Source of the DNA: an uncultured Mediterranea sp.
Lineage (GTDB): Bacteria > Bacteroidota > Bacteroidia > Bacteroidales > Bacteroidaceae
Assembly (NCBI GenBank): GCA_945831575.1
Contig: CAMACX010000011.1
Span: 1 to 64,000, forward strand
Reading direction: 5' to 3'
Length of the DNA: 64,000 nucleotides
Shown here: one piece after another, positions 1-64,000 of the stretch
Layout of the letters: each line of letters begins with the position of its first letter
Numbering within the stretch: position 1 is the stretch's first letter
Position numbers and translations under genes: made by a program
The notes under the pieces: model-generated
Database searches by the model: none
What the model was told of the DNA's origin: nothing
The model's input: only the letters and a program-made list of their open reading frames with translations

Positions 1-2
1 GG

Positions 3-146
3 GGCATCAACATGAACAGCTTTGAGGACCAGCGTTGCTACGACACCTCGCGCAAACTATATCCCCTGGTAAGCATCATCCAGGCCGCTGACGGATTGGC
101 CGCCAGCATCCTGGAACGTACAGGGGCAGAAATCGATGAATTGTAA
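3..146 (+). CDS. C-terminal end of an unidentified protein (truncated by window edge)
   Basis: Open frame GINMNSFEDQRCYDTSRKLYPLVSIIQAADGLAASILERTGAEIDEL ending TAA at 144-146; possibly HD-type hydrolase but not certain. Confidence 0.5.
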   Translation, partial: GINMNSFEDQRCYDTSRKLYPLVSIIQAADGLAASILERTGAEIDEL

Positions 147-162
147 GTAGTGATTACTGAAT

Positions 163-198
163 CCATTAGGGGCGGACATGATGGTCCGCCCCTAATGG
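163..198. terminator. Perfect 15-bp inverted repeat, 6-nt loop, between convergent genes
   Basis: ccattaggggcggac-atgatg-gtccgcccctaatgg. Confidence 0.7.
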
Positions 199-242
199 TA
201 AAGAGCCGCTTGGATTGTCAACGACTCAATGGATGAGGAGCA

Positions 243-1343
243 TCATTTCTTGACTGAAACAATCTTCGTGGGTTCCTGTTCGATATTCCGCTTATCGACC
301 TGACGAACTACGGCAGCTGCCAACTGTAGAAAGGCTCTGCCTGTGGTCGTAGCGGCATCCACTGCTACAGGCGTACCTTGGTCACCACTCTCGCAAATGC
401 TCTGCACAACGGGTATCTGACCCAGCAAAGGCACATTCAGTTCCTCGGCCAGCTGCTTGCATCCCTCCTTGCCGAAGATGTAATAACGATTTTCAGGCAG
501 TTCAGCGGGAGTGAACCAGGCCATGTTCTCCACCAGTCCGAGGATGGGTACATTCACCTTCTCGTTGGTGTACATATCCACACCCTTGCGTGCATCGGCC
601 AGGGCCACCTGTTGAGGCGTGCTGACGATGACAGCTCCCGTGATAGCCAATGTCTGCAGGAGCGTGAGGTGGATGTCGCTCGTACCGGGAGGGGTGTCAA
701 GGATGAGGTAGTCGAGTGCGCCCCAGTGGGCATCGCCCACCAGTTGCTTCAGCGCATTGCTCGCCATGCCTCCACGCCAGAGCGTAGCCGTACCGGGGTC
801 CACGAAGAAACCGATGGAGAGCAGCTTGACACCATACTTCTCAATCGGCACAATGAGATCGCGGCCATCCACACGCTCGGCGTAGGGACGCGCATCCTCT
901 ACATGAAACATCTTGGGCACCGAAGGGCCAAATATGTCGGCATCGAGCAGACCCACGCGATGTCCCAACTTGGCCAAGGCGATGGCCAGATTGGCCGCTA
1001 CGGTACTCTTGCCTACCCCACCCTTGCCGCTCGACACGGCCACCACATTCTTCACCTGAGGCAGCAGTTTGCCCACCTCTGGACGTGGTGCCTGACGGCT
1101 CTCGGTGGCAATCGTCACTTCCACCTCAGGCGATACATAGGTATGAATGGCCGTCTCGGCCGACTTGAGGACCGACTTCATGAACGGGTCAGTAGGCTTC
1201 TCAAAGATGAGCGAAAAGCTCACCTTCATGCCATCAATACGGAGGTTATCGGCCACCATCTCAGCCTCCACCAGATTTTTCCCGTTGCCCGGGTAGCGCA
1301 CGGTGGCCAGCGCATCAAGTATTAACTTTGGATACAGAGTCAT
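243..1343 (-). CDS. mrp: Mrp/NBP35-type iron-sulfur cluster carrier P-loop ATPase
   Basis: SSGKGGVGKSTVAANLA deviant Walker A, N-terminal DUF59-like region. Confidence 0.93.
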   Translation of the reverse strand: MTLYPKLILDALATVRYPGNGKNLVEAEMVADNLRIDGMKVSFSLIFEKPTDPFMKSVLKSAETAIHTYVSPEVEVTIATESRQAPRPEVGKLLPQVKNVVAVSSGKGGVGKSTVAANLAIALAKLGHRVGLLDADIFGPSVPKMFHVEDARPYAERVDGRDLIVPIEKYGVKLLSIGFFVDPGTATLWRGGMASNALKQLVGDAHWGALDYLILDTPPGTSDIHLTLLQTLAITGAVIVSTPQQVALADARKGVDMYTNEKVNVPILGLVENMAWFTPAELPENRYYIFGKEGCKQLAEELNVPLLGQIPVVQSICESGDQGTPVAVDAATTTGRAFLQLAAAVVRQVDKRNIEQEPTKIVSVKK

Positions 1344-1369
1344 AGTGATTAATGATTAGGGATTAATGA

Positions 1370-2128
1370 TTATTCGTGTTTCTCCAGTCCGCTACGTTTA
1401 CTGCGGTTGTAGCTGCGGTACTCGTCCAGCTCAATCTCCACCTCGGGTTCACAAAGTTCGCCCTCGTGGGGGAGGCGGAAGCGAAGGTACTTGATGTGGA
1501 GTCCACGGTCGAGCCATTGCTGTTCGTAGTAGGTGCGGATGCTGAGTATCTCATCAGCCAGGCCGGAGTGATAGAGGTCATCGGTCATCACCTCCACAGG
1601 CAGGTGGTTGTGCTCAACCATGTAGCGGGTGTAGGTGAACATGAAGTTGCTGTCAGTCTTGAGGTGAATCAGTCCGCCATCCACCAGGAAGCGGCGGTAG
1701 CGCTCCATGAAGTAGGTGCTCGTCAGCCGCTTGGTGGCCTTCTTCATCTGCGGATCGGAGAAGGTGAGCCAGATCTCACTCACCTCGCCCGGAGCGAAGA
1801 AACGGTCAATAATCTCGATGTTGGTGCGCAGGAAGGCCACGTTGGTCATGCCCGTCTCAGCCGACTCCTTGGCTCCGCTCCACATGCGTGCCCCCTTGAT
1901 ATCCACACCGATAAAGTTTTTCTCCGGGAAGAGGCGTCCCAGCCCCACGGTATATTCTCCCCGTCCGCAGCCCAGCTCCAGCACGATGGGGTGATTGTTT
2001 TTGAAAAAGCGTTCGTTCCACAGTCCCTTCATCTCAAACGGCACATTGTCCACCACCGAGAAGGGGTACTCAAACACATGCGGGAACGCCGCCATATCTG
2101 CAAATTTCGCCAGTTTTCCTTTACTCAT
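1370..2128 (-). CDS. trmB: tRNA (guanine-N7)-methyltransferase
   Basis: [35 protein letters not shown] and [19 protein letters not shown]. Confidence 0.9.
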
Positions 2129-2219
2129 TACAATCTATATTTTTGAGGCAAAAGTAACGTTTACTGGGGAAATAACAAAATAAAGCCCGTTTTTCTTTTC
2201 TAATTCGCCCGGATTGCAC

Positions 2220-2227
2220 TATTTTTG
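2220..2227 (+). promoter_or_regulatory. Putative Bacteroidetes -7 promoter box (TAnnTTTG) for uvrA
   Basis: TATTTTTG, 47 nt upstream of the ATG at 2274; argues against the upstream start at 2214. Confidence 0.5.
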
Positions 2228-2273
2228 CATTCGCATTTTGCTTACTCATATAGTCTATTCAAACAAACGAACT

Positions 2274-5060
2274 ATGTCAGGAACCAATAATATCGTCATC
2301 AAGGGGGCCCGCGTCAATAACCTGAAGCATATTGACGTGGAGATTCCACGCAATAAACTGGTCGTCATCACGGGCCTATCGGGCTCGGGAAAGTCATCGC
2401 TGGCCTTCGACACGCTCTATGCCGAAGGGCAACGCCGCTACGTGGAGAGCCTCAGCAGCTATGCGCGACAGTTTCTGGGACGTATGAGCAAGCCGGAATG
2501 CGACTTCATCAAGGGCATACCGCCTGCCATCGCCATCGAGCAGAAGGTGACGACCCGCAACCCTCGCTCCACCGTGGGCACCTCGACGGAAATCTATGAA
2601 TACCTGCGCCTACTCTTTGCCCGCGTGGGACATACCTTCAGCCCCATGAGCGGACAGGAGGTGAAGAAGCACTCCGTGGAGGATATCGTACACTGCATGC
2701 TCGAACAGGAGAAGGGTACGCGCTTCACCGTGCTGGCTCCCGTAGTGGCCCGTGAAGGACGGACGCTCCCGGAGCAGATTGAGCTGGACCAGAAGCAGGG
2801 CTTCAACCGCCTGGAGGTGAATGGGCAACCTGTACGCATCGAGGAGTATCAATACAAGAAGGACGACGTGGTCTTCCTGATGATTGACCGCATGGTCGCT
2901 TCGGATGAGAAGGAGAGCGTGAGCCGACTGACCGACTCGGCTGAGACGGCAATGTACGAAGGCGACGGGGCCTGTATGCTCCGCTTCTACCGCAGCGACG
3001 GCTCTACCAGCCTCTACCGCTTCAGCACGAAGTTTGAGGCCGATGGCATCACCTTCGAGGAGCCCAACGACCAGATGTTCTCCTTCAACTCCCCCCTAGG
3101 GGCCTGCCCCACCTGCGAAGGCTTTGGACGCATCATCGGCATTGACGAACATCTGGTCATCCCTGACCGCTCGCTCTCGCTCTATGACGGGGCCGTGGTA
3201 TGCTGGCGTGGCGAGGTGATGGGCGAATGGCGTGAGATGGTCATCCGTGGAGCCGAGAAGGCCGGGTTCCCCATCTTCACCCCCTACATCGACCTGACCG
3301 AGGAGCAACGACGGATGCTCTGGGAAGGGACACCCTACTTCGAAGGCATCAACGCCTTCTTCAAGATGGTGCAAGAGAATCAATACAAGATACAGTACCG
3401 CGTGATGATGGCCCGCTACCGAGGCAAGACCACCTGCCCCACCTGCCACGGCACGCGACTTAAACCGGAAGCCAACTATGTGAAGGTGGGCGGACGGAGC
3501 ATCTCGGAGCTGGTGGAGCTGCCGGTGACGGAGCTGAAGCAGTTCTTTGGCCAGTTGAAGCTCACGCCGCATGAAGCGGAAATAGCCAAACGCATCCTTA
3601 CCGAAATCAACAACCGCCTGCAATTCCTGCTCGACGTGGGACTAGGTTATCTCACCCTCAACCGACTGAGCAACTCCCTCTCGGGTGGTGAGAGCCAGCG
3701 CATCAACCTGGCCACCTCACTGGGCAGCAGCCTGGTGGGCAGCCTATACATCCTTGATGAACCGAGCATCGGACTGCACAGCCGTGATACCGACCGCCTC
3801 ATCCACGTGCTGCGCCAACTGCAACAGCTGGGCAATACGGTGGTCATCGTGGAGCATGACGAGGAAATCATCCGCGCAGCCGACTACATCATCGACATCG
3901 GTCCCAAGGCTGGACGCCTGGGCGGAGAGGTGGTATGGCAGGGTGATGCCCGCCAACTGCTGAAAGAGGGTACGGAGAAACCCACGGAGAGCTATACGGT
4001 GAACTACTTACTGGGACGTGAGACTATCCCCGTGCCCATGAGCCGCCGCTACTGGAATCAATACATCGAACTGAAAGGAGCCCGCGAGAATAACCTCAAA
4101 GGCATCGACGTACGCTTCCCGCTCAACGTAATGACCGTAGTGACCGGTGTAAGCGGCTCGGGCAAGAGCACCCTGGTGCGCGACATCTTCTACCGAGCCT
4201 TGAAGCGCGAACTGGATGAGTGCAGCGACCGTCCGGGTGAGTTCTCCTCCATCGGAGGCGACCTGCGTAACCTGCGCAACGTGGAGTTTGTGGATCAGAA
4301 CCCTATCGGCAAATCCTCGCGCAGCAATCCCGTGACCTACCTCAAGGCCTACGACGAGATACGCAAGCTCTTTGCCGACCAGCCCCTGGCCAAACAGATG
4401 GGCTGGAATGCCGGCTACTTCAGCTTCAACAGCGAGGGAGGCCGCTGCGAGGAGTGCAAGGGCGAGGGGACAGTGACCATTGAGATGCAGTTTATGGCCG
4501 ACCTGGTGCTGGAGTGCGAATCATGCCATGGTCGCCGCTTCAAGACGGAGACCCTGGAGGTGAAGTTTCATGATGCCAGCATCTACGATGTGCTGGAGAT
4601 GACGATCAACCAAGCCATCGAGTTCTTCACCCTCCACGGGCAGAAGAAGATTGTACGCAAGCTGCAGCCACTGCAGGACGTGGGCTTAGGCTACATCAAG
4701 CTGGGCCAGTCCTCCTCCACCCTCTCAGGCGGTGAGAACCAGCGCGTGAAGCTCGCCTACTACCTGAGCCAAGAGAAGAGCGACCCCACCCTTTTTATCT
4801 TCGACGAACCCACCACGGGCCTCCACTTCCACGACATCAAGATACTGCTCGAAGCCTTTGACGCCCTGCTTCAGCGGGGTCACACCATCGTCATCATCGA
4901 GCACAACCTGGATGTCATCAAGTGTGCCGACTACGTGATAGACCTCGGTCCCGAGGGGGGCAACCGTGGCGGAAACATCGTAGCCCAAGGCACGCCCGAG
5001 GAGGTAGCCGCCTGCGGAGCCAGCTACACGGGTCAATTCCTCAGAGAGAAGCTCTTATAA
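2274..5060 (+). CDS. uvrA: Excinuclease ABC subunit A (start probably 2274 rather than 2214)
   Basis: Two ABC ATPase cassettes, zinc-finger [17 protein letters not shown] and [12 protein letters not shown] signatures. Confidence 0.96.
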
Positions 5061-5094
5061 ACAGATTTTGGATTAGCTTCATCCAAAATCTGTT
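5060..5094 (+). terminator. 14-bp perfect stem-loop after uvrA
   Basis: aacagattttggat-tagcttc-atccaaaatctgtt. Confidence 0.75.
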
Positions 5095-5273
5095 CTCTTA
5101 ACTAACGTGAGCTCGACGAAATTAAACTGATTGAGAATATAGTGATTAGCGAAATTATTATACCTTTATACTACTATCCAAGAAAAACCTTATTATTCTG
5201 TCACACACAGATGTTAGTTATGCAGGAAGCTTTGACAACGGTCAAGTCAAAGCAGTATCCACGAACTATGCTT

Positions 5274-6707
5274 TCAATAAAACAGGTCATCCAGCGTCAC
5301 CTGGCTTTGAATCATGTCAGCTTGGGCATTGTGCTTTATGCCATTTGTCGTAATGAAAGTGAGATGAAGAGCCTTTGTCGTTGAGGTGGCCCTGCGGAAT
5401 GTTTCCCTGCGTTCTATCAGCTTGGCAAGGTACGCGGGAGTGATGTCGAATGGATTAAGTGAATATTTCATCTCACATAGATTGATGATTTGATCACGGC
5501 GGTCCAACACAAGATCTATCTGAGCACCTTCAACCCCGTGGGCTTTGTCAGCCTTCTGAAGCCACGACGACACACTCGTGGCCACACCGGAAATACCTAA
5601 CCGGTGCTTTATGCCATGGATATGATGAAGGCATAGTTGTTCGAAAGCATAACCGCTCCATGCTCTGTGGCAGGGCGAGTCTATCGAGTCACACCATTGG
5701 GTCGTGTTGTGCGCTGCATTATCCTTCACCCAATGAAGATAGAACAAGGTATAAAGGTCTGCCAACTGATAAACAGCCCCCTTTGCAAGAGTGCCGAAAG
5801 CATTATATTTCCTCAAGAAGTCACAAGCCACAAGGTTGTCGAGCGCCTCGCTAAGTTTTCCTCCAGCCGACATCTTAATAGCCGAGGCCAGTTGCTCACG
5901 AGTCATCCCCATCGACTTTTTGGCCAGTTGCTCCACTATACGGCGATACATTCCAGCATCTTTAAACAGCGAGCGGAAGAGAATATCATACTCTTTGGAC
6001 AGTTCCGAACCCTCTTCAAAGAATAGTTTGTCAATGTTTGCAGGCAATCCTAATGACTTATCAATCATATCAAGATAATATGGCGTACCACCCATTATCA
6101 TATAGCACTCAGCTATCTGGTGCCTGGTCCATTCCACACCCCGGTCGGACAGGAACTCAGCCGTTTCTCCTAATGTAAAAGGTGCCAGGTAAAGTTTGCG
6201 GGTAACACGATTATGCAAGCCGCCCTTGTCACCGAGCAGTTTACCGGTCATCCATGTTGTAGCCGATCCGCATACTACGAGTTTCATATTATCCCTTTCA
6301 GATGCCCAACCGTTCCAAAACAAATCAAGAGCACGCAAGAAGTTAGACTTAGGTGTGTCAAACCAAGGCAGTTCGTCAATAAAAACCACAAGAGGACGGC
6401 CGCTTGGCAGTTTGGACAAGTAGTCGCGCAACTGTGAGAACGCCTCAAACCATGTTTTGGGCTTTGGCCTTTTCTCACCCGAATAGGTATGGAGCTGCTC
6501 CTGGAAATAAGCGAGAAGTTCCGACTTTGGGCACTCATAAACACCCGTCATATAGAAGCAGAATTGGGAGCCTAACAATTGCTTGACAAGAAAGGTCTTG
6601 CCAACCCTCCTTCGCCCATACACGGCTACAAATTCCGGTTTTGATGAATGAATACAATTCTTCAAAATCTCTATTTCCTTACGTCTTCCTATAATCTTCT
6701 GATGCAT
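5274..6707 (-). CDS. AAA ATPase of COG1672/DUF234-like family
   Basis: IIGRRKEIEILK..VAVYGRRRVGKTFLVKQ Walker A, VVFIDELPWFDT Walker B, C-terminal QIDLVLDRRDQIINLCEMKYS; start MHQKIIG. Confidence 0.85.
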   Translation of the reverse strand: MHQKIIGRRKEIEILKNCIHSSKPEFVAVYGRRRVGKTFLVKQLLGSQFCFYMTGVYECPKSELLAYFQEQLHTYSGEKRPKPKTWFEAFSQLRDYLSKLPSGRPLVVFIDELPWFDTPKSNFLRALDLFWNGWASERDNMKLVVCGSATTWMTGKLLGDKGGLHNRVTRKLYLAPFTLGETAEFLSDRGVEWTRHQIAECYMIMGGTPYYLDMIDKSLGLPANIDKLFFEEGSELSKEYDILFRSLFKDAGMYRRIVEQLAKKSMGMTREQLASAIKMSAGGKLSEALDNLVACDFLRKYNAFGTLAKGAVYQLADLYTLFYLHWVKDNAAHNTTQWCDSIDSPCHRAWSGYAFEQLCLHHIHGIKHRLGISGVATSVSSWLQKADKAHGVEGAQIDLVLDRRDQIINLCEMKYSLNPFDITPAYLAKLIERRETFRRATSTTKALHLTFITTNGIKHNAQADMIQSQVTLDDLFY

Positions 6708-6865
6708 AACACAATTGCTTTTTGTTTTGTCAATTGTCTGAACGACGCTGCAAAAATAGTGATTTTCCAGCAAAATCCTTCAATAGCGGTGCGAAATCTC
6801 CGTTTAAAATACACATTCCGCACCACTATCTCGACTTTTACAGATAAGTGAGGTCTGGCTACATC

Positions 6866-7264
6866 TTAGTTGTCCCCATCGCCATCCCCCGCAACGGATG
6901 CAGGAAGCTTTGATAACGGATTGGTTTTGTCACTCCATTTGAGGCTCCACATCTCGCCAGTCTCGGTGTCGAACAGCAGCCAAACCCAGCTGCTGTCTGT
7001 GGGATAGAGTTCAAATCGTCCCGGCTGTGCGTTCTCTGCGAGTGGCTGTGCGTTAAGCATGCGGTTCTTCTTCACATTGGACGGCACGACAGCCAGGATG
7101 GTGCCATCCCTCGTGTCGAGCTTCAGAAAGACTCCGGTCGATGCCGGATAAAGCGCATAATTCGTACATTTGGTCGTCGGTATAACGACCTTCACATCAT
7201 CTTGTGCATAGGCAGCTGCATAGGACAAGCAGCACATCGTCAGTAGGATAATCAGTCTTTTCAT
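6866..7264 (-). CDS. Small secreted hypothetical protein
   Basis: Signal peptide MKRLIILLTMCCLSYAAAYAQ, 132 aa. Confidence 0.7.
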   Translation of the reverse strand: MKRLIILLTMCCLSYAAAYAQDDVKVVIPTTKCTNYALYPASTGVFLKLDTRDGTILAVVPSNVKKNRMLNAQPLAENAQPGRFELYPTDSSWVWLLFDTETGEMWSLKWSDKTNPLSKLPASVAGDGDGDN

Positions 7265-7307
7265 GTGATGAATACTTTTAGTTTTACATTATCTTGAGGA
7301 ATAATCT

Positions 7308-7946
7308 CTAATCAACCATTTTGAGTTTGCCATTCAACTTACCCACAATACGGTATGTCTCATCAGGAGCATGGTCTTCGCTTCTGAGATGGTACGAAAT
7401 GGAATACTCACCTGACTCCGCATCACCTTTCAAGAATTGTATTGATCCATCCAAGGGTATGAATTTTTCATGGGTAGGAGGTATGCTTAATCCTGCGATG
7501 CCGTAGGACTCTGATTCGGGGTGGTCACGATAGAAATCTCTGAGTTTCCCACTCCAATAGAACGAGTTGTATATATTGCCCAAATCAACCCGATTCTCGG
7601 CAACTATCTCATATTCCTTGCCTACGATAGGAAAATGCGCGTCAGCACGACAACCTATCAGAATTAACCAAAAATTCTCTGCATCCTTCTCCTCATCATC
7701 CCGGAGAAATAGTTGAAGGTAACATACGCCTTCTTTGATTATAAAGTGGTTATCAACCCCTAATGGAAGATACCAGTACTTATTGGAAACACCTTCACCA
7801 ATTGTCGTGTATTGAGAGTATGTTTTATTGTTGATAGTCGCTTCTCCATAGACGGTCTTATGGTTTAGCAACTCCTTTTTTTCACAACTTGATAACAGAG
7901 TCATGAAAGACATCGTTAATAACAAAATACCTAAACTGCGTTTCAT
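7308..7946 (-). CDS. Hypothetical lipoprotein
   Basis: MKRSLGILLLTMSFMTLLSSCEKK lipobox, 212 aa. Confidence 0.75.
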   Translation of the reverse strand: MKRSLGILLLTMSFMTLLSSCEKKELLNHKTVYGEATINNKTYSQYTTIGEGVSNKYWYLPLGVDNHFIIKEGVCYLQLFLRDDEEKDAENFWLILIGCRADAHFPIVGKEYEIVAENRVDLGNIYNSFYWSGKLRDFYRDHPESESYGIAGLSIPPTHEKFIPLDGSIQFLKGDAESGEYSISYHLRSEDHAPDETYRIVGKLNGKLKMVD

Positions 7947-7973
7947 ATCATTGCTTTTAATCGTTTAAAACAT

Positions 7974-8358
7974 TTATCTATAATCGGTCTCAATCAGGTC
8001 AAAACCCTGCTTACCGCTTTCATACGCTATCTGTTCGGGAGACAGTCGTGGTCCATTGCCGCCAAAGTGCAAGTCGCTCATGCCTTGGAAGTTGTCATAT
8101 CGGTATCGGCAAAGCTCAAGGAACTGCTTCCGTGTGAGGAGCATAGAACTTCGAGACGCTTGTATTGGCCAGAAGCAACATGGGGAGATCCCTTTCTGTC
8201 AACTCCTTGCCTCCCCGCAGGAAGATTTGATGATAATTGTAGCTGACTTTGATGTCTGCAGCAGGGTGCTTCTCTTTCCACTGTGCATGAGCGCCAAGCG
8301 CTGTACACAGTAGCATCAATAGGATGGTCAGACGGTGCATAGTATAATTCTGTTTCAT
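7974..8358 (-). pseudogene. Frameshifted/partially deleted secreted protein remnant (GLPGLI-like?)
   Basis: Frame 1: MKQNYTMHRLTILLMLLCTALGAHAQ...LLLANTSVSKFYAPHTEAVP*; the overlapping second frame continues LLTRKQFLELCRYRYDNFQGMSDLHFGGNGPRLSPEQIAYESGKQGFDLIETDYR* to 7974. Confidence 0.55.
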
Positions 8359-8400
8359 TATGCGTATATTCTTGATACAAATAATGCTCACTATTCTTTC

Positions 8401-9846
8401 TTAAATGCAGAAGAGGTCCTCGATGGTCAGTTGAGAGAGGAAGACTTCTGCATACTCATTCCGGCGTACAGGTGCCACACTGACAAGCGTTGGATGAAAT
8501 GTCTTTGAAGGAAACAGCTGCTCCAGAGTCTCGATACGGTGGGTAATCTTTTCGGCATAGGATTTAGTGACCACAAACTCCGACTTACAATACTTCATCT
8601 CACATACATTCACCACATCGTCTGCACGGTCGATAATCAAGTCTATCTGCATCCCCTCTTGCCCATCCTCGCCCTGGAGGACATACGAGGACTCACGGGA
8701 AGATACTCCGGCAATCTGCAAAGCACGCTTAATCTGGTCGATGTGCTGCAAGCAAACCTCCTCAAACGCTATACCGCGCCATGCCATAATCTCCGATTCC
8801 TTGAGATGATGCATCCAGTAGTCCGTCTCCTCAATGTGCAACTGCTCCTTGAAGTGAAGCCAGAACCAGCAGAAGCAATCAATCAGTTTATAACGCACCA
8901 CCCCACGCTGATTGCTTCCGAAAGGGGTATAGGAAGCGATGAACCCACTGCCTGTAAGGGTCTTGAGCATCTTGCTGAAATCGCCATTTGCTTGGAGTCC
9001 CAATTGCTGAGCTATCTCATCACGAGTGAAGCCACTGTGACGCTTACCCAGCAGACGAACAATACTCATGCACGTCTCGGCCTGATCGAATACGGAACGA
9101 AACAAGCGTTCAAACTCATCACCCAGCTTGGCCTTACGGGAGAAAAAGAGTGCATCAATGTTCTGAGCCAGACTCATAGAGGCATTGAAGTAGTCGAGAT
9201 AGTAGGGAATGCCACCCATTATCATATAGGCCTGAGCCACATTATAGCGGGACATCTTGATACCTCGGCTAAGGAAAAATTCCTCGCACTCATGGAGGCA
9301 GAAGGCATGGAGATGAATCTCATGCGTCAGGCGTCCATATAGTCCACCTTTATTATTAATGAGGTTGTCAAGCATCCAAGAGGTTGCCGAGCCACAGACT
9401 ACGAAGCAGAGGTTATGACGACTGCAGGCCCATCCATTCCAGAATGCTTCGAGAGCAGTAAGGAAACCCGAACGAGGGGTATCCATCCAAGGCAATTCAT
9501 CAATAAAAACTACCTGCCGTGTCCCGTTGTCCTGTTGCTCCAGGAATTGCTCCAACCGAAAGAATGCCTCCATCCACGAACGCGGAGGTTCACCACCCTC
9601 CATGCCATGACGGACGAGCGAGAAGTGAAAGTTCTGAAGCTGGTCACGGAGGGTCACCCTCCGCTTGCGGTCGTAGGGTGAAAGCCCGGTATGGCGGAAG
9701 GTCATGTTATCGCGAAGCGTTTCATTAATAAGGAAGGTCTTACCCACACGACGGCGGCCAAATACCGCAACAAACTCTGCACGCCCACTCTCATAAGCAC
9801 GCTTCAGCTCGGCTATCTCCTGTTTTCTCCCAATAATCTGACACAT
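8401..9846 (-). CDS. AAA ATPase of COG1672/DUF234-like family, paralog of 5274-6707
   Basis: MCQIIGRKQEIAELKRAYESGRAEFVAVFGRRRVGKTFLIN, VVFIDELPWMDTPRSG, MQIDLIIDRADDVVNVCEMKYC. Confidence 0.87.
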   Translation of the reverse strand: MCQIIGRKQEIAELKRAYESGRAEFVAVFGRRRVGKTFLINETLRDNMTFRHTGLSPYDRKRRVTLRDQLQNFHFSLVRHGMEGGEPPRSWMEAFFRLEQFLEQQDNGTRQVVFIDELPWMDTPRSGFLTALEAFWNGWACSRHNLCFVVCGSATSWMLDNLINNKGGLYGRLTHEIHLHAFCLHECEEFFLSRGIKMSRYNVAQAYMIMGGIPYYLDYFNASMSLAQNIDALFFSRKAKLGDEFERLFRSVFDQAETCMSIVRLLGKRHSGFTRDEIAQQLGLQANGDFSKMLKTLTGSGFIASYTPFGSNQRGVVRYKLIDCFCWFWLHFKEQLHIEETDYWMHHLKESEIMAWRGIAFEEVCLQHIDQIKRALQIAGVSSRESSYVLQGEDGQEGMQIDLIIDRADDVVNVCEMKYCKSEFVVTKSYAEKITHRIETLEQLFPSKTFHPTLVSVAPVRRNEYAEVFLSQLTIEDLFCI

Positions 9847-9929
9847 ACACTTTAGAGTTTTAATTTGTGGGTACAAAGATAGCTGTTCTTTTTATTACAA
9901 TAGCTATTGAAATGTTAAATTCGGGATAA
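9776..9929. repeat. Direct repeat copy 1 (promoter + first 23 codons of AAA ATPase)
   Basis: About 149/154 nt identical by eye to 11255-11408 (offset 1479 bp). Confidence 0.9.
9874..9881 (-). promoter_or_regulatory. Putative -7 box TATCTTTG for the AAA ATPase
   Basis: Minus-strand TATCTTTG matches TAnnTTTG; duplicated at 11353-11360. Confidence 0.5.
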
Positions 9930-9937
9930 AATCGAGC

Positions 9938-9982
9938 TTATTCCGCTAAACGCTCCAAATTTTGCGAATTTTAGCGGAATAA
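9938..9982 (-). terminator. 13-bp perfect stem-loop downstream of the thioredoxin-like gene
   Basis: ttattccgctaaa ... tttagcggaataa. Confidence 0.7.
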
Positions 9983-9990
9983 ACCTTGAT

Positions 9991-11325
9991 TTATCTTGAG
10001 ATTTGGACATACTTCGCTATCTCTTCCCGAATGGCAGACGGGCTTGTCTGTTCACTATATCCGGTAAATTCTGCTGCTATTTTGCCTTCCGCATCTATGA
10101 TGAAAAACGATGGGACACCTGCATTATCCGTATAAATAGCGTGCGTACTCTTGCCATCCAGAAGATAAGGATGGGTAACTCCTTTTCTCTTCACCCAGTT
10201 CAGACAGGTGGATGCTTTCATGTTCCAGGCTTCTATACTGAGAATCTGAAGTTGAGGGAACTCAACAGACAGCTGATGCAGGAACGCAGGAACAATCTGA
10301 CAAACAGAACAAGCCACAGAAGTAAACTCCACCAATACGGTCTTGCCTCGATATTGACTCAACGTATGCGTTCTCCCTTCTGTATCCCGCAGTTCAAAGT
10401 CAGGGGCGAGGTCACCTCGTCTCAGTTTGGCTTTCACCACTCCTTTAGCTTCCGGTTTGCTGAATGTAAAGTGCGGTGGCAAATAGGAGTAAATATCAAA
10501 ATCTTCGAGACGCTGTGTATCATACTCCACATGAGATACTTGCACCATGCTGCTGTTGTGGTCCAATATCCTGTGGTACCTTATGGGCATGTAGGTACCC
10601 TTATCCACATGGAGGATATAGACATGGGGCGGAGTGAAAAACAGACCAGCTTCAGGTACTTCGGGAATATAGGGTGTCAGCCGACCCATCGTAAACTCTA
10701 CCTGCTCATCTGTAAAAATGGAGACTTTAATCAGATACTCCTGAGCCGTCTCGTGCATCTCCAGATGGATGGAATCGGACGTAGATAGGATGTACTGCCC
10801 TATGGTATTGGCCACTTGAAAGAAGGGCCTCGTCACTACACGATATGCCGTAATGCCCCTGAACAGCGAATCCACCTCAAAGACCATGGGGGCTTCTGTA
10901 TCTCTCACCCGTTTCTTTCCATCGTATGCAAAGAAGCCATGTCCGTCTCCCTTCATCACATAACTGGCTCCCACGTACGGTTCCTGTCTGTCAACAATCT
11001 CCAACGTGTGCCTGCGTAGCGTCTTGCCATCCTGCTCACTCTCCCCGGGCATCCAGGAGACCATCTCCTCCTCATAGCTGAAGCTGTGATGTTTGTCCAG
11101 TTGTTCCAACATCAGGCCAATCACCTTTTTCACGGGTTCATCAGTCCGAGTGAAAGCGGATGCAGTCTCACTCAAACAACGATATTCCCCGGAAAACAGG
11201 TCACTGCAACAAGAGAGCAAGGCTATCAGATAGACCAAGCGCATCATGACAATGTCTGCACGCCCACTCTCATAAGCACGCTTCAGCTCGGCTATCTCCT
11301 GTTTTCTACCAATAATCTGACACAT
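9991..11325 (-). CDS. Thioredoxin-like (TlpA/ResA-type) lipoprotein, in frame with a 23-codon ATPase leader; native start probably 11247
   Basis: C-terminal LRRGDLAPDFELRDTEGRTHTLSQYRGKTVLVEFTSVACSVCQIVPAF; N-terminus MCQIIGRKQEIAELKRAYESGRA identical to the ATPase; internal MMRLVYLIALLSCC lipoprotein signal. Confidence 0.8.
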   Translation of the reverse strand: MCQIIGRKQEIAELKRAYESGRADIVMMRLVYLIALLSCCSDLFSGEYRCLSETASAFTRTDEPVKKVIGLMLEQLDKHHSFSYEEEMVSWMPGESEQDGKTLRRHTLEIVDRQEPYVGASYVMKGDGHGFFAYDGKKRVRDTEAPMVFEVDSLFRGITAYRVVTRPFFQVANTIGQYILSTSDSIHLEMHETAQEYLIKVSIFTDEQVEFTMGRLTPYIPEVPEAGLFFTPPHVYILHVDKGTYMPIRYHRILDHNSSMVQVSHVEYDTQRLEDFDIYSYLPPHFTFSKPEAKGVVKAKLRRGDLAPDFELRDTEGRTHTLSQYRGKTVLVEFTSVACSVCQIVPAFLHQLSVEFPQLQILSIEAWNMKASTCLNWVKRKGVTHPYLLDGKSTHAIYTDNAGVPSFFIIDAEGKIAAEFTGYSEQTSPSAIREEIAKYVQISR

Positions 11326-11408
11326 ACACTATAGTGTTATAATTTGTGGGTACAAAGATAGCTGTTCTTTTTATTACAATAGCTATTAAAATGTTAAATT
11401 CGGGATAA
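11255..11408. repeat. Direct repeat copy 2 (promoter + 23 codons of AAA ATPase)
   Basis: See 9776-9929. Confidence 0.9.
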
Positions 11409-11440
11409 GGTTTATTTTATGTATGCCCTATGACTGACTC

Positions 11441-11724
11441 GTCACCATGACGTAGGTAATTTGTTATCATCAGGATGAAAAATGTTTTTCATCGCGAGGA
11501 AAATAGTTTTTCATCACGATGGAAACGACTGACACTGTAGTTTATTAAGTGTTTTAAGTTTGTAGTTTCACGTTTTAAATAAAAAATACTTCATACTTCA
11601 TATCTCGCCGTATCGCATTGATAGTCAACGCAATTCGGCATGAAGTTAAATATATTCAACTTCATGCCGTACTATATTGTAAATCAATAAGTTATAAGCA
11701 AATATGAAGTATGAAGTATTTTTT
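11441..11724. repeat. Dispersed palindromic element, copy 1
   Basis: Shares acgtaggtaat, tttttcatcacgat(g)gaaaa, acttca(t/c)acttca, ggcat(a)..., atcaataag(t/a)tata..aaatatgaagtatgaagta with 49615-49868. Confidence 0.7.
11581..11724. repeat. Fold-back unit: 23-bp perfect inverted terminal repeats with an internal 12-bp hairpin
   Basis: aaaaaatacttcatacttcatat (11581-11603) / atatgaagtatgaagtatttttt (11702-11724); inner cggcatgaagtt (11636-11647) / aacttcatgccg (11658-11669). Confidence 0.85.
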
Positions 11725-11757
11725 GCATGCAGTTGTGCTTCTTCATCAGTGGATAAG

Positions 11758-12267
11758 CTAGGGCTTGGTGGTGATAATGATCAGGGCCTCGGGATCTACT
11801 CCGCCATACTTCACAGCATCGCGAGCGTACTTCACGTAGTCAGGATGCTGCTTGTTCTTGATGACCGTCATCGATACAATCTTATAACTCGACAACTCCT
11901 TCAACTCCGAATAGGGCACCACCTTGCCATTGATAACGTAGATTTTTGACTGGTCGGCCTTTGGTTTGGCATCGCCATCGTGGATTACAACAATTTTGTC
12001 CCTCACCGGGATCACTTCGGCAAGGGCAGCCTTCACCTCCTTCTTCATCGTCTCGGCATCGCCCTGGTAGGCGGAGGTGAAGATGATGTGGACGTTGTGC
12101 ACTTGATCCGTGGAGTAACTGGTGATGGTCTTGCCGATGAGCTGCGAACCGTCGAACTCCTTGACTACCTTACCGTCAATGACGTAATGGCCCGATTTGA
12201 CCTCCTGAGCCTGAAGGCTGGCTACGGCTAGCAGTGCTGCGAGCCAGAAGATGATTGTACCTCTCAT
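11758..12267 (-). CDS. Secreted hypothetical protein, third gene of an ECF sigma operon
   Basis: Signal peptide MRGTIIFWLAALLAVASLQA; repeated GHYVIDGKVV / IYVINGKVV motif. Confidence 0.75.
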   Translation of the reverse strand: MRGTIIFWLAALLAVASLQAQEVKSGHYVIDGKVVKEFDGSQLIGKTITSYSTDQVHNVHIIFTSAYQGDAETMKKEVKAALAEVIPVRDKIVVIHDGDAKPKADQSKIYVINGKVVPYSELKELSSYKIVSMTVIKNKQHPDYVKYARDAVKYGGVDPEALIIITTKP

Positions 12268-12281
12268 AATGAAATAATTAG

Positions 12282-12863
12282 TTAGTTATGAATAAGTTGA
12301 GATGTTAGTTCTAGAGTGGAGTGGTCTGCACGTCGATTAAGCATGTAGGTGGCTGATGCACCGTGGGGTGTGGAGGTACTTACTTCGATACCACTTATTG
12401 AGGGAGTAGCCGTGATGGTGGCGTCCTCGGGTGCAGTCTCAGCGAGGATAGTGAGGGTCTCAAGCAGTTCACCGACGGTAATCTCCCGTACCACTTGGGG
12501 AGAAGCCTCCTCTTCGGACGATGCCCAGGGACGGAAGGCGACCATCGAGATGACGGCCAGCAGACAAGCAGCTGCGGCTATTCGGACAGGGATGCGCCAA
12601 GGACGTCTGCGGGGAATTGGCCTGATACACTGCCCGGCAACAGAGTCGGTCAGCAAGGCCTCCATCTCCTCGGGGGAGAAATCATAGGCCTCCGTACGGA
12701 AGCTTTGGAATAGCTCCTTGTAGTGGCTCCACTCCTCGGGGATATGGTCGGCATGGCAGAAATAGTCGGTGAGCAGTTGCTCCTCGGCTTCGCTGGTCTG
12801 CCCTTGCAGGAAGCGGTCGAGTAGTTCCGCTACGTTATTTATCGTATCGTTCTGTTTCATCAT
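12282..12863 (-). CDS. Putative anti-sigma factor (single-TM)
   Basis: Immediately downstream of and overlapping the sigma gene; central TM IAAAACLLAVISMVAF. Confidence 0.65.
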   Translation of the reverse strand: MMKQNDTINNVAELLDRFLQGQTSEAEEQLLTDYFCHADHIPEEWSHYKELFQSFRTEAYDFSPEEMEALLTDSVAGQCIRPIPRRRPWRIPVRIAAAACLLAVISMVAFRPWASSEEEASPQVVREITVGELLETLTILAETAPEDATITATPSISGIEVSTSTPHGASATYMLNRRADHSTLELTSQLIHN

Positions 12864-13354
12864 ACAGTTCCTTTCATCTGTTTTAAGAGTTGCGTGCGAG
12901 CAACGCTAATCATACCCCGCACGGACGACTCGGTTGTACCTATCAGTTTGGCGATGTCGGCATACGACAAATTCTCCACGTTGCGCATCCGGATGAGTGC
13001 CCGCTGCTTGGGGCTCAGTGCCTGGATGCAGCGTTTCAACTTCTGTCTGGTCTCGCGCTCCTCCAGCTCCTCCTGCGGACTGGCTTGGAGGGTAGTGACT
13101 TGCACCTCATCGACAGCGCAACGGGGTGGCGCATCGCGGAGCATATTGAGCGACAAGTTGCGGCAGACCACGGAGGCCATGTTCCTCATCTTCTCAAAAT
13201 CAGCAATCCGCTCCCTGGCCGTCCAAAGCCGAAGCAGTGTCTCCTGCACGACATCCTCCGCATCATCGGCATCGGTCAGATAGCTCCCGGCCTGCCTGAG
13301 CAGCTGGCTCCGCAGCCTTTCGGCACCCTGTATGAACGCTTGTATCTCCATCAT
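12860..13354 (-). CDS. RNA polymerase ECF-type sigma-70 factor
   Basis: DDAEDVVQETLLRLW region 2; LSPKQRALIRMRNVENLSYADIAKLIGTTESSVRGMISVARTQL region 4. Confidence 0.92.
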   Translation of the reverse strand: MMEIQAFIQGAERLRSQLLRQAGSYLTDADDAEDVVQETLLRLWTARERIADFEKMRNMASVVCRNLSLNMLRDAPPRCAVDEVQVTTLQASPQEELEERETRQKLKRCIQALSPKQRALIRMRNVENLSYADIAKLIGTTESSVRGMISVARTQLLKQMKGTV

Positions 13355-13451
13355 TTGATTCTTGTTTCTACTAGAATAACACGAGATGATGCTTTTCGCT
13401 ATGCGGAAAGGGCTGTTTTTCTACTGAGCCTGGGAAGAGCTGCGAAAAAAG

Positions 13452-13477
13452 AGGGGCGGACACGCTGGTCCGCCCCT
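13452..13477. terminator. GC-rich hairpin, second copy of AGGGGCGGAC-N6-GTCCGCCCCT
   Basis: aggggcggac-acgctg-gtccgcccct. Confidence 0.7.
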
Positions 13478-13504
13478 ACTATCAGGTGATATTTATGACG
13501 AGAG

Positions 13505-15169
13505 TTACTCCTTGATATTGGGCTCTTCGAGTCCAAGGCCCTTCTTCTTATCCACAGCCTTGAGAACAAAGCCGAGGATGAGAGCTGCTACGCCGAGGCT
13601 GGCCAGCATGACGAGCGGAGCGGTGTAGTCGTAGGAGACAGCAGCCTGCTCAGGCGTTACAATACCGGCCTGAAGGTCGGCCACGAGCTGTGGGTTGGTC
13701 TTGTCAAGCACCTTACCAATCAGCATCGGGAAGAGCCAGAGGCCGATGTTTTGAATCCAGAAAATCAAGGCGTATGCGCTACCGATAATCTTGGCATCCA
13801 CCAGCTTGGGCACGCTAGGCCACAACGAAGCGGGAACCAACGAGAAGCTGGCACCCAGCACGAGGATGGTGAGGTAAGCCACAATCACACCGCCCACAGC
13901 GCTCGTCTTGAACAGCGGGAGGACGAAGGCAAACGTCAAGTGGCAGAAGATGAGCAGCAACGAACCGATGACGAGCATCGAAGCGGCCTTACCCTTATGA
14001 TCCACATAGTTGCCAAGAATCGGCGTGATACCCACGGCCAGCAAGGGGAAGACGGCAAAGACGGTCTCAGCGCTCTGACGCATGTAGCCCATGTAGCAGA
14101 ACACCACCAAGGCCACAACAGCCAAGGCGAGCAGGCCGTTCTTCATGCTCTTCTGCTTGCAGAAGTTGCTGGCAAAGGAGGCGGCAGCCACCACAAGCAT
14201 GATGACGTACTGGATGACCGTCACCGTATTGGTGGCCCAGAAGGAGTCAGCGGGCACCTCGGTGAAGGTCAAGTTGCATTGCAGCATGTTGACAGCATAC
14301 TTCTGGAAGGGGAAGATAGCCGAGTAGTAGAGCACGCAGAGCAGAGCCACCAGCCAGAATCCACTGCTGGAGAGGATGGCACCCAGGTCGCTGATCTTGA
14401 AGGGGTCGTCCTTCTCCTCCGCCTCACCCGTCTGTGCATCGAGCTTCTTGTCCATGAAGAAATAGACGATGAACATGATGAGAGCAATCATCAGTAGCAC
14501 CACGCCGAAGGCTACAGAACGGGAGACGTCAATCACCCCACCCCACTTGGCAAACATCGGTGAGAAGATCATGCAGGTGGCCACACCCAGACGGGCCAAT
14601 GCCATCTCCGAGCCCATGGCCAAAGCCATCTCGCGGCCCTTAAACCACTTTACGATACCACGCGACACGGTGATACCTGCCATCTCCACACCGCAACCGA
14701 AGATCATGAAGCCCACGGCAGCAAACTTGGCCGAAGCAGGCATCCCCTCATAGAAGGGAGAGATACCCAGTTCGTCAAAGCCGGGGATGTAGTTGAGGTT
14801 ATTGGTGAACCACTGCTCCAGGCTGCTGCCCATGAAGGCTTCGGTCACCGCATACCAATTGATGCAGGCTCCTATCAGCATCACGGCACCCGAGAGGATG
14901 GCCGTGAAGCGTACACCCATCTTATCGAGGATAATGCCGGCAAAAATCAGGAAGAATACAAATACATTGAGGAATGTCTCCGACCCTTGCATCGTACCAA
15001 AGGCCGTGGAGTCCCAACCACGGGTAGAGAGCATCAGGTCCTTAATCGGCGAGAGAATGTCCATAAAGATGTATGAACAGAACATGGCAAAGGCCAGGAA
15101 GAGGAGCACCATCCAACGCACGCCTGCCGAGTCGCGCAGCGTCTGGGTGACTTTTTCAGATGTTGTCAT
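13505..15169 (-). CDS. MFS transporter
   Basis: 554 aa, 12+ hydrophobic helices, MFS-like topology. Confidence 0.8.
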   Translation of the reverse strand: MTTSEKVTQTLRDSAGVRWMVLLFLAFAMFCSYIFMDILSPIKDLMLSTRGWDSTAFGTMQGSETFLNVFVFFLIFAGIILDKMGVRFTAILSGAVMLIGACINWYAVTEAFMGSSLEQWFTNNLNYIPGFDELGISPFYEGMPASAKFAAVGFMIFGCGVEMAGITVSRGIVKWFKGREMALAMGSEMALARLGVATCMIFSPMFAKWGGVIDVSRSVAFGVVLLMIALIMFIVYFFMDKKLDAQTGEAEEKDDPFKISDLGAILSSSGFWLVALLCVLYYSAIFPFQKYAVNMLQCNLTFTEVPADSFWATNTVTVIQYVIMLVVAAASFASNFCKQKSMKNGLLALAVVALVVFCYMGYMRQSAETVFAVFPLLAVGITPILGNYVDHKGKAASMLVIGSLLLIFCHLTFAFVLPLFKTSAVGGVIVAYLTILVLGASFSLVPASLWPSVPKLVDAKIIGSAYALIFWIQNIGLWLFPMLIGKVLDKTNPQLVADLQAGIVTPEQAAVSYDYTAPLVMLASLGVAALILGFVLKAVDKKKGLGLEEPNIKE

Positions 15170-15202
15170 AATATAATATAGGTATTAGTAATAACGAACA
15201 AA

Positions 15203-15224
15203 AGGGGACAGCAAGCTGTCCCCT
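15203..15224. terminator. Hairpin aggggacagc-aa-gctgtcccct
   Basis: 10-bp perfect arms in the secG-MFS intergenic region. Confidence 0.6.
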
Positions 15225-15241
15225 CCTATCTACAGAGTTTC

Positions 15242-15619
15242 TTAATTAGCTGGAGTCTCTGCCGGAGCTTCTGCATCAGCAGCCGGGGTAGTCTCAGCAG
15301 CGGGAGCAGCTGTACCGGTGCTGGGGATGTTGTAAGGATTGGTCTTCTCCTCCTGCTGAGCCTGCTCAAGGATAACACCGCCTTCCTGGCTGGCGCTACC
15401 GCTGAGGGTATAAGCAGATACTACGCTGAACACCACCATGCAGGCAGCCAACGTCCAAGTGGCCTTCTCCAGAAAGTCAGTCGTCTTGCGCACGCCCATA
15501 ATCTGGTTGGACGAAGCAAAGCCTGAAGCCAGACCACCACCCTTAGAGTTTTGAATCAACACGATGCCACACATCAGCAGTGATACAATCACCATTAAAA
15601 TAATCAATAATAAATACAT
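15242..15619 (-). CDS. secG: Preprotein translocase subunit SecG
   Basis: MVIVSLLMCGIVLIQNSKGGGLASGFASSNQIMGVRKTTDFLEKATW. Confidence 0.92.
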   Translation of the reverse strand: MYLLLIILMVIVSLLMCGIVLIQNSKGGGLASGFASSNQIMGVRKTTDFLEKATWTLAACMVVFSVVSAYTLSGSASQEGGVILEQAQQEEKTNPYNIPSTGTAAPAAETTPAADAEAPAETPAN

Positions 15620-15621
15620 TT

Positions 15622-16392
15622 TTATTCTTTTGTTTTAGCGTTAATAATCAATTTCTCCAGAAATCTTATTTGGTCTGCAAAGTAAGCGCTTTTTTTTGGA
15701 TTATTCAAACTTATACGCTTGAATATTTCAAGTGCTTTCTCATATCTGTGCTGTTTAACGTAAATTTTTGCCAAAGTTTCGGTAAAACAGCCATTTTCTC
15801 CCTCATCGGCTGTTTTGGGAGGACCTTGGACCTCATTTTCTGAAATCTCCACAGATGGAGCAGGTTCTGCCGTGCCATAAGTGATGAGGAAGTGGTCGAT
15901 GAGGTGCTCCTCTACGGATGCTACTTCCGGCTTTACCTCATCCTCTGGCGCAACTTCGTCACTGGCATCGGGCTGAGTAAGCAAGAAGCTGGTATAGTCC
16001 ATGGCATAATCCAGCCCAATAGAGGTGGGCTGCTCCTCATCAGGTACGGTGGCCAGGAAAGCGTTGATAAGTGCCAAGGTACGGTCATCCTCCTCACCAG
16101 CCTCGATTGTGGCTGCGGCAGAGCTAGCACGACTCCGCTGGGGATGAAGGCGGTATTTATCTCCTTCGATCAGATAGAAGAAGACACGCCGGTCGGCCAC
16201 GAGCAGGGCCGACTTGCGCAACTCCTCGTGGAAGGAGGGGTCATGGAGCAGGTAGAGGTTCTTGAGCAACAACAAACGGAGAGTCTGGAAATAGGGATAA
16301 CGCGCCACCTGGTTACGAAGTTCGTAGAGGGTGTCGCGATTAAGCATCTCGGGGTGCTCCATCCATTGCTGCAACTGGTTGGCGTTCATCAT
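15622..16392 (-). CDS. Hypothetical TPR-like protein
   Basis: ETLAKIYVKQHRYEKALEIFKRISLNNPKKSAYFADQIRFLEKL. Confidence 0.75.
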   Translation of the reverse strand: MMNANQLQQWMEHPEMLNRDTLYELRNQVARYPYFQTLRLLLLKNLYLLHDPSFHEELRKSALLVADRRVFFYLIEGDKYRLHPQRSRASSAAATIEAGEEDDRTLALINAFLATVPDEEQPTSIGLDYAMDYTSFLLTQPDASDEVAPEDEVKPEVASVEEHLIDHFLITYGTAEPAPSVEISENEVQGPPKTADEGENGCFTETLAKIYVKQHRYEKALEIFKRISLNNPKKSAYFADQIRFLEKLIINAKTKE

Positions 16393-16425
16393 CTTTATTT
16401 CATCCGAAAGTGGGTATTTTGCGCA

Positions 16426-16950
16426 CTACCAATTAGCCACGGTAGCATTAAATATTTGCTCGGTAATGTCCTTTACCATCACGGTAATAAGTTCGTCCTG
16501 TACCTGAGTGAGGAGCTTCGAGGAGTCATAGGTCTGGAAGGCAGTAAACTTCTGCTCGAAATCCTCCTCGTGGTTGGTGTTGTTGACGTAACGCACGTTG
16601 ATGGTAAGCGTGAGCTTCACCTTCGAGGAGAAGCCGCTGGCATCCACTGACTCGTTGTACTGGTTATAACCCGTAATCTCTCCGTCAATCTCCAGATCAC
16701 CACCACTCTTCACCATCTGCAGACGGGTCTGCTGGATAAACATATCCTTGAGTTTCTGGTTAAACTCCGTGGCCAAGGGGGCATAGACATATTCCGCCTG
16801 ATTCTGAAAGGTGGCTACCGAGATGGTCTTCACCTTGCTGTAGTCAATCGAGCTGATGGGAGCAAGTCCCATGGAGACGCGACAGGAACTGACGAGCAGG
16901 GGAAGCAGCAGGAGCAGCGTCCAAGTAGTTATTCTGTTATTCCAATCCAT
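16426..16950 (-). CDS. lptE: LptE-like LPS assembly lipoprotein
   Basis: Lipoprotein signal ...LLVSSCRVSMGLAPISSIDYSKVKTISVATFQNQAEYVYAPLATEFNQKLKDMF; start reset to MDWNNRI. Confidence 0.8.
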   Translation of the reverse strand: MDWNNRITTWTLLLLLPLLVSSCRVSMGLAPISSIDYSKVKTISVATFQNQAEYVYAPLATEFNQKLKDMFIQQTRLQMVKSGGDLEIDGEITGYNQYNESVDASGFSSKVKLTLTINVRYVNNTNHEEDFEQKFTAFQTYDSSKLLTQVQDELITVMVKDITEQIFNATVANW

Positions 16951-18232
16951 ATTCTTTAATCTTTCTGTAGAGGGTGCGTTCTGAGATTTCGAGCTCTTCA
17001 GCCGTCGCTTTGCGCTTGCCACGGTTGCGTTGCAGGGCTTTGATGATGGCCTCTTTGTTCACGTCGCGCATGGCCCTGGGAGTCTCATCATCCGGAGCGT
17101 AACGGTCACTCCGCTCCATCTCCTCGTAGGTGGTAGCATCCTGTATCTCATCATCCTTCATGGAAGAGGTGACACTGTGGCCCTGAGGGGAAACGTGGTG
17201 CGTAGGGTGGATGATAGTGGGTACATTGGTCTGCGGCACCGTAGTCTGAGGTACCGTAGTATGCGTGCAAGTCAGGTAGTCGGCTCCAGCTGAAGGGACC
17301 TGCTCGGTCAAGGCATCCACCTTCTGACGCAGTTCGCTCACCTCATGACGCAAATCGAAGATAACTTTGTAGAGTATCTCACGCTCATTCTCGAATGATT
17401 TGCCATCGCTTCCGAAGAGCATCGGGAGCTGCGGACCGTGGTTGACGGCAGGCAGGTAGCGCTGCAGAATCTCTGCGGTAATCTCTCGTGAAGTCTCAAT
17501 GATGGATACCTGCTCGGTGATGTTCTTCAACTGACGGACATTACCGGGCCAGCTGTAAGCCATGAGCAGACGCTTGGCGTCATCAGTCAGCTGGATGGGA
17601 GGCATGTGGTACTTCTCGGCAAAGTCAGAGGAAAACTTTCGGAACAGCAAGGCCACATCTTCTCCACGTTCGCGCAAGGGGGGAATCTGGATAGGCACCG
17701 TGCTGAGACGATAGTAAAGGTCGCTACGGAAGCGCCCCTCCATGATGGCCTTATCGAGATTGACGTTGGTCGCAGCCACGATACGCACATTGGTCTTCTC
17801 CACCTTCGAAGAGCCCACCCGGATGTACTCGCCATTCTCCAGTACACGGAGCAGACGAGCCTGCGTAGGCAACGGTAACTCACCCACCTCATCGAGGAAA
17901 ATAGTACCCCCATCAGCCTCGGCGAAGTAGCCCTTGCGCTCGCCGATAGCACCGGTAAAGGCACCCTTCTCATGGCCGAAAAGTTCGGAGTCGATGGTAC
18001 CTTCAGGAATGGCACCACAGTTGACGGCAATATACTGTCCATGCTTACGGCGACTGTTCTGGTGGATAATCTGCGGAAAGCTCTCCTTACCCACACCGCT
18101 CTCGCCCGTAATGAGCACGGAGAGATCGACGGGGGCCACCTGCATGGCCACATCAATGGCCCGCAGGAGTCCTTCGTTATTTCCCACAATACCAAATCGC
18201 AGTTTCACCTGCTGTATATCTGCTTTTGCCAT
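16937..18232 (-). CDS. Sigma-54 interacting AAA+ transcriptional activator with Fis HTH
   Basis: GESGVGKE, GAFTGA loop, Fis-type C-terminus ALQRNRGKRKATAEELEISERTLYRKIKEYGL. Confidence 0.92.
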   Translation of the reverse strand: MAKADIQQVKLRFGIVGNNEGLLRAIDVAMQVAPVDLSVLITGESGVGKESFPQIIHQNSRRKHGQYIAVNCGAIPEGTIDSELFGHEKGAFTGAIGERKGYFAEADGGTIFLDEVGELPLPTQARLLRVLENGEYIRVGSSKVEKTNVRIVAATNVNLDKAIMEGRFRSDLYYRLSTVPIQIPPLRERGEDVALLFRKFSSDFAEKYHMPPIQLTDDAKRLLMAYSWPGNVRQLKNITEQVSIIETSREITAEILQRYLPAVNHGPQLPMLFGSDGKSFENEREILYKVIFDLRHEVSELRQKVDALTEQVPSAGADYLTCTHTTVPQTTVPQTNVPTIIHPTHHVSPQGHSVTSSMKDDEIQDATTYEEMERSDRYAPDDETPRAMRDVNKEAIIKALQRNRGKRKATAEELEISERTLYRKIKEYGLE

Positions 18233-18241
18233 GTCGATAAA

Positions 18242-19336
18242 TTACAATTCTTCTGTACTGTCCAACTTCAGTTTATCACTATCGTCACGTTTCTCGTAAT
18301 ACTGCTTGCGCAAGGGGTTAGCATGGCGGCTCCTGTCAAGGCACCGGTTGCGGAAGACGTCGATGGCGGTATAGACGGCCTGACGGAAGGAATCCTCCAA
18401 GGCAACTCCCTTGCCTGCAATGTCGTAGGCCGTACCATGGGCCGGGGAAGTGCGTACAATAGGCAGACCAGCTGTAAAGTTCACCCCTTCATCCATGGCC
18501 AACGCCTTGAAGGGAGCAAGTCCCTGATCGTGGTACATGGCCAGGATGCCATCGAAACGGCTGAAGTTACCCGAACCCATGAAGCCATCGGCTGCATAAG
18601 GTCCGTAACAGAGGATACCCTTAGCACGCATGGCCTGTATGGCAGGGATGATAATCTCCTGCTCCTCACTGCCCAGCAGCCCTTCATCACCGGCATGGGG
18701 ATTAAGCGCAAGCACAGCAATACGGGGAGCGCTAATGTCAAAATCCACCTTGAGTGAGCGGTGGAAGATGGCAATCTTCTCCTCGATAAGTGGCTGAGTG
18801 ATAGTCTGAGAAATCTGACTGACAGGGAGATGGGTGGTAACCAAGGCCACACGGAGGTCTCCCTTCATCAGAATCATCAACGCCTTTGCTCCCTCACCCA
18901 CCTTCTGCTCAATGTACTCGGTGTGACCGGGGAAGTCAAACTCCTCAGAGTGAATCGTATGCTTGTTGATGGGGGCCGTGACGAGCACATCTATCAGTCC
19001 GGCCTTATACTCCTCCAGGGCACGCTCCAGGGCAGCAAGTGCTGCCTTGCCCGCCTCAGGGTCGGGCTTGGAAAACTCTACCTTCACCTCTTCGTCACTA
19101 CAGTTGACTATGCTCAGCCGGTTGGGTTGAGCCTCAGCAGCTGAAGGCACAATGCTGAAGTTAGTGGGCAGGTCAAGCGCCTTGCGGTGATAGGCAGCCA
19201 CCTTGGGCGAGCCGTAGATGATGGGCATACAGAGTTCACACACCATCGGTTCTGCAAAGGTCTTGAGAATCACCTCATATCCTACTCCATTGATATCACC
19301 CTGGGTGATACCCACACGTATCTTTTGTTCTTCCAT
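18242..19336 (-). CDS. pdxA: 4-hydroxythreonine-4-phosphate dehydrogenase
   Basis: VGITQGDINGVGYEVILKTF, ALNPHAGDEGLLGSEE, YHDQGLAPFKALAMDEGVNFTAGLPIVRTSPAHGTAYDIAG. Confidence 0.94.
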   Translation of the reverse strand: MEEQKIRVGITQGDINGVGYEVILKTFAEPMVCELCMPIIYGSPKVAAYHRKALDLPTNFSIVPSAAEAQPNRLSIVNCSDEEVKVEFSKPDPEAGKAALAALERALEEYKAGLIDVLVTAPINKHTIHSEEFDFPGHTEYIEQKVGEGAKALMILMKGDLRVALVTTHLPVSQISQTITQPLIEEKIAIFHRSLKVDFDISAPRIAVLALNPHAGDEGLLGSEEQEIIIPAIQAMRAKGILCYGPYAADGFMGSGNFSRFDGILAMYHDQGLAPFKALAMDEGVNFTAGLPIVRTSPAHGTAYDIAGKGVALEDSFRQAVYTAIDVFRNRCLDRSRHANPLRKQYYEKRDDSDKLKLDSTEEL

Positions 19337-19364
19337 AATTGAATCTTGATAAGTTGATGAATAC

Positions 19365-20378
19365 TTATTCTTCCACTCCCTCCACGGGGATTTCAGCTCC
19401 CTGCTGCGTCGAGCCGGGCAGACGCAAGGTGTAGAGCGAAGCCTCCATACGACGCACGAGGTTGCGCTTCATCTTATCTGGAGAATAGACGAAGATCTCG
19501 GCCACAATCACACGATGATTGACCTCATCCACACGGGCATGAGAGACATACGGGCCACCCATGAAGTCGCCCTTGATACGCCACAACCCACGGGCCTCCT
19601 GACAGTAAGCACCCTGTACATTGATGGCACGGACATCGGTCAGCAAAGTGTCAGTAGCCATGTACATGCCCTCACGAGCACCAGGCATGTTGACCTCCAT
19701 CACCGAGTCACGCTTGTGTACAAAGTACTCCTTAGTGAAGGTTTCCTTGTCGGTATAGGGATAGGAGTAGATGACGAAATTCTGATCACCCGTAGCGGTA
19801 TTGGTTCCTGCCCAGAAGAAGTTCTCACCTTTCTTATAAGATGCCAGTTCGGCGGGTACCCACACCTCACAGCCAAACATCTCCTTGACGTTGACCGAGA
19901 CGAAGTCGCTGTGCTTCTGCTCGAGAAGGCGTATCTGACGGTTCATCTCGGCATGGGTGAAGAAGTCGATGATACGCTGGCTGTAGGTGGTGACAAACTG
20001 GGCAAACGATTCCTCATCGGGAGCCTGGATGGTCAATATCATCTGAGGAGCCGCATAGACATCCTTGGCATAGCGGAACTTGGGCTGGGTATATTTGGCC
20101 GGATTGATATCGACAAGGATGATATTGCGAAGCAACTTGAGTGTACCATCATAATGCTGAGGAGCTGCATTCATGATACGAAATGAACGCTCCGACTGAG
20201 GTAAACCAGGCACATCAGTATCCAGCACATCAAACAGGGCACGCCCGGCAGGACGGTTCCAAAGGTCCTGATCTACCACAACAAGCACTTCGTAGGCACG
20301 ACCACTACCGGTCTTTCCTGTACACGAACTCAGCATGGCAACCATTGCCAACAAACACAAATAGGCAAAATTCTTCAT
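19365..20378 (-). CDS. DUF4837-like lipoprotein
   Basis: MKNFAYLCLLAMVAMLSSCTGK lipobox; conserved position upstream of pdxA in Bacteroidales. Confidence 0.7.
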   Translation of the reverse strand: MKNFAYLCLLAMVAMLSSCTGKTGSGRAYEVLVVVDQDLWNRPAGRALFDVLDTDVPGLPQSERSFRIMNAAPQHYDGTLKLLRNIILVDINPAKYTQPKFRYAKDVYAAPQMILTIQAPDEESFAQFVTTYSQRIIDFFTHAEMNRQIRLLEQKHSDFVSVNVKEMFGCEVWVPAELASYKKGENFFWAGTNTATGDQNFVIYSYPYTDKETFTKEYFVHKRDSVMEVNMPGAREGMYMATDTLLTDVRAINVQGAYCQEARGLWRIKGDFMGGPYVSHARVDEVNHRVIVAEIFVYSPDKMKRNLVRRMEASLYTLRLPGSTQQGAEIPVEGVEE

Positions 20379-20474
20379 AAGATGATACATATTAAGTTTA
20401 CTTTATCCATACAAAACTACAAATAAAGGGCGATATAGGCTCTGCTTCGCCTTATTAATTATAATATTATAACG

Positions 20475-21500
20475 TTAGTTGACTTGAAGCTTCTTCGTCG
20501 AAAGCATCCCACAGGCCGCATAGATGTCTTCACCCCGCGAGGCGCGGATGGTGGTGAAGAGGCCATGGGAGGTCAAGTAGTCACGAAATGCCACCATCTG
20601 CTCCATCTCGCAACCCTGTAAATCAACGTTGGGAATAGCATGAAAACGGATGAGATTGATGCGGCAATCCAACCCTCGAAGCAGTTTGAGCAACGCCTTG
20701 GCATGAGCCATCGAGTCATTGACCCCTTTGAAAAGGATGTATTCAAAGGAGAGACGACGTTGCTTACTGAAATCGTACCCACGCAACAGTTCGACAATAT
20801 CTACGATAGAGAAGGCTTTCTCAGCGGGCATCAGTTCCCGGCGCAAGGCCGGCAGGGGAGCATGCAAGCTAATGGCCAGATGGCATTCGCTCTCTTCAAT
20901 GAAGCGCTGCAGACCCTTTCGGAGCCCTACCGAGGAGAGGGTGATGCGCTTCGGGCTCCATGCGTAGCCATAGGGCGCGGTCATGATTTCCAACGCACGA
21001 AGCACCTCGTCCAGATTATCGAGTGGCTCACCCATACCCATCATGACGATGTTGGTGAGTTGCGAGAACTCAGGTAGTGACTGAATCTGATTCAGGATCT
21101 CACGTGCGGTAAGGTTGCCCGAGAATCCCTGCTTGCCGGTCATACAAAACTTACAGTTCATCTTACACCCTACCTGCGAAGAGACACAGAGGGTAGCTCG
21201 GTCGTCATCAGGGATGAAGACGGCCTCTACATACTTGGTGTCGGCAGCCCGATAGAGGTATTTGACGGTTCCATCCACCGAACGCATGGCCTCCACCGGA
21301 GGACATACACCCACCTCGTAGGAGGACTTGAGCAATTCGCGATGCTTGAGTGAGAGGTTGGTCATCTCGTCAATCGAAGTCACCCGTTTCTGATAGAGCC
21401 AAGAGGCCATCTGGGCGGCTGCAAAGCGGGGCAATCCCAAGTCGGCAGCTACCTGCTGTAATTCGCTGAGAGTCTTTCCGAAGAGATATTGTACCTGCAT
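20475..21500 (-). CDS. rlmN: 23S rRNA (adenine2503-C2)-methyltransferase
   Basis: Radical SAM CKFCMTGKQGFSGNL, MGMGEPLDN, ITLSSVGL. Confidence 0.94.
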   Translation of the reverse strand: MQVQYLFGKTLSELQQVAADLGLPRFAAAQMASWLYQKRVTSIDEMTNLSLKHRELLKSSYEVGVCPPVEAMRSVDGTVKYLYRAADTKYVEAVFIPDDDRATLCVSSQVGCKMNCKFCMTGKQGFSGNLTAREILNQIQSLPEFSQLTNIVMMGMGEPLDNLDEVLRALEIMTAPYGYAWSPKRITLSSVGLRKGLQRFIEESECHLAISLHAPLPALRRELMPAEKAFSIVDIVELLRGYDFSKQRRLSFEYILFKGVNDSMAHAKALLKLLRGLDCRINLIRFHAIPNVDLQGCEMEQMVAFRDYLTSHGLFTTIRASRGEDIYAACGMLSTKKLQVN

Positions 21501-21531
21501 AGAAAAAAAGAGGGGATTACTGATAAAAAAG

Positions 21532-21602
21532 AGGTACGGATTATGTGATTATTCCACGCACACAGCCAGATGCCAGCGCGGGCAATCGCATAATCCGTAC
21601 CT
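21532..21602. repeat. 19-bp inverted repeat (1 mismatch), 33-nt loop, between ppiD-like gene and rlmN
   Basis: aggtacggattatgtgatt ... aatcgcataatccgtacct. Confidence 0.8.
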
Positions 21603-21630
21603 TGTATAGCAAACTTCTGAACGCTATCGT

Positions 21631-23766
21631 TTAGAAGAAGAGATAACGATTATCTTTCACGTTAGCCTTCAGATAGAGGTCGTTGATGTATTGCGAAGCC
21701 ATGCGTTGATTCATGTTGCTGATGGTAATCTCCTCAGTAGCCTGATTGTATTCCTCAGCGGTCTGGTTCTTGGCATAAGGCTGGAGTACGAAGACACCGC
21801 CGTTACCCTTGATGGGAGCGCTGGTGCTCTGCAGAGCAGCAGTAGAAGCAAAAGCACTAATCAGCGGTTCGCTGCTTCGCAATGAAGGTACATAGGTTGC
21901 AGCAGAGAAGGTTACCATCTTGATGCTGTCGCTCACAGCATTGGGCTGTGCCTTCACCTGATCGACCGTCGTAGCACCGGCAGCCTTCAACGAAGCAAGA
22001 ATCTGCTCTGCCTTCTTGTCACGAACCACCTCATAGCGGAGCTGATCTGCAACGAGCGACAGAGGACGATAACCTTCGGGAACGATACCTGCCACAGCCA
22101 CCACCATCATGTGGTCACTTTCACCACACTCATAGAGGCCAGACACTTCACCTACCTTCGCATCGAAAGCCCAGCGCAGAGCCTCCTTCGTGCCTCTCAC
22201 ACCACCAATGGTGTGCTCAGCACTTGCAAGGTCCATACGGTCGAGTACACGATAACCAGCATCTTCGGCATTGGCTATCATCTTATCCAGCGTATTATTG
22301 GTTGCAATAAACTGGCTGAAGTCGTTGTATGCCTTGGTATAGGTATCTTTGCTGAAGTCAACCGTACGCTTGATGACAGCCACCTTCACTTTCTCCTTGA
22401 CAGCTTTCTTAGCCATCACCTGGAGAATAAGATTAGCCTGTGCCAACGAGACATTCTCCAGGGTATTCTGCGGGGCATTAATTATCGTCTGAAGATACTT
22501 CAAGTTGTCGCCATCAAGCTGAGCACCTTCGTAGGCAGCAGCAGTCAGCCACTGAGCTTCACCACTCTGACCATACTTCTTAGCCAGTTCAGCAAAATCG
22601 GCACCACCACGGATAGCCCCATAGATGCTGTCAGCCAAAGCTTGCGTCTTAGCAGCATCCTCAGAAGTAACAATAATCTGACGGAACTGGATAGAGTCAG
22701 CCATCTGAGCAACAGCCAACTTACGGAAACTATTCAGGCTATTGTCGGCCACGTTGTAATAAGGTCCATATACGCCACCAACGTTGACTGAATCAAGGCG
22801 AGAAGCCACATCCGAGGGAAGCGAACTCTTATTATAGAACAAATCTACGTAAGGTACATTGGAACCAGCCGAGCGCACAAAAGCTGCATAATCGGTAGCC
22901 TCGGAAAGCTGGGCGGTATATTCCTGCATCTCGTTCTGCAGGGCAGCCTTATCTTCAGCGCTGGCCGTTACCTGCACATCGATATACTTGATATTGCGAG
23001 TCTCCACATACTGCTTGAACTGCTCCTTCTTCTTGTCGTAAGCAGCCTTCAGGTCTGCATCGCTCACCTTCACCGTAGAGTCTGCTACCGATGAGTAAGG
23101 GATAGCAGCCAGCAACAGGTCGGTCTGCTGCGTGCGGGCATCAAAGGCAGCCTGAGCCTCTACACTGTTGGCAAAGAGAGACTTGCTCAGCAGAGCCTGA
23201 TACTTCTCCATCAGGCGCGACTGGAAGAGTTGCTTCTCGACAAACTGCCAGTAGTTGTAGATTCGATCGTAGCTCTCCATACCCTGAGCCATTGACGACT
23301 GCTTCATCTTGGTGTAGTTGACCAGGAAATTCTTCAATGCATCGGCATCAAACAGACCCGTCTGCGGATTGCGGAAGAAGGGATTCTGAGCCAGCATGGG
23401 GTGTACACCCTGATTGATAATGGATTGAATTTCTTGTTTTGTCACAGTCAGGCCGAGTTTCTTAGCCTCAGCTTCAATCAGCTTACCATTGACATAGTTC
23501 TGCCAAACCTGATCCTTGATGCGGGCGTTGTCTTCATCACTGAGCGACGAGAGGTTGTTCGTCAGCTTAATCACTTCCGAGAACTCTTCCACCAGCTTTT
23601 GATACTCTTGAGCGGAAATCGCTGTTCCGTTCACTTCACCTACGTCTTGCGATTGGTGCGGCTGAAGCACTTTCCAAGCATCGCCTGCGATGAATGCAAA
23701 CAGCGCTAGACCAATGACAATAACCAGTAACGGTCCCTTTGACCGGATGTTTTGTAATGTTGCCAT
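21631..23766 (-). CDS. ppiD: Peptidyl-prolyl isomerase, PpiD/SurA-like
   Basis: N-terminal TM MATLQNIRSKGPLLVIVIGLALFAFI, SurA_N-like region, parvulin-like RQIIVTSEDAAKTQALADSIYGAIRGGADFAELAKKYG. Confidence 0.88.
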   Translation of the reverse strand: MATLQNIRSKGPLLVIVIGLALFAFIAGDAWKVLQPHQSQDVGEVNGTAISAQEYQKLVEEFSEVIKLTNNLSSLSDEDNARIKDQVWQNYVNGKLIEAEAKKLGLTVTKQEIQSIINQGVHPMLAQNPFFRNPQTGLFDADALKNFLVNYTKMKQSSMAQGMESYDRIYNYWQFVEKQLFQSRLMEKYQALLSKSLFANSVEAQAAFDARTQQTDLLLAAIPYSSVADSTVKVSDADLKAAYDKKKEQFKQYVETRNIKYIDVQVTASAEDKAALQNEMQEYTAQLSEATDYAAFVRSAGSNVPYVDLFYNKSSLPSDVASRLDSVNVGGVYGPYYNVADNSLNSFRKLAVAQMADSIQFRQIIVTSEDAAKTQALADSIYGAIRGGADFAELAKKYGQSGEAQWLTAAAYEGAQLDGDNLKYLQTIINAPQNTLENVSLAQANLILQVMAKKAVKEKVKVAVIKRTVDFSKDTYTKAYNDFSQFIATNNTLDKMIANAEDAGYRVLDRMDLASAEHTIGGVRGTKEALRWAFDAKVGEVSGLYECGESDHMMVVAVAGIVPEGYRPLSLVADQLRYEVVRDKKAEQILASLKAAGATTVDQVKAQPNAVSDSIKMVTFSAATYVPSLRSSEPLISAFASTAALQSTSAPIKGNGGVFVLQPYAKNQTAEEYNQATEEITISNMNQRMASQYINDLYLKANVKDNRYLFF

Positions 23767-23888
23767 TTCTAATGTATAAGATTTATTTGTTTAATATTTT
23801 TTCTTTTTATGCCAATTTTAGCGCACGAAGATACAAAAAAAGCATTTACGCCTCCTACATATTCGCAAAAAAAATCATTTTTAACCTG

Positions 23889-25145
23889 TTATTCGTTCAC
23901 TTTTAGCCTTACAAGCTCTATTTTTGTGGCACTAACCTTGAGAATCTTGAACTGATAAGGGCCGATTTCCACCATTTCATGCAACTTGGGGAAGCGCTGA
24001 TAACGGTTCAGAATGAGGCCTCCGATTGTCATGTAATCGTCCGATTCGGGTAGGTTAAGGTCGAAGGTTTCATTCACCTTCTCTATCTCCAGACGGGCCG
24101 ATAGCATAAACTCGTGCTCGCCCACCTGAGTGCAGATGTAGGAGGTGTTGTCGTGCTCATCCTCAATATCGCCGAAGATTTCCTCAACCAAATCCTCCAG
24201 CGAGACAATACCCGCTGTACCTCCAAACTCATCCACCACCACGGCAATGGTCTTCTTCTGCTGCATGAAGAGCTTCATCAACTTGTGAGCCGACATCGTC
24301 TCGGGCACGATAGGTACCTCCTTGATGTGCGTGCGCCAATCCTTCGGGTTGCGAAACATCTCTGTAGTATGGATATAGCCCACCACATTGTCTATGTTAC
24401 CCTCATAGACGATAATCTTCGAGATACCGGACTCCACGAAGCGGTTCTTCAGCTCTTCAAGTGAAGTCTCCTTCTCCACAGCCACCACCTCGGTGCGAGG
24501 CACGATGCAGTCGCGTATCTTGATGTTGGAGAAGTCAAGGGCATTCTGGAAAATCTTCACCTCGGTGTTCACCTCTTCAGGCACCTCGGCGTTCTCGATG
24601 CTGGTTTGGATGAAGTAATCCAGATCGACTTTGGTGAAAGCCTTGGCCTGCGCCTCCTCGTTGACCTTGACACCTACCATACGAAGGAAAAGGAAGGAGA
24701 TGCCCGATGCCAGCTTGGAGACGGGAAAGAGCACCACGTAGCAGACGAAAAGGGGCAGGGCAAAAATCCGCAGCATGAGGTTGGGATTAATCTTGAAGAG
24801 TGTCTTAGGCAGGAATTCACCTGTCACCAGAATAATCAGCGTGGAGACGATAGTCTGCACCAGAGCCTTCACAAAGTCGTTGGGAATAAGGCCGGCCAAC
24901 AATTGCTGCTCGATGATCTTGGCCATCAAGATACCATAGATGACAAGGGCAATGTTATTGCCCACGAGCATCGTGGAGATAAAGTTGTTGGGGTTGCGCA
25001 AGAAGAAGGAGATGATGGACGACACCACCCCATCGCGCTTCTCCATCTCCAGCCGCAACTTGTTGACCGAGACGAAAGCGATCTCCATGCCGGAGAAGAA
25101 AGCCGAAAAGGCCATCGTGATGAATAAATAGACATAGATATCCAT
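23889..25145 (-). CDS. CNNM/CorC (hemolysin) family protein with CBS domains
   Basis: DUF21 TM region, VPRTEVVAVEKETSLEEL, VVVDEFGGTAGIVSLEDLVEEIFGDIEDEHD. Confidence 0.92.
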   Translation of the reverse strand: MDIYVYLFITMAFSAFFSGMEIAFVSVNKLRLEMEKRDGVVSSIISFFLRNPNNFISTMLVGNNIALVIYGILMAKIIEQQLLAGLIPNDFVKALVQTIVSTLIILVTGEFLPKTLFKINPNLMLRIFALPLFVCYVVLFPVSKLASGISFLFLRMVGVKVNEEAQAKAFTKVDLDYFIQTSIENAEVPEEVNTEVKIFQNALDFSNIKIRDCIVPRTEVVAVEKETSLEELKNRFVESGISKIIVYEGNIDNVVGYIHTTEMFRNPKDWRTHIKEVPIVPETMSAHKLMKLFMQQKKTIAVVVDEFGGTAGIVSLEDLVEEIFGDIEDEHDNTSYICTQVGEHEFMLSARLEIEKVNETFDLNLPESDDYMTIGGLILNRYQRFPKLHEMVEIGPYQFKILKVSATKIELVRLKVNE

Positions 25146-25152
25146 GACTGTA

Positions 25153-25788
25153 TCAAGGCTGTTGTGAGGGTTGTGAATGAAGGGTGTCTGCTGATTGTTG
25201 GGTTTCCTGGTCCACGTAGAAGATACCCTCCGTCTGGTGGATGGTATAAATAGTCATTTCCTGGTTGGACTCAAAGCCGTGGCCGGTGATGATACGGTCG
25301 GGTTGCTCGATGCGGATGAAGCGGTCAGAGTAGATTTTCTTCTTCCGCTGGTCCCAGTAGAGCAGCTCGGTGTTGAAGCGTTCTCCCTTCAGATTCTTGA
25401 TATCAACGTGTCCCATCAATTTCCAAAGCTCCTCCTTATTATAATAATAGGCGGTGTCGGACTTGATGCTTGCTTCCACTTGGAAGAGGGTATCAAACTT
25501 CTCCAGATAGATACCCTGCTCGAAAGCCCAATAGGGAGGCTGCTTACGGTCAAATACCAACCAGCGTGGGGTCGTGATGCGGTAACGGGTCACACCGGAG
25601 TCGGAGATGAGGGTCGTCACGTCATGCGTATCCATCACAGGCAGAGAGTCGCGTTCGGTTATAGCCTCACCCAGGTTTTTCTTGTTGCCGGAGCAGGAAC
25701 AGATAAAAAGAAGCACAGCCATCGTGCAAATCACGATGGCCATGCTTTGTATGTCTGGGAAACGGGTATGTCCAATCTCCTTCATCAA
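25153..25788 (-). CDS. lptC: LptC-like LPS export periplasmic protein
   Basis: LLFICSCSGNKKN lipobox, RYRITTPRWLVFDRK..PYWAFEQGIYLEKFD..A..KSDTAYYYNKEELWKLMGHVDIKNLKGERFNTELLYWDQRKKKIYSD. Confidence 0.85.
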   Translation of the reverse strand: MMKEIGHTRFPDIQSMAIVICTMAVLLFICSCSGNKKNLGEAITERDSLPVMDTHDVTTLISDSGVTRYRITTPRWLVFDRKQPPYWAFEQGIYLEKFDTLFQVEASIKSDTAYYYNKEELWKLMGHVDIKNLKGERFNTELLYWDQRKKKIYSDRFIRIEQPDRIITGHGFESNQEMTIYTIHQTEGIFYVDQETQQSADTLHSQPSQQP

Positions 25789-27110
25789 CGAACTACAGTT
25801 GATTCACCAATCCAACCGCCGATAGTCACGCGGTCGCCAGCCTTGATACCGAGCATGAAGAGGTCCTTCGTAGCAGGGGTATATTTGGCATAGGTATTGA
25901 TCAGTTCCTGAGCACGCTCTGCGCAGTCGGGGTTCACCTGCTTGGCTCGTTGCAGTTTGTCAATGACAAGGAAGAAAGTACACTTGTTGAGGGCAGGTTC
26001 ATCACTCCAGTTGGGAGCACCAGCAATAGCCTGAGCCATAAGGATGTAGGCATCACCGAAGCTCTCGTTGTAAGAGAGGGCCTTCTGGCAGTAGGAGCGG
26101 GCCTGAGAGTACTTCTTGGCACTCAGCAGGGCAAGGGCAGTAGCATAAGCCATTTCACACTTCTTGGAATCATCGGTCTCGTTGGTCAGAGCCTCATCAA
26201 AGAATTGCACAGCCATGTTGTAGTCACCCTTCTTGTAGTACATGTAGGCAACACCTACAGCAGCATCGGGCGTGGGGTTGATCTTGTACATGTATTCAGA
26301 AGCGCGGAAATAGACCTCGCTTTCGTTGCACTTCATCATCTTGAGGATAGCGATGGTCTTCTTCAGGAAGGCAGAGTCACCCTTGTTCTCTTCCACCTTA
26401 GCACCATAGATGTTTTGCAGAGATTCGCAGTCAGCTACACCGCTGTTGATGAACATGGCTACGAGATTCTCCTTGACGTTCTTCAGCTGTTCTTGCTTCT
26501 TCTCCTTGGTTTCGTTGGCAATGGCTTCGTCAACGTACTTCGAAGCATCGAGGTAATCCTGGAAGAACTGGTCGGTATGATTGCTATCGGCCTGCACCAT
26601 CTTCATGGAGATTTCGAGGAAGTAGTGAAGGATAGCGCCTTCAGTCTCACCTTTGGTGCTGTTGACTGACTGCGAAAGCCAAGCGTAAGCCTGCTTCAGG
26701 TCCATGTTGGGAGCGTAGAGGATGTAATCCACAGCCTTCGTGCCGAGAGCACCATCTACGGTGGGAACCTGTCCGGGCTTGAACTTCTTGGCAAATTCGG
26801 GCAGGTAGTGCATCTTCAAGTCATGTACACCCATCAGTTCATCGAAATACTTCTTGTAGTCAGCCGAATTGCGGTCCTTGATTTCCTTCAGGAAACTGGT
26901 GAGGATGGTAGTAGCATCCTTGAAGGTGTAATACTTCAGCGTGGGGCACTCCTTCAGCAGATCCATACAGGGTTTGTATGCATCCTTGTAGTTACCGGCG
27001 CGAACAGCCTCGTGAGAGATACTTGAGTTAGCGTTACAGCTGTTTTGAGCAAAGGTTGCTGTTGCTCCGCATGAGAGAAGCACTGCAGCGACAAGCGTCT
27101 TAATCTTCAT
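25785..27110 (-). CDS. TPR-repeat periplasmic protein
   Basis: Signal peptide and TPR-like AVGVAYMYYKKGDYNMAVQFFDEALTNETDDSKK. Confidence 0.8.
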   Translation of the reverse strand: MKIKTLVAAVLLSCGATATFAQNSCNANSSISHEAVRAGNYKDAYKPCMDLLKECPTLKYYTFKDATTILTSFLKEIKDRNSADYKKYFDELMGVHDLKMHYLPEFAKKFKPGQVPTVDGALGTKAVDYILYAPNMDLKQAYAWLSQSVNSTKGETEGAILHYFLEISMKMVQADSNHTDQFFQDYLDASKYVDEAIANETKEKKQEQLKNVKENLVAMFINSGVADCESLQNIYGAKVEENKGDSAFLKKTIAILKMMKCNESEVYFRASEYMYKINPTPDAAVGVAYMYYKKGDYNMAVQFFDEALTNETDDSKKCEMAYATALALLSAKKYSQARSYCQKALSYNESFGDAYILMAQAIAGAPNWSDEPALNKCTFFLVIDKLQRAKQVNPDCAERAQELINTYAKYTPATKDLFMLGIKAGDRVTIGGWIGESTVVR

Positions 27111-27187
27111 CGTATTTATTTTTTTAAGTTATAATATCTTTAAAATCAATTTCTCATCTTTCCATTTAACCCACTTAACCCTATATA

Positions 27188-28453
27188 TTAGTCCACCTTG
27201 CGCTTGAAGAACCAACGTTCGTTGAAGGTCACTCCCACGCAGAGGCGGAAGGAGTTCTCGTTCAAGAAGTTGGCCTGCTTGCCTTCGGTACGGACAAACT
27301 GCGCAGAGAGGTTCACGTAGGAACGGGTGCGCGGTATCGGCAGACCGAATCCGGCGGTAAAGCCATACTCATCAGCGCCACGTACTCCCTGCACCCTATA
27401 GTAGGGGTTGGAGTAGAAGGCACCAATGCGATACTTCACATGCGAGAGGTAGCTGCGTCCCATGGGATTGGGGAAGTACTCAGCACCAAGGGCTATCTTC
27501 GTGCGGTTGCAGTAAGCCTCTTCGTTGCTCATGTAGCTGCTATTGCTCCACTGCTGGAGCAAGAGGTCGGCACTGACAGTCAAGCGCCCGTCATACTGGT
27601 AGGCTACGCCGAAGCCCAGCGTGGTGGGGATGCCGAAGGTGGCCACTGTATCGCGCGTATTGATGGTATAACCCAGCGACGAGTTACCGGTCTGCGTGGT
27701 GATGGTAGTGGTATTGTTCAAGTCATGACCGGGAGTGAAGACTACACCGACCGTAGCCTGATGCTTCTTGCTGAACTGATGGGTGTATTGCACACCCAGG
27801 TCAATCAGGTAGCTCTTGATGTCCACATCCACCGCACGCGAGAAGGGCAATATCGCCGAGTTGCTGGCGAAGCTCTCGCTCGTCGTACGCGAAATTTGCC
27901 CCCAAAGATACGAAATATTCGCACCCACCGAAAGATTTTTAAATATTTTAAATCCTGCACCCAGATAAATGCGATGCAGACCACCCTCTCCCTGGTAGGT
28001 CACGGTGTTGGCATTGTCTGCATTGACCTCATCGTCCATGGTGGTACCAAACTGATACCCTACGTTGGAGAAAGGAAGCAGGCCGAGGCTGATGCCGGCC
28101 CAGGGGGCGGCACGGAATTGCATCGAAATGTAGTCAAAGCTGGAGTTGTTGGCATTCATCTTGATGGTGCCGTTACTCAAGTTGTCTTTCTGAAGGGTAA
28201 CTCCCCCATCAAAGATGAAGGTCAAAGAATCGACTGCTGTGTAAGAAGCAGGGTTGGCCGAGTTGATATGGAAACGGTCTCTCAGCGCAAACGCTACTCC
28301 ACCCATCGCACGGCTGTTGGCCGAGCCATAGTCGGCCAGCTGTCCCAAACCGTAACGGGTATATGGAGAGTTCGTATTGTTCTGAGCCCATGCCCCCCCG
28401 CACATCAGAAGCGAGAGCAGTAGCAGCCATAACATCTGTCTTGATTTACTCAT
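27188..28453 (-). CDS. Outer-membrane beta-barrel protein (PorV/FadL-like)
   Basis: Signal peptide; NTNSPYTRYGLGQLADYGSANSRAMGGVAFALRD; ends in aromatic-rich strand. Confidence 0.78.
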   Translation of the reverse strand: MSKSRQMLWLLLLSLLMCGGAWAQNNTNSPYTRYGLGQLADYGSANSRAMGGVAFALRDRFHINSANPASYTAVDSLTFIFDGGVTLQKDNLSNGTIKMNANNSSFDYISMQFRAAPWAGISLGLLPFSNVGYQFGTTMDDEVNADNANTVTYQGEGGLHRIYLGAGFKIFKNLSVGANISYLWGQISRTTSESFASNSAILPFSRAVDVDIKSYLIDLGVQYTHQFSKKHQATVGVVFTPGHDLNNTTTITTQTGNSSLGYTINTRDTVATFGIPTTLGFGVAYQYDGRLTVSADLLLQQWSNSSYMSNEEAYCNRTKIALGAEYFPNPMGRSYLSHVKYRIGAFYSNPYYRVQGVRGADEYGFTAGFGLPIPRTRSYVNLSAQFVRTEGKQANFLNENSFRLCVGVTFNERWFFKRKVD

Positions 28454-29171
28454 TATTATATAGTACTATGCGATTGAGTCCTTTTAATACCAAAAATTTG
28501 TCTGCAAAGATGATATTTTTTAAGTTTGTATCAAAAGAAAATCGACAACCGCCCGTTAAAAAAACCAAAAGTTGAGGATATTTATGCTTAAAGGCCCGAA
28601 TATAGCCCTCAATTTCGTGTTGAAGCCCCCAAATTGCACCTGCCCGGAGGGCCGTTTCGGTACTATTTCCCACCTCCAGAAGCTCGCCTTCGGGAGGGAC
28701 GAGCGGGAGGCGTGAAGTAAACTGATGCATCGCTTTGAGCCGCATCTCCAACCCCGGGGAGATGTTGCCTCCATGGTAACAACCCGTGGCATCAACAAAC
28801 TCATAGGTGACGCAGGTACCGGCATCAATGACGAGCAAGTCGCGACCCGGCTGAACCTGCTGTGCGCCGACCACAGCAGCCAAGCGATCGAGGCCGAGTG
28901 TCTCTGGTGTAGAGTAAGCGTTACGGATCGGCGTTTGCACGGCATGTGTGAATTGCAAGCACGGGACGCGAACCGTGCTAATACGGGAGGTAGCAATTGC
29001 AGACAGGTCAACCACCGAACACCAGATAGCCTGTTTGAACGGATATTTGGCAAAGAAGTGGGGTAACTCCTCAAGGGTCTCGTTGGAGGTATAGGCTACC
29101 TCCACCAGTTCCTCTCCACGGAAAGCAGCCATTTTGGCCACCGTATTGCCAATGTCAATGACGAGTTGCAT
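28446..29171 (-). CDS. coaX: Type III pantothenate kinase
   Basis: MQLVIDIGNTVAKMAAF, LLVIDAGTCVTYEFVDATGCYHGGNISPGLEMRLKAMHQFT. Confidence 0.93.
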   Translation of the reverse strand: MQLVIDIGNTVAKMAAFRGEELVEVAYTSNETLEELPHFFAKYPFKQAIWCSVVDLSAIATSRISTVRVPCLQFTHAVQTPIRNAYSTPETLGLDRLAAVVGAQQVQPGRDLLVIDAGTCVTYEFVDATGCYHGGNISPGLEMRLKAMHQFTSRLPLVPPEGELLEVGNSTETALRAGAIWGLQHEIEGYIRAFKHKYPQLLVFLTGGCRFSFDTNLKNIIFADKFLVLKGLNRIVLYNNE

Positions 29172-29184
29172 GAGTCCACCTATT

Positions 29185-29949
29185 TTATTTATGAGCTGCC
29201 ACATGTTCCTGCATGCGCTTCTGCTCCTCGATGAGGGTTCTGTTCTCGCGTGCCTTCTCCAGGAACTCCTTCACCAACGGGTCAGCCTTGAACTCCATCG
29301 GAGCACTCTTCATCAGTTCCTCTATCTGAGGAGTAATCAAGGGATAGGGCAACGTGCTGCACATCATCATGAAGATGCTGGGTCCCAGTACGTTGGAAAA
29401 GTTTGCTGTAATAAATTGCTTGATATAGTCATTCATCTCATTGAGCAGCGCCTCACCCTCCTGGGTCAGTTGGGCACGCACCTCATCGAGGTCAGCACCT
29501 TCGAGCACGAGTCGCGCCTCCTTACGGTCCAGCTCCTCAATCTTCGTCTCCATCTCGTTGCGCTTGTGGATAAACTCATACAGCTTGTCGTTGAGCGGCG
29601 TACCCTTGGCCTCCAGCAGACCGTTGGAGATGGTCACCTCCACCGTCCCTCGCTCAAGAACCAGCGGCATCAGGTTTTCACCATCCATGAAAAGCGCCAC
29701 CATACGTGCCGTATCAGCAAGTCCGCTCATCTTGAAGAGGCCATGCTCCACGTCTGCCGAGTCCACGGACACCCACTCCCCATCCTTAAAGGTACGGAGA
29801 AAGAGTTTTTTGCCGTCAATACCTGCCACAGAGGAGCTTCCCTCCACTTTATAATTTTTGCTGCATGAAGCCAAGAAGAGCACCACGCTCAGGCAGCAAA
29901 ACAGACGAATCGTACTTGTTGAAAACATACAATCAGTGATTTTAGCCAT
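29185..29949 (-). CDS. DUF4369-like lipoprotein
   Basis: LFCCLSVVLFLASCSKNYKVEGSSSVAGIDGKKLFLRTFKDGEWVSVDSADVEHGLFKMSG. Confidence 0.75.
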   Translation of the reverse strand: MAKITDCMFSTSTIRLFCCLSVVLFLASCSKNYKVEGSSSVAGIDGKKLFLRTFKDGEWVSVDSADVEHGLFKMSGLADTARMVALFMDGENLMPLVLERGTVEVTISNGLLEAKGTPLNDKLYEFIHKRNEMETKIEELDRKEARLVLEGADLDEVRAQLTQEGEALLNEMNDYIKQFITANFSNVLGPSIFMMMCSTLPYPLITPQIEELMKSAPMEFKADPLVKEFLEKARENRTLIEEQKRMQEHVAAHK

Positions 29950-30079
29950 TATATGGGCGCAAAGATATTAATAATCCTTATAATATTAGGTAAAAGAAAG
30001 GTTTTTTGAGCCGGTTTACGTATTTTTGCACAAAGAATAGAACGAAATTTGCAACAATAAAAAAAAGACATAAAAGCAT

Positions 30080-32248
30080 ATGACAATGAAACATTACCTA
30101 CAACAGGCCCTGGCATTCTGCCTTATCGCCTTATTCACCCTTGCGGTGCATGCCGACGAGGGCATGTGGTTGCTCCAGCTCATGAAGCAGCAAAACTCAA
30201 TAGACCTGATGAAAAAGCAAGGTCTGAAGCTGGAGGCCGATGATCTCTACAACCCCAACGGCGTGAGCCTGAAGGATGCCGTGGGTATCTTCGGCGGTGG
30301 TTGCACCGGTGAGATTATCTCACCTGAAGGACTGATTCTCACCAACCACCACTGCGGCTACGGTGCCATCCAGCAACACAGCAGCGTGGAGCACGACTAT
30401 CTGACTGATGGCTTCTGGGCCATGACCCGCGAACAGGAGCTCCCCACCCCGGGACTGAAATTCCGGTTCGTACACCGCATCGTCGATGTCACCGACCTCA
30501 TCAACGAGCGAATCAAGGCCGGCAAGGTGAGCGAGACCGATGCCATGACCAACGGATTTCTAAGACACTTCGCCCAAGAGCAGTTGGAGAAGAGCGACCT
30601 GAAGGGTAAGCCCGGCATCATCGCCCAGGCCCTCCCCTTCTATGCCGGCAACAAGTACTACCTCTTCTACTACAAGGTATATAGTGACGTACGCATGGTC
30701 GCCGCTCCCCCTTCGAGCGTGGGTAAGTTTGGCGGCGAGACAGACAACTGGATGTGGCCCCGCCACACGGGTGACTTCTCCATGTTCCGCATCTATGCCG
30801 ATGCCAACGGCGAACCTGCCGACTACAGCCCCAGCAACGTTCCCCTGAAGACCCCCAAGTTCCTCCCCATCTCTCTGAAAGGCGTGGATGAGAACGATTA
30901 TGCCATGGTGATGGGCTTCCCTGGCAGCACCAGCCGCTACCTGACACAGAGCGAGGTGAAGCAACGCATGGAGGCCGACAACCAGTCAAAGATTGACATG
31001 CGCACCATCTACCTGGACGTACTGCGCGAGTGGATGGCCAAGAGCGATAAAATCCGCATCCAATATGCCAGCAAGTTTGCCGGCAGCAGCAACTACTGGA
31101 AGAACTCCATCGGTATGAACAAGGCCATCATCGACAACGACGTGCTCGGCACAAAAGCAGAAATCGAACGTCGCTACGCCGAATGGGCCAAAGGTAAGCC
31201 CGAATATGAAGGCGTTGTGGAGAAGATAGATGCCATCGTAGCAGAGCAGAAAGAGGCTCGTCGCCAATCCATGTATCTGGTAGAAGCCCTTCTTAGCCCC
31301 ATCAAGCTCTGCAGTCACGAGGCTGGCCAGACCCTGCTCAAGGCGCTTCAAGAGAAGAACGACTCCCTGCTGGAGGCTGGCAAAAAGGCATTGCAGAAGG
31401 AATTTGACCGCATACACAACAAAGATTATGACCATGAGGTGGAGCGTGCCGTAGCCAAAGCCATGTTGCCTGCTGTAACCCAATATGTCGATGCAGCCAA
31501 CCTTCCGGCCTTCTACCAGACCATCGAGAAGAAGTACAAGGGCGATTACAACGCCTACGTGGATTACTGGTTCAACAACTCCGTTCTCGCCACCCGCGAA
31601 AATTTGGACAAGTTCCTCAAAAAGCCTTCATTGAAGGTATTAGAGAACGATCCCGCAATCTCCTTCTATGAGGATACATACAAGGCTCTGATGGCTACCC
31701 AATCCGGTGTCATGGAGAGTGGCAAGGAACTTCCCCTGCTCCACAAGGCTTATATCCGCGGCTTGAATGAGATGAAGCAGCCCGTCCCCTCCTACCCCGA
31801 TGCCAACTTCACCATACGTCTGACCTACGGCAACGTGAAGCCCTACAGCCCCAAGGATGGTGTTCACTACAAGTACTTCACGACCACCGACGGCATCCTG
31901 GAGAAAGAGAATCCTGAAGACCCCGAGTTTGTAGTTCCTGCTAAACTGAAAGAACTCATCCTGAAGAAAGACTTTGGCCGCTACGCCATGGCCGATGGCA
32001 CGATGCCTGTCTGCTTCCTCACCACCAACGACATCACCGGTGGTAACTCCGGAAGTCCCGTCATCAACGGCGAGGGACAGTTGATAGGTGCCGCTTTCGA
32101 TGGCAACTGGGAATCACTGAGTGGCGACATCAACTTTGACAATGCACTGCAACGCTGCATTGCCGTTGATATCCGCTACGTGCTCTTCATCCTCGACAAG
32201 CTCGGCAATTGCCAGCACCTCATCAACGAGATGAATATTGTAGAATAA
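30080..32248 (+). CDS. S46 family dipeptidyl-peptidase, DPP7-type by specificity residue
   Basis: [28 protein letters not shown], catalytic TGGNSGSP, Gly at Ser+18 (FDG). Confidence 0.9.
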
Positions 32249-32327
32249 TATTATAATAGGTACGCACGTACATATTTAATTAGTTACAAGCTATGAGCTG
32301 CATGTTTTAGCTACAAGTGATAAGTAA

Positions 32328-34517
32328 ATGATATTGCATATGAAGAAGAGACTATACCTCTCGCTGATGGCAGCTGCCCTACTGGCTCCGTCGCTTCATG
32401 CCGATGAGGGCATGTGGATGCTCACCGACCTGAAGAAGCAGAATGCTGTGGCCATGCAGGAACTGGGCTTGCAGATACCCGTGGAGGAGATCTACTCCCC
32501 CGAGGGCATCAGCCTGAAGGATGCGGTGGTACACTTCGGACGGGGATGCACTGGTGAAGTCATCTCCTCTGAAGGTCTTGTGCTCACCAACCACCACTGC
32601 GGCTACGGCTCCATCCAGCAGCTCAGCAGTGTGGAGCACGACTACCTGACTGATGGTTTCTGGGCCATGAAGCGAAGCGAAGAGCTTCCCTGCAAGGGAC
32701 TCACCATCACCTTCATTGACCGCATCCTTGATGTCACCTCCTTCGTGGAGGAGCAGCTTAAGAAGGATCCTGACCCACAAGGCACCAACTACCTATCTCC
32801 CAAGTACCTGCGTTCCATCACGCCCCGCTTCCTCGAAGCGGAGCAGATTGTGCTAAGAACCGGAGAAAGTGCAGAGCTGAAGGCCTTCTATGGCGGCAAC
32901 CGATACTACCTCTTCATCAAGACTACCTACAGTGATATCCGTCTGGTAGGTGCTCCTCCATCGAGTATCGGAAAGTTTGGAGCCGACACCGACAACTGGA
33001 TGTGGCCCCGCCATACGGGTGACTTCTCTATCTTCCGCATCTATGCTGATGCACAAGGCAAGCCGGCTTCATATAGTCCCGACAACCAACCGCTGAAGGT
33101 AAAGAGACACCTCACCATCAACCTTGACGGCTACAACGAGGGTGACTTTGCCTTCGTAATGGGCTTCCCTGGCTCTAACTGGCGCTACATGATCAGCGAC
33201 GAAGTGGAAGAACGAATGCAGACCACGAACTTCATGCGTCACCATGTACGCGACGTACGTCAGCAAGTGCTGATGAAGGAGATGCTAGCCGATGATGCCG
33301 TGCGGATCCACTATGCCAGCAAGTACGCCTCCAGCGCCAACTACTGGAAGAACGCCATCGGTATGAATGAAGGACTCATTCGCCTCAAGGTGCTTGACAC
33401 CAAGCGTACACAGCAGGAGGCACTCCTAGCGCGTGGCCGTGAGCTGGGTACTCCCATCTACCAAGCCGCGTTTGACACGATTCGAAGCATCGTTGGCCGC
33501 CGTCACGACCTACTCTACCACCAGCAGGCCCTTGGTGAAGCGTTGGTCGGTGCCCTTGACTTCATGCGCATACCTCCCACAACCGGGCTGCTTACAGCCC
33601 TCAAGAGTAAGGACAAAGCAGCAATCCAAGCAGCAGCCGACTCACTCAGACCACGTGTAGAGCGCTACTTTGCCTCTGTGCCCTTCCCTGAGGTGGAGCG
33701 TAAGGTGGGCAAAGCCATGCTCCGCACCTACAAGCAGTACATTCCCGATGAGCAACGCATCAGCATCTTTGCCGTCATTGACAAATACTTCAATGGCGAC
33801 AGTGATGCCTTCGTAGATGCCTGCTTCGAGCAATCCATCTTCGGCAGTCCAGAGAACTTCGACCGCTTCATCCGCAAGCCCAACCTCAAGCAGCTCGTCA
33901 ACGACTGGATGGTACTCTTCCAGCAGAGCATTAACGCTGGCCAGATGCAGCTTGGCCTCAGCATGATGGACATCAGCGCCCACTATAATGAAGCCCACCG
34001 CACCTGGGTTCGGAGCATGATGGAGATGAAGCAAGCCAACGGTCAGCCTATCTACCCCGATGCCAACTCCACCCTGCGCCTCACCTACGGCCGTGTACGT
34101 CCTTACGAGCCAGCCGACGGCGTAGTGTACAACTACTATACCACACTGAAAGGCGTGATGGAGAAAGAAGACCCCACCAACCCCGAATTCATCGTACCGA
34201 GCCGTCTCAAGCAACTTTACCAAACGAAGGACTATGGCCGCTATGCCCTCTCTAACGGAGAGATGCCCGTGGGCTTCATCATCGACACGGACAACACTGG
34301 AGGTAATTCGGGCAGTCCAGTCTTTAATGCACGAGGCGAGCTGATCGGCACTGGCTTCGACCGCAACTACGAAGGCCTGACGGGCGACATTGCCTTCCGT
34401 CCCTCGTCACAACGTGCCGTCTGCGTAGATATCCGCTACACCCTCTTTATTATCGAGAAGTATGCTGGAGCCAAACACTTAGTCGATGAGATGACCATTA
34501 TTCAAACAACTGAATAA
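32328..34517 (+). CDS. S46 family dipeptidyl-peptidase, DPP11-type by specificity residue
   Basis: [36 protein letters not shown], Arg at Ser+18 (FDR). Confidence 0.9.
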   Translation: MILHMKKRLYLSLMAAALLAPSLHADEGMWMLTDLKKQNAVAMQELGLQIPVEEIYSPEGISLKDAVVHFGRGCTGEVISSEGLVLTNHHCGYGSIQQLSSVEHDYLTDGFWAMKRSEELPCKGLTITFIDRILDVTSFVEEQLKKDPDPQGTNYLSPKYLRSITPRFLEAEQIVLRTGESAELKAFYGGNRYYLFIKTTYSDIRLVGAPPSSIGKFGADTDNWMWPRHTGDFSIFRIYADAQGKPASYSPDNQPLKVKRHLTINLDGYNEGDFAFVMGFPGSNWRYMISDEVEERMQTTNFMRHHVRDVRQQVLMKEMLADDAVRIHYASKYASSANYWKNAIGMNEGLIRLKVLDTKRTQQEALLARGRELGTPIYQAAFDTIRSIVGRRHDLLYHQQALGEALVGALDFMRIPPTTGLLTALKSKDKAAIQAAADSLRPRVERYFASVPFPEVERKVGKAMLRTYKQYIPDEQRISIFAVIDKYFNGDSDAFVDACFEQSIFGSPENFDRFIRKPNLKQLVNDWMVLFQQSINAGQMQLGLSMMDISAHYNEAHRTWVRSMMEMKQANGQPIYPDANSTLRLTYGRVRPYEPADGVVYNYYTTLKGVMEKEDPTNPEFIVPSRLKQLYQTKDYGRYALSNGEMPVGFIIDTDNTGGNSGSPVFNARGELIGTGFDRNYEGLTGDIAFRPSSQRAVCVDIRYTLFIIEKYAGAKHLVDEMTIIQTTE

Positions 34518-34528
34518 TAATTAAAGAA

Positions 34529-35059
34529 ATGATGAAACAGAAACAAGGACTTCTCCTGCTGATTCTGCTGCTGACCGTAGCCGGCACCTCAGCTTGCAAC
34601 AATCGTCCCTCCTCAGGACAGGCTGTTGAAAGTGACACGCTGCGTAGCGAAGCTGTAGCCTCACCCACCGATACCCTACCTCAGGGAGAGGTTATCGTGA
34701 TGAACAAGGCCCTCTTCATTGAGTGTGTGTTCGACTACGAAAAGAGCAGCGTGTGGAAGTACAAAGGTGCGCTTCCTGCCATCATCGACCTCTATGCCGA
34801 CTGGTGCGGTCCCTGCCGTCGCGTGGCTCCCATCATGCAGGAGCTGGCGCGCGAGTATGCCGGACGCATCGTCATCTATAAGGTCAATGTGGATAAGGAG
34901 CGTGAATTGGCAGCCCTCTTTCAGGCCAATTCCATCCCTACCTTCGTCTTCATACCGAAGGATGAACTACCCCAACTGATGCAGGGAGCCACGACCAAAG
35001 AGAACTACAAGCAGGCAATTGACACCTTCTTGCTAAAAGAACAAAATGAACAAAATTAA
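34529..35059 (+). CDS. Thioredoxin-family lipoprotein
   Basis: Lipobox GTSACNN; DLYADWCGPCRRVAPIMQELA. Confidence 0.9.
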   Translation: MMKQKQGLLLLILLLTVAGTSACNNRPSSGQAVESDTLRSEAVASPTDTLPQGEVIVMNKALFIECVFDYEKSSVWKYKGALPAIIDLYADWCGPCRRVAPIMQELAREYAGRIVIYKVNVDKERELAALFQANSIPTFVFIPKDELPQLMQGATTKENYKQAIDTFLLKEQNEQN

Positions 35060-35070
35060 TACATTTACCA

Positions 35071-37053
35071 ATGATGAAAAAACAGTACCTTTACGTATGT
35101 GCGATGGCAGCCGCAGTGCTGACCTCGTGTATGGATGCTGACGATTCACTGTTTGAGAACCGTTACACCGCCGACTTTGAGAAAGCTATCGGTGGTAAGA
35201 TTGACCCCAGTCAGACCTGGGTCACCGGTACAGTAATCTCAGCCGAAGTGAAGACCTCGGGTAAGGCCACCGTAAGAGCCTATACCCTAGGGAAAGAAGA
35301 GCGCGTGCTCTATGCGCAAAAAGTGATTAACGGCAGCGGGACTATCAAGTTTGGCATTCCACAGAATCGCGATGAGAAGATTGCCTTTGAAGCCGACTAT
35401 GGCGATGCCGAAAAGGTCTATCGCAAAATGGATCTCTCGCTGGACCTCACACAGAAGACCATCATCGACCTGAGTCGTGGAGCAACCACCCGCGCCACGA
35501 TGGCTGAGAGTAACTCACGAGTCAATCCACCAGCCTCACTCTGTGGTACGAGCAACCAGAGTACAGACGGCGGTTATGCCGGACACAACTTTGGCTACAC
35601 CTCCTTCCCCGGATGGACCTGGGACAATCTCGCTCTGGCTATACCAGAGAGTGAAAACCCCAATGGTAAGCAGATTACCAACTACGAGTTAATCTCGACC
35701 GGTCCCTTCTATCTCTCGTTGATTTACGGTTTCACCGGCACAACCACCACTACAATTCTCGGCTATTACTATTATGCTCAACCTGGTGTCTATACCGACC
35801 TGGTGATGATTGACCTCTGTGAGGTATTACGGTACGACTACATCGATGGATATGCCAAGACCCAATTCCAACTCATCGGTGAGACCTTCTGGACTGATGC
35901 CAACTTCGACTACTACGATGGCGAAGGTGATGACGGCTTTACTGCCAAAAATGCAGACCGCAAGGGAGATGGCATCATCAGCACATGGCGTGCCAACAAA
36001 CGCCATGGCGGTGTCGAAAACATTCAAGGAGTACGTGGACTCACGTTCCAAATCAACGTGCCCGTGGGTTATCGCCTGGGCTTCTACCTGAAGGCGGGCA
36101 GCAAACAGACGGACCAGATTAACAACCTGAAAGACCTGGGTGTACCCGAAAAGTACTACAACATCAGCCAAGGCATCTGCTTCTCGGGTGCTGATTTGAA
36201 CACTCGTGTCAGCAAATACCCCTTCCGTAGTGTCATCAAGCGCTACGATGGCTATACCTTTATGGGTCTGGATGATAGCCCAGGAGGTGGTGACTTCGAC
36301 TGCAACGATGTATCATTTGGTCTGACCGCAGGCAATGGCGGTTCGCTCCCAGGTGTACTGCTCCCCGGTGTCAAAGACTTGGATAACGATGTATATTACA
36401 ACAGCGATGGTACAACCTCTGAGGAGCCCAAAGACAGCTACGTACAAGATGTCATCGAGGGACGTGACCCGAACAATCCCACTACTCCTGGACAGGGAGA
36501 AGGGGGAGAGGGCTCTACTGTCAAGGACTACGCTGCATGGACCATCGGTTACGAAGATATGGGTACAACGGGCGACTTCGACTTCAATGATGTCGTACTG
36601 CAGATTGTGCCCAACTCAGACCAGAAGGCTAAAATTTACCTCTGCGCTACGGGAGGTTCGTTTGATGCAGAGCTCCACTACAATGGTCCCACGGGCGATA
36701 TAAATTTCGGTTCCATCCACCAGTACATGCCCAAACTGACCAATACCTATGAGAAGAGAACCCATGATAAGGTGCTCGTTGGTGAGGTATCTTGGCCTGA
36801 TGGCTACACCATGCCCACGGATGCACACCGCTTCTACATTAAGGTCAAAGGAGAGAATATCAATGTCAACACCACACCTGGTAAGGCTCCGAAAGCCATC
36901 TGTGTACAGGGCGACTGGCAGTGGCCCTTGGAGAACGTAAGTCTCACTAAGGCCTACCCAATGTTATCTAAGTGGGCTACCAATATCAACGATTCTGAAG
37001 CCCGTGACTGGTACAACCACCCTGTGAAGTCGCAGGTCGTTAGCTTCGAATAA
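35071..37053 (+). CDS. LruC/DUF4842-like domain lipoprotein
   Basis: AVLTSCMDADDSLFE; repeated D-F-D-x-N-D motifs (GGDFDCNDVSFGL, TGDFDFNDVVLQI). Confidence 0.82.
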   Translation: MMKKQYLYVCAMAAAVLTSCMDADDSLFENRYTADFEKAIGGKIDPSQTWVTGTVISAEVKTSGKATVRAYTLGKEERVLYAQKVINGSGTIKFGIPQNRDEKIAFEADYGDAEKVYRKMDLSLDLTQKTIIDLSRGATTRATMAESNSRVNPPASLCGTSNQSTDGGYAGHNFGYTSFPGWTWDNLALAIPESENPNGKQITNYELISTGPFYLSLIYGFTGTTTTTILGYYYYAQPGVYTDLVMIDLCEVLRYDYIDGYAKTQFQLIGETFWTDANFDYYDGEGDDGFTAKNADRKGDGIISTWRANKRHGGVENIQGVRGLTFQINVPVGYRLGFYLKAGSKQTDQINNLKDLGVPEKYYNISQGICFSGADLNTRVSKYPFRSVIKRYDGYTFMGLDDSPGGGDFDCNDVSFGLTAGNGGSLPGVLLPGVKDLDNDVYYNSDGTTSEEPKDSYVQDVIEGRDPNNPTTPGQGEGGEGSTVKDYAAWTIGYEDMGTTGDFDFNDVVLQIVPNSDQKAKIYLCATGGSFDAELHYNGPTGDINFGSIHQYMPKLTNTYEKRTHDKVLVGEVSWPDGYTMPTDAHRFYIKVKGENINVNTTPGKAPKAICVQGDWQWPLENVSLTKAYPMLSKWATNINDSEARDWYNHPVKSQVVSFE

Positions 37054-37072
37054 CCCTATTTCCGTATAACAA

Positions 37073-37110
37073 GTGCGCCCGGCAAGAGAGCAATCTCCCG
37101 CCGGGCGCAC
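37073..37110 (+). terminator. 11-bp GC-rich stem-loop after the LruC-domain gene
   Basis: gtgcgcccggc ... gccgggcgcac. Confidence 0.7.
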
Positions 37111-37142
37111 CTGTATATTACAACGTCAAGCAATCCTTTCCT

Positions 37143-38312
37143 TTATGCATCACTCTTACGACTTGCCAGCCTATCCACCACCAGTGCAATAGCCCCGTCA
37201 CCCGTGACATTGCAGGCTGTACCGAAGCTATCCATAGCAATATAAAGCGCAATCATCAAGGCCTGCTCCTCTTCACCGAATCCCAACATACTCTGTAATA
37301 CCCCTAGCGAAGCCATGATAGCTCCCCCTGGTACACCCGGAGCTGCCACCATCGTCACCCCAAGCATAAAGATGAATCCAGCAAACATCCCTAGGTCATA
37401 GGATAATCCCTGCATCATCATCAACGCCAAAGCACAAGCCGTAATCTTCAGCGTCGAACCAGAGAGATGAATTGTAGCGCAAAGCGGGATAACGAAACCT
37501 GCAATATCTGCCCTCACCCCATTCTTCTTGGCCTGCTCCAGTGTCACAGGTATCGTGGCCGCACTACTCTGCATGCCCAGGGCCGTAAAGTAAGCCGGCA
37601 GCATCCTTTGCAGCAGTTTCAACGGATTCTTGCCCGTCAGTGCCCCTGCCACCACATATTGCAACAACAGCACAAAGATATGAAGGGCGAAAATCACCCC
37701 GATAATCTTGATGAACACCAGCAGGATGGAAGCCACCTGCCCCGTGTGCGTCATGTTGAAGAAGATGCCGAAGATATAGATGGGTAACAAGGGAATAATG
37801 GCCTTGCTAATGGTACGCACAATGATTTCCTGAAAATCTGCAGCCACCTGCTTGAGAGCATCGCGTTGCAGATGGGCCAGTCCCAATCCGAGCACAAAGG
37901 CCATAATCAGTGCTGTCATCACGTTCATCAGCGGCGGAATAGCCACCGAAAAATAGGGCGATACCCCCACTGTCTCACTCACCTCCTGCAGCTTCACCCC
38001 AGGCGTGATGAGCGAAGGAAAGAAGGTGGTGCCGGTGAAATAAGAGAGAAATCCTGCGAAGAGGGTTGAACCGTAAGCAATGCAGACCGTAGCTATCAGC
38101 ATCCGTCCAGCCTTGTTGCCAATGTCCGCAATAGCCATCGTCACCAATCCCACAATGATAAGCGGAATCATAAAACCGAGAAACTCACTGAATAGCCCAT
38201 TAAATGTGGCCGAAAGCCGCACCACCCACTGCGGGAGGAACTGTCCCGCCCCAATGCCCAGCAGGATAGCTATCACAATACGTGCCAAAAGAGAAATGCG
38301 TATCTTTTTCAT
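37143..38312 (-). CDS. Dicarboxylate/amino acid:cation symporter (DAACS family)
   Basis: MKKIRISLLARIVIAILLGIGAG, QSSAATIPVTLEQAKKNGV, DSFGTACNVTGDGAIALVVDRLA. Confidence 0.9.
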   Translation of the reverse strand: MKKIRISLLARIVIAILLGIGAGQFLPQWVVRLSATFNGLFSEFLGFMIPLIIVGLVTMAIADIGNKAGRMLIATVCIAYGSTLFAGFLSYFTGTTFFPSLITPGVKLQEVSETVGVSPYFSVAIPPLMNVMTALIMAFVLGLGLAHLQRDALKQVAADFQEIIVRTISKAIIPLLPIYIFGIFFNMTHTGQVASILLVFIKIIGVIFALHIFVLLLQYVVAGALTGKNPLKLLQRMLPAYFTALGMQSSAATIPVTLEQAKKNGVRADIAGFVIPLCATIHLSGSTLKITACALALMMMQGLSYDLGMFAGFIFMLGVTMVAAPGVPGGAIMASLGVLQSMLGFGEEEQALMIALYIAMDSFGTACNVTGDGAIALVVDRLASRKSDA

Positions 38313-38345
38313 AGCAAACAAATAATAATAATGATATAATTGCGA

Positions 38346-38353
38346 CAAAGATA
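38346..38353 (-). promoter_or_regulatory. Putative -7 box TATCTTTG for the symporter
   Basis: Minus-strand TATCTTTG about 34 nt before the ATG. Confidence 0.45.
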
Positions 38354-38436
38354 CAACAAAAAAGCCAAAGTATCTAAACATACTTTATCATTTCTGTTTA
38401 GATACTTCAGCTTTATCTTTAGATACTAAACTATCT

Positions 38437-39348
38437 CTAGGAAAAAGGAAGGTTCTCCTGTGCCAGGTCGTGGATAATGCCATCAGCCAAACCAAAAGTG
38501 GGAACGAGGATGGTGTCAGCTTGTACACTGCGGGCTATGTGCAGGAAGATTTCTGCAGCAGGCACAATCACATCGGCACGGTCAGGCTTCAGCCCATAGG
38601 TCTCCATCCGCTGCTCCACAGTGAGTTTACTCAGTTGGTTGTGAAGCTTTTCTACAGTAGTTACAGGCAGACGTTCCTTCTTCTTATCGTGCTTGGAGGC
38701 CAGACGATAGAGTTTGTTGATATTGCCACCCGAACCGATAAGTACGATATCCTGATACCCCTGCGTGAGATTGGTGAGGTCACGAGCCATCTGCTCCAGC
38801 ACTTCAGCGCCCACCGTCCCACTGAGCATACGAAGTGTGCCCACATTATAAGACACCGAGGAGATAAGCTCCTTCTGGCTGATGAAGCTAATCTCCGTGC
38901 TGCCACCGCCCACATCGACATAGAGGTAATTACCCGGACCGGTGTAGGCCTCAATGTGGTTGTCGTAGATGATGGCCGCCTCTTCCTGACCAGAGATAAT
39001 CTCTATGTCAATACCGGTCTTGCGGTTGATTTTCTTGATGATGCGCTTACCATTCTTTGCATCGCGAAGGGCAGAGGTGGCACAGGCGCGGTAGGTCTCC
39101 ACTTCATAAATCTTCATCAGCTGATGGAAGGCCTTAATCATACGGAGGAAGCGTTCCTCGCGTTCCTTGGTTATCTTGCCCTGACCGAAGACATCTACAC
39201 CCAACCGCAACGGGATGCGGAGGAAGAGGGCTTTAGATAGACGGATGGATCCATCAGCTTCCTGATTGACCTTCTTGATAAGCAAGCGGGCTGCATTTGA
39301 GCCTATGTCAATAGCAGCCAAGTGGCTGTTTTCTGAGAGTGTATTCAT
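38437..39348 (-). CDS. ppx: Ppx/GppA-family exopolyphosphatase
   Basis: AAIDIGSNAARLLIKKV, YLYVDVGGGSTEISFI. Confidence 0.9.
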   Translation of the reverse strand: MNTLSENSHLAAIDIGSNAARLLIKKVNQEADGSIRLSKALFLRIPLRLGVDVFGQGKITKEREERFLRMIKAFHQLMKIYEVETYRACATSALRDAKNGKRIIKKINRKTGIDIEIISGQEEAAIIYDNHIEAYTGPGNYLYVDVGGGSTEISFISQKELISSVSYNVGTLRMLSGTVGAEVLEQMARDLTNLTQGYQDIVLIGSGGNINKLYRLASKHDKKKERLPVTTVEKLHNQLSKLTVEQRMETYGLKPDRADVIVPAAEIFLHIARSVQADTILVPTFGLADGIIHDLAQENLPFS

Positions 39349-41426
39349 TCGTTTTCCTTTTTTTCCTGGGTTAAATAAGCATGATAGAGGGCCTCTTGTG
39401 AGCGGAAGAGGGGCTTTCCTTCGACAGAAGGCAATGGGCGGTTCTCCCCTGTGCCATCGACTATGCGCCCCTGACTGGTATCTTGGAGACCGTAATCGAC
39501 TACCCTGCGCAGGTCGGCCTGTATCTCAGGGTCATAAACCGGGGTGAGCACTTCGATACGATGATCGAGGTTGCGCGGCATCCAGTCGGCTGAACCGATG
39601 TAATACACCTCTTCACCTCCATTGGCAAAGATGAGGATGCGGGAATGCTCCAGATAGCGGTCAATGATACCCGTGAGGTGCATCGTCTCGCTCAGTCCCG
39701 GTACTCCAGTGACCAGCGAGCAGTTGCCACGTACCAGCATCTCCACCTCAACCCCACAGGCAGAAGCTTCGTAGAGTTTATCGATGATTTCGGTATCCGT
39801 AATGTGGTTAATCTTTCCACGGATATAGGCTGGTTTCCCTTTGTTCTGATTTTTTATCTCGTTATCAATCAGCTGGATGAGCTTCTTCTTCATCTCGTTG
39901 GGTGAAACGAGCAGTTCCTTAAATCGGACAGGGAGATAAGGCTTCTCTATAAAGCTGAACACCTGCTCTACCTCCTTGACGATGGGTCGGCGGGCAGTCA
40001 TCAGCAGATAATCGGTGTACATGCGGGCATTACCCTCGTGGAAGTTGCCTGTACTGATGCAAGCCAGGTCACCACCCCGGGTGCTGATGTGAGTAATCTT
40101 GGAGTGAATCTTCAATCCCTCGACACCAAAGATGACATGAATCCCCGCATCCTGCATCTTCTTGGACCAGTTGATGTTGGAAGCTTCATCGAAACGGGCC
40201 AGCAGCTCAATGACCACGGTGACCTTTTTACCATTTTGTGCCGCACCAATCAGTGCCTTGATGACCTGCGAGTCCTTGGCCAGGCGGTAGAGGGTCGTCT
40301 TGATACTCTTCACCTCCTTGCTGATAGCCGCTTCGCGGAGTAGCTGGATATACGCATCAAAACTGTGGTAAGGCACATGGATGAAGCGGTCGCGTTGACG
40401 GATGAGATTCAGCATACTTCCCTCCTGAAACTCACTTTTATGGATGGATGGCCAGGCTGGGAAGCGAAGTTCCTTGCGACCGCAATCAGGGAATTTCATG
40501 AAATCCTTATGGTTGTGGTAGCGACCGCTGGGGAGGATGGTGTCCAGTTTATCGACATTGAGCTTCTGCATGAGCTGTTTGAGCAAATCCTTCGGCATGA
40601 GCGAATCATAGAGCACCCGGATGGGTTCGCCCCGCTTGCGGCTCTTCACGCCCTTGGATATCTTCTGCATCAGCCCGTTGCGCAGGTCGGTATCCATCTC
40701 CATCTCGGCATCTTTGGTAAACTTGAAAGAGAAGGCCTCATATTGGTTATACTCCAGCCCTTTGAAGATATAGGGCAGACAGCAGCGTACGACATCATCG
40801 AGGTACATCAGGTAGCTGTTACCCTCCTCGTCAGGCAGGCGGACAAAGCGTCCCAGTTCACCGACGGGCAGTTCGATGACGGCATAATTGCGCTTGGGCC
40901 GCTTCTTCTGTTCCTCCCATTGGGTGAGGCGCACGGCCAGGTAGATGGTGTCATCGGTCTGGTCGCCAAACTGCTTGATGGCATTCATCCAGATGGGAGT
41001 GATGTATCCACTGAGCTTGCTCTGGTAGTAGGTATCGCGAATGTATTGGCGCTGCGCATCTGTGAGTTCCTTCTCATTGACCAGCACAATATGCTCCTGC
41101 TTCAAGGCCTCAGTCACCTCCTTGACTGTGGTCTCAAACTGCTTAGAGAAGTGGCTGTTGAGCTTATTAATCTGCTTCAACGTCTGTTGAGCCGTATCGC
41201 GCATACGCTTCTCACTCTTGTCGCTATACTCCACGATACGATTAAGCGTAGCCACTCTCACGCGAAAGAACTCATCAAGGTTGTTGGAGTAGATACCCAG
41301 GAAGGTGAGCCGCTCCAGCAAAGGGAGGGTCTGCTTCTGGGCCTCCTGCAGAATACGCTGATTGAAATACATCCAGGAGACATCGCGCTCCACGTAATGC
41401 TGTTTAGTCTGTTTATTCATACTCAT
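39345..41426 (-). CDS. ppk1: Polyphosphate kinase 1
   Basis: YVERDVSWMYFNQRILQEA, HIPYHSFD-like IHVPYHSFDAYIQLLREA, GLKIHSKITHI, YIGSADWMPRNLDHRIEVLTPVYD. Confidence 0.95.
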   Translation of the reverse strand: MSMNKQTKQHYVERDVSWMYFNQRILQEAQKQTLPLLERLTFLGIYSNNLDEFFRVRVATLNRIVEYSDKSEKRMRDTAQQTLKQINKLNSHFSKQFETTVKEVTEALKQEHIVLVNEKELTDAQRQYIRDTYYQSKLSGYITPIWMNAIKQFGDQTDDTIYLAVRLTQWEEQKKRPKRNYAVIELPVGELGRFVRLPDEEGNSYLMYLDDVVRCCLPYIFKGLEYNQYEAFSFKFTKDAEMEMDTDLRNGLMQKISKGVKSRKRGEPIRVLYDSLMPKDLLKQLMQKLNVDKLDTILPSGRYHNHKDFMKFPDCGRKELRFPAWPSIHKSEFQEGSMLNLIRQRDRFIHVPYHSFDAYIQLLREAAISKEVKSIKTTLYRLAKDSQVIKALIGAAQNGKKVTVVIELLARFDEASNINWSKKMQDAGIHVIFGVEGLKIHSKITHISTRGGDLACISTGNFHEGNARMYTDYLLMTARRPIVKEVEQVFSFIEKPYLPVRFKELLVSPNEMKKKLIQLIDNEIKNQNKGKPAYIRGKINHITDTEIIDKLYEASACGVEVEMLVRGNCSLVTGVPGLSETMHLTGIIDRYLEHSRILIFANGGEEVYYIGSADWMPRNLDHRIEVLTPVYDPEIQADLRRVVDYGLQDTSQGRIVDGTGENRPLPSVEGKPLFRSQEALYHAYLTQEKKENE

Positions 41427-41468
41427 ATAAGTGTTTGGGATAATAATGATCTGGTGAATTGAAACGAA

Positions 41469-42503
41469 TCAGAACCGCGTCATCACCTCGATAACCAGTT
41501 TATCCTGTTCAGATATTTTCGGCGTGCCACCGTTGGGGTAGTGATACTTCTCGTAGTTGATGCGGATATCGGAGATGAAGGGCTTGCCCAGGCTGAGGGT
41601 AACGCCTCCCGTGATGCGGTTGCGACGGTGGTCGTTGACGATGAGTGAACCATCGGGATTGGCCTTGCCGTCTAAATAGGCCTTGCCATCACTGTGGTTG
41701 TCCATGTAGTCGAAGCGCCCCAAGAAGGAGACTTTGCTGAAGAAAGCGTGGCGCAGGGGAAGGTCGTAGCAGATGAAACCGTCGAAGGCATTGACCGTCT
41801 GGAAGGCTTTATGCTGGTAGTGCTTGCTCAGGTATTCTGCCTCGATGTGCCACCGGCGGCTGTGGTAGTTGATACCGGCATCGTAGAGGTATTCGGAAAC
41901 AGCTTCGGGCTTGATCTTCTGCATACTGAGGATGAGGTTGAAGCCTGCGGGCAAGTTAATCTGCATCTTGGTGGAGAAGTTGATGCCCTTGGTCCAATAA
42001 TCCTTCTGGTTGGTCAATCCGGAACCATTGAAGAGTCCTCCTTCCAGCGTGATGGGGAGTCCATTGGTCCATTTATATCCCAGGGTGACACCCACGTCAC
42101 GCACATTACCCACTTGCTTGGCGATAAACGAGCGGTTGGCGAAGTACTGCTGATGGGGCGAGCGGTGGGCATCAATGGTGAAGGGCACCCGCATCTGCCC
42201 AAGGGTCATCTGAAAGTTCTTCCAAGGCGTGAGACGCGTATAGGCATCAAGCATCTTGATGCTGCCTTCGTCGCAGAGGTCAATCTCCGCCTTGTAGGCC
42301 ACGTAAGGAGTCACCTTGCCCGAGAGGCTGAAGCGGGCATTGCGTACCTCGAAGCGACCGGCATCGAGGTCGGGTTGGTATTCATATTTGGAACGGATGG
42401 TGCCATGGATTTCAGGCAAATAGCTGGGTGCCTTCTCTTGGGCAGAAGCCGATAGTGAAGTGAAGGAGACCAACAGTAGGACGAAAGGATGAATCTTAGT
42501 CAT
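41469..42503 (-). CDS. OprO/OprP-like porin
   Basis: Signal peptide; GRFEVRNARFSLSGKVTPYVAYKAEIDLCDEGSIKMLDAYTRLTPWKNFQMTLGQMRVPFTIDAHRSP. Confidence 0.82.
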   Translation of the reverse strand: MTKIHPFVLLLVSFTSLSASAQEKAPSYLPEIHGTIRSKYEYQPDLDAGRFEVRNARFSLSGKVTPYVAYKAEIDLCDEGSIKMLDAYTRLTPWKNFQMTLGQMRVPFTIDAHRSPHQQYFANRSFIAKQVGNVRDVGVTLGYKWTNGLPITLEGGLFNGSGLTNQKDYWTKGINFSTKMQINLPAGFNLILSMQKIKPEAVSEYLYDAGINYHSRRWHIEAEYLSKHYQHKAFQTVNAFDGFICYDLPLRHAFFSKVSFLGRFDYMDNHSDGKAYLDGKANPDGSLIVNDHRRNRITGGVTLSLGKPFISDIRINYEKYHYPNGGTPKISEQDKLVIEVMTRF

Positions 42504-42540
42504 GGGAGATGATTGATTATGATGCGTGATGTATCGTTAA

Positions 42541-44784
42541 TTAAGCCGCCTGGAAGTTGCGGGCAGCACGGAGGAGGTGACGCAGCGAGCTGACTATCTC
42601 TTGCGACTCCTGGAGGAGATTCAGATAGACGTAGGAGACGCTCAGATTTTCACTGGCATCCTGCATACGGTCCATCTGCTGCTTGCGCAGACGAGAGAGC
42701 TCCTCCTTCAGCTGGTCACACTCGTCACGCAAGGTCTCTACGGTCGCATAGTCGCCATGAGCAATGACGTAGCGGGTGCAGTCGAAGAGGTGCAACAGTT
42801 CATCGCGCAGGGGGAGGAACTCCTCCACCCGCTCCTGAGGCAGCGGAAGGAAGTGGTTATCGACGTGTTCCAGGATAGGCTCATTGATACGCATCAAGCT
42901 GTAGAGTATCTGCTGACAGCTGTTGGTGGCCAGATGAAACCAAGTATTCTTCTCGATAGCCACCGTCTTGTCTATCCGGCGCATGCCGACCAGCTCCTTG
43001 CGGCGCACATTCTTGAGCATGGTCTTGCGGTTCTTCATCGAGTGACCCGCACGACGCAAGTTGCGGAGGTCTTCGTGGATGAATCCTTCGGTGAGTTGCT
43101 GGTACATCTGCGACACATAGTCCATGCACTCCTCCTCGTTGCGGGCAATGTGCTGACGCAGCAGGGCGAGAGCTTCCTGACGGTCTTTGGTAACCATAAT
43201 CTGCTGGAAGAGGTCATCATTGCACTCCTCCTTGGCTTTCTTGTTGTAGCGGATATTGCTGCGGATCAGCAGGATTACAGCTATGATGGCCAAAGCAATG
43301 GCTACCACCAGTCCACCGAAATACATGGCCGAAACGACCAGGAAACAGAGGATGAAGGCGGCACCGGCGGTAATAAACCAACCACCAATTACAGAGAGCA
43401 CACCCGTGATACGGAATACGGCACTCTCACGACCCCAGGCCCGGTCGGCCAGCGAAGAGCCCATAGCCACCATGAAGGTGACGTAGGTTGTGGAGAGCGG
43501 CAGCTTGAGCGAAGTACCCAAGGCTATGAGTAGTCCGGCCAAGACGAGATTGACCGAGGCACGTACCATATCGAAGGCTGCTCCTTCCGCCATGATGGCC
43601 TCCTCCTTGTTCATGCGGCTGTTGACCCAATGCTTGACGGGGTCTGGCGTGTAGCGCACCACCAGTGTAGAGACGTTGGTGAAGCTGCGCACCAGGCTAC
43701 GGGCCATGCGTGAGGAGCCAAACATCTCCTCACCCTCATCCTGACGGGAGAGGTCAACAGAGGTCTTGACCACATTGTAGGCCTTCTTGGAGGTGGCTAG
43801 AGAATAGACCATAATGGCTCCGGCAGCCACGAGGAAAAGCATGGGCGTACGGGCCGGCGCATTGAGTGAAGTCATGAGCAGGCCGCTGGGGTCTCCCTGC
43901 CCGTTGGCGATATAATCGGTATAGGAAGCAAAGCCGGCCAGAGGGACACCGATGAAGTTCACCAGGTCGTTGCCGGCAAAGGCAGTGGCCAGCGCAAAGG
44001 TACCCATCAGCACAATGACCTTGAAGACATTCACCTTGAGGGCATGAAGCAATTGCATCAGCAGACTAAATCCCACAAAGCAGCTGCCCACGATGAGGAG
44101 CGTGTGGTCGTGGATATAAGCTTTTGCCTCGGGAGTCATGAAGGTCAAGTCCTTCACCCCCTTGATGAGCATAAAGTAGATGATGGAGGTGGCGGCCACA
44201 CCGCCGAAGAGTCCGATTTTCCAGGTCAACCCACGCTTGTAGTTGAAGCTGAAGAGCAGGCGCGAGAGCCACTGCACCAGGGTGCCAAAGAAGAAGGCGA
44301 TGGCCACCGACACAAAGATACCCATGATGACTGAGAGCGCCTTCTCGGTATTCATCAGGTCTGCAATACTCAAGGTACCCGATGAATCATTGAAAAGCTT
44401 GACCAACGTCAAGGCAAAGGTACCTCCCAGCAGCTCAAACACCATCGAGACGGTGGTGGAGGTGGGCATACCCAGGGAGTTGAAGATGTCAAGCAGCACA
44501 ATGTCCGTCACCATGACGGCCAGAAAGATGTACATCAGTTCGTTGAAGTAGAACTGTTCGGGCCGGAAGATGCCGTGGCGGGCTATCTCCATCATGCCGT
44601 TGCTCATCGAAGCACCGCAGAAGACGCCGATGGCTGCAATAATGATAATGGTACGAAACTTGGCCGTCTTGGCTCCGATGGCGGAATTGAGGAAATTCAC
44701 CGCATCGTTGCTCACCCCGACGGAGAGGTCAAAGACTGCCAGAATGAATAAAAAGACAACCAGTCCTAAATAAACTGTTTCCAT
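42541..44784 (-). CDS. Inorganic phosphate transporter (Pit family) with C-terminal PhoU-like/DUF47-like helical extension
   Basis: SVGVSNDAVNFLNSAIGAKTAKFRT, FALATAFAGNDLVNFIGVPLAG; 747 aa with long helical C-terminus. Confidence 0.9.
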   Translation of the reverse strand: METVYLGLVVFLFILAVFDLSVGVSNDAVNFLNSAIGAKTAKFRTIIIIAAIGVFCGASMSNGMMEIARHGIFRPEQFYFNELMYIFLAVMVTDIVLLDIFNSLGMPTSTTVSMVFELLGGTFALTLVKLFNDSSGTLSIADLMNTEKALSVIMGIFVSVAIAFFFGTLVQWLSRLLFSFNYKRGLTWKIGLFGGVAATSIIYFMLIKGVKDLTFMTPEAKAYIHDHTLLIVGSCFVGFSLLMQLLHALKVNVFKVIVLMGTFALATAFAGNDLVNFIGVPLAGFASYTDYIANGQGDPSGLLMTSLNAPARTPMLFLVAAGAIMVYSLATSKKAYNVVKTSVDLSRQDEGEEMFGSSRMARSLVRSFTNVSTLVVRYTPDPVKHWVNSRMNKEEAIMAEGAAFDMVRASVNLVLAGLLIALGTSLKLPLSTTYVTFMVAMGSSLADRAWGRESAVFRITGVLSVIGGWFITAGAAFILCFLVVSAMYFGGLVVAIALAIIAVILLIRSNIRYNKKAKEECNDDLFQQIMVTKDRQEALALLRQHIARNEEECMDYVSQMYQQLTEGFIHEDLRNLRRAGHSMKNRKTMLKNVRRKELVGMRRIDKTVAIEKNTWFHLATNSCQQILYSLMRINEPILEHVDNHFLPLPQERVEEFLPLRDELLHLFDCTRYVIAHGDYATVETLRDECDQLKEELSRLRKQQMDRMQDASENLSVSYVYLNLLQESQEIVSSLRHLLRAARNFQAA

Positions 44785-44789
44785 AAAAA

Positions 44790-44865
44790 AACTTTGAAAT
44801 TTTAGTCTAACCTTTTTTCTCCGTGCAAAGGACGGGAAATGGTGTTAAACCAAAATTTCAAAGTT
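44790..44865. promoter_or_regulatory. 14-bp perfect inverted repeat upstream of the Pit start codon
   Basis: aactttgaaatttt (44790-44803) / aaaatttcaaagtt (44852-44865). Confidence 0.7.
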
Positions 44866-44894
44866 GATACAAATCGGTTACAACGCCGTCAGCC

Positions 44895-47237
44895 TCACTC
44901 CGTGCGGATGTTGTCGTAGGGATTCATGGTGGCTACACGGTAGCTCTGACCAATGACAGAGAGCAGGCTGATGAGCAGTGAGGCCACAGCGGCCAGCAGC
45001 AGGGCCCACCAGGGGAAGTCAATGCGGTTGTAGAACTCCTGCAGGTAGTAGTCCATCGCCTTGATGCTGAGTGGCGTGGCTATCACGACGGCGGCCACGG
45101 TGAGCCAGAGGAAGTTGCGCGAGAGCTGCCATACGGCACTGCCCGAAGCGGCACCCATCACCTTGCGGATGGCCATCTCCTTGCGCCGCTGCTGCGTGTA
45201 GTAGATGGACATGGCCAGCAGCCCGAGGGCGGAGATGAGGATGGAGATGAGCATGAAGCTGAGCATCAGGGTCATGGTATTGCGTGTGCCACTCAGTATA
45301 TCCTTCAGCCGGTCGTCTATATAATAGGAGGCTAGTTCGATAGGCATACCCAGGTACTCCAGCGTGGTCTCACGGCAGACGCGCTTCACCTCCTGCAAGG
45401 CCCTTTGACGGTCATCGCCTTGCACCTCTACCAGCAGATTGAAGAATCTGCGGTCAGGCCCCAGCATAAAGATGGCGTTGTGGCTGTCATCTATCGGGGT
45501 ATAGAGGGCATCACGGCTACGGTAGTCGTTGACGATGCCGCATACCCTGTAGCCGGGATTGCTCTCTGTTCCACCTATCCAGCGTTTGTCGGTACTCACT
45601 CCGTAGCGTCGCTGCGTCTCGCTGTCAATCCAGATTTTGCCATACACATCCTCCTCATATTGCTCCACGATGTGGAAGCCTAGCTGACGGAAGGCGGTGC
45701 TGTCCAGCTGACTGAAGCGGAGCCACGACTGCGTGCCGTCAGGCTCATGGCAACCGTTATGTCCCGTAAAGGGAGGTATCTGCATGGTTCGTCCCACGCT
45801 CTTCACACAGGGGAGCTGCTCCAACCGCCTCTGCAGCTGGATGCGGGCATCGTTATCCCCGCCCAGGAGGCGGTAGCCATACACGGCTATCAGCCCATCG
45901 GTACGGTAGCCACAGGGGAGGGTGGCCAGGTGGTGTACCTGCAGCCACATGGTAAGTCCGATGGCCAGCAGCCCACAGCTCAGCACGTTCTGCGCCACGA
46001 TGAAGAGGCGGCCAAAGAGCATCTTGTTCTTGAAGCGGAAGGTGCCCTTCACCACGTCAATGGGCTTGAAGCGCAGGATGAAGAGGGTGGGCAGCAGGGC
46101 GGAGACAGTAGCAATGAGCAGAAGCAACCCGAGGATGACTGTCAGGCTCCAGCCATCCACGGTGAAGAGGATGGTGGTGGAGAGCCACTGCTCAAAGAGC
46201 GGACGGGCAGCCCAGGCAATGAAGGCCCCTAGCACGAAGCAGACCGAGGTAAAAAGGAGAGACTCCCCGATGTAGCGGCAGAGGATGCCTCGGTTGCTCT
46301 CACCCAGCACGCGACGGGTGGTCATCTCCTTGGCCCGGTTGCCCGTGAGGGCTACGTTGAGGTTGATGTAGTTGAAAATGGCTGAGATGAGCAGCACCAG
46401 AGCCACCAGAAGAAGAATCTGCACCTGCTTCTGACTCCCTTCGGCACGATAGGGGTCATACTTCGAGAGGGTACAGAAGTGGAGCTCCTCCAGAGACGTA
46501 AGCGTAGAGCCCCAGATAAAGGAGTTGTCGTTCTCGCGCGAATAGCCGTCAATAGTCTTCACGTAGCTGTTGAGCAGCTTCTCTTCCACCATCTTGGGGT
46601 CGGCTTGCGGAGAGAGCACCACAAAGGCTTGGGTATTGCCCCACAGATCCATTGGGGGATAATCCTCTTCAAAGGCCTGGATGCTGAACATCAGGTCTAT
46701 CGGGGTGAAGATACTGGTGGAGGAGAGGTCATCAAACAGGCCTGCCACACGGTAGTCATCATCCTTATAACGGAGGGTCTTGCCCAACGGGCTCTCCGCA
46801 CCGAAGGCCTTGCGGGCAAACGAGCGGGAGAGGATCACCTCATCGGCAGCCACCAGCACCTTGCGGCGGTCACACCCTTCGAGGGGGTAGCTGAAGAGCT
46901 GGAAGAAGTTGGTATCCACCGCCACAGAGGGTATAGAGAAGTATTCCTCGCCCACGAGGATATCGGTCTGCTTCTCTATGTCGAGCAGGCGGGTCCACTG
47001 CTCGATTTCAGGGATATCGGGAAAGAAGGTCTTGCTCACCCCGAGGGTGGTGCCGATGAAATCGCCATGCCCCACCGCATAGGTACGTGGGTGAATGGCG
47101 TCATACTTGCCCACCGAAAACTCCGAACGGGCATAGCAGAGCAAGAGAATCACGAAGCCCAGGGCCACAGAGAGCCCAAAGGCCTCGATGAGGGTGTATA
47201 ACTTATTACGAGAGAGAAATTTCAGAAAACTTTTCAT
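44895..47237 (-). CDS. ABC transporter permease, MacB/FtsX type
   Basis: N-terminal MacB periplasmic-core-like region, FtsX TMs, YYTQQRRKEMAIRKVMGAASGSAVWQLSRNFLWL; start MKSFLKFL. Confidence 0.9.
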   Translation of the reverse strand: MKSFLKFLSRNKLYTLIEAFGLSVALGFVILLLCYARSEFSVGKYDAIHPRTYAVGHGDFIGTTLGVSKTFFPDIPEIEQWTRLLDIEKQTDILVGEEYFSIPSVAVDTNFFQLFSYPLEGCDRRKVLVAADEVILSRSFARKAFGAESPLGKTLRYKDDDYRVAGLFDDLSSTSIFTPIDLMFSIQAFEEDYPPMDLWGNTQAFVVLSPQADPKMVEEKLLNSYVKTIDGYSRENDNSFIWGSTLTSLEELHFCTLSKYDPYRAEGSQKQVQILLLVALVLLISAIFNYINLNVALTGNRAKEMTTRRVLGESNRGILCRYIGESLLFTSVCFVLGAFIAWAARPLFEQWLSTTILFTVDGWSLTVILGLLLLIATVSALLPTLFILRFKPIDVVKGTFRFKNKMLFGRLFIVAQNVLSCGLLAIGLTMWLQVHHLATLPCGYRTDGLIAVYGYRLLGGDNDARIQLQRRLEQLPCVKSVGRTMQIPPFTGHNGCHEPDGTQSWLRFSQLDSTAFRQLGFHIVEQYEEDVYGKIWIDSETQRRYGVSTDKRWIGGTESNPGYRVCGIVNDYRSRDALYTPIDDSHNAIFMLGPDRRFFNLLVEVQGDDRQRALQEVKRVCRETTLEYLGMPIELASYYIDDRLKDILSGTRNTMTLMLSFMLISILISALGLLAMSIYYTQQRRKEMAIRKVMGAASGSAVWQLSRNFLWLTVAAVVIATPLSIKAMDYYLQEFYNRIDFPWWALLLAAVASLLISLLSVIGQSYRVATMNPYDNIRTE

Positions 47238-47238
47238 G

Positions 47239-47302
47239 CCACTAATCACTAAACACTCACAACACTAATCACTAATCACTAAACACTAATCACTCACAAC
47301 AC
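47239..47302. repeat. Heptad tandem repeat array (TGATTAG/TGTTTAG on minus strand)
   Basis: cactaatcactaaacactcacaacactaatcactaatcactaaacactaatcactcacaacac. Confidence 0.85.
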
Positions 47303-47968
47303 TGCCTCCTCGACAATCTGGCCGTCGAAGAGGTTGATGATGCGGCTGGCATAGGTGGCATCGTGCTTGGAGTGAGTCACCATGACGATGGTGGTGCCCT
47401 CGGCGTGGAGGCGGCTGAGCAGTTCCATCACCTCCAGACCGTTCTTCGAGTCAAGGTTGCCGGTAGGCTCGTCGGCCAGAATGAGCTTGGGCCGCCCCAC
47501 CACGGCACGGGCTATGGCCACGCGCTGCTGCTGACCACCACTGATCTGCTGCGGATAGTGCTTGGCCCGTTGGCTCAGTCCCACCTTGCGCAGGATTTCG
47601 AGCACGCGCTCCTTGCGCTCGCGGGCCGGGATGCCGAGGTACTTGAGCTGCAGCTCCACATTCTCCTCTACGGTCAGCTCATCGATGAGGTTGAAGCTCT
47701 GGAAGACAAAGCCGATGCGCCCCTTGCGGAAGGCGGTACGTTGTGACTCCTTCAGATGGCCCACCTCCTCGCCGTCGAGCCAGTAGTTGCCCTCGGTAGG
47801 GTTGTCGAGCAGCCCGAGGATGCTGAGCAGCGTGGATTTGCCGCATCCGCTCGGTCCCATGATGGCCACAAACTCCCCATCGTTCACCTCCAGACTCAGG
47901 CCATTGAGTGCCCGGGTCTCTACCACTTCCGTCCGGAAGACTTTCGTCAAGTTTTCTACTTTAATCAT
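47294..47968 (-). CDS. ABC transporter ATP-binding protein (LolD/MacB type)
   Basis: [44 protein letters not shown]. Confidence 0.95.
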
Positions 47969-48004
47969 AGATGTATATTTTGCATTTTTAGTTATTTCCG
48001 GCAA

Positions 48005-48012
48005 CAAAAATA
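48005..48012 (-). promoter_or_regulatory. Putative -7 box TATTTTTG for the ABC transporter operon
   Basis: Minus-strand TATTTTTG. Confidence 0.45.
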
Positions 48013-48061
48013 CACACGCTCAGCCATCCCACCAAGCATTTTAACCCCCTCAGAAGCATTT

Positions 48062-48101
48062 TGTATGATAATCATACACCAAAGTGTATAATAATCATAC
48101 A
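48062..48101. promoter_or_regulatory. Two 17-bp palindromic sites, centres 23 bp apart, between divergent genes
   Basis: TGTATGATAATCATACA (48062-48078) and TGTATAATAATCATACA (48085-48101). Confidence 0.75.
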
Positions 48102-48110
48102 CAAAATGAC

Positions 48111-48118
48111 TACTTTTG
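48111..48118 (+). promoter_or_regulatory. Putative -7 box TACTTTTG for the response regulator gene
   Basis: Matches TAnnTTTG. Confidence 0.4.
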
Positions 48119-48153
48119 CCACCGAAATCCAATGATTGCAATTCAAAGTAGAT

Positions 48154-48690
48154 ATGGGAACAGCTGACAATGACAACCGCACGATACTCGTGGTCGATGA
48201 CAACAAGGGCATCCTCACGGCCCTGAAGATTTGCCTCGATGGGGTATTCGACCGCATCTTGACGCTCTCCTCGCCTGAGGAGGTGCTCTCCACCCTGCAG
48301 CAGGAGACCATCGACGTGGTACTGCTCGACATGAACTTCTCCCTCGGGATGAACTCGGGACAGGAGGGGATGATGTGGCTGCAAGCTATCCACCGCCGCC
48401 ACCCTGACACGCCGATTGTGCTGATGACGGCCTACGCCGACGTGAAGCTGGCCGTGAATGGGCTGAAGGCGGGGGCGGCAGATTTCATCACCAAGCCGTG
48501 GGACAACGACGAACTGATACGCGTGCTGAGGGATGCTGTGGACTGCGGTAAGGAGGTCACCTCGCTGGAGAAGGTGGAAAATGACCATGTGCGCAAGGTG
48601 GTGGACCGCTGCCACGGCAACATCAGCCGGGCAGCTGAGCTGCTGGGTATCACCCGCCAGACGCTCTATGCTAAGATAAAGAAATTGTAA
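48154..48690 (+). CDS. Response regulator: receiver domain + Fis-type HTH (no AAA+ domain)
   Basis: TILVVDDNKG..VVLLDMNF..VLMTAYADVKLAVNGLKAGAADFITKPW; C-term NISRAAELLGITRQTLYAKIKKL. Confidence 0.9.
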   Translation: MGTADNDNRTILVVDDNKGILTALKICLDGVFDRILTLSSPEEVLSTLQQETIDVVLLDMNFSLGMNSGQEGMMWLQAIHRRHPDTPIVLMTAYADVKLAVNGLKAGAADFITKPWDNDELIRVLRDAVDCGKEVTSLEKVENDHVRKVVDRCHGNISRAAELLGITRQTLYAKIKKL

Positions 48691-48711
48691 ACCCGCCAAC
48701 ACACCGTAGCC

Positions 48712-49575
48712 ATGACCACCCTGCTCTCCCTGCTGACGCTCTTCTTGCTGGTGCTTGTCATCACCATCACCCTCCTCTTCTACCACCACCAGCAGCTGCT
48801 CAAGACACGGGCCCACCTGATGCGTGAGGCGATGCGCAACCGTGAGTTCACCTTCTCGCTGCCCACCTCGGGCCTGCTCCCCGGGGAGCGGGCCTTGCAA
48901 CAGGCTCTCAATGACCTGGGACAGGACATCAGCCGCCTGGTGGCACAAAATGAGGTGGAGTCGTGGCAGCGGCTCACGCGCGTGTTGACCCACGAGATCA
49001 TGAATGCCACCACCCCTATCCAGAGCATCAGCCAGGCCTACCTGCGCTCACCCAAGATTGTCGGCACTCCCTACGAGGAGGGCATCCGCGCCATCTACGA
49101 GACAAGCAGCGGACTGGCCCACTTCGTGGCAAGCTACCGCACACTGACGCAGCTGCAGGAGCCTGTCATCAACACGGTCTATCTGGCACAGGCCATAGAG
49201 AGGGTCAAGTCCCTCTACCCCACCCTGGAGTGGCGCATCACCATCCCCTCCTCAGTCACTCTTCAGGCCGATGAGACCCTCCTCCGCCAGGTATTTATCA
49301 ACCTGATGAAGAATGCCGTAGAGGCCGGAGCCACCGCTGTAGCCCTGACGTGGGACAAGGAGAAAGTGCTCTACGTGAGCAACAACGGCACTCCCATCCC
49401 CGCCGAGATGCGCCGCGAGATCTTCATCCCCTTCTTCACCACCAAGTCGAGCGGTTCGGGCATCGGACTCTCCCTCTCACGCCAGCTGTTGATGATGCAA
49501 GGCATCACCCTGACACTGGAGGACACCGCCCAAAGCAGCTACCACGTCACCTTCGCCCTGAGGCCCAACAGTTGA
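48712..49575 (+). CDS. Sensor histidine kinase (short; HisKA + HATPase)
   Basis: LTHEIMNATTPIQSIS H-box, LLRQVFINLMKNAVEAG N-box, SSGSGIGLSLSRQL G-box. Confidence 0.9.
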   Translation: MTTLLSLLTLFLLVLVITITLLFYHHQQLLKTRAHLMREAMRNREFTFSLPTSGLLPGERALQQALNDLGQDISRLVAQNEVESWQRLTRVLTHEIMNATTPIQSISQAYLRSPKIVGTPYEEGIRAIYETSSGLAHFVASYRTLTQLQEPVINTVYLAQAIERVKSLYPTLEWRITIPSSVTLQADETLLRQVFINLMKNAVEAGATAVALTWDKEKVLYVSNNGTPIPAEMRREIFIPFFTTKSSGSGIGLSLSRQLLMMQGITLTLEDTAQSSYHVTFALRPNS

Positions 49576-49614
49576 AAGCTGCTGAATCGGATCTCAGCAT
49601 CCCTTCGTTGGGTT

Positions 49615-49868
49615 GTTTTCATCACGTAGGTAATCTATTTTCTACCGCATGAGAAAAGATTTTCATCACGATGAAAACAACGTCCGCAGGTTCTTCGTCA
49701 ATTTGGACCCGCACGCAAACAACACTTCACACTTCACATCTCGGCATAACAAACTGATACACAACACGATATAGCATGAAGTTAAGTTTATGACACTTCA
49801 CACCACACTTCACACTATATCACGCTGTATATCAATAAGATATAACCAAATATGAAGTATGAAGTATA
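49615..49868. repeat. Dispersed palindromic element, copy 2
   Basis: Same orientation and module order as 11441-11724. Confidence 0.7.
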
Positions 49869-49872
49869 AATT

Positions 49873-50055
49873 TTATTTCTCCGCGATTTTTTTCTTGAGG
49901 CGTCCGCTCTTGCGGAGGGCTTCGTTGATGATCCATTGCAGCTGGCCATTGGTGCTGCGAAATTCGTCCGCAGCCCATTTCTCCACAGCGGCCATCGTCT
50001 CGGCATCTACGCGAAGCACGAAGCTCTTAGTCCCGGTCTCTTTCTTCTCAGTCAT
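49873..50055 (-). CDS. Arc-like ribbon-helix-helix DNA-binding protein
   Basis: KSFVLRVDAETMAAVEKWAADEFRSTNGQLQWIINEALRKSGR, 60 aa. Confidence 0.78.
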   Translation of the reverse strand: MTEKKETGTKSFVLRVDAETMAAVEKWAADEFRSTNGQLQWIINEALRKSGRLKKKIAEK

Positions 50056-50060
50056 GACGT

Positions 50061-51050
50061 TTAGGGTTTAATGAAGCGCACCAGGTCGGTGACCAACTGT
50101 TGGGGCAGGGGCTTGGGAGTAGCATACTCCATGGGGGAAGCTGGTCCTTCACCTTCGCGCATCAGGTGGTTGAGCTTGGGATAACAGCAATAAGCCACCC
50201 CTGCACGCATCATCAGTCCCGTGCACCACAGAGCATAATCCACCATCGTCACCTGGTAGTCGCGCTCGCCCTGCACGAGCATCAGGGGTTGCTTCAGGGC
50301 AAAGGCCGTCTTCACGGGGTCATATTGTTGGTCCATCTTCAGATAGGAGGGGGTGAGTCCGGCAGGCAGTCCGAGGGCCTCATCATACTCCGCCGTACCG
50401 AGGCGCTGCGCATTGCGTGCCTTCTCCTGTAGTTCGTCGAGTTGCTGAAGCGCGGTCTGGGGCACTCCGGGCATCTTCTCGTAGAGGTTGCGGAGGAAGA
50501 TGCTCTGCCCGATGAGCAGGTCAGTGAGCTTGCGGGCCGGAGCGGCCAGCATCACCACGCCAGCCACTTGAGGCGCACGTTCAGCTATACGCGGAGCAAG
50601 CATGGCACCCAGACTGTGCCCCACCACAAAGAGACGCTCACCATCCACCTCAGGTTGCTCAGCTGCCAGCCGGAGTGCAGAGAGCGCATCCTCCACCACC
50701 TCTACATCGTAATCCATCTCCCGTCCTGCGGGCAGGGAAGCCGCACCATAGAGGCGTGTACGCTTCTCGTAGCGCAGAGAGGCAATGCCGCGAACTGCCA
50801 GCGAGTCGGCCAAGTCGCGGAAGAGCTTGTTGGGCCCCACGGTCTCATCGCGGTCGTTAGGGCCCGAGCCATGGATGAGCACCACACAGGGTACCTTCTG
50901 CACACTGTGGGATGGAGCCACAAAGGTGGCCGGCAAGCGGAACGTATCAGTCACAACCTCCACCTTACGCTCCTGCGCCAGGAGGCCCAAGGGCCATGCC
51001 AAGGTGAGTACAGTCAGCAGGAAATATTTAAATTCAAAACGTCTTCTCAT
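50061..51050 (-). CDS. Alpha/beta hydrolase (secreted)
   Basis: VVLIHGSGPNDRDE, LFVVGHSLGAMLAPRIAERAP. Confidence 0.88.
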   Translation of the reverse strand: MRRRFEFKYFLLTVLTLAWPLGLLAQERKVEVVTDTFRLPATFVAPSHSVQKVPCVVLIHGSGPNDRDETVGPNKLFRDLADSLAVRGIASLRYEKRTRLYGAASLPAGREMDYDVEVVEDALSALRLAAEQPEVDGERLFVVGHSLGAMLAPRIAERAPQVAGVVMLAAPARKLTDLLIGQSIFLRNLYEKMPGVPQTALQQLDELQEKARNAQRLGTAEYDEALGLPAGLTPSYLKMDQQYDPVKTAFALKQPLMLVQGERDYQVTMVDYALWCTGLMMRAGVAYCCYPKLNHLMREGEGPASPMEYATPKPLPQQLVTDLVRFIKP

Positions 51051-51082
51051 ATTTGAAATGGTTAATCTTATGAATGATTTGC

Positions 51083-51204
51083 AACCACAGATTATCACAG
51101 ATGAAGCCAGATTTTCACGGAATATATCATATATAGGGTAAGGATAGCAACCGTCTCCCTATCAACCTGCGTTCATCCGTACCAATCTGTGAAAATCTGT
51201 GGTT
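51083..51204. repeat. Inverted AACCACAGATT motifs in intergenic region
   Basis: aaccacagatt (51083-51093) / aatctgtggtt (51194-51204), plus internal tcacagat / atctgtga copies. Confidence 0.6.
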
Positions 51205-51242
51205 ACAACTCATAACTCAACACGATCACTCGTAGCTAAAAA

Positions 51243-52208
51243 TCAATGATTCAGCGTGCCGGTATTGACCACGGGCTGTGCTGACTCATCGGCGCAGAGC
51301 ACCACGAGCAGGTTGCTCACCATGGCCGCCTTCTTCTCCTCATCAAGCTCCACAATCTGTTCTTCCGAGAGCTTGCAGAGCGCCATCTTGACCATCGACA
51401 CCGCTCCCTCCACAATCTTCTCGCGGGCAGTGATGATGGCCGAGGCCTGCTGACGGCGAAGCATCACGGCTGCAATCTCGGGAGCATAAGCCAGGTAGTT
51501 GATGCGCGCCTCGACCACCTCCATGCCAGCCATGGCCAAGCGTTCGTTGAGCTTCTGCTCCAGCTGTTCGTTGATTTCCTCGCCACCCGAGCGGAGGGTG
51601 AGTTCCTTCAGGTCAGCCTCATTGTCATCGTAGGCATACTGTCCGGCCACCTGACGGAGGGCCGCATCACTCTGTATCTTCACGAAGTTCTCGAAGGCGT
51701 TCATGCGGTTGGCTACGGCATTACCAATTGAGACCTGTGCATTCGAGCCATTTCCCACGCTCACAGGCTGAGCCGCCATGGTCTGTGCGTCAATCTCAAA
51801 CATCGCCTTGTAGGTGTCCTTCAACTTCCACACCAGCACGAGGCCGATCAGGATGGGGTTACCGATTTTGTCGTTCACCTTGATAGGCTCCACGTCGAGG
51901 TTACGCGCACGGAGCGACAGCTTCTTCTTGTCCATGAAGGGATTGAGCCAGAAGAATCCCGTGCGGCGGAAGGTACCCTTGTACTTGCCGAAGAAGACCA
52001 TGACCCGCGCTTCATTGGGCTCCAGCTGGATATAACCCGCCATCCAGATGAACCACAACACCGAGAGCAGCGCAGAAAGCACAATGCTCCACACCTCCAT
52101 CAGCCAAAATCCAAAAACAATCAGTGCCGTAAAAAGCACCAAGTGAATAAACAACATCGCAAAGCCATTCATCAAGAAGCCCGCATACTCTCTTTCTTTT
52201 GTCTCCAT
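51243..52208 (-). CDS. SPFH/Band 7 domain membrane protein
   Basis: QLEPNEARVMVFFGKYKGTFRRTGFFWLNPF; LAMAGMEVVEARINYLAYAPEIAAVMLRRQQASAIITAREKIVEGAV. Confidence 0.92.
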   Translation of the reverse strand: METKEREYAGFLMNGFAMLFIHLVLFTALIVFGFWLMEVWSIVLSALLSVLWFIWMAGYIQLEPNEARVMVFFGKYKGTFRRTGFFWLNPFMDKKKLSLRARNLDVEPIKVNDKIGNPILIGLVLVWKLKDTYKAMFEIDAQTMAAQPVSVGNGSNAQVSIGNAVANRMNAFENFVKIQSDAALRQVAGQYAYDDNEADLKELTLRSGGEEINEQLEQKLNERLAMAGMEVVEARINYLAYAPEIAAVMLRRQQASAIITAREKIVEGAVSMVKMALCKLSEEQIVELDEEKKAAMVSNLLVVLCADESAQPVVNTGTLNH

Positions 52209-52520
52209 TGTAATCTAGTGTTTAATGATTAGTGATTAACGTTTATAATAAGTTTATAGTAATATCATTTTAGTATCACAAAGATATAGAAAATAAGAAA
52301 TATATCGTTCTATATCGACTTGATATTTAACAACTATTATGAAACCTATTCTGTTGCTAACCCTGTAAAGGATGTTGCAAATTGTTGAACGGAGACATAC
52401 TTTGCAAACCTTATTTATCCCAAAAATGATAAAAAACAGCTATTTGTTTTGTGGTTCAACCTATTTCCACTATTTTCGCAGTCTGAAACAGGTTGATTGA
52501 TGCCTGTAGGGAAAAGAAGA

Positions 52521-53573
52521 ATGAAACAGTTACGCTATATGCTCTTGACGCTACTGCTGCTCCCCTTGTGCACTTCTTACGCCGAGGAGAGCCGCTCTGC
52601 CTGCGACCACTATCGCCGCGAGAACCTCGTGCGCGACTCCATCAGTGCGCAGAGCTACGTAGCACGGGTCAACCTGCAGCGGGCACGCTATCAGGTAAGC
52701 GAACTTACGCTCAAGACGCAGCAACAGCGGGCTGACCTCTTGCTCTACCTCTCCCTGGGCAGCCTCTTCACCTTGTTGCTCATTGCTGTAGGTTCCTACA
52801 ATCTGAGCCGTAAAAACCGCCACCTCAAAGTGGCCAAGGCAAAGCTGGAGCAGGCACAGAAGGAGGCCGAACGCTCCATCTTCACCAAGAACCTCTTCCT
52901 CTCTAACATGAGCCACGAGATACGCACCCCACTCAATGCACTCTCGGGCTTCTCCTCCATCCTGACGGACAGCAACATTGATGCCGAGACCCGACAGCAA
53001 TGCAACGATATCATCCAGCAGAACTCCGACCTGCTCGTCAAGCTAATAGACGACGTAGTAGATCTCTCCAACTTGGAGAAGGGCAACATGCAATTCCGTT
53101 TCGCCCTGCAGGAGGTGGTATCGCTCTGCCGCAAGGTGGTCGATACCGTGGAGCGCATCAAGCAGACCGCTGCCGAAGTACGCTTCGAGAGCTCGCTACA
53201 GAAGCTCAATCTCTACACCGACGAGGCTCGCTTGCAGCAACTGCTCATCAACCTGCTCATCAATGCCACCAAGTTCACTACCGAGGGCAGCATCACCCTC
53301 TCGCTGACCCTCGACGGGGAGATGGCCCTCTTCAGCGTGACCGACACAGGCTGCGGCATTGCCCCCGACCAGCGCGAGAAGGTATTCAACCGCTTCGAAA
53401 AGCTCAACGAGAACGCTCAAGGCACCGGCCTGGGCCTGAGCATCTGCCGACTCATCATCGAGCGCTTCGGCGGCAAGATATGGATTGACCCCACCTACAA
53501 CACGGGTACCCGCTTCTGCTTCACTCACCCACTGCCACAGGCAGCTGTCCACGGAAAGGAGGCTGCCCAATGA
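52521..53573 (+). CDS. Short membrane sensor histidine kinase A1 (catalytically intact, no TPR)
   Basis: FLSNMSHEIRTPLNALSGFSSIL; LLINLLINATKF; VTDTGCGIAPDQ; GTGLGLSICRLI. Confidence 0.92.
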   Translation: MKQLRYMLLTLLLLPLCTSYAEESRSACDHYRRENLVRDSISAQSYVARVNLQRARYQVSELTLKTQQQRADLLLYLSLGSLFTLLLIAVGSYNLSRKNRHLKVAKAKLEQAQKEAERSIFTKNLFLSNMSHEIRTPLNALSGFSSILTDSNIDAETRQQCNDIIQQNSDLLVKLIDDVVDLSNLEKGNMQFRFALQEVVSLCRKVVDTVERIKQTAAEVRFESSLQKLNLYTDEARLQQLLINLLINATKFTTEGSITLSLTLDGEMALFSVTDTGCGIAPDQREKVFNRFEKLNENAQGTGLGLSICRLIIERFGGKIWIDPTYNTGTRFCFTHPLPQAAVHGKEAAQ

Positions 53574-55606
53574 AGCACCTGCTCTGCACTCTTCTGGTGC
53601 TCATCGGTCTCTGCCCCCTCCACGCACTTCACGCCCAGGAGCAAAGCGAAGTGGATAGCCTCCACCGTATCGTGGAGTCCCTGCCACGGGGTACGGAAAG
53701 ACTCAATCAACTCGCCAGGCTGGTGCGTGTCACCCAGTTGACACCCGAAGGCATCAATTACGCGCGACAGCTCTATACGGAGGCGATGCAACAGCACAAC
53801 GATACCTTGGTCTGCACTGCCGCCGCCCACGCCATCGGCAACCACTACTCCTTCAGCGACAACGCCACAGGTCTGGACAGTATCCGCCACTGGGCCTCCA
53901 TCGGCATACCACTATCCAAGAAACTGGGTATCTGGAAGTTCTACTTCGAGATGAAGAAGGCGCTGACCTGTGCCTACATCTTCAACAGCCGCTTTGAGTT
54001 TGCCTTGGAGGAAGCCAAAAGTATGGCTGCAGAGGCGGAGGAAATCAGCAACTACGACGGACTGGCCAACGCCTACCTCTGCATGGGCATGGCCTATCAA
54101 GGCAGCAAGCGCTGGAAAGAGTGCTGGGAGATGCTCCAGAAGGCCCACGGCCTCTTCAGTAAAGACATCTACCCCACCCTGAAGTTCAACATCCTCTTCC
54201 AATGTATTGACTACCTCTACGTCAACAACCGCAGCAAGGATATACTGCCCTTCCTGGATGAAGGCCATGAGCTGATTGACCAATTCCTTCATGCCAACCC
54301 CTATCTGGAGTCAGCCCTCAGCGGTTCCTACTTCTTACTCACCACCTATGCCATCACCAGCTACTCCAAGCTGGGACAGACACAGCAAGCCAGCCAGTAT
54401 ATCCCTCAAGCCCAGAAATGGCGCAACATCATGAACTTGAAGACCTACGACAAGTTCTACTTTGAGGCGTTGTGCGACTACTACACGGCCCTGAAGCAAT
54501 TCGACAAGGCCGTAGCCTACGGTGACTCGGTACAGGCGGTCATCGTAAGCAATGGACTTCAGGCCGATGACCTCATATTCCATCTGGAGCGACAGGCCGA
54601 CCTCTACTATACGATGGGCGACTACGACCAGGCCCTCCCCCTCTACCAGCGCAGCAAGGCCCTGCGTGACTCCATCAACCGCGTCATAGCCGACCGCCAA
54701 ATGGATGAGATTAAGGAGATGTACGCCATGGACCACCTGGCACTTGAGGCGGCAAAGATGCGTCAACGGGTACAATGGGCCATCATAGGTAGTGTATTTC
54801 TCGTCATTGGAGTAATGATTTTCCTCTGGCGACGCAATTACCACTACAACAGGCAGCTCCAACTCTCCACACAGGCCACCAGCCAAGCAGCCAAGACCAC
54901 TCAGGAGGCCAACGAACAGAAACGCCGCTTCCTCTCTACGATGAGTCATGCCATCCGCGTACCGCTTCATAGCGTAGTGGGCTTCTCCCAATTGCTCTCC
55001 ACGGACTCCACCCTCACCGACGAAGAGCGCAACGAGTATGGCGAGATAGTACGCTATAACACCGAGCAACTGATGTTTCTCGTCAACAGCGTGCTCGACC
55101 TCTCGCGTCTGGAAGCCGGCATGACCAAGTGGCAGATGGCCGACTACGACCTCTTCCAGCTCATGAGCGATGCTACAGGAAGTGTCAGGATGAGCCAACC
55201 GCAGATCAAGGTTGACCTCCAGCTCAGTCAGGAACAATGGCCCATCCATACTGATACCGGACGAATGATGCAGGTCTTTGTCAGCATGCTAGCAGGTACC
55301 GTCACGACGCCACATCCGGTACCTGAGACGGTCATCGTGGAGATGCGCATTGCCGGGGAAGAGCTCGAACTCGTCGTCGAAGGAAGTCCGCTGGCCGACC
55401 GCAACCGGGAGAACCAGGAGAGCCTCCTCAGACACCAGATCAACCGCCTGACCCTGGAATACTTCGGCGGCAGTTACGCCACCGACTTTGAGCATCGCAT
55501 CATCTCCGTCATCTTCAGCAAGGTGCAACATCCCTCACAGGAAAAGGCCGCAGGCAATTACCCCCCCCCCAAGTCTCTGCAAGCGATGGAGCCTCTTCCC
55601 CTCTAG
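53570..55606 (+). CDS. TPR-containing degenerate histidine kinase B1 (pseudo-kinase)
   Basis: TPR-like N-terminal helices, TM, FLSTMSHAIRVPLHSVVGFSQLLS; no N/G1/G2 boxes in the remaining C-terminal region; ATGA overlap with A1. Confidence 0.88.
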   Translation: MKHLLCTLLVLIGLCPLHALHAQEQSEVDSLHRIVESLPRGTERLNQLARLVRVTQLTPEGINYARQLYTEAMQQHNDTLVCTAAAHAIGNHYSFSDNATGLDSIRHWASIGIPLSKKLGIWKFYFEMKKALTCAYIFNSRFEFALEEAKSMAAEAEEISNYDGLANAYLCMGMAYQGSKRWKECWEMLQKAHGLFSKDIYPTLKFNILFQCIDYLYVNNRSKDILPFLDEGHELIDQFLHANPYLESALSGSYFLLTTYAITSYSKLGQTQQASQYIPQAQKWRNIMNLKTYDKFYFEALCDYYTALKQFDKAVAYGDSVQAVIVSNGLQADDLIFHLERQADLYYTMGDYDQALPLYQRSKALRDSINRVIADRQMDEIKEMYAMDHLALEAAKMRQRVQWAIIGSVFLVIGVMIFLWRRNYHYNRQLQLSTQATSQAAKTTQEANEQKRRFLSTMSHAIRVPLHSVVGFSQLLSTDSTLTDEERNEYGEIVRYNTEQLMFLVNSVLDLSRLEAGMTKWQMADYDLFQLMSDATGSVRMSQPQIKVDLQLSQEQWPIHTDTGRMMQVFVSMLAGTVTTPHPVPETVIVEMRIAGEELELVVEGSPLADRNRENQESLLRHQINRLTLEYFGGSYATDFEHRIISVIFSKVQHPSQEKAAGNYPPPKSLQAMEPLPL

Positions 55607-55662
55607 AAGAGACAAGACATAATGACCATATTAGTAATACATAATAGTATATTAGAAAGAAA

Positions 55663-56937
55663 ATGAAAAAACTTAACCCCGAAACGCTCTGTGTACAAGC
55701 CGGATGGAGCCCCAAGAAGGGCGAACCGCGTGTACTTCCCATCTATCAAAGCACAACCTTCAAATACGAGACCAGCGAACAGATGGCCCGCCTCTTTGAT
55801 CTGGAGGATAACGGCTACTTCTATACCCGCCTGCAAAATCCCACCAACGATGCCGTGGCCGCCAAGATTGCCGCCCTCGAAGGGGGCGTTGGGGCCATGC
55901 TGACCAGTAGCGGGCAGGCAGCCAACTTCTATGCCGTATTCAACATCTGTCAAGCTGGCGACCACTTCGTCAGCTCCTCCTGCATCTACGGAGGTACCTA
56001 TAATCTCTTTGGCGTGACCATGAAGAAGCTGGGTATCGAGGTGACCTTCGTCAACCCCGATGCCTCGGAAGAGGAGATTATCGCCGCCTTCCGCCCCAAC
56101 ACCAAGTGCCTCTTCGGAGAGACAATCTCCAACCCTACACTGGAAGTTCTTGACATCGAGAAGTTTGCCCGCATTGCCCACAGCCAGGGCGTACCCCTGA
56201 TTGTAGATAACACCTTCCCTACTCCCATCAACTGCCGCCCCTTCGAGTGGGGTGCCGACATCGTGACCCACTCCACCACCAAGTATATGGATGGCCATGC
56301 CACCAGCGTGGGCGGTGCCGTGGTGGATAGTGGCAACTTCCCCTGGGAACAGTATGCCGACAAGTTCCCCGGTCTCTGCCAACCCGATGAGTCATACCAC
56401 GGACTGACCTACACACAAGCGTTTGGCAAGATGGCCTACATGACCAAGGCCACCGCCCAGCTGATGCGCGACTTGGGCAGCATCCAGAGCCCACAGAACG
56501 CCTTCCTCCTCAACCTCGGTCTGGAGACCCTCCACCTACGCATGCCCCAACATTGCAAGAATGCACAGGCCGTGGCCGAATACTTGTCAAGCAATGACAA
56601 AGTGGCCTGGGTGAATTACAGTGGACTCCCTGGTGACAAGTATCATGCACTGGCCGAAAAATACATGCCCAACGGCTCGTGTGGCGTAGTGACCTTCGGC
56701 CTGAAGGGCGGACGCGATGTGGCCATCAAGTTCATGGACTCGCTGAAGCTGGCTGCCATCGTGACCCACGTGGCTGATGCCCGCACCTGCGTACTCCATC
56801 CCGCCAGCCATACCCACCGCCAGCTTACCGATGAGCAGCTGATGGCCGCAGGTGTACGCCCCGACCTGATCCGCTTCTCCGTAGGTATTGAGAACGCTGC
56901 CGACATCATTGCCGACATCGAGCAGGCTCTGGGTTAA
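55663..56937 (+). CDS. metY: O-acetylhomoserine aminocarboxypropyltransferase / Cys-Met metabolism PLP enzyme
   Basis: TLCVQAGWSPKKGEPRVLPIYQSTTF, VDNTFPTPINCRPFEWGADIVTHSTTKYMDGHA (PLP Lys), LETLHLRM. Confidence 0.93.
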   Translation: MKKLNPETLCVQAGWSPKKGEPRVLPIYQSTTFKYETSEQMARLFDLEDNGYFYTRLQNPTNDAVAAKIAALEGGVGAMLTSSGQAANFYAVFNICQAGDHFVSSSCIYGGTYNLFGVTMKKLGIEVTFVNPDASEEEIIAAFRPNTKCLFGETISNPTLEVLDIEKFARIAHSQGVPLIVDNTFPTPINCRPFEWGADIVTHSTTKYMDGHATSVGGAVVDSGNFPWEQYADKFPGLCQPDESYHGLTYTQAFGKMAYMTKATAQLMRDLGSIQSPQNAFLLNLGLETLHLRMPQHCKNAQAVAEYLSSNDKVAWVNYSGLPGDKYHALAEKYMPNGSCGVVTFGLKGGRDVAIKFMDSLKLAAIVTHVADARTCVLHPASHTHRQLTDEQLMAAGVRPDLIRFSVGIENAADIIADIEQALG

Positions 56938-57003
56938 CGGCCCAATCCACACGACACAACAGCCAACCATCTAAGAGCATTATCATACAGAGACTGAAAC
57001 ACT

Positions 57004-58044
57004 ATGCGAAGGGTTCTCCTTTTCCTCCTTTTCCTGTGGCCAGCACTATTTCAATCGACCACACCTTTTGATAGCGATCGCGATGCATGCGACCGCTATC
57101 GGGAGGAGAAGGAACGTGCTGACGTCACCAGCCCACAGAGCTACATTGCCCAGATCAACCTGCAACGCACGCTCCACGAGGTCAACGAACTGAAGTTCCA
57201 CAACGAACGACAGCAGAACCGCCTGCTCTTCTACCAGATTCTCGGGTGGACACTCCTGCTCGCCTCTGTTGTGGTCAGCATCTATCACCTGCTCCGCACG
57301 AACCGCCACCTCAAGCAGTCGGAGAAGGAGCTGATGCAAGCATGCCAGGATGCCGAGCAGTCCATCCGCCGGAAGAACCTCTTCCTCTCCAACATGAGTC
57401 ACGAAATCCGTACCCCACTCAACGCCCTCTCCGGCTTCTCTTCCATCCTGACGGAGAGCAGTGTAGATGCCGAGATGCGCCAACAATGCAACGAGATTAT
57501 CCAACAGAACTCCGACTTGCTCATCAAGTTGATTGACGACGTGGTGGATCTCTCCAATCTGGAAAGGGGAAGCATGCACTTCACCTACGGCCCAGCCGAG
57601 GCCGTGACCCTCTGCCGCAAGGTCGTGGAGACCGTGGAGCGTATCAAGCAGACCTTGGCTCTGGTACAATTCAGCACGCCACTCACGGCCTTGGTGCTGA
57701 CTACCGATGCGGCCCGTCTGCAGCAGGTACTCATCAACCTGCTCATCAACGCCACCAAATTTACCTCCGAAGGTTCCATCACCCTCTCGCTGGAGCAGCA
57801 TGGTGAGGAGGCCCTCTTTGCCGTGACCGACACCGGCTGCGGCATCGCTGCCGACCAACACGACAAAGTGTTCAACCGCTTTGAGAAGCTCAACGAGCAA
57901 GCTCAAGGCACCGGACTTGGACTATCCATCTGCCAGCTCATCATCCAGGAGATGGGCGGTAAGATCTGGATTGACTCCTCCTACCACGATGGAGCCCGCT
58001 TCTGCTTCACCCACCCGCTACACAGAAAGGAGGTGACCGTATGA
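57004..58044 (+). CDS. Short membrane sensor histidine kinase A2 (paralog of A1)
   Basis: FLSNMSHEIRTPLNALSGFSSIL; VLINLLINATKF; VTDTGCGIAADQ; GTGLGLSICQLI. Confidence 0.92.
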   Translation: MRRVLLFLLFLWPALFQSTTPFDSDRDACDRYREEKERADVTSPQSYIAQINLQRTLHEVNELKFHNERQQNRLLFYQILGWTLLLASVVVSIYHLLRTNRHLKQSEKELMQACQDAEQSIRRKNLFLSNMSHEIRTPLNALSGFSSILTESSVDAEMRQQCNEIIQQNSDLLIKLIDDVVDLSNLERGSMHFTYGPAEAVTLCRKVVETVERIKQTLALVQFSTPLTALVLTTDAARLQQVLINLLINATKFTSEGSITLSLEQHGEEALFAVTDTGCGIAADQHDKVFNRFEKLNEQAQGTGLGLSICQLIIQEMGGKIWIDSSYHDGARFCFTHPLHRKEVTV

Positions 58045-60026
58045 GAAATCCTTTCAGAAGGAACCAACTGCTGACAACGCTGCTGTTTACCCTACTGCTG
58101 CTTCTCACCTCCTCCACAGCATGGAGTCTGCCAAGCCCATCCGTTGTGGAGAAGCTACGTTCCGAAGCCAACGCCCTGCCTCCAGGTAAGGAGCGGTTGG
58201 AATTGTTGCGCAAGGTGGTACGCTCCACACAGATGAGCAAAGAGGGCATCGACGATACCCGCCAGTTGCTCCACGAAGCACAGGAAGCTAACAACGACAG
58301 CTTGATCGCCTATAGTGTAGCCTTCCTCGTCAATCATCTCTTTGCCCAAAGCGAACGCGACATCGACAGCATACGTTACTGGACCTCGTACGCCCTGCCC
58401 ATAGCACACCGCTGCCAATACTGGGGCATGTACTTCCAGATGAAATACACCCTCATACAGACCTACATCTATGCACACTCCTACGAGTATGCCAAAGATG
58501 AAGCACGGCAGATGGTGTCTGAAGCCAAAGAGCAACAAGCCGTCACAGGACAACTTATCGCCTACAGTTGTCTAGCCATTGCTTACTACAGTACCCAGCA
58601 ATGGAAAGAGACGGAAGAGGCCTTGAAGAATGCCCACGACCTGTTCAGCCAGAATCCCCCCATGGCCAACAAGATTTCAGTGCTCAAGCTGACACTGACC
58701 TACCTGAATGCGGTCAACCGCTATGCCGACATGAAGCCCTACCTCACCGAACTCAGGCAAGAGCTCAATCAGATGGTGAGCCAGATACCCTCCATGGCCA
58801 AGGCGCTCAACGACTACTTCATGTTGCTGGAGTGCTACAGCATCAGCATGCACGTACACTGCAACGAGCTGGATCAAGCGGATGAACATATCTCCCAATT
58901 CCAGCTATACCAGAAGAAGGTAAACTATCAGCCCTACTACATCATCTACACGCAAGCGCTCACTTCCTACTACATGGCTCGCAAAGCGTATGATGAAGCC
59001 CTCGCCCTCAATGACAGTGCCCTCAAGCGCATCAAGGAGTTCCGTAACCGAGGCAAAGACTACATCTACTGCATGGAGCAGCGGGGCGACATCTACTACA
59101 ACCTGGGGAATTACAAGGAGGCACATCACCTCTATGAACAGGCTGAAGCCAAACGCGACTCGCTCACCAAAGTCATCACCGACATGCAGCTGGACGAATA
59201 CCGCAGCATGTATAAGATGGACCGCCTCAAGCTGGAGAAGGAGCGGCTGGGACAACGTGTGCTACGCATCATACTAGTCGCCGTACTGCTCATCGCAGCT
59301 GTAGCTGTACCCTCCGTCATCTACATCTACCACATCAAACGCCGGCTGCAGAAGAACCGTAAGAGAGCCCGGGAAGCCATGCTCCAAGCTAAACAGGCCA
59401 ACGATGCCAAACGCGACTTTCTGGGAGCCATGAGCCATGCCATCCGTGTGCCGCTCAACAGCGTGGTAGGCTTCTCGCAGATTATGTCAAGCGAGGAGGA
59501 GCTGAGCGAAGAGGAGCGCAAAGAGTATGCTGGCATCATCAAGCGCAATACCACGCTGCTCATGTATCAGGTAAACAGTGTACTCGACCTGTCGCGACTG
59601 GAAGCCGGAATGACCAAGTGGCAGATGGCTGACTGCGACCTGATAGAGCTGTTACAGCAAAGTGTATGCAAGGTATCTTACCTCCATCCGGCCCTCACAT
59701 TGCACCACTCCCTGCCACCCGTCACCTGCCCTGTCCATACAGACCCCATGCGCATGCAGCAACTCTTTGAGAGCACCCTCTGCGGTGTGGAGGTAGGCAT
59801 ACTGGCCACAGGTGAGGTGACACTGACTGTCTATGTAGAGGGCAACACACTGCATGCCACCGTCAAAGGCTCCCCCCTGGCCCGTGCCGAAGAACAGAAC
59901 CAACGCCGCAACCTGCGCCACAAGATCAATCAGCTCACACTGGCCTACTTTGGCGGCAGCTATGAGGTCGATTTGAAGACCCAGACAGTCAAGTTCAGCT
60001 ACCCCTTGAACCAGGACAAAGGATAA
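58041..60026 (+). CDS. TPR-containing degenerate histidine kinase B2 (paralog of B1)
   Basis: TPR-like helices, TM, FLGAMSHAIRVPLNSVVGFSQIMS; degenerate ATPase region; ATGA overlap with A2. Confidence 0.88.
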   Translation: MRNPFRRNQLLTTLLFTLLLLLTSSTAWSLPSPSVVEKLRSEANALPPGKERLELLRKVVRSTQMSKEGIDDTRQLLHEAQEANNDSLIAYSVAFLVNHLFAQSERDIDSIRYWTSYALPIAHRCQYWGMYFQMKYTLIQTYIYAHSYEYAKDEARQMVSEAKEQQAVTGQLIAYSCLAIAYYSTQQWKETEEALKNAHDLFSQNPPMANKISVLKLTLTYLNAVNRYADMKPYLTELRQELNQMVSQIPSMAKALNDYFMLLECYSISMHVHCNELDQADEHISQFQLYQKKVNYQPYYIIYTQALTSYYMARKAYDEALALNDSALKRIKEFRNRGKDYIYCMEQRGDIYYNLGNYKEAHHLYEQAEAKRDSLTKVITDMQLDEYRSMYKMDRLKLEKERLGQRVLRIILVAVLLIAAVAVPSVIYIYHIKRRLQKNRKRAREAMLQAKQANDAKRDFLGAMSHAIRVPLNSVVGFSQIMSSEEELSEEERKEYAGIIKRNTTLLMYQVNSVLDLSRLEAGMTKWQMADCDLIELLQQSVCKVSYLHPALTLHHSLPPVTCPVHTDPMRMQQLFESTLCGVEVGILATGEVTLTVYVEGNTLHATVKGSPLARAEEQNQRRNLRHKINQLTLAYFGGSYEVDLKTQTVKFSYPLNQDKG

Positions 60027-60139
60027 CTTAGACCTTGACCTGAGATAAATAACGTAGAATAATTGACTTAAGAAGGGGCAAAATTGCTAATTGTGCAACA
60101 AAAGGATGAATTTTTCCACTCTATTCGCACTTTTTTCTC

Positions 60140-60147
60140 TAATTTTG
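60140..60147 (+). promoter_or_regulatory. Putative -7 box TAATTTTG for maeB
   Basis: Matches TAnnTTTG, 36 nt upstream of ATG. Confidence 0.45.
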
Positions 60148-60182
60148 CGGCGATTTAACGTACAAACTTAAAATCGAAGCAT

Positions 60183-62474
60183 ATGGTAAAGATTACAAAA
60201 GAAGCCGCTTTGCTCTATCACGCACAGGGCAAACCCGGTAAGATTGAAGTAGTGCCCACCAAGCCCTACAGTACGCAGACCGACCTCTCGCTAGCCTACT
60301 CGCCCGGCGTGGCCGAGCCCTGTCTGGAGATAGAGAAGAACCCGCAGGATGCATACAAATACACGGCAAAGGGTAATCTGGTGGCCGTCATCTCGAATGG
60401 AACCGCTGTACTGGGACTGGGTGACATCGGTGCTATGGCCGGCAAACCGGTGATGGAAGGCAAGGGCCTGCTGTTTAAGATTTACGGCGGCATCGACGTG
60501 TTTGACATTGAAGTGAACGAGAAAGATCCCGATAAATTCATTGAGGCCGTGAAGGCCATCGCCCCTACCTTTGGCGGCATCAACCTGGAAGATATTAAGG
60601 CTCCTGAATGTTTTGAGATTGAGCGCAGGCTGAAGGCCGAACTCGATATCCCCGTGATGCACGACGACCAGCACGGCACAGCCATCATCTCCAGCGCCGG
60701 ACTGCTCAATGCACTACAGGTGGCCGGCAAGAAGATTGAAGAGGTTAAGATTGTGGTCAATGGTGCCGGTGCAGCGGCCATCTCATGTACGAAGCTCTAC
60801 GAAGCCCTGGGTGCTACCCATGAGAATATCCTGATGCTCGACTCGAAGGGCGTCATCACCAGCGACCGCGAAGGGCTCAACGAGATGAAGCGCTACTTTG
60901 CCACCGAGCGCCGTAATGTCTACACACTGGAAGAGGCCGTCAAGGGAGCTGATGTCTTCCTCGGTCTCTCGAAAGGCAACGTGCTGACACAGGATATGAT
61001 CCGCAGCATGGCCGACCATCCCATCGTCTTTGCCCTGGCCAATCCTGTACCCGAAATCTCGTACGAAGATGCCATGGCTGCACGCCCCGATGTATTGATG
61101 TCAACGGGCCGGAGTGACTATCCCAATCAGATCAACAACGTCATCGGCTTCCCCTACATCTTCCGCGGTGCCCTCGACGTAGCAGCTACCGCTATCAACG
61201 AAGAGATGAAGCTGGCTGCCGTACAGGCCATCGCCGACTTGGCCAAGCAACCCGTACCCGACATCGTCAACGAGGTCTATCACGTCAACAACTTCACCTT
61301 CGGTCCTGACTATTTCATTCCCAAGCCGGTAGATCCACGCCTCATCACCGAGGTGTCGATGGCCGTGGCCCGTGCTGCCATGGAGAGTGGTGTGGCCCGC
61401 AAGCCTATCACCGACTGGGAGGCTTACCGCCAGCACCTCAAGGAGTTGATGGGCCAGGAGAGCAAGCTGACACGCCAGCTGCGCGATACAGCCCGGCGCA
61501 ATCCGCAACGTGTGGTCTTTGCTGAGGGCATTCACCCCAACATGCTGAAGGCTGCTGTTGAAGCCCGCGCTGAAGGCATCTGTTACCCCATCCTCCTGGG
61601 CAATGATGAAGCCATCACCAAGCTGGCCGCCGAACTGGAACTGAGCCTGGAAGGCATCGAGATTGTCAACCTGCGCCACCCCAACGAGGCTCCCCGCCGC
61701 GAGCGCTACGCCCGTATCATGGCTGAGAAGCGTGCCCGCGAAGGGGTGACCTATGAAGAGGCCAATGACAAGATGTTTGAGCGCAACTACTTCGGCATGA
61801 TGATGGTAGAGACAGGCGAAGCAGATGCCTTCATCACCGGCCTTTACACCAAGTACAGCAACACCATCAAGGTAGCCAAAGAGGTTATCGGCATCCGTCC
61901 CTGCTACCAGCACTTCGGCACCATGCACATCCTCAACTCCAAGAAGGGCACCTTCTTTCTGGCTGATACGCTCATCAACCGCCATCCGGACACAGAGACG
62001 CTGATTGACGTAGCCCGCCTTACCGAAGAGACTGTGCGCTTCTTCAACCACACCCCTGTGATGGCCATGCTGAGCTACAGCAACTTCGGCGCAGACCCAG
62101 AGGGTAGCCCACAGAAGGTACATGAAGCAGTGGATTACATGCAGAGCCACTACCCCGAACTGGCCATTGACGGCGAGATGCAGGTCAACTTTGCCATGAA
62201 TCGCGAGTTGCGAGACAAGAAGTACCCCTTCACCCGCCTGAAAGGTAAGGATGTCAACACCCTGATTTTCCCCAACCTGAGCTCAGCCAATGCCGCCTAT
62301 CAGCTGCTGCAGACCATGAACACGGACGCTGAGATTATCGGTCCTATCCAGATGGGTCTGAACAAGCCAATTCACTTCACCGACTTTGAGAGTTCGGTTC
62401 GCGACATCGTCAACCTCACCGCCGTGGCGGTCATTGATGCGGTGGTAGCCAAGAAGAAGAGCTGCCAAGGGTAA
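60183..62474 (+). CDS. maeB: NADP-dependent malic enzyme with C-terminal phosphotransacetylase-like domain
   Basis: [40 protein letters not shown]-like C-terminus [15 protein letters not shown]. Confidence 0.95.
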
Positions 62475-62502
62475 GAAGCACAGCCCAAGACAAAGTAAAT
62501 GA

Positions 62503-63495
62503 TTAGAAGACGTTCACCTCACGCACGAGGTGGACACCATATCTCTCTTCAACGGAGCGGATAATCTCTTCCGAAAGGTGGTAGATGTCCGCTCCTGTTG
62601 CATGTCCACGGTTGATGAGCACCAGGGCCTGCTTCTCATAGACTGCCGCATCCCCCATGCTCCGCTCCTTCCATCCACATTGCTCGATGAGCCAACCGGC
62701 TGAGAGCTTCACACGTCCATCAGCTGTGGGATAGACCGGTAGCAGAGGATAGCGCAGCTTCAGCGCCTCAGCCTGAGCGGACGGGACAAAGGGGTTGGTA
62801 AAGAAGCTGCCTGCATTGCCTAGTTCGGCGGGGTCGGGCAACTTGGAGCGACGTAGGTCAATTACGGCTTGACGCACGGTCAGAAGCGTACAGGGTGAGC
62901 TGCTACGAGCCAGTTGCTCAGCCAGTCCACGATAGCTCAGATTAGGGATGCCGCTCTTGGAGAGACGGATGACCACCTCGGTCAGTGCGAAGTGCTTCAT
63001 CCCAGGCTGCTTGAAGAGAGAGTGACGGTAGCTATAGTTGCACTCCTCCCGACTCCAGCTTTGCACCTGGCCTGTATATAGATCCACCCCATGCACCGAA
63101 TAGATGACATCAGCCACCTCTGCTCCATAGGCACCTATATTTTGCACCGCTGCACTGCCTACCTCACCGGGTATCAGCGAGAGGTTCTCAATCCCCTGCC
63201 AGCCGTGATTCACAGCGTACTCCACCAGTTCGTCCCAACATACACCTGCTCCAACAGCAAGCATCACCTGCCGGTCGTCTTCCTCCTTCCGATGAATGTA
63301 GCGAATCTCTGAGTGGAGCACTGTGCCCTCGTAATCCTTGGTGAAGAGCAAGTTACTTCCTGCTCCGATGTGAAGCCATGGAGCCTTGAGTTGCCCCTCG
63401 GAGATGAATAATTGCAACTCCTCCACCGAATGGTAGCTGAGCCACTGGTTGGCATAGACCTGTATGCCAAATGTATTGGGTATCTGATGTTTCAT
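62503..63495 (-). CDS. murB: UDP-N-acetylmuramate dehydrogenase
   Basis: LHIGAGSNLLFTKDYEGTVLHSEI, GIENLSLIPGEVGSAAVQNIGAYGAEV, GNAGSFFTNPFV. Confidence 0.94.
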   Translation of the reverse strand: MKHQIPNTFGIQVYANQWLSYHSVEELQLFISEGQLKAPWLHIGAGSNLLFTKDYEGTVLHSEIRYIHRKEEDDRQVMLAVGAGVCWDELVEYAVNHGWQGIENLSLIPGEVGSAAVQNIGAYGAEVADVIYSVHGVDLYTGQVQSWSREECNYSYRHSLFKQPGMKHFALTEVVIRLSKSGIPNLSYRGLAEQLARSSSPCTLLTVRQAVIDLRRSKLPDPAELGNAGSFFTNPFVPSAQAEALKLRYPLLPVYPTADGRVKLSAGWLIEQCGWKERSMGDAAVYEKQALVLINRGHATGADIYHLSEEIIRSVEERYGVHLVREVNVF

Positions 63496-63540
63496 TACTA
63501 TTCTATCTATTGTATAAAGCTGCGTTGTCATTTTCTAGAA

Positions 63541-64000
63541 TCATCGACGCTGAATCTTCGCCCCCAGTGCATTGAGGCGTTGCTCGATGTGTTGGTAACC
63601 GCGGTCTATCTGCTGGATATTGCTGATTTCACTCACGCCCTCGGCACTCATGGCGGCTATCAGCATGGCTATGCCGGCACGGATGTCGGGCGAAGCCATG
63701 CGCCCGGCATGAAGCGGCTTCTGGTGGTCGTTGCCTACCACCACCGCCCTGTGTGGATCGCAAAGGATAATCTGTGCTCCCATCTCAATGAGCCGATCGA
63801 CAAAGAAGAGGCGGCTCTCGAACATCTTCTGGTGAATGAGTACCGTACCCTTGGCCTGTGTAGCCACCACGAGCATCACGCTCAGCAGATCGGGTGTAAG
63901 CCCAGGCCAGGGGGCATCGGCCAACGTCAAGATGGAGCCGTCCATGAAAGTGTCTATCTCATAATGGTCGTGCGCAGGGATGTAGAGGTCCTCACCTCGC
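63541..64000 (-). CDS. murA: UDP-N-acetylglucosamine 1-carboxyvinyltransferase, C-terminal part (5' end outside window)
   Basis: [91 protein letters not shown]. Confidence 0.92.

Follow-up and report, generated by a model that had tools for sequence, protein, structure and literature searches.

A TPR-bearing pseudo-histidine kinase encoded beside an active kinase in Mediterranea and its relatives: a probable two-subunit receptor kinase

We find that two genes for pseudo-histidine kinases (B1 and B2), within a 64,000-nucleotide stretch of DNA from an uncultured Mediterranea sp. (hereafter the window), each overlap the end of a gene for an active histidine kinase (A1 and A2), and that such pairs recur among relatives, which are Bacteroides-type gut bacteria. 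Most accounts treat histidine kinases as homodimers. Here, A and B together probably form one two-subunit receptor kinase, in which the dead, TPR-bearing B most probably regulates A via a DHp heterodimer. We read the altered H-box of B1 and B2 as one sign, among others, that the partner subunit is inactive, and not as a phosphate site that has been preserved.

Results

Two kinase pairs lie on the + strand of the window. A1 (52497..53573, +) is a short form of active histidine kinase, consisting of a signal or short periplasmic stub, a TM segment, HisKA and HATPase_c, without TPR; its Pfam matches score 61.9 bits (HisKA) and 96.2 bits (HATPase_c), and it carries MSHEIRTPL at 52908-52934 (+). 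B1 (53570..55606, +), whose start has 4 nt (ATGA) in common with the A1 stop, encodes a pseudo-histidine kinase with a TPR sensor, in which Pfam detects TPR_12 and HisKA (PF00512, 58-61.5 bits; HisKA/DHp domain 54917..55120, +) and no HATPase_c. Its MSHAIRVPL (54941-54967, +; H-box SHAIRVPL 54944-54967) keeps the His, with Ala at His+1 and Val at His+4, and downstream lies a pseudo-CA domain (55136..55519, +), a predicted CA-like fold in which alignment columns, predicted secondary structure and Foldseek indicate that the ATP lid is absent and the N, G1 and G2 boxes are lost. The second pair has the same plan: A2 (57004..58044, +) is again a short active kinase with Pfam HisKA and HATPase_c and with MSHEIRTPL at 57394-57420 (+), and B2 (58041..60026, +), joined to A2 by an ATGA overlap, is a pseudo-histidine kinase with TPR sensor, Pfam TPR and HisKA (PF00512, 54-55.1 bits; HisKA/DHp domain 59406..59609, +) and no HATPase_c, carrying MSHAIRVPL at 59430-59456 (+; H-box SHAIRVPL 59433-59456).

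A1 and A2 thus possess HisKA, H-E-x-x-T and a HATPase_c domain with all its boxes, whereas B1 and B2 possess HisKA but neither H-E/D-x-x-T/N nor a HATPase_c domain with N, G1, F and G2 boxes. The first-pass annotation of this DNA had reported Glu-to-Ala at His+1 and Thr-to-Val at His+4 in both B genes, and had called both products pseudokinases; the replacements are real, both catalytic DHp residues being gone (H-A-I-R-V in each), and the absence of HATPase_c, the lost boxes and the missing lid bear out the pseudokinase assignment. Its start for the B2 motif (59430) is exact, whereas that for B1 (54948) is 4 nt late, since SHAIRVPL starts at 54944.

The gene between the pairs (55663..56937, +) resembles an O-acetylhomoserine (thiol)-lyase type PLP enzyme, a name taken from sequence alone; at 88-98% identity in syntenic relatives, it is a part of the shared synteny that lies outside the A-B module. 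Upstream of A1, the window also holds a separate pair of a response regulator and a small kinase (48136-49575), and we saw no evidence here tying it to the A-B modules. Elsewhere in the same genome a third A-B pair (L188, G000:C21:26954-40613) sits between rho-like and ffh-like genes; its A has TPR, and its B (B3) has RQHISKPI where the H-box would be. Pfam HisKA matches in this genome number 23, comprising the three A-B pairs and 17 other kinases, and in all 17 of the latter the H-box, read from the fetched genome regions, is H-[ED]-x-x-[TS].

The family was collected by searching B1 in relatives first, and then by running a profile, made from 18 aligned rows that span the DHp and C-terminal domain of B, against named genome contigs, 392 genomes of the order, 160 of the genus and 296 of the class. 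Across the order, genus and class samples, full-length matches are almost confined to the genus, with a few outside it (G059, G110, G273), and the 296 class genomes gave no B-type match other than the window's own; named B-type matches come from Bacteroides, Mediterranea, Phocaeicola and a few Bacteroidales MAGs. From 113 fetched regions, belonging to draft genomes of mixed quality, we aligned 114 B frames and recovered the frames of 106 A partners, the two classes being set by profile scores that may miss odd members. Residue counts refer to these 114 B, which include the three non-genus B and exclude two fused B; the list used to count pairs is genus-only, includes the two fusions, and comes to 114 by coincidence.

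Catalytic residues separate the two classes sharply. His, Glu, Thr and the N-box Asn are present in 106/106 A, the G1 Asp in 105 and the G2 glycines in 103-105. In B, the phosphoacceptor position is occupied by Tyr (52), His (39), Asn (7), Phe (4), Asp (4), Gln (3), Lys (3) or Thr (2), so that the Tyr known from DivL is common in the family but not present in B1 or B2; His+1 is Asn in 33, Ala in 26, Glu in 23 and Asp in 19, with others, and His+4 is Ile in 37, Val in 32, Thr in 28 and Glu in 7, again with others. The F-box/ATP lid column is a gap in 114/114 B, and the N box, G1 and G2 are replaced; even the 14 B that retain a full H-D-x-x-T set (SHDIRTPL 10, SHDVRTPL 4) lack the lid. What is conserved includes the His+5 Pro (110 of 114) and the motifs LDLSRLE and NSPLA...FGGxY. 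Which members of the triad have gone differs by clade, while every B has lost its CA domain, as would be expected had the CA domain gone first and the H-box drifted later. Counting the SHA-x-x-V variants, as the first-pass annotation had proposed, gives SHAIRVPL in 23/114 and SHAVRVPL in 1/114 B genes as against 0/106 A partners, which, together with the uniform boxes of the 17 other kinases, indicates that SHAIRVPL is not due to chance.

A FastTree tree of A and B, built with the three H-box columns left out, separates the two classes fully (220/220). All SHAIRVPL members fall in one clade, B1 and B2 among them, and their identical boxes therefore reflect common descent; convergent loss is ruled out, and what had been taken as repeated evidence from two diverged paralogues is a single inherited state. 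The 24 SHA-I/V-RVPL members, chosen by this very box, share a mean identity of 48 percent, and the remainder of the box is nearly invariant. His is kept in 24/26 members of the clade; the two others, nested within it, carry RQHISKPI or RQKISKPI, and one of them is B3 (contig C21). Parsimony places three His/not-His changes on the tree. The phosphoacceptor position is a nearly invariant Tyr in another B clade and free in a third, and in one B clade the H-box as a whole is highly variable. To judge from these sequences, a structural role would account for the pattern at this position better than phosphorylation, while retention in the SHAIRVPL clade leaves some role for the His there. The proposal that the His had been selectively kept as a phosphoacceptor is not supported by these counts (just 39/114 B genes have it, and B3 of the same genome does not), and loss of the His in orthologues, named beforehand as evidence against that proposal, is what we find, B3 included.

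The genes of B are maintained by selection, and they are maintained beside A. Over 62 close pairs whose dS was usable, NG86 dN/dS has a median of 0.10 in B and 0.066 in A, which indicates purifying selection on the genes. The DHp scaffold of B is also retained, as had been suggested. An A profile search gave 109 strong A places to set against 114 B places, and with a neighbour limit of 3.5 kb a B lies near 107/109 A, whereas none of the 20 next-best kinases (0/20) has a B nearby. Conversely, the neighbours of B, whose inspection had also been proposed, include an adjoining A in 106/114 cases; of the eight B with no listed A, four stand beside a frameshifted or truncated A (L143, L166, L180, L206) and the rest near contig ends. 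At L143, L180 and L206 frameshifts split the A frame and B is intact, reflecting either sequencing error or real decay; at L166 (genome G440) an apparent deletion leaves A's TPR half joined to B's DHp half, and the pair without an active kinase. The nearest in-frame ATG of B falls within an ATGA overlap of the A stop in 78/106 pairs, and a 1-nt overlap is found in 12/106; one locus (L242:4735-7788) has B preceding A, opposite to the usual order. An active and a dead histidine kinase are thus encoded together and co-conserved, as is expected of systems of the RetS-GacS or FasBC type.

We detected no conserved response regulator neighbour, receiver matches lying near only 5 loci when a single receiver protein, which could miss distant receivers, was used as probe; the regulator gene that FasBC has in the same operon is accordingly not a feature of these pairs. 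The receiver genes beside L247 and L248 were considered as cognate regulators and rejected, as another kinase comes next and they look like a separate two-component pair.

With a cut-off of 500 residues for TPR length, both partners reach it in 61 of the 106 pairs, B only in 38, A only in 6 and neither in 1, so that at least one TPR-length partner is present in 105/106, the exception being L153 (L153:5980-7825). Opposite TPR losses occur in sister lineages (L172 versus L151, L160, L171, L181 and L184). Tested against independent loss, however, the pattern is not significant (Fisher p = 0.26); it is consistent with, and at most supports, the idea that a single sensor per pair suffices, and we do not take complementary loss as proof of a shared sensor. 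When window positions 51243-62474 are compared with L202, L198, L199, L152, L178 and L219, the flanking proteins are 87-98 percent identical, as against 46-77 percent for B and about 67-77 percent for A, so that the sensor pairs change far more rapidly than the proteins encoded around them.

In one draft genome (G525, contig C30), both pairs occur as single frames (L202:1031-4342 and L202:5803-9279), with synteny as in the window and flanking proteins 88-96 percent identical to the window's. The A2-B2 fusion has 1104 codons and a linker of 69 residues, the A1-B1 fusion 1159 codons and a linker of 110 residues; the linkers are charged, stop-free and unlike each other. Each fusion contains two HisKA stretches and one HATPase_c, and both B halves have SHAIRVPL. 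The presumed order, with kinase A inside, the signal segment of B crossing the membrane, TPR outside and the second DHp inside, would be topologically possible, and fusions of this kind are suggestive, at the level of sequence, of a DHp-DHp heterodimer.

An AlphaFold2 model of B1, based on 71 B sequences, has a mean pLDDT of 90 and a pTM of 0.65, and its last domain is predicted to have strands and helices in the order of a CA domain, but no lid segment. Foldseek comparison of B1 with the PDB returns chains of HK853, DivL (4q20, a top match), YycG and RetS (6dk7, 7n0e), with TM-scores of about 0.5-0.7 according to target length, and the sequence profile of B likewise retrieves RetS and DivL. 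Mean-field DCA between A and B reached an effective depth of 79, at which even the top intra-protein pairs were unlike helix contacts.

Discussion

Pairing, overlapping frames, selection and fusion together point to B as a dead subunit of A, and we regard the reading of A and B as one receptor kinase as the probable one. A would supply all of the phospho-chemistry, through His-Glu-x-x-Thr and an intact CA domain, while B would be a paralogue without catalytic activity, in which the DHp helices are retained and the periplasmic TPR sensor serves as a putative signal input. B would regulate A rather than the reverse, and DHp heterodimerisation would be the likeliest route, as the analogies of RetS-GacS (PMC12189002) and FasBC (PMC12675982) suggest. 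The Glu-to-Ala and Thr-to-Val replacements may then be understood as the state, particular to one clade, of a DHp from which phosphotransfer has been lost. Signalling by A-B heterodimers would have as a corollary that A phosphorylates its own His in cis in every case where B lacks one. Points against this account are the L153 pair, in which neither partner has TPR, those genomes with a broken A beside an intact B, possibly through sequencing error, the retention of His in most of the SHAIRVPL clade, and the origin of both fusions in a single draft genome. Overall, the first-pass interpretation is partly supported: where it had offered a retained phosphoacceptor or dimerisation surface, dimerisation fits best, given nearly one-to-one pairing and the fusions in one genome, and the phosphoacceptor does not.

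Several alternative explanations may be considered. The CA domain of A could phosphorylate the His of B in trans, B then passing the phosphate on, for which there is a precedent in the proposal that FasB acts on His246 of FasC (PMC12675982), and to which the retention of His in most of the SHAIRVPL clade and of H, D and T in the SHD[IV]RTPL group would be congenial. However, the 75/114 B without His, B3 among them, rule this out as a rule of the family, and an Ala in place of the His+1 acid abolished autophosphorylation in the four HisKA kinases CrdS, HK853, HK4262 and HK1190 (PMC3510030), such that we consider a phosphoacceptor role improbable. For B1 and B2, which have no ATP site of their own and no His+1 acid, autophosphorylation is not to be expected; phosphorylation by A is possible but unlikely, and their His is most likely not phosphorylated. 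Nor would B make a convincing phosphatase partner: a division of kinase and phosphatase labour between subunits is conceivable, although nothing here shows that split, and Thr or Asn at His+4, required for phosphatase activity (PMC3510030), is replaced by Val in B1 and B2, with Thr in only 28/114 B, which makes this reading very unlikely.

B might instead be a lone homodimer that binds a response regulator, its pairing with A reflecting shared regulation only, much as the dead histidine kinase core of DivL, with Tyr for His, binds DivK~P (PMC4211667); the same Tyr is found in 52/114 B. Yet near one-to-one pairing, overlapping frames and the A-B fusions all point to A as the partner, and a response regulator is not a conserved neighbour, and we view a lone homodimer as unlikely, if worth keeping in mind. 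Simple decay of a functionless duplicate might be suspected from the loss of every ATP-binding motif and the very variable H-box of one clade, but selection and pairing rule it out as a general account: dN/dS is about 0.10, frames are long and intact in most of the 114 loci, LDLSRLE and NSPLA...FGGxY are conserved, and we give this explanation almost no credence.

DivL of Caulobacter is, to our knowledge, not paired with a kinase encoded next to it. DivL resembles B in having a histidine kinase fold without kinase activity and a Tyr for the His, the commonest residue there in B, but it retains weak ATP binding and binds a response regulator (PMC4211667), and the SHAIRVPL members, unlike DivL, keep the His. 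RetS-GacS of Pseudomonas aeruginosa is similar in that an active kinase is controlled by a kinase-like protein that forms a heterodimer with it (PMC12189002), and comparisons of B by structure and by sequence both recover RetS structures, with the RetS-GacS DHp co-complex 7n0e among them; B differs in adjoining its partner gene, nearly one to one and in an operon whose frames overlap, in its TPR sensor, and in lacking the ATP lid throughout. FasBC of group A Streptococcus comprises two kinase-like proteins that are encoded side by side and form a heterodimer, one of them being a proposed pseudokinase (PMC12675982), an arrangement that the putative A-B heterodimer would parallel; the pseudokinase FasC, however, is proposed to bear the phosphorylated His, which most B lack, and its operon includes the regulator gene fasA, whereas A-B pairs have no conserved regulator neighbour. 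Finally, a ChrS pseudokinase variant of Corynebacterium glutamicum, dead in its CA domain, alters signalling via a paralogous histidine kinase, and its His is dispensable; in contrast to B, it is a laboratory-evolved frameshift and not a conserved gene family, and its truncated form gave no heterodimer signal in two-hybrid assays (PMC9491836).

Conclusions

We know of few well-studied kinase/pseudokinase partners. Papers on such pairs in Bacteroides were not found in the open-licence literature, and a description elsewhere is possible. Whether the pairs constitute a family, found throughout the genus, of receptor kinases with two obligate subunits, where catalysis would be left to A, B would serve as TPR sensor subunit, fused versions exist, and A-B heterodimers would stand in place of homodimers, seems to us an evenly balanced proposition. 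The persistence of a His in a degenerate DHp should not, by itself, be read as evidence of phosphorylation. About a hundred natural A-B pairs, together with two that are fused, offer a comparative system for asking how a live kinase is controlled by a dead partner subunit.
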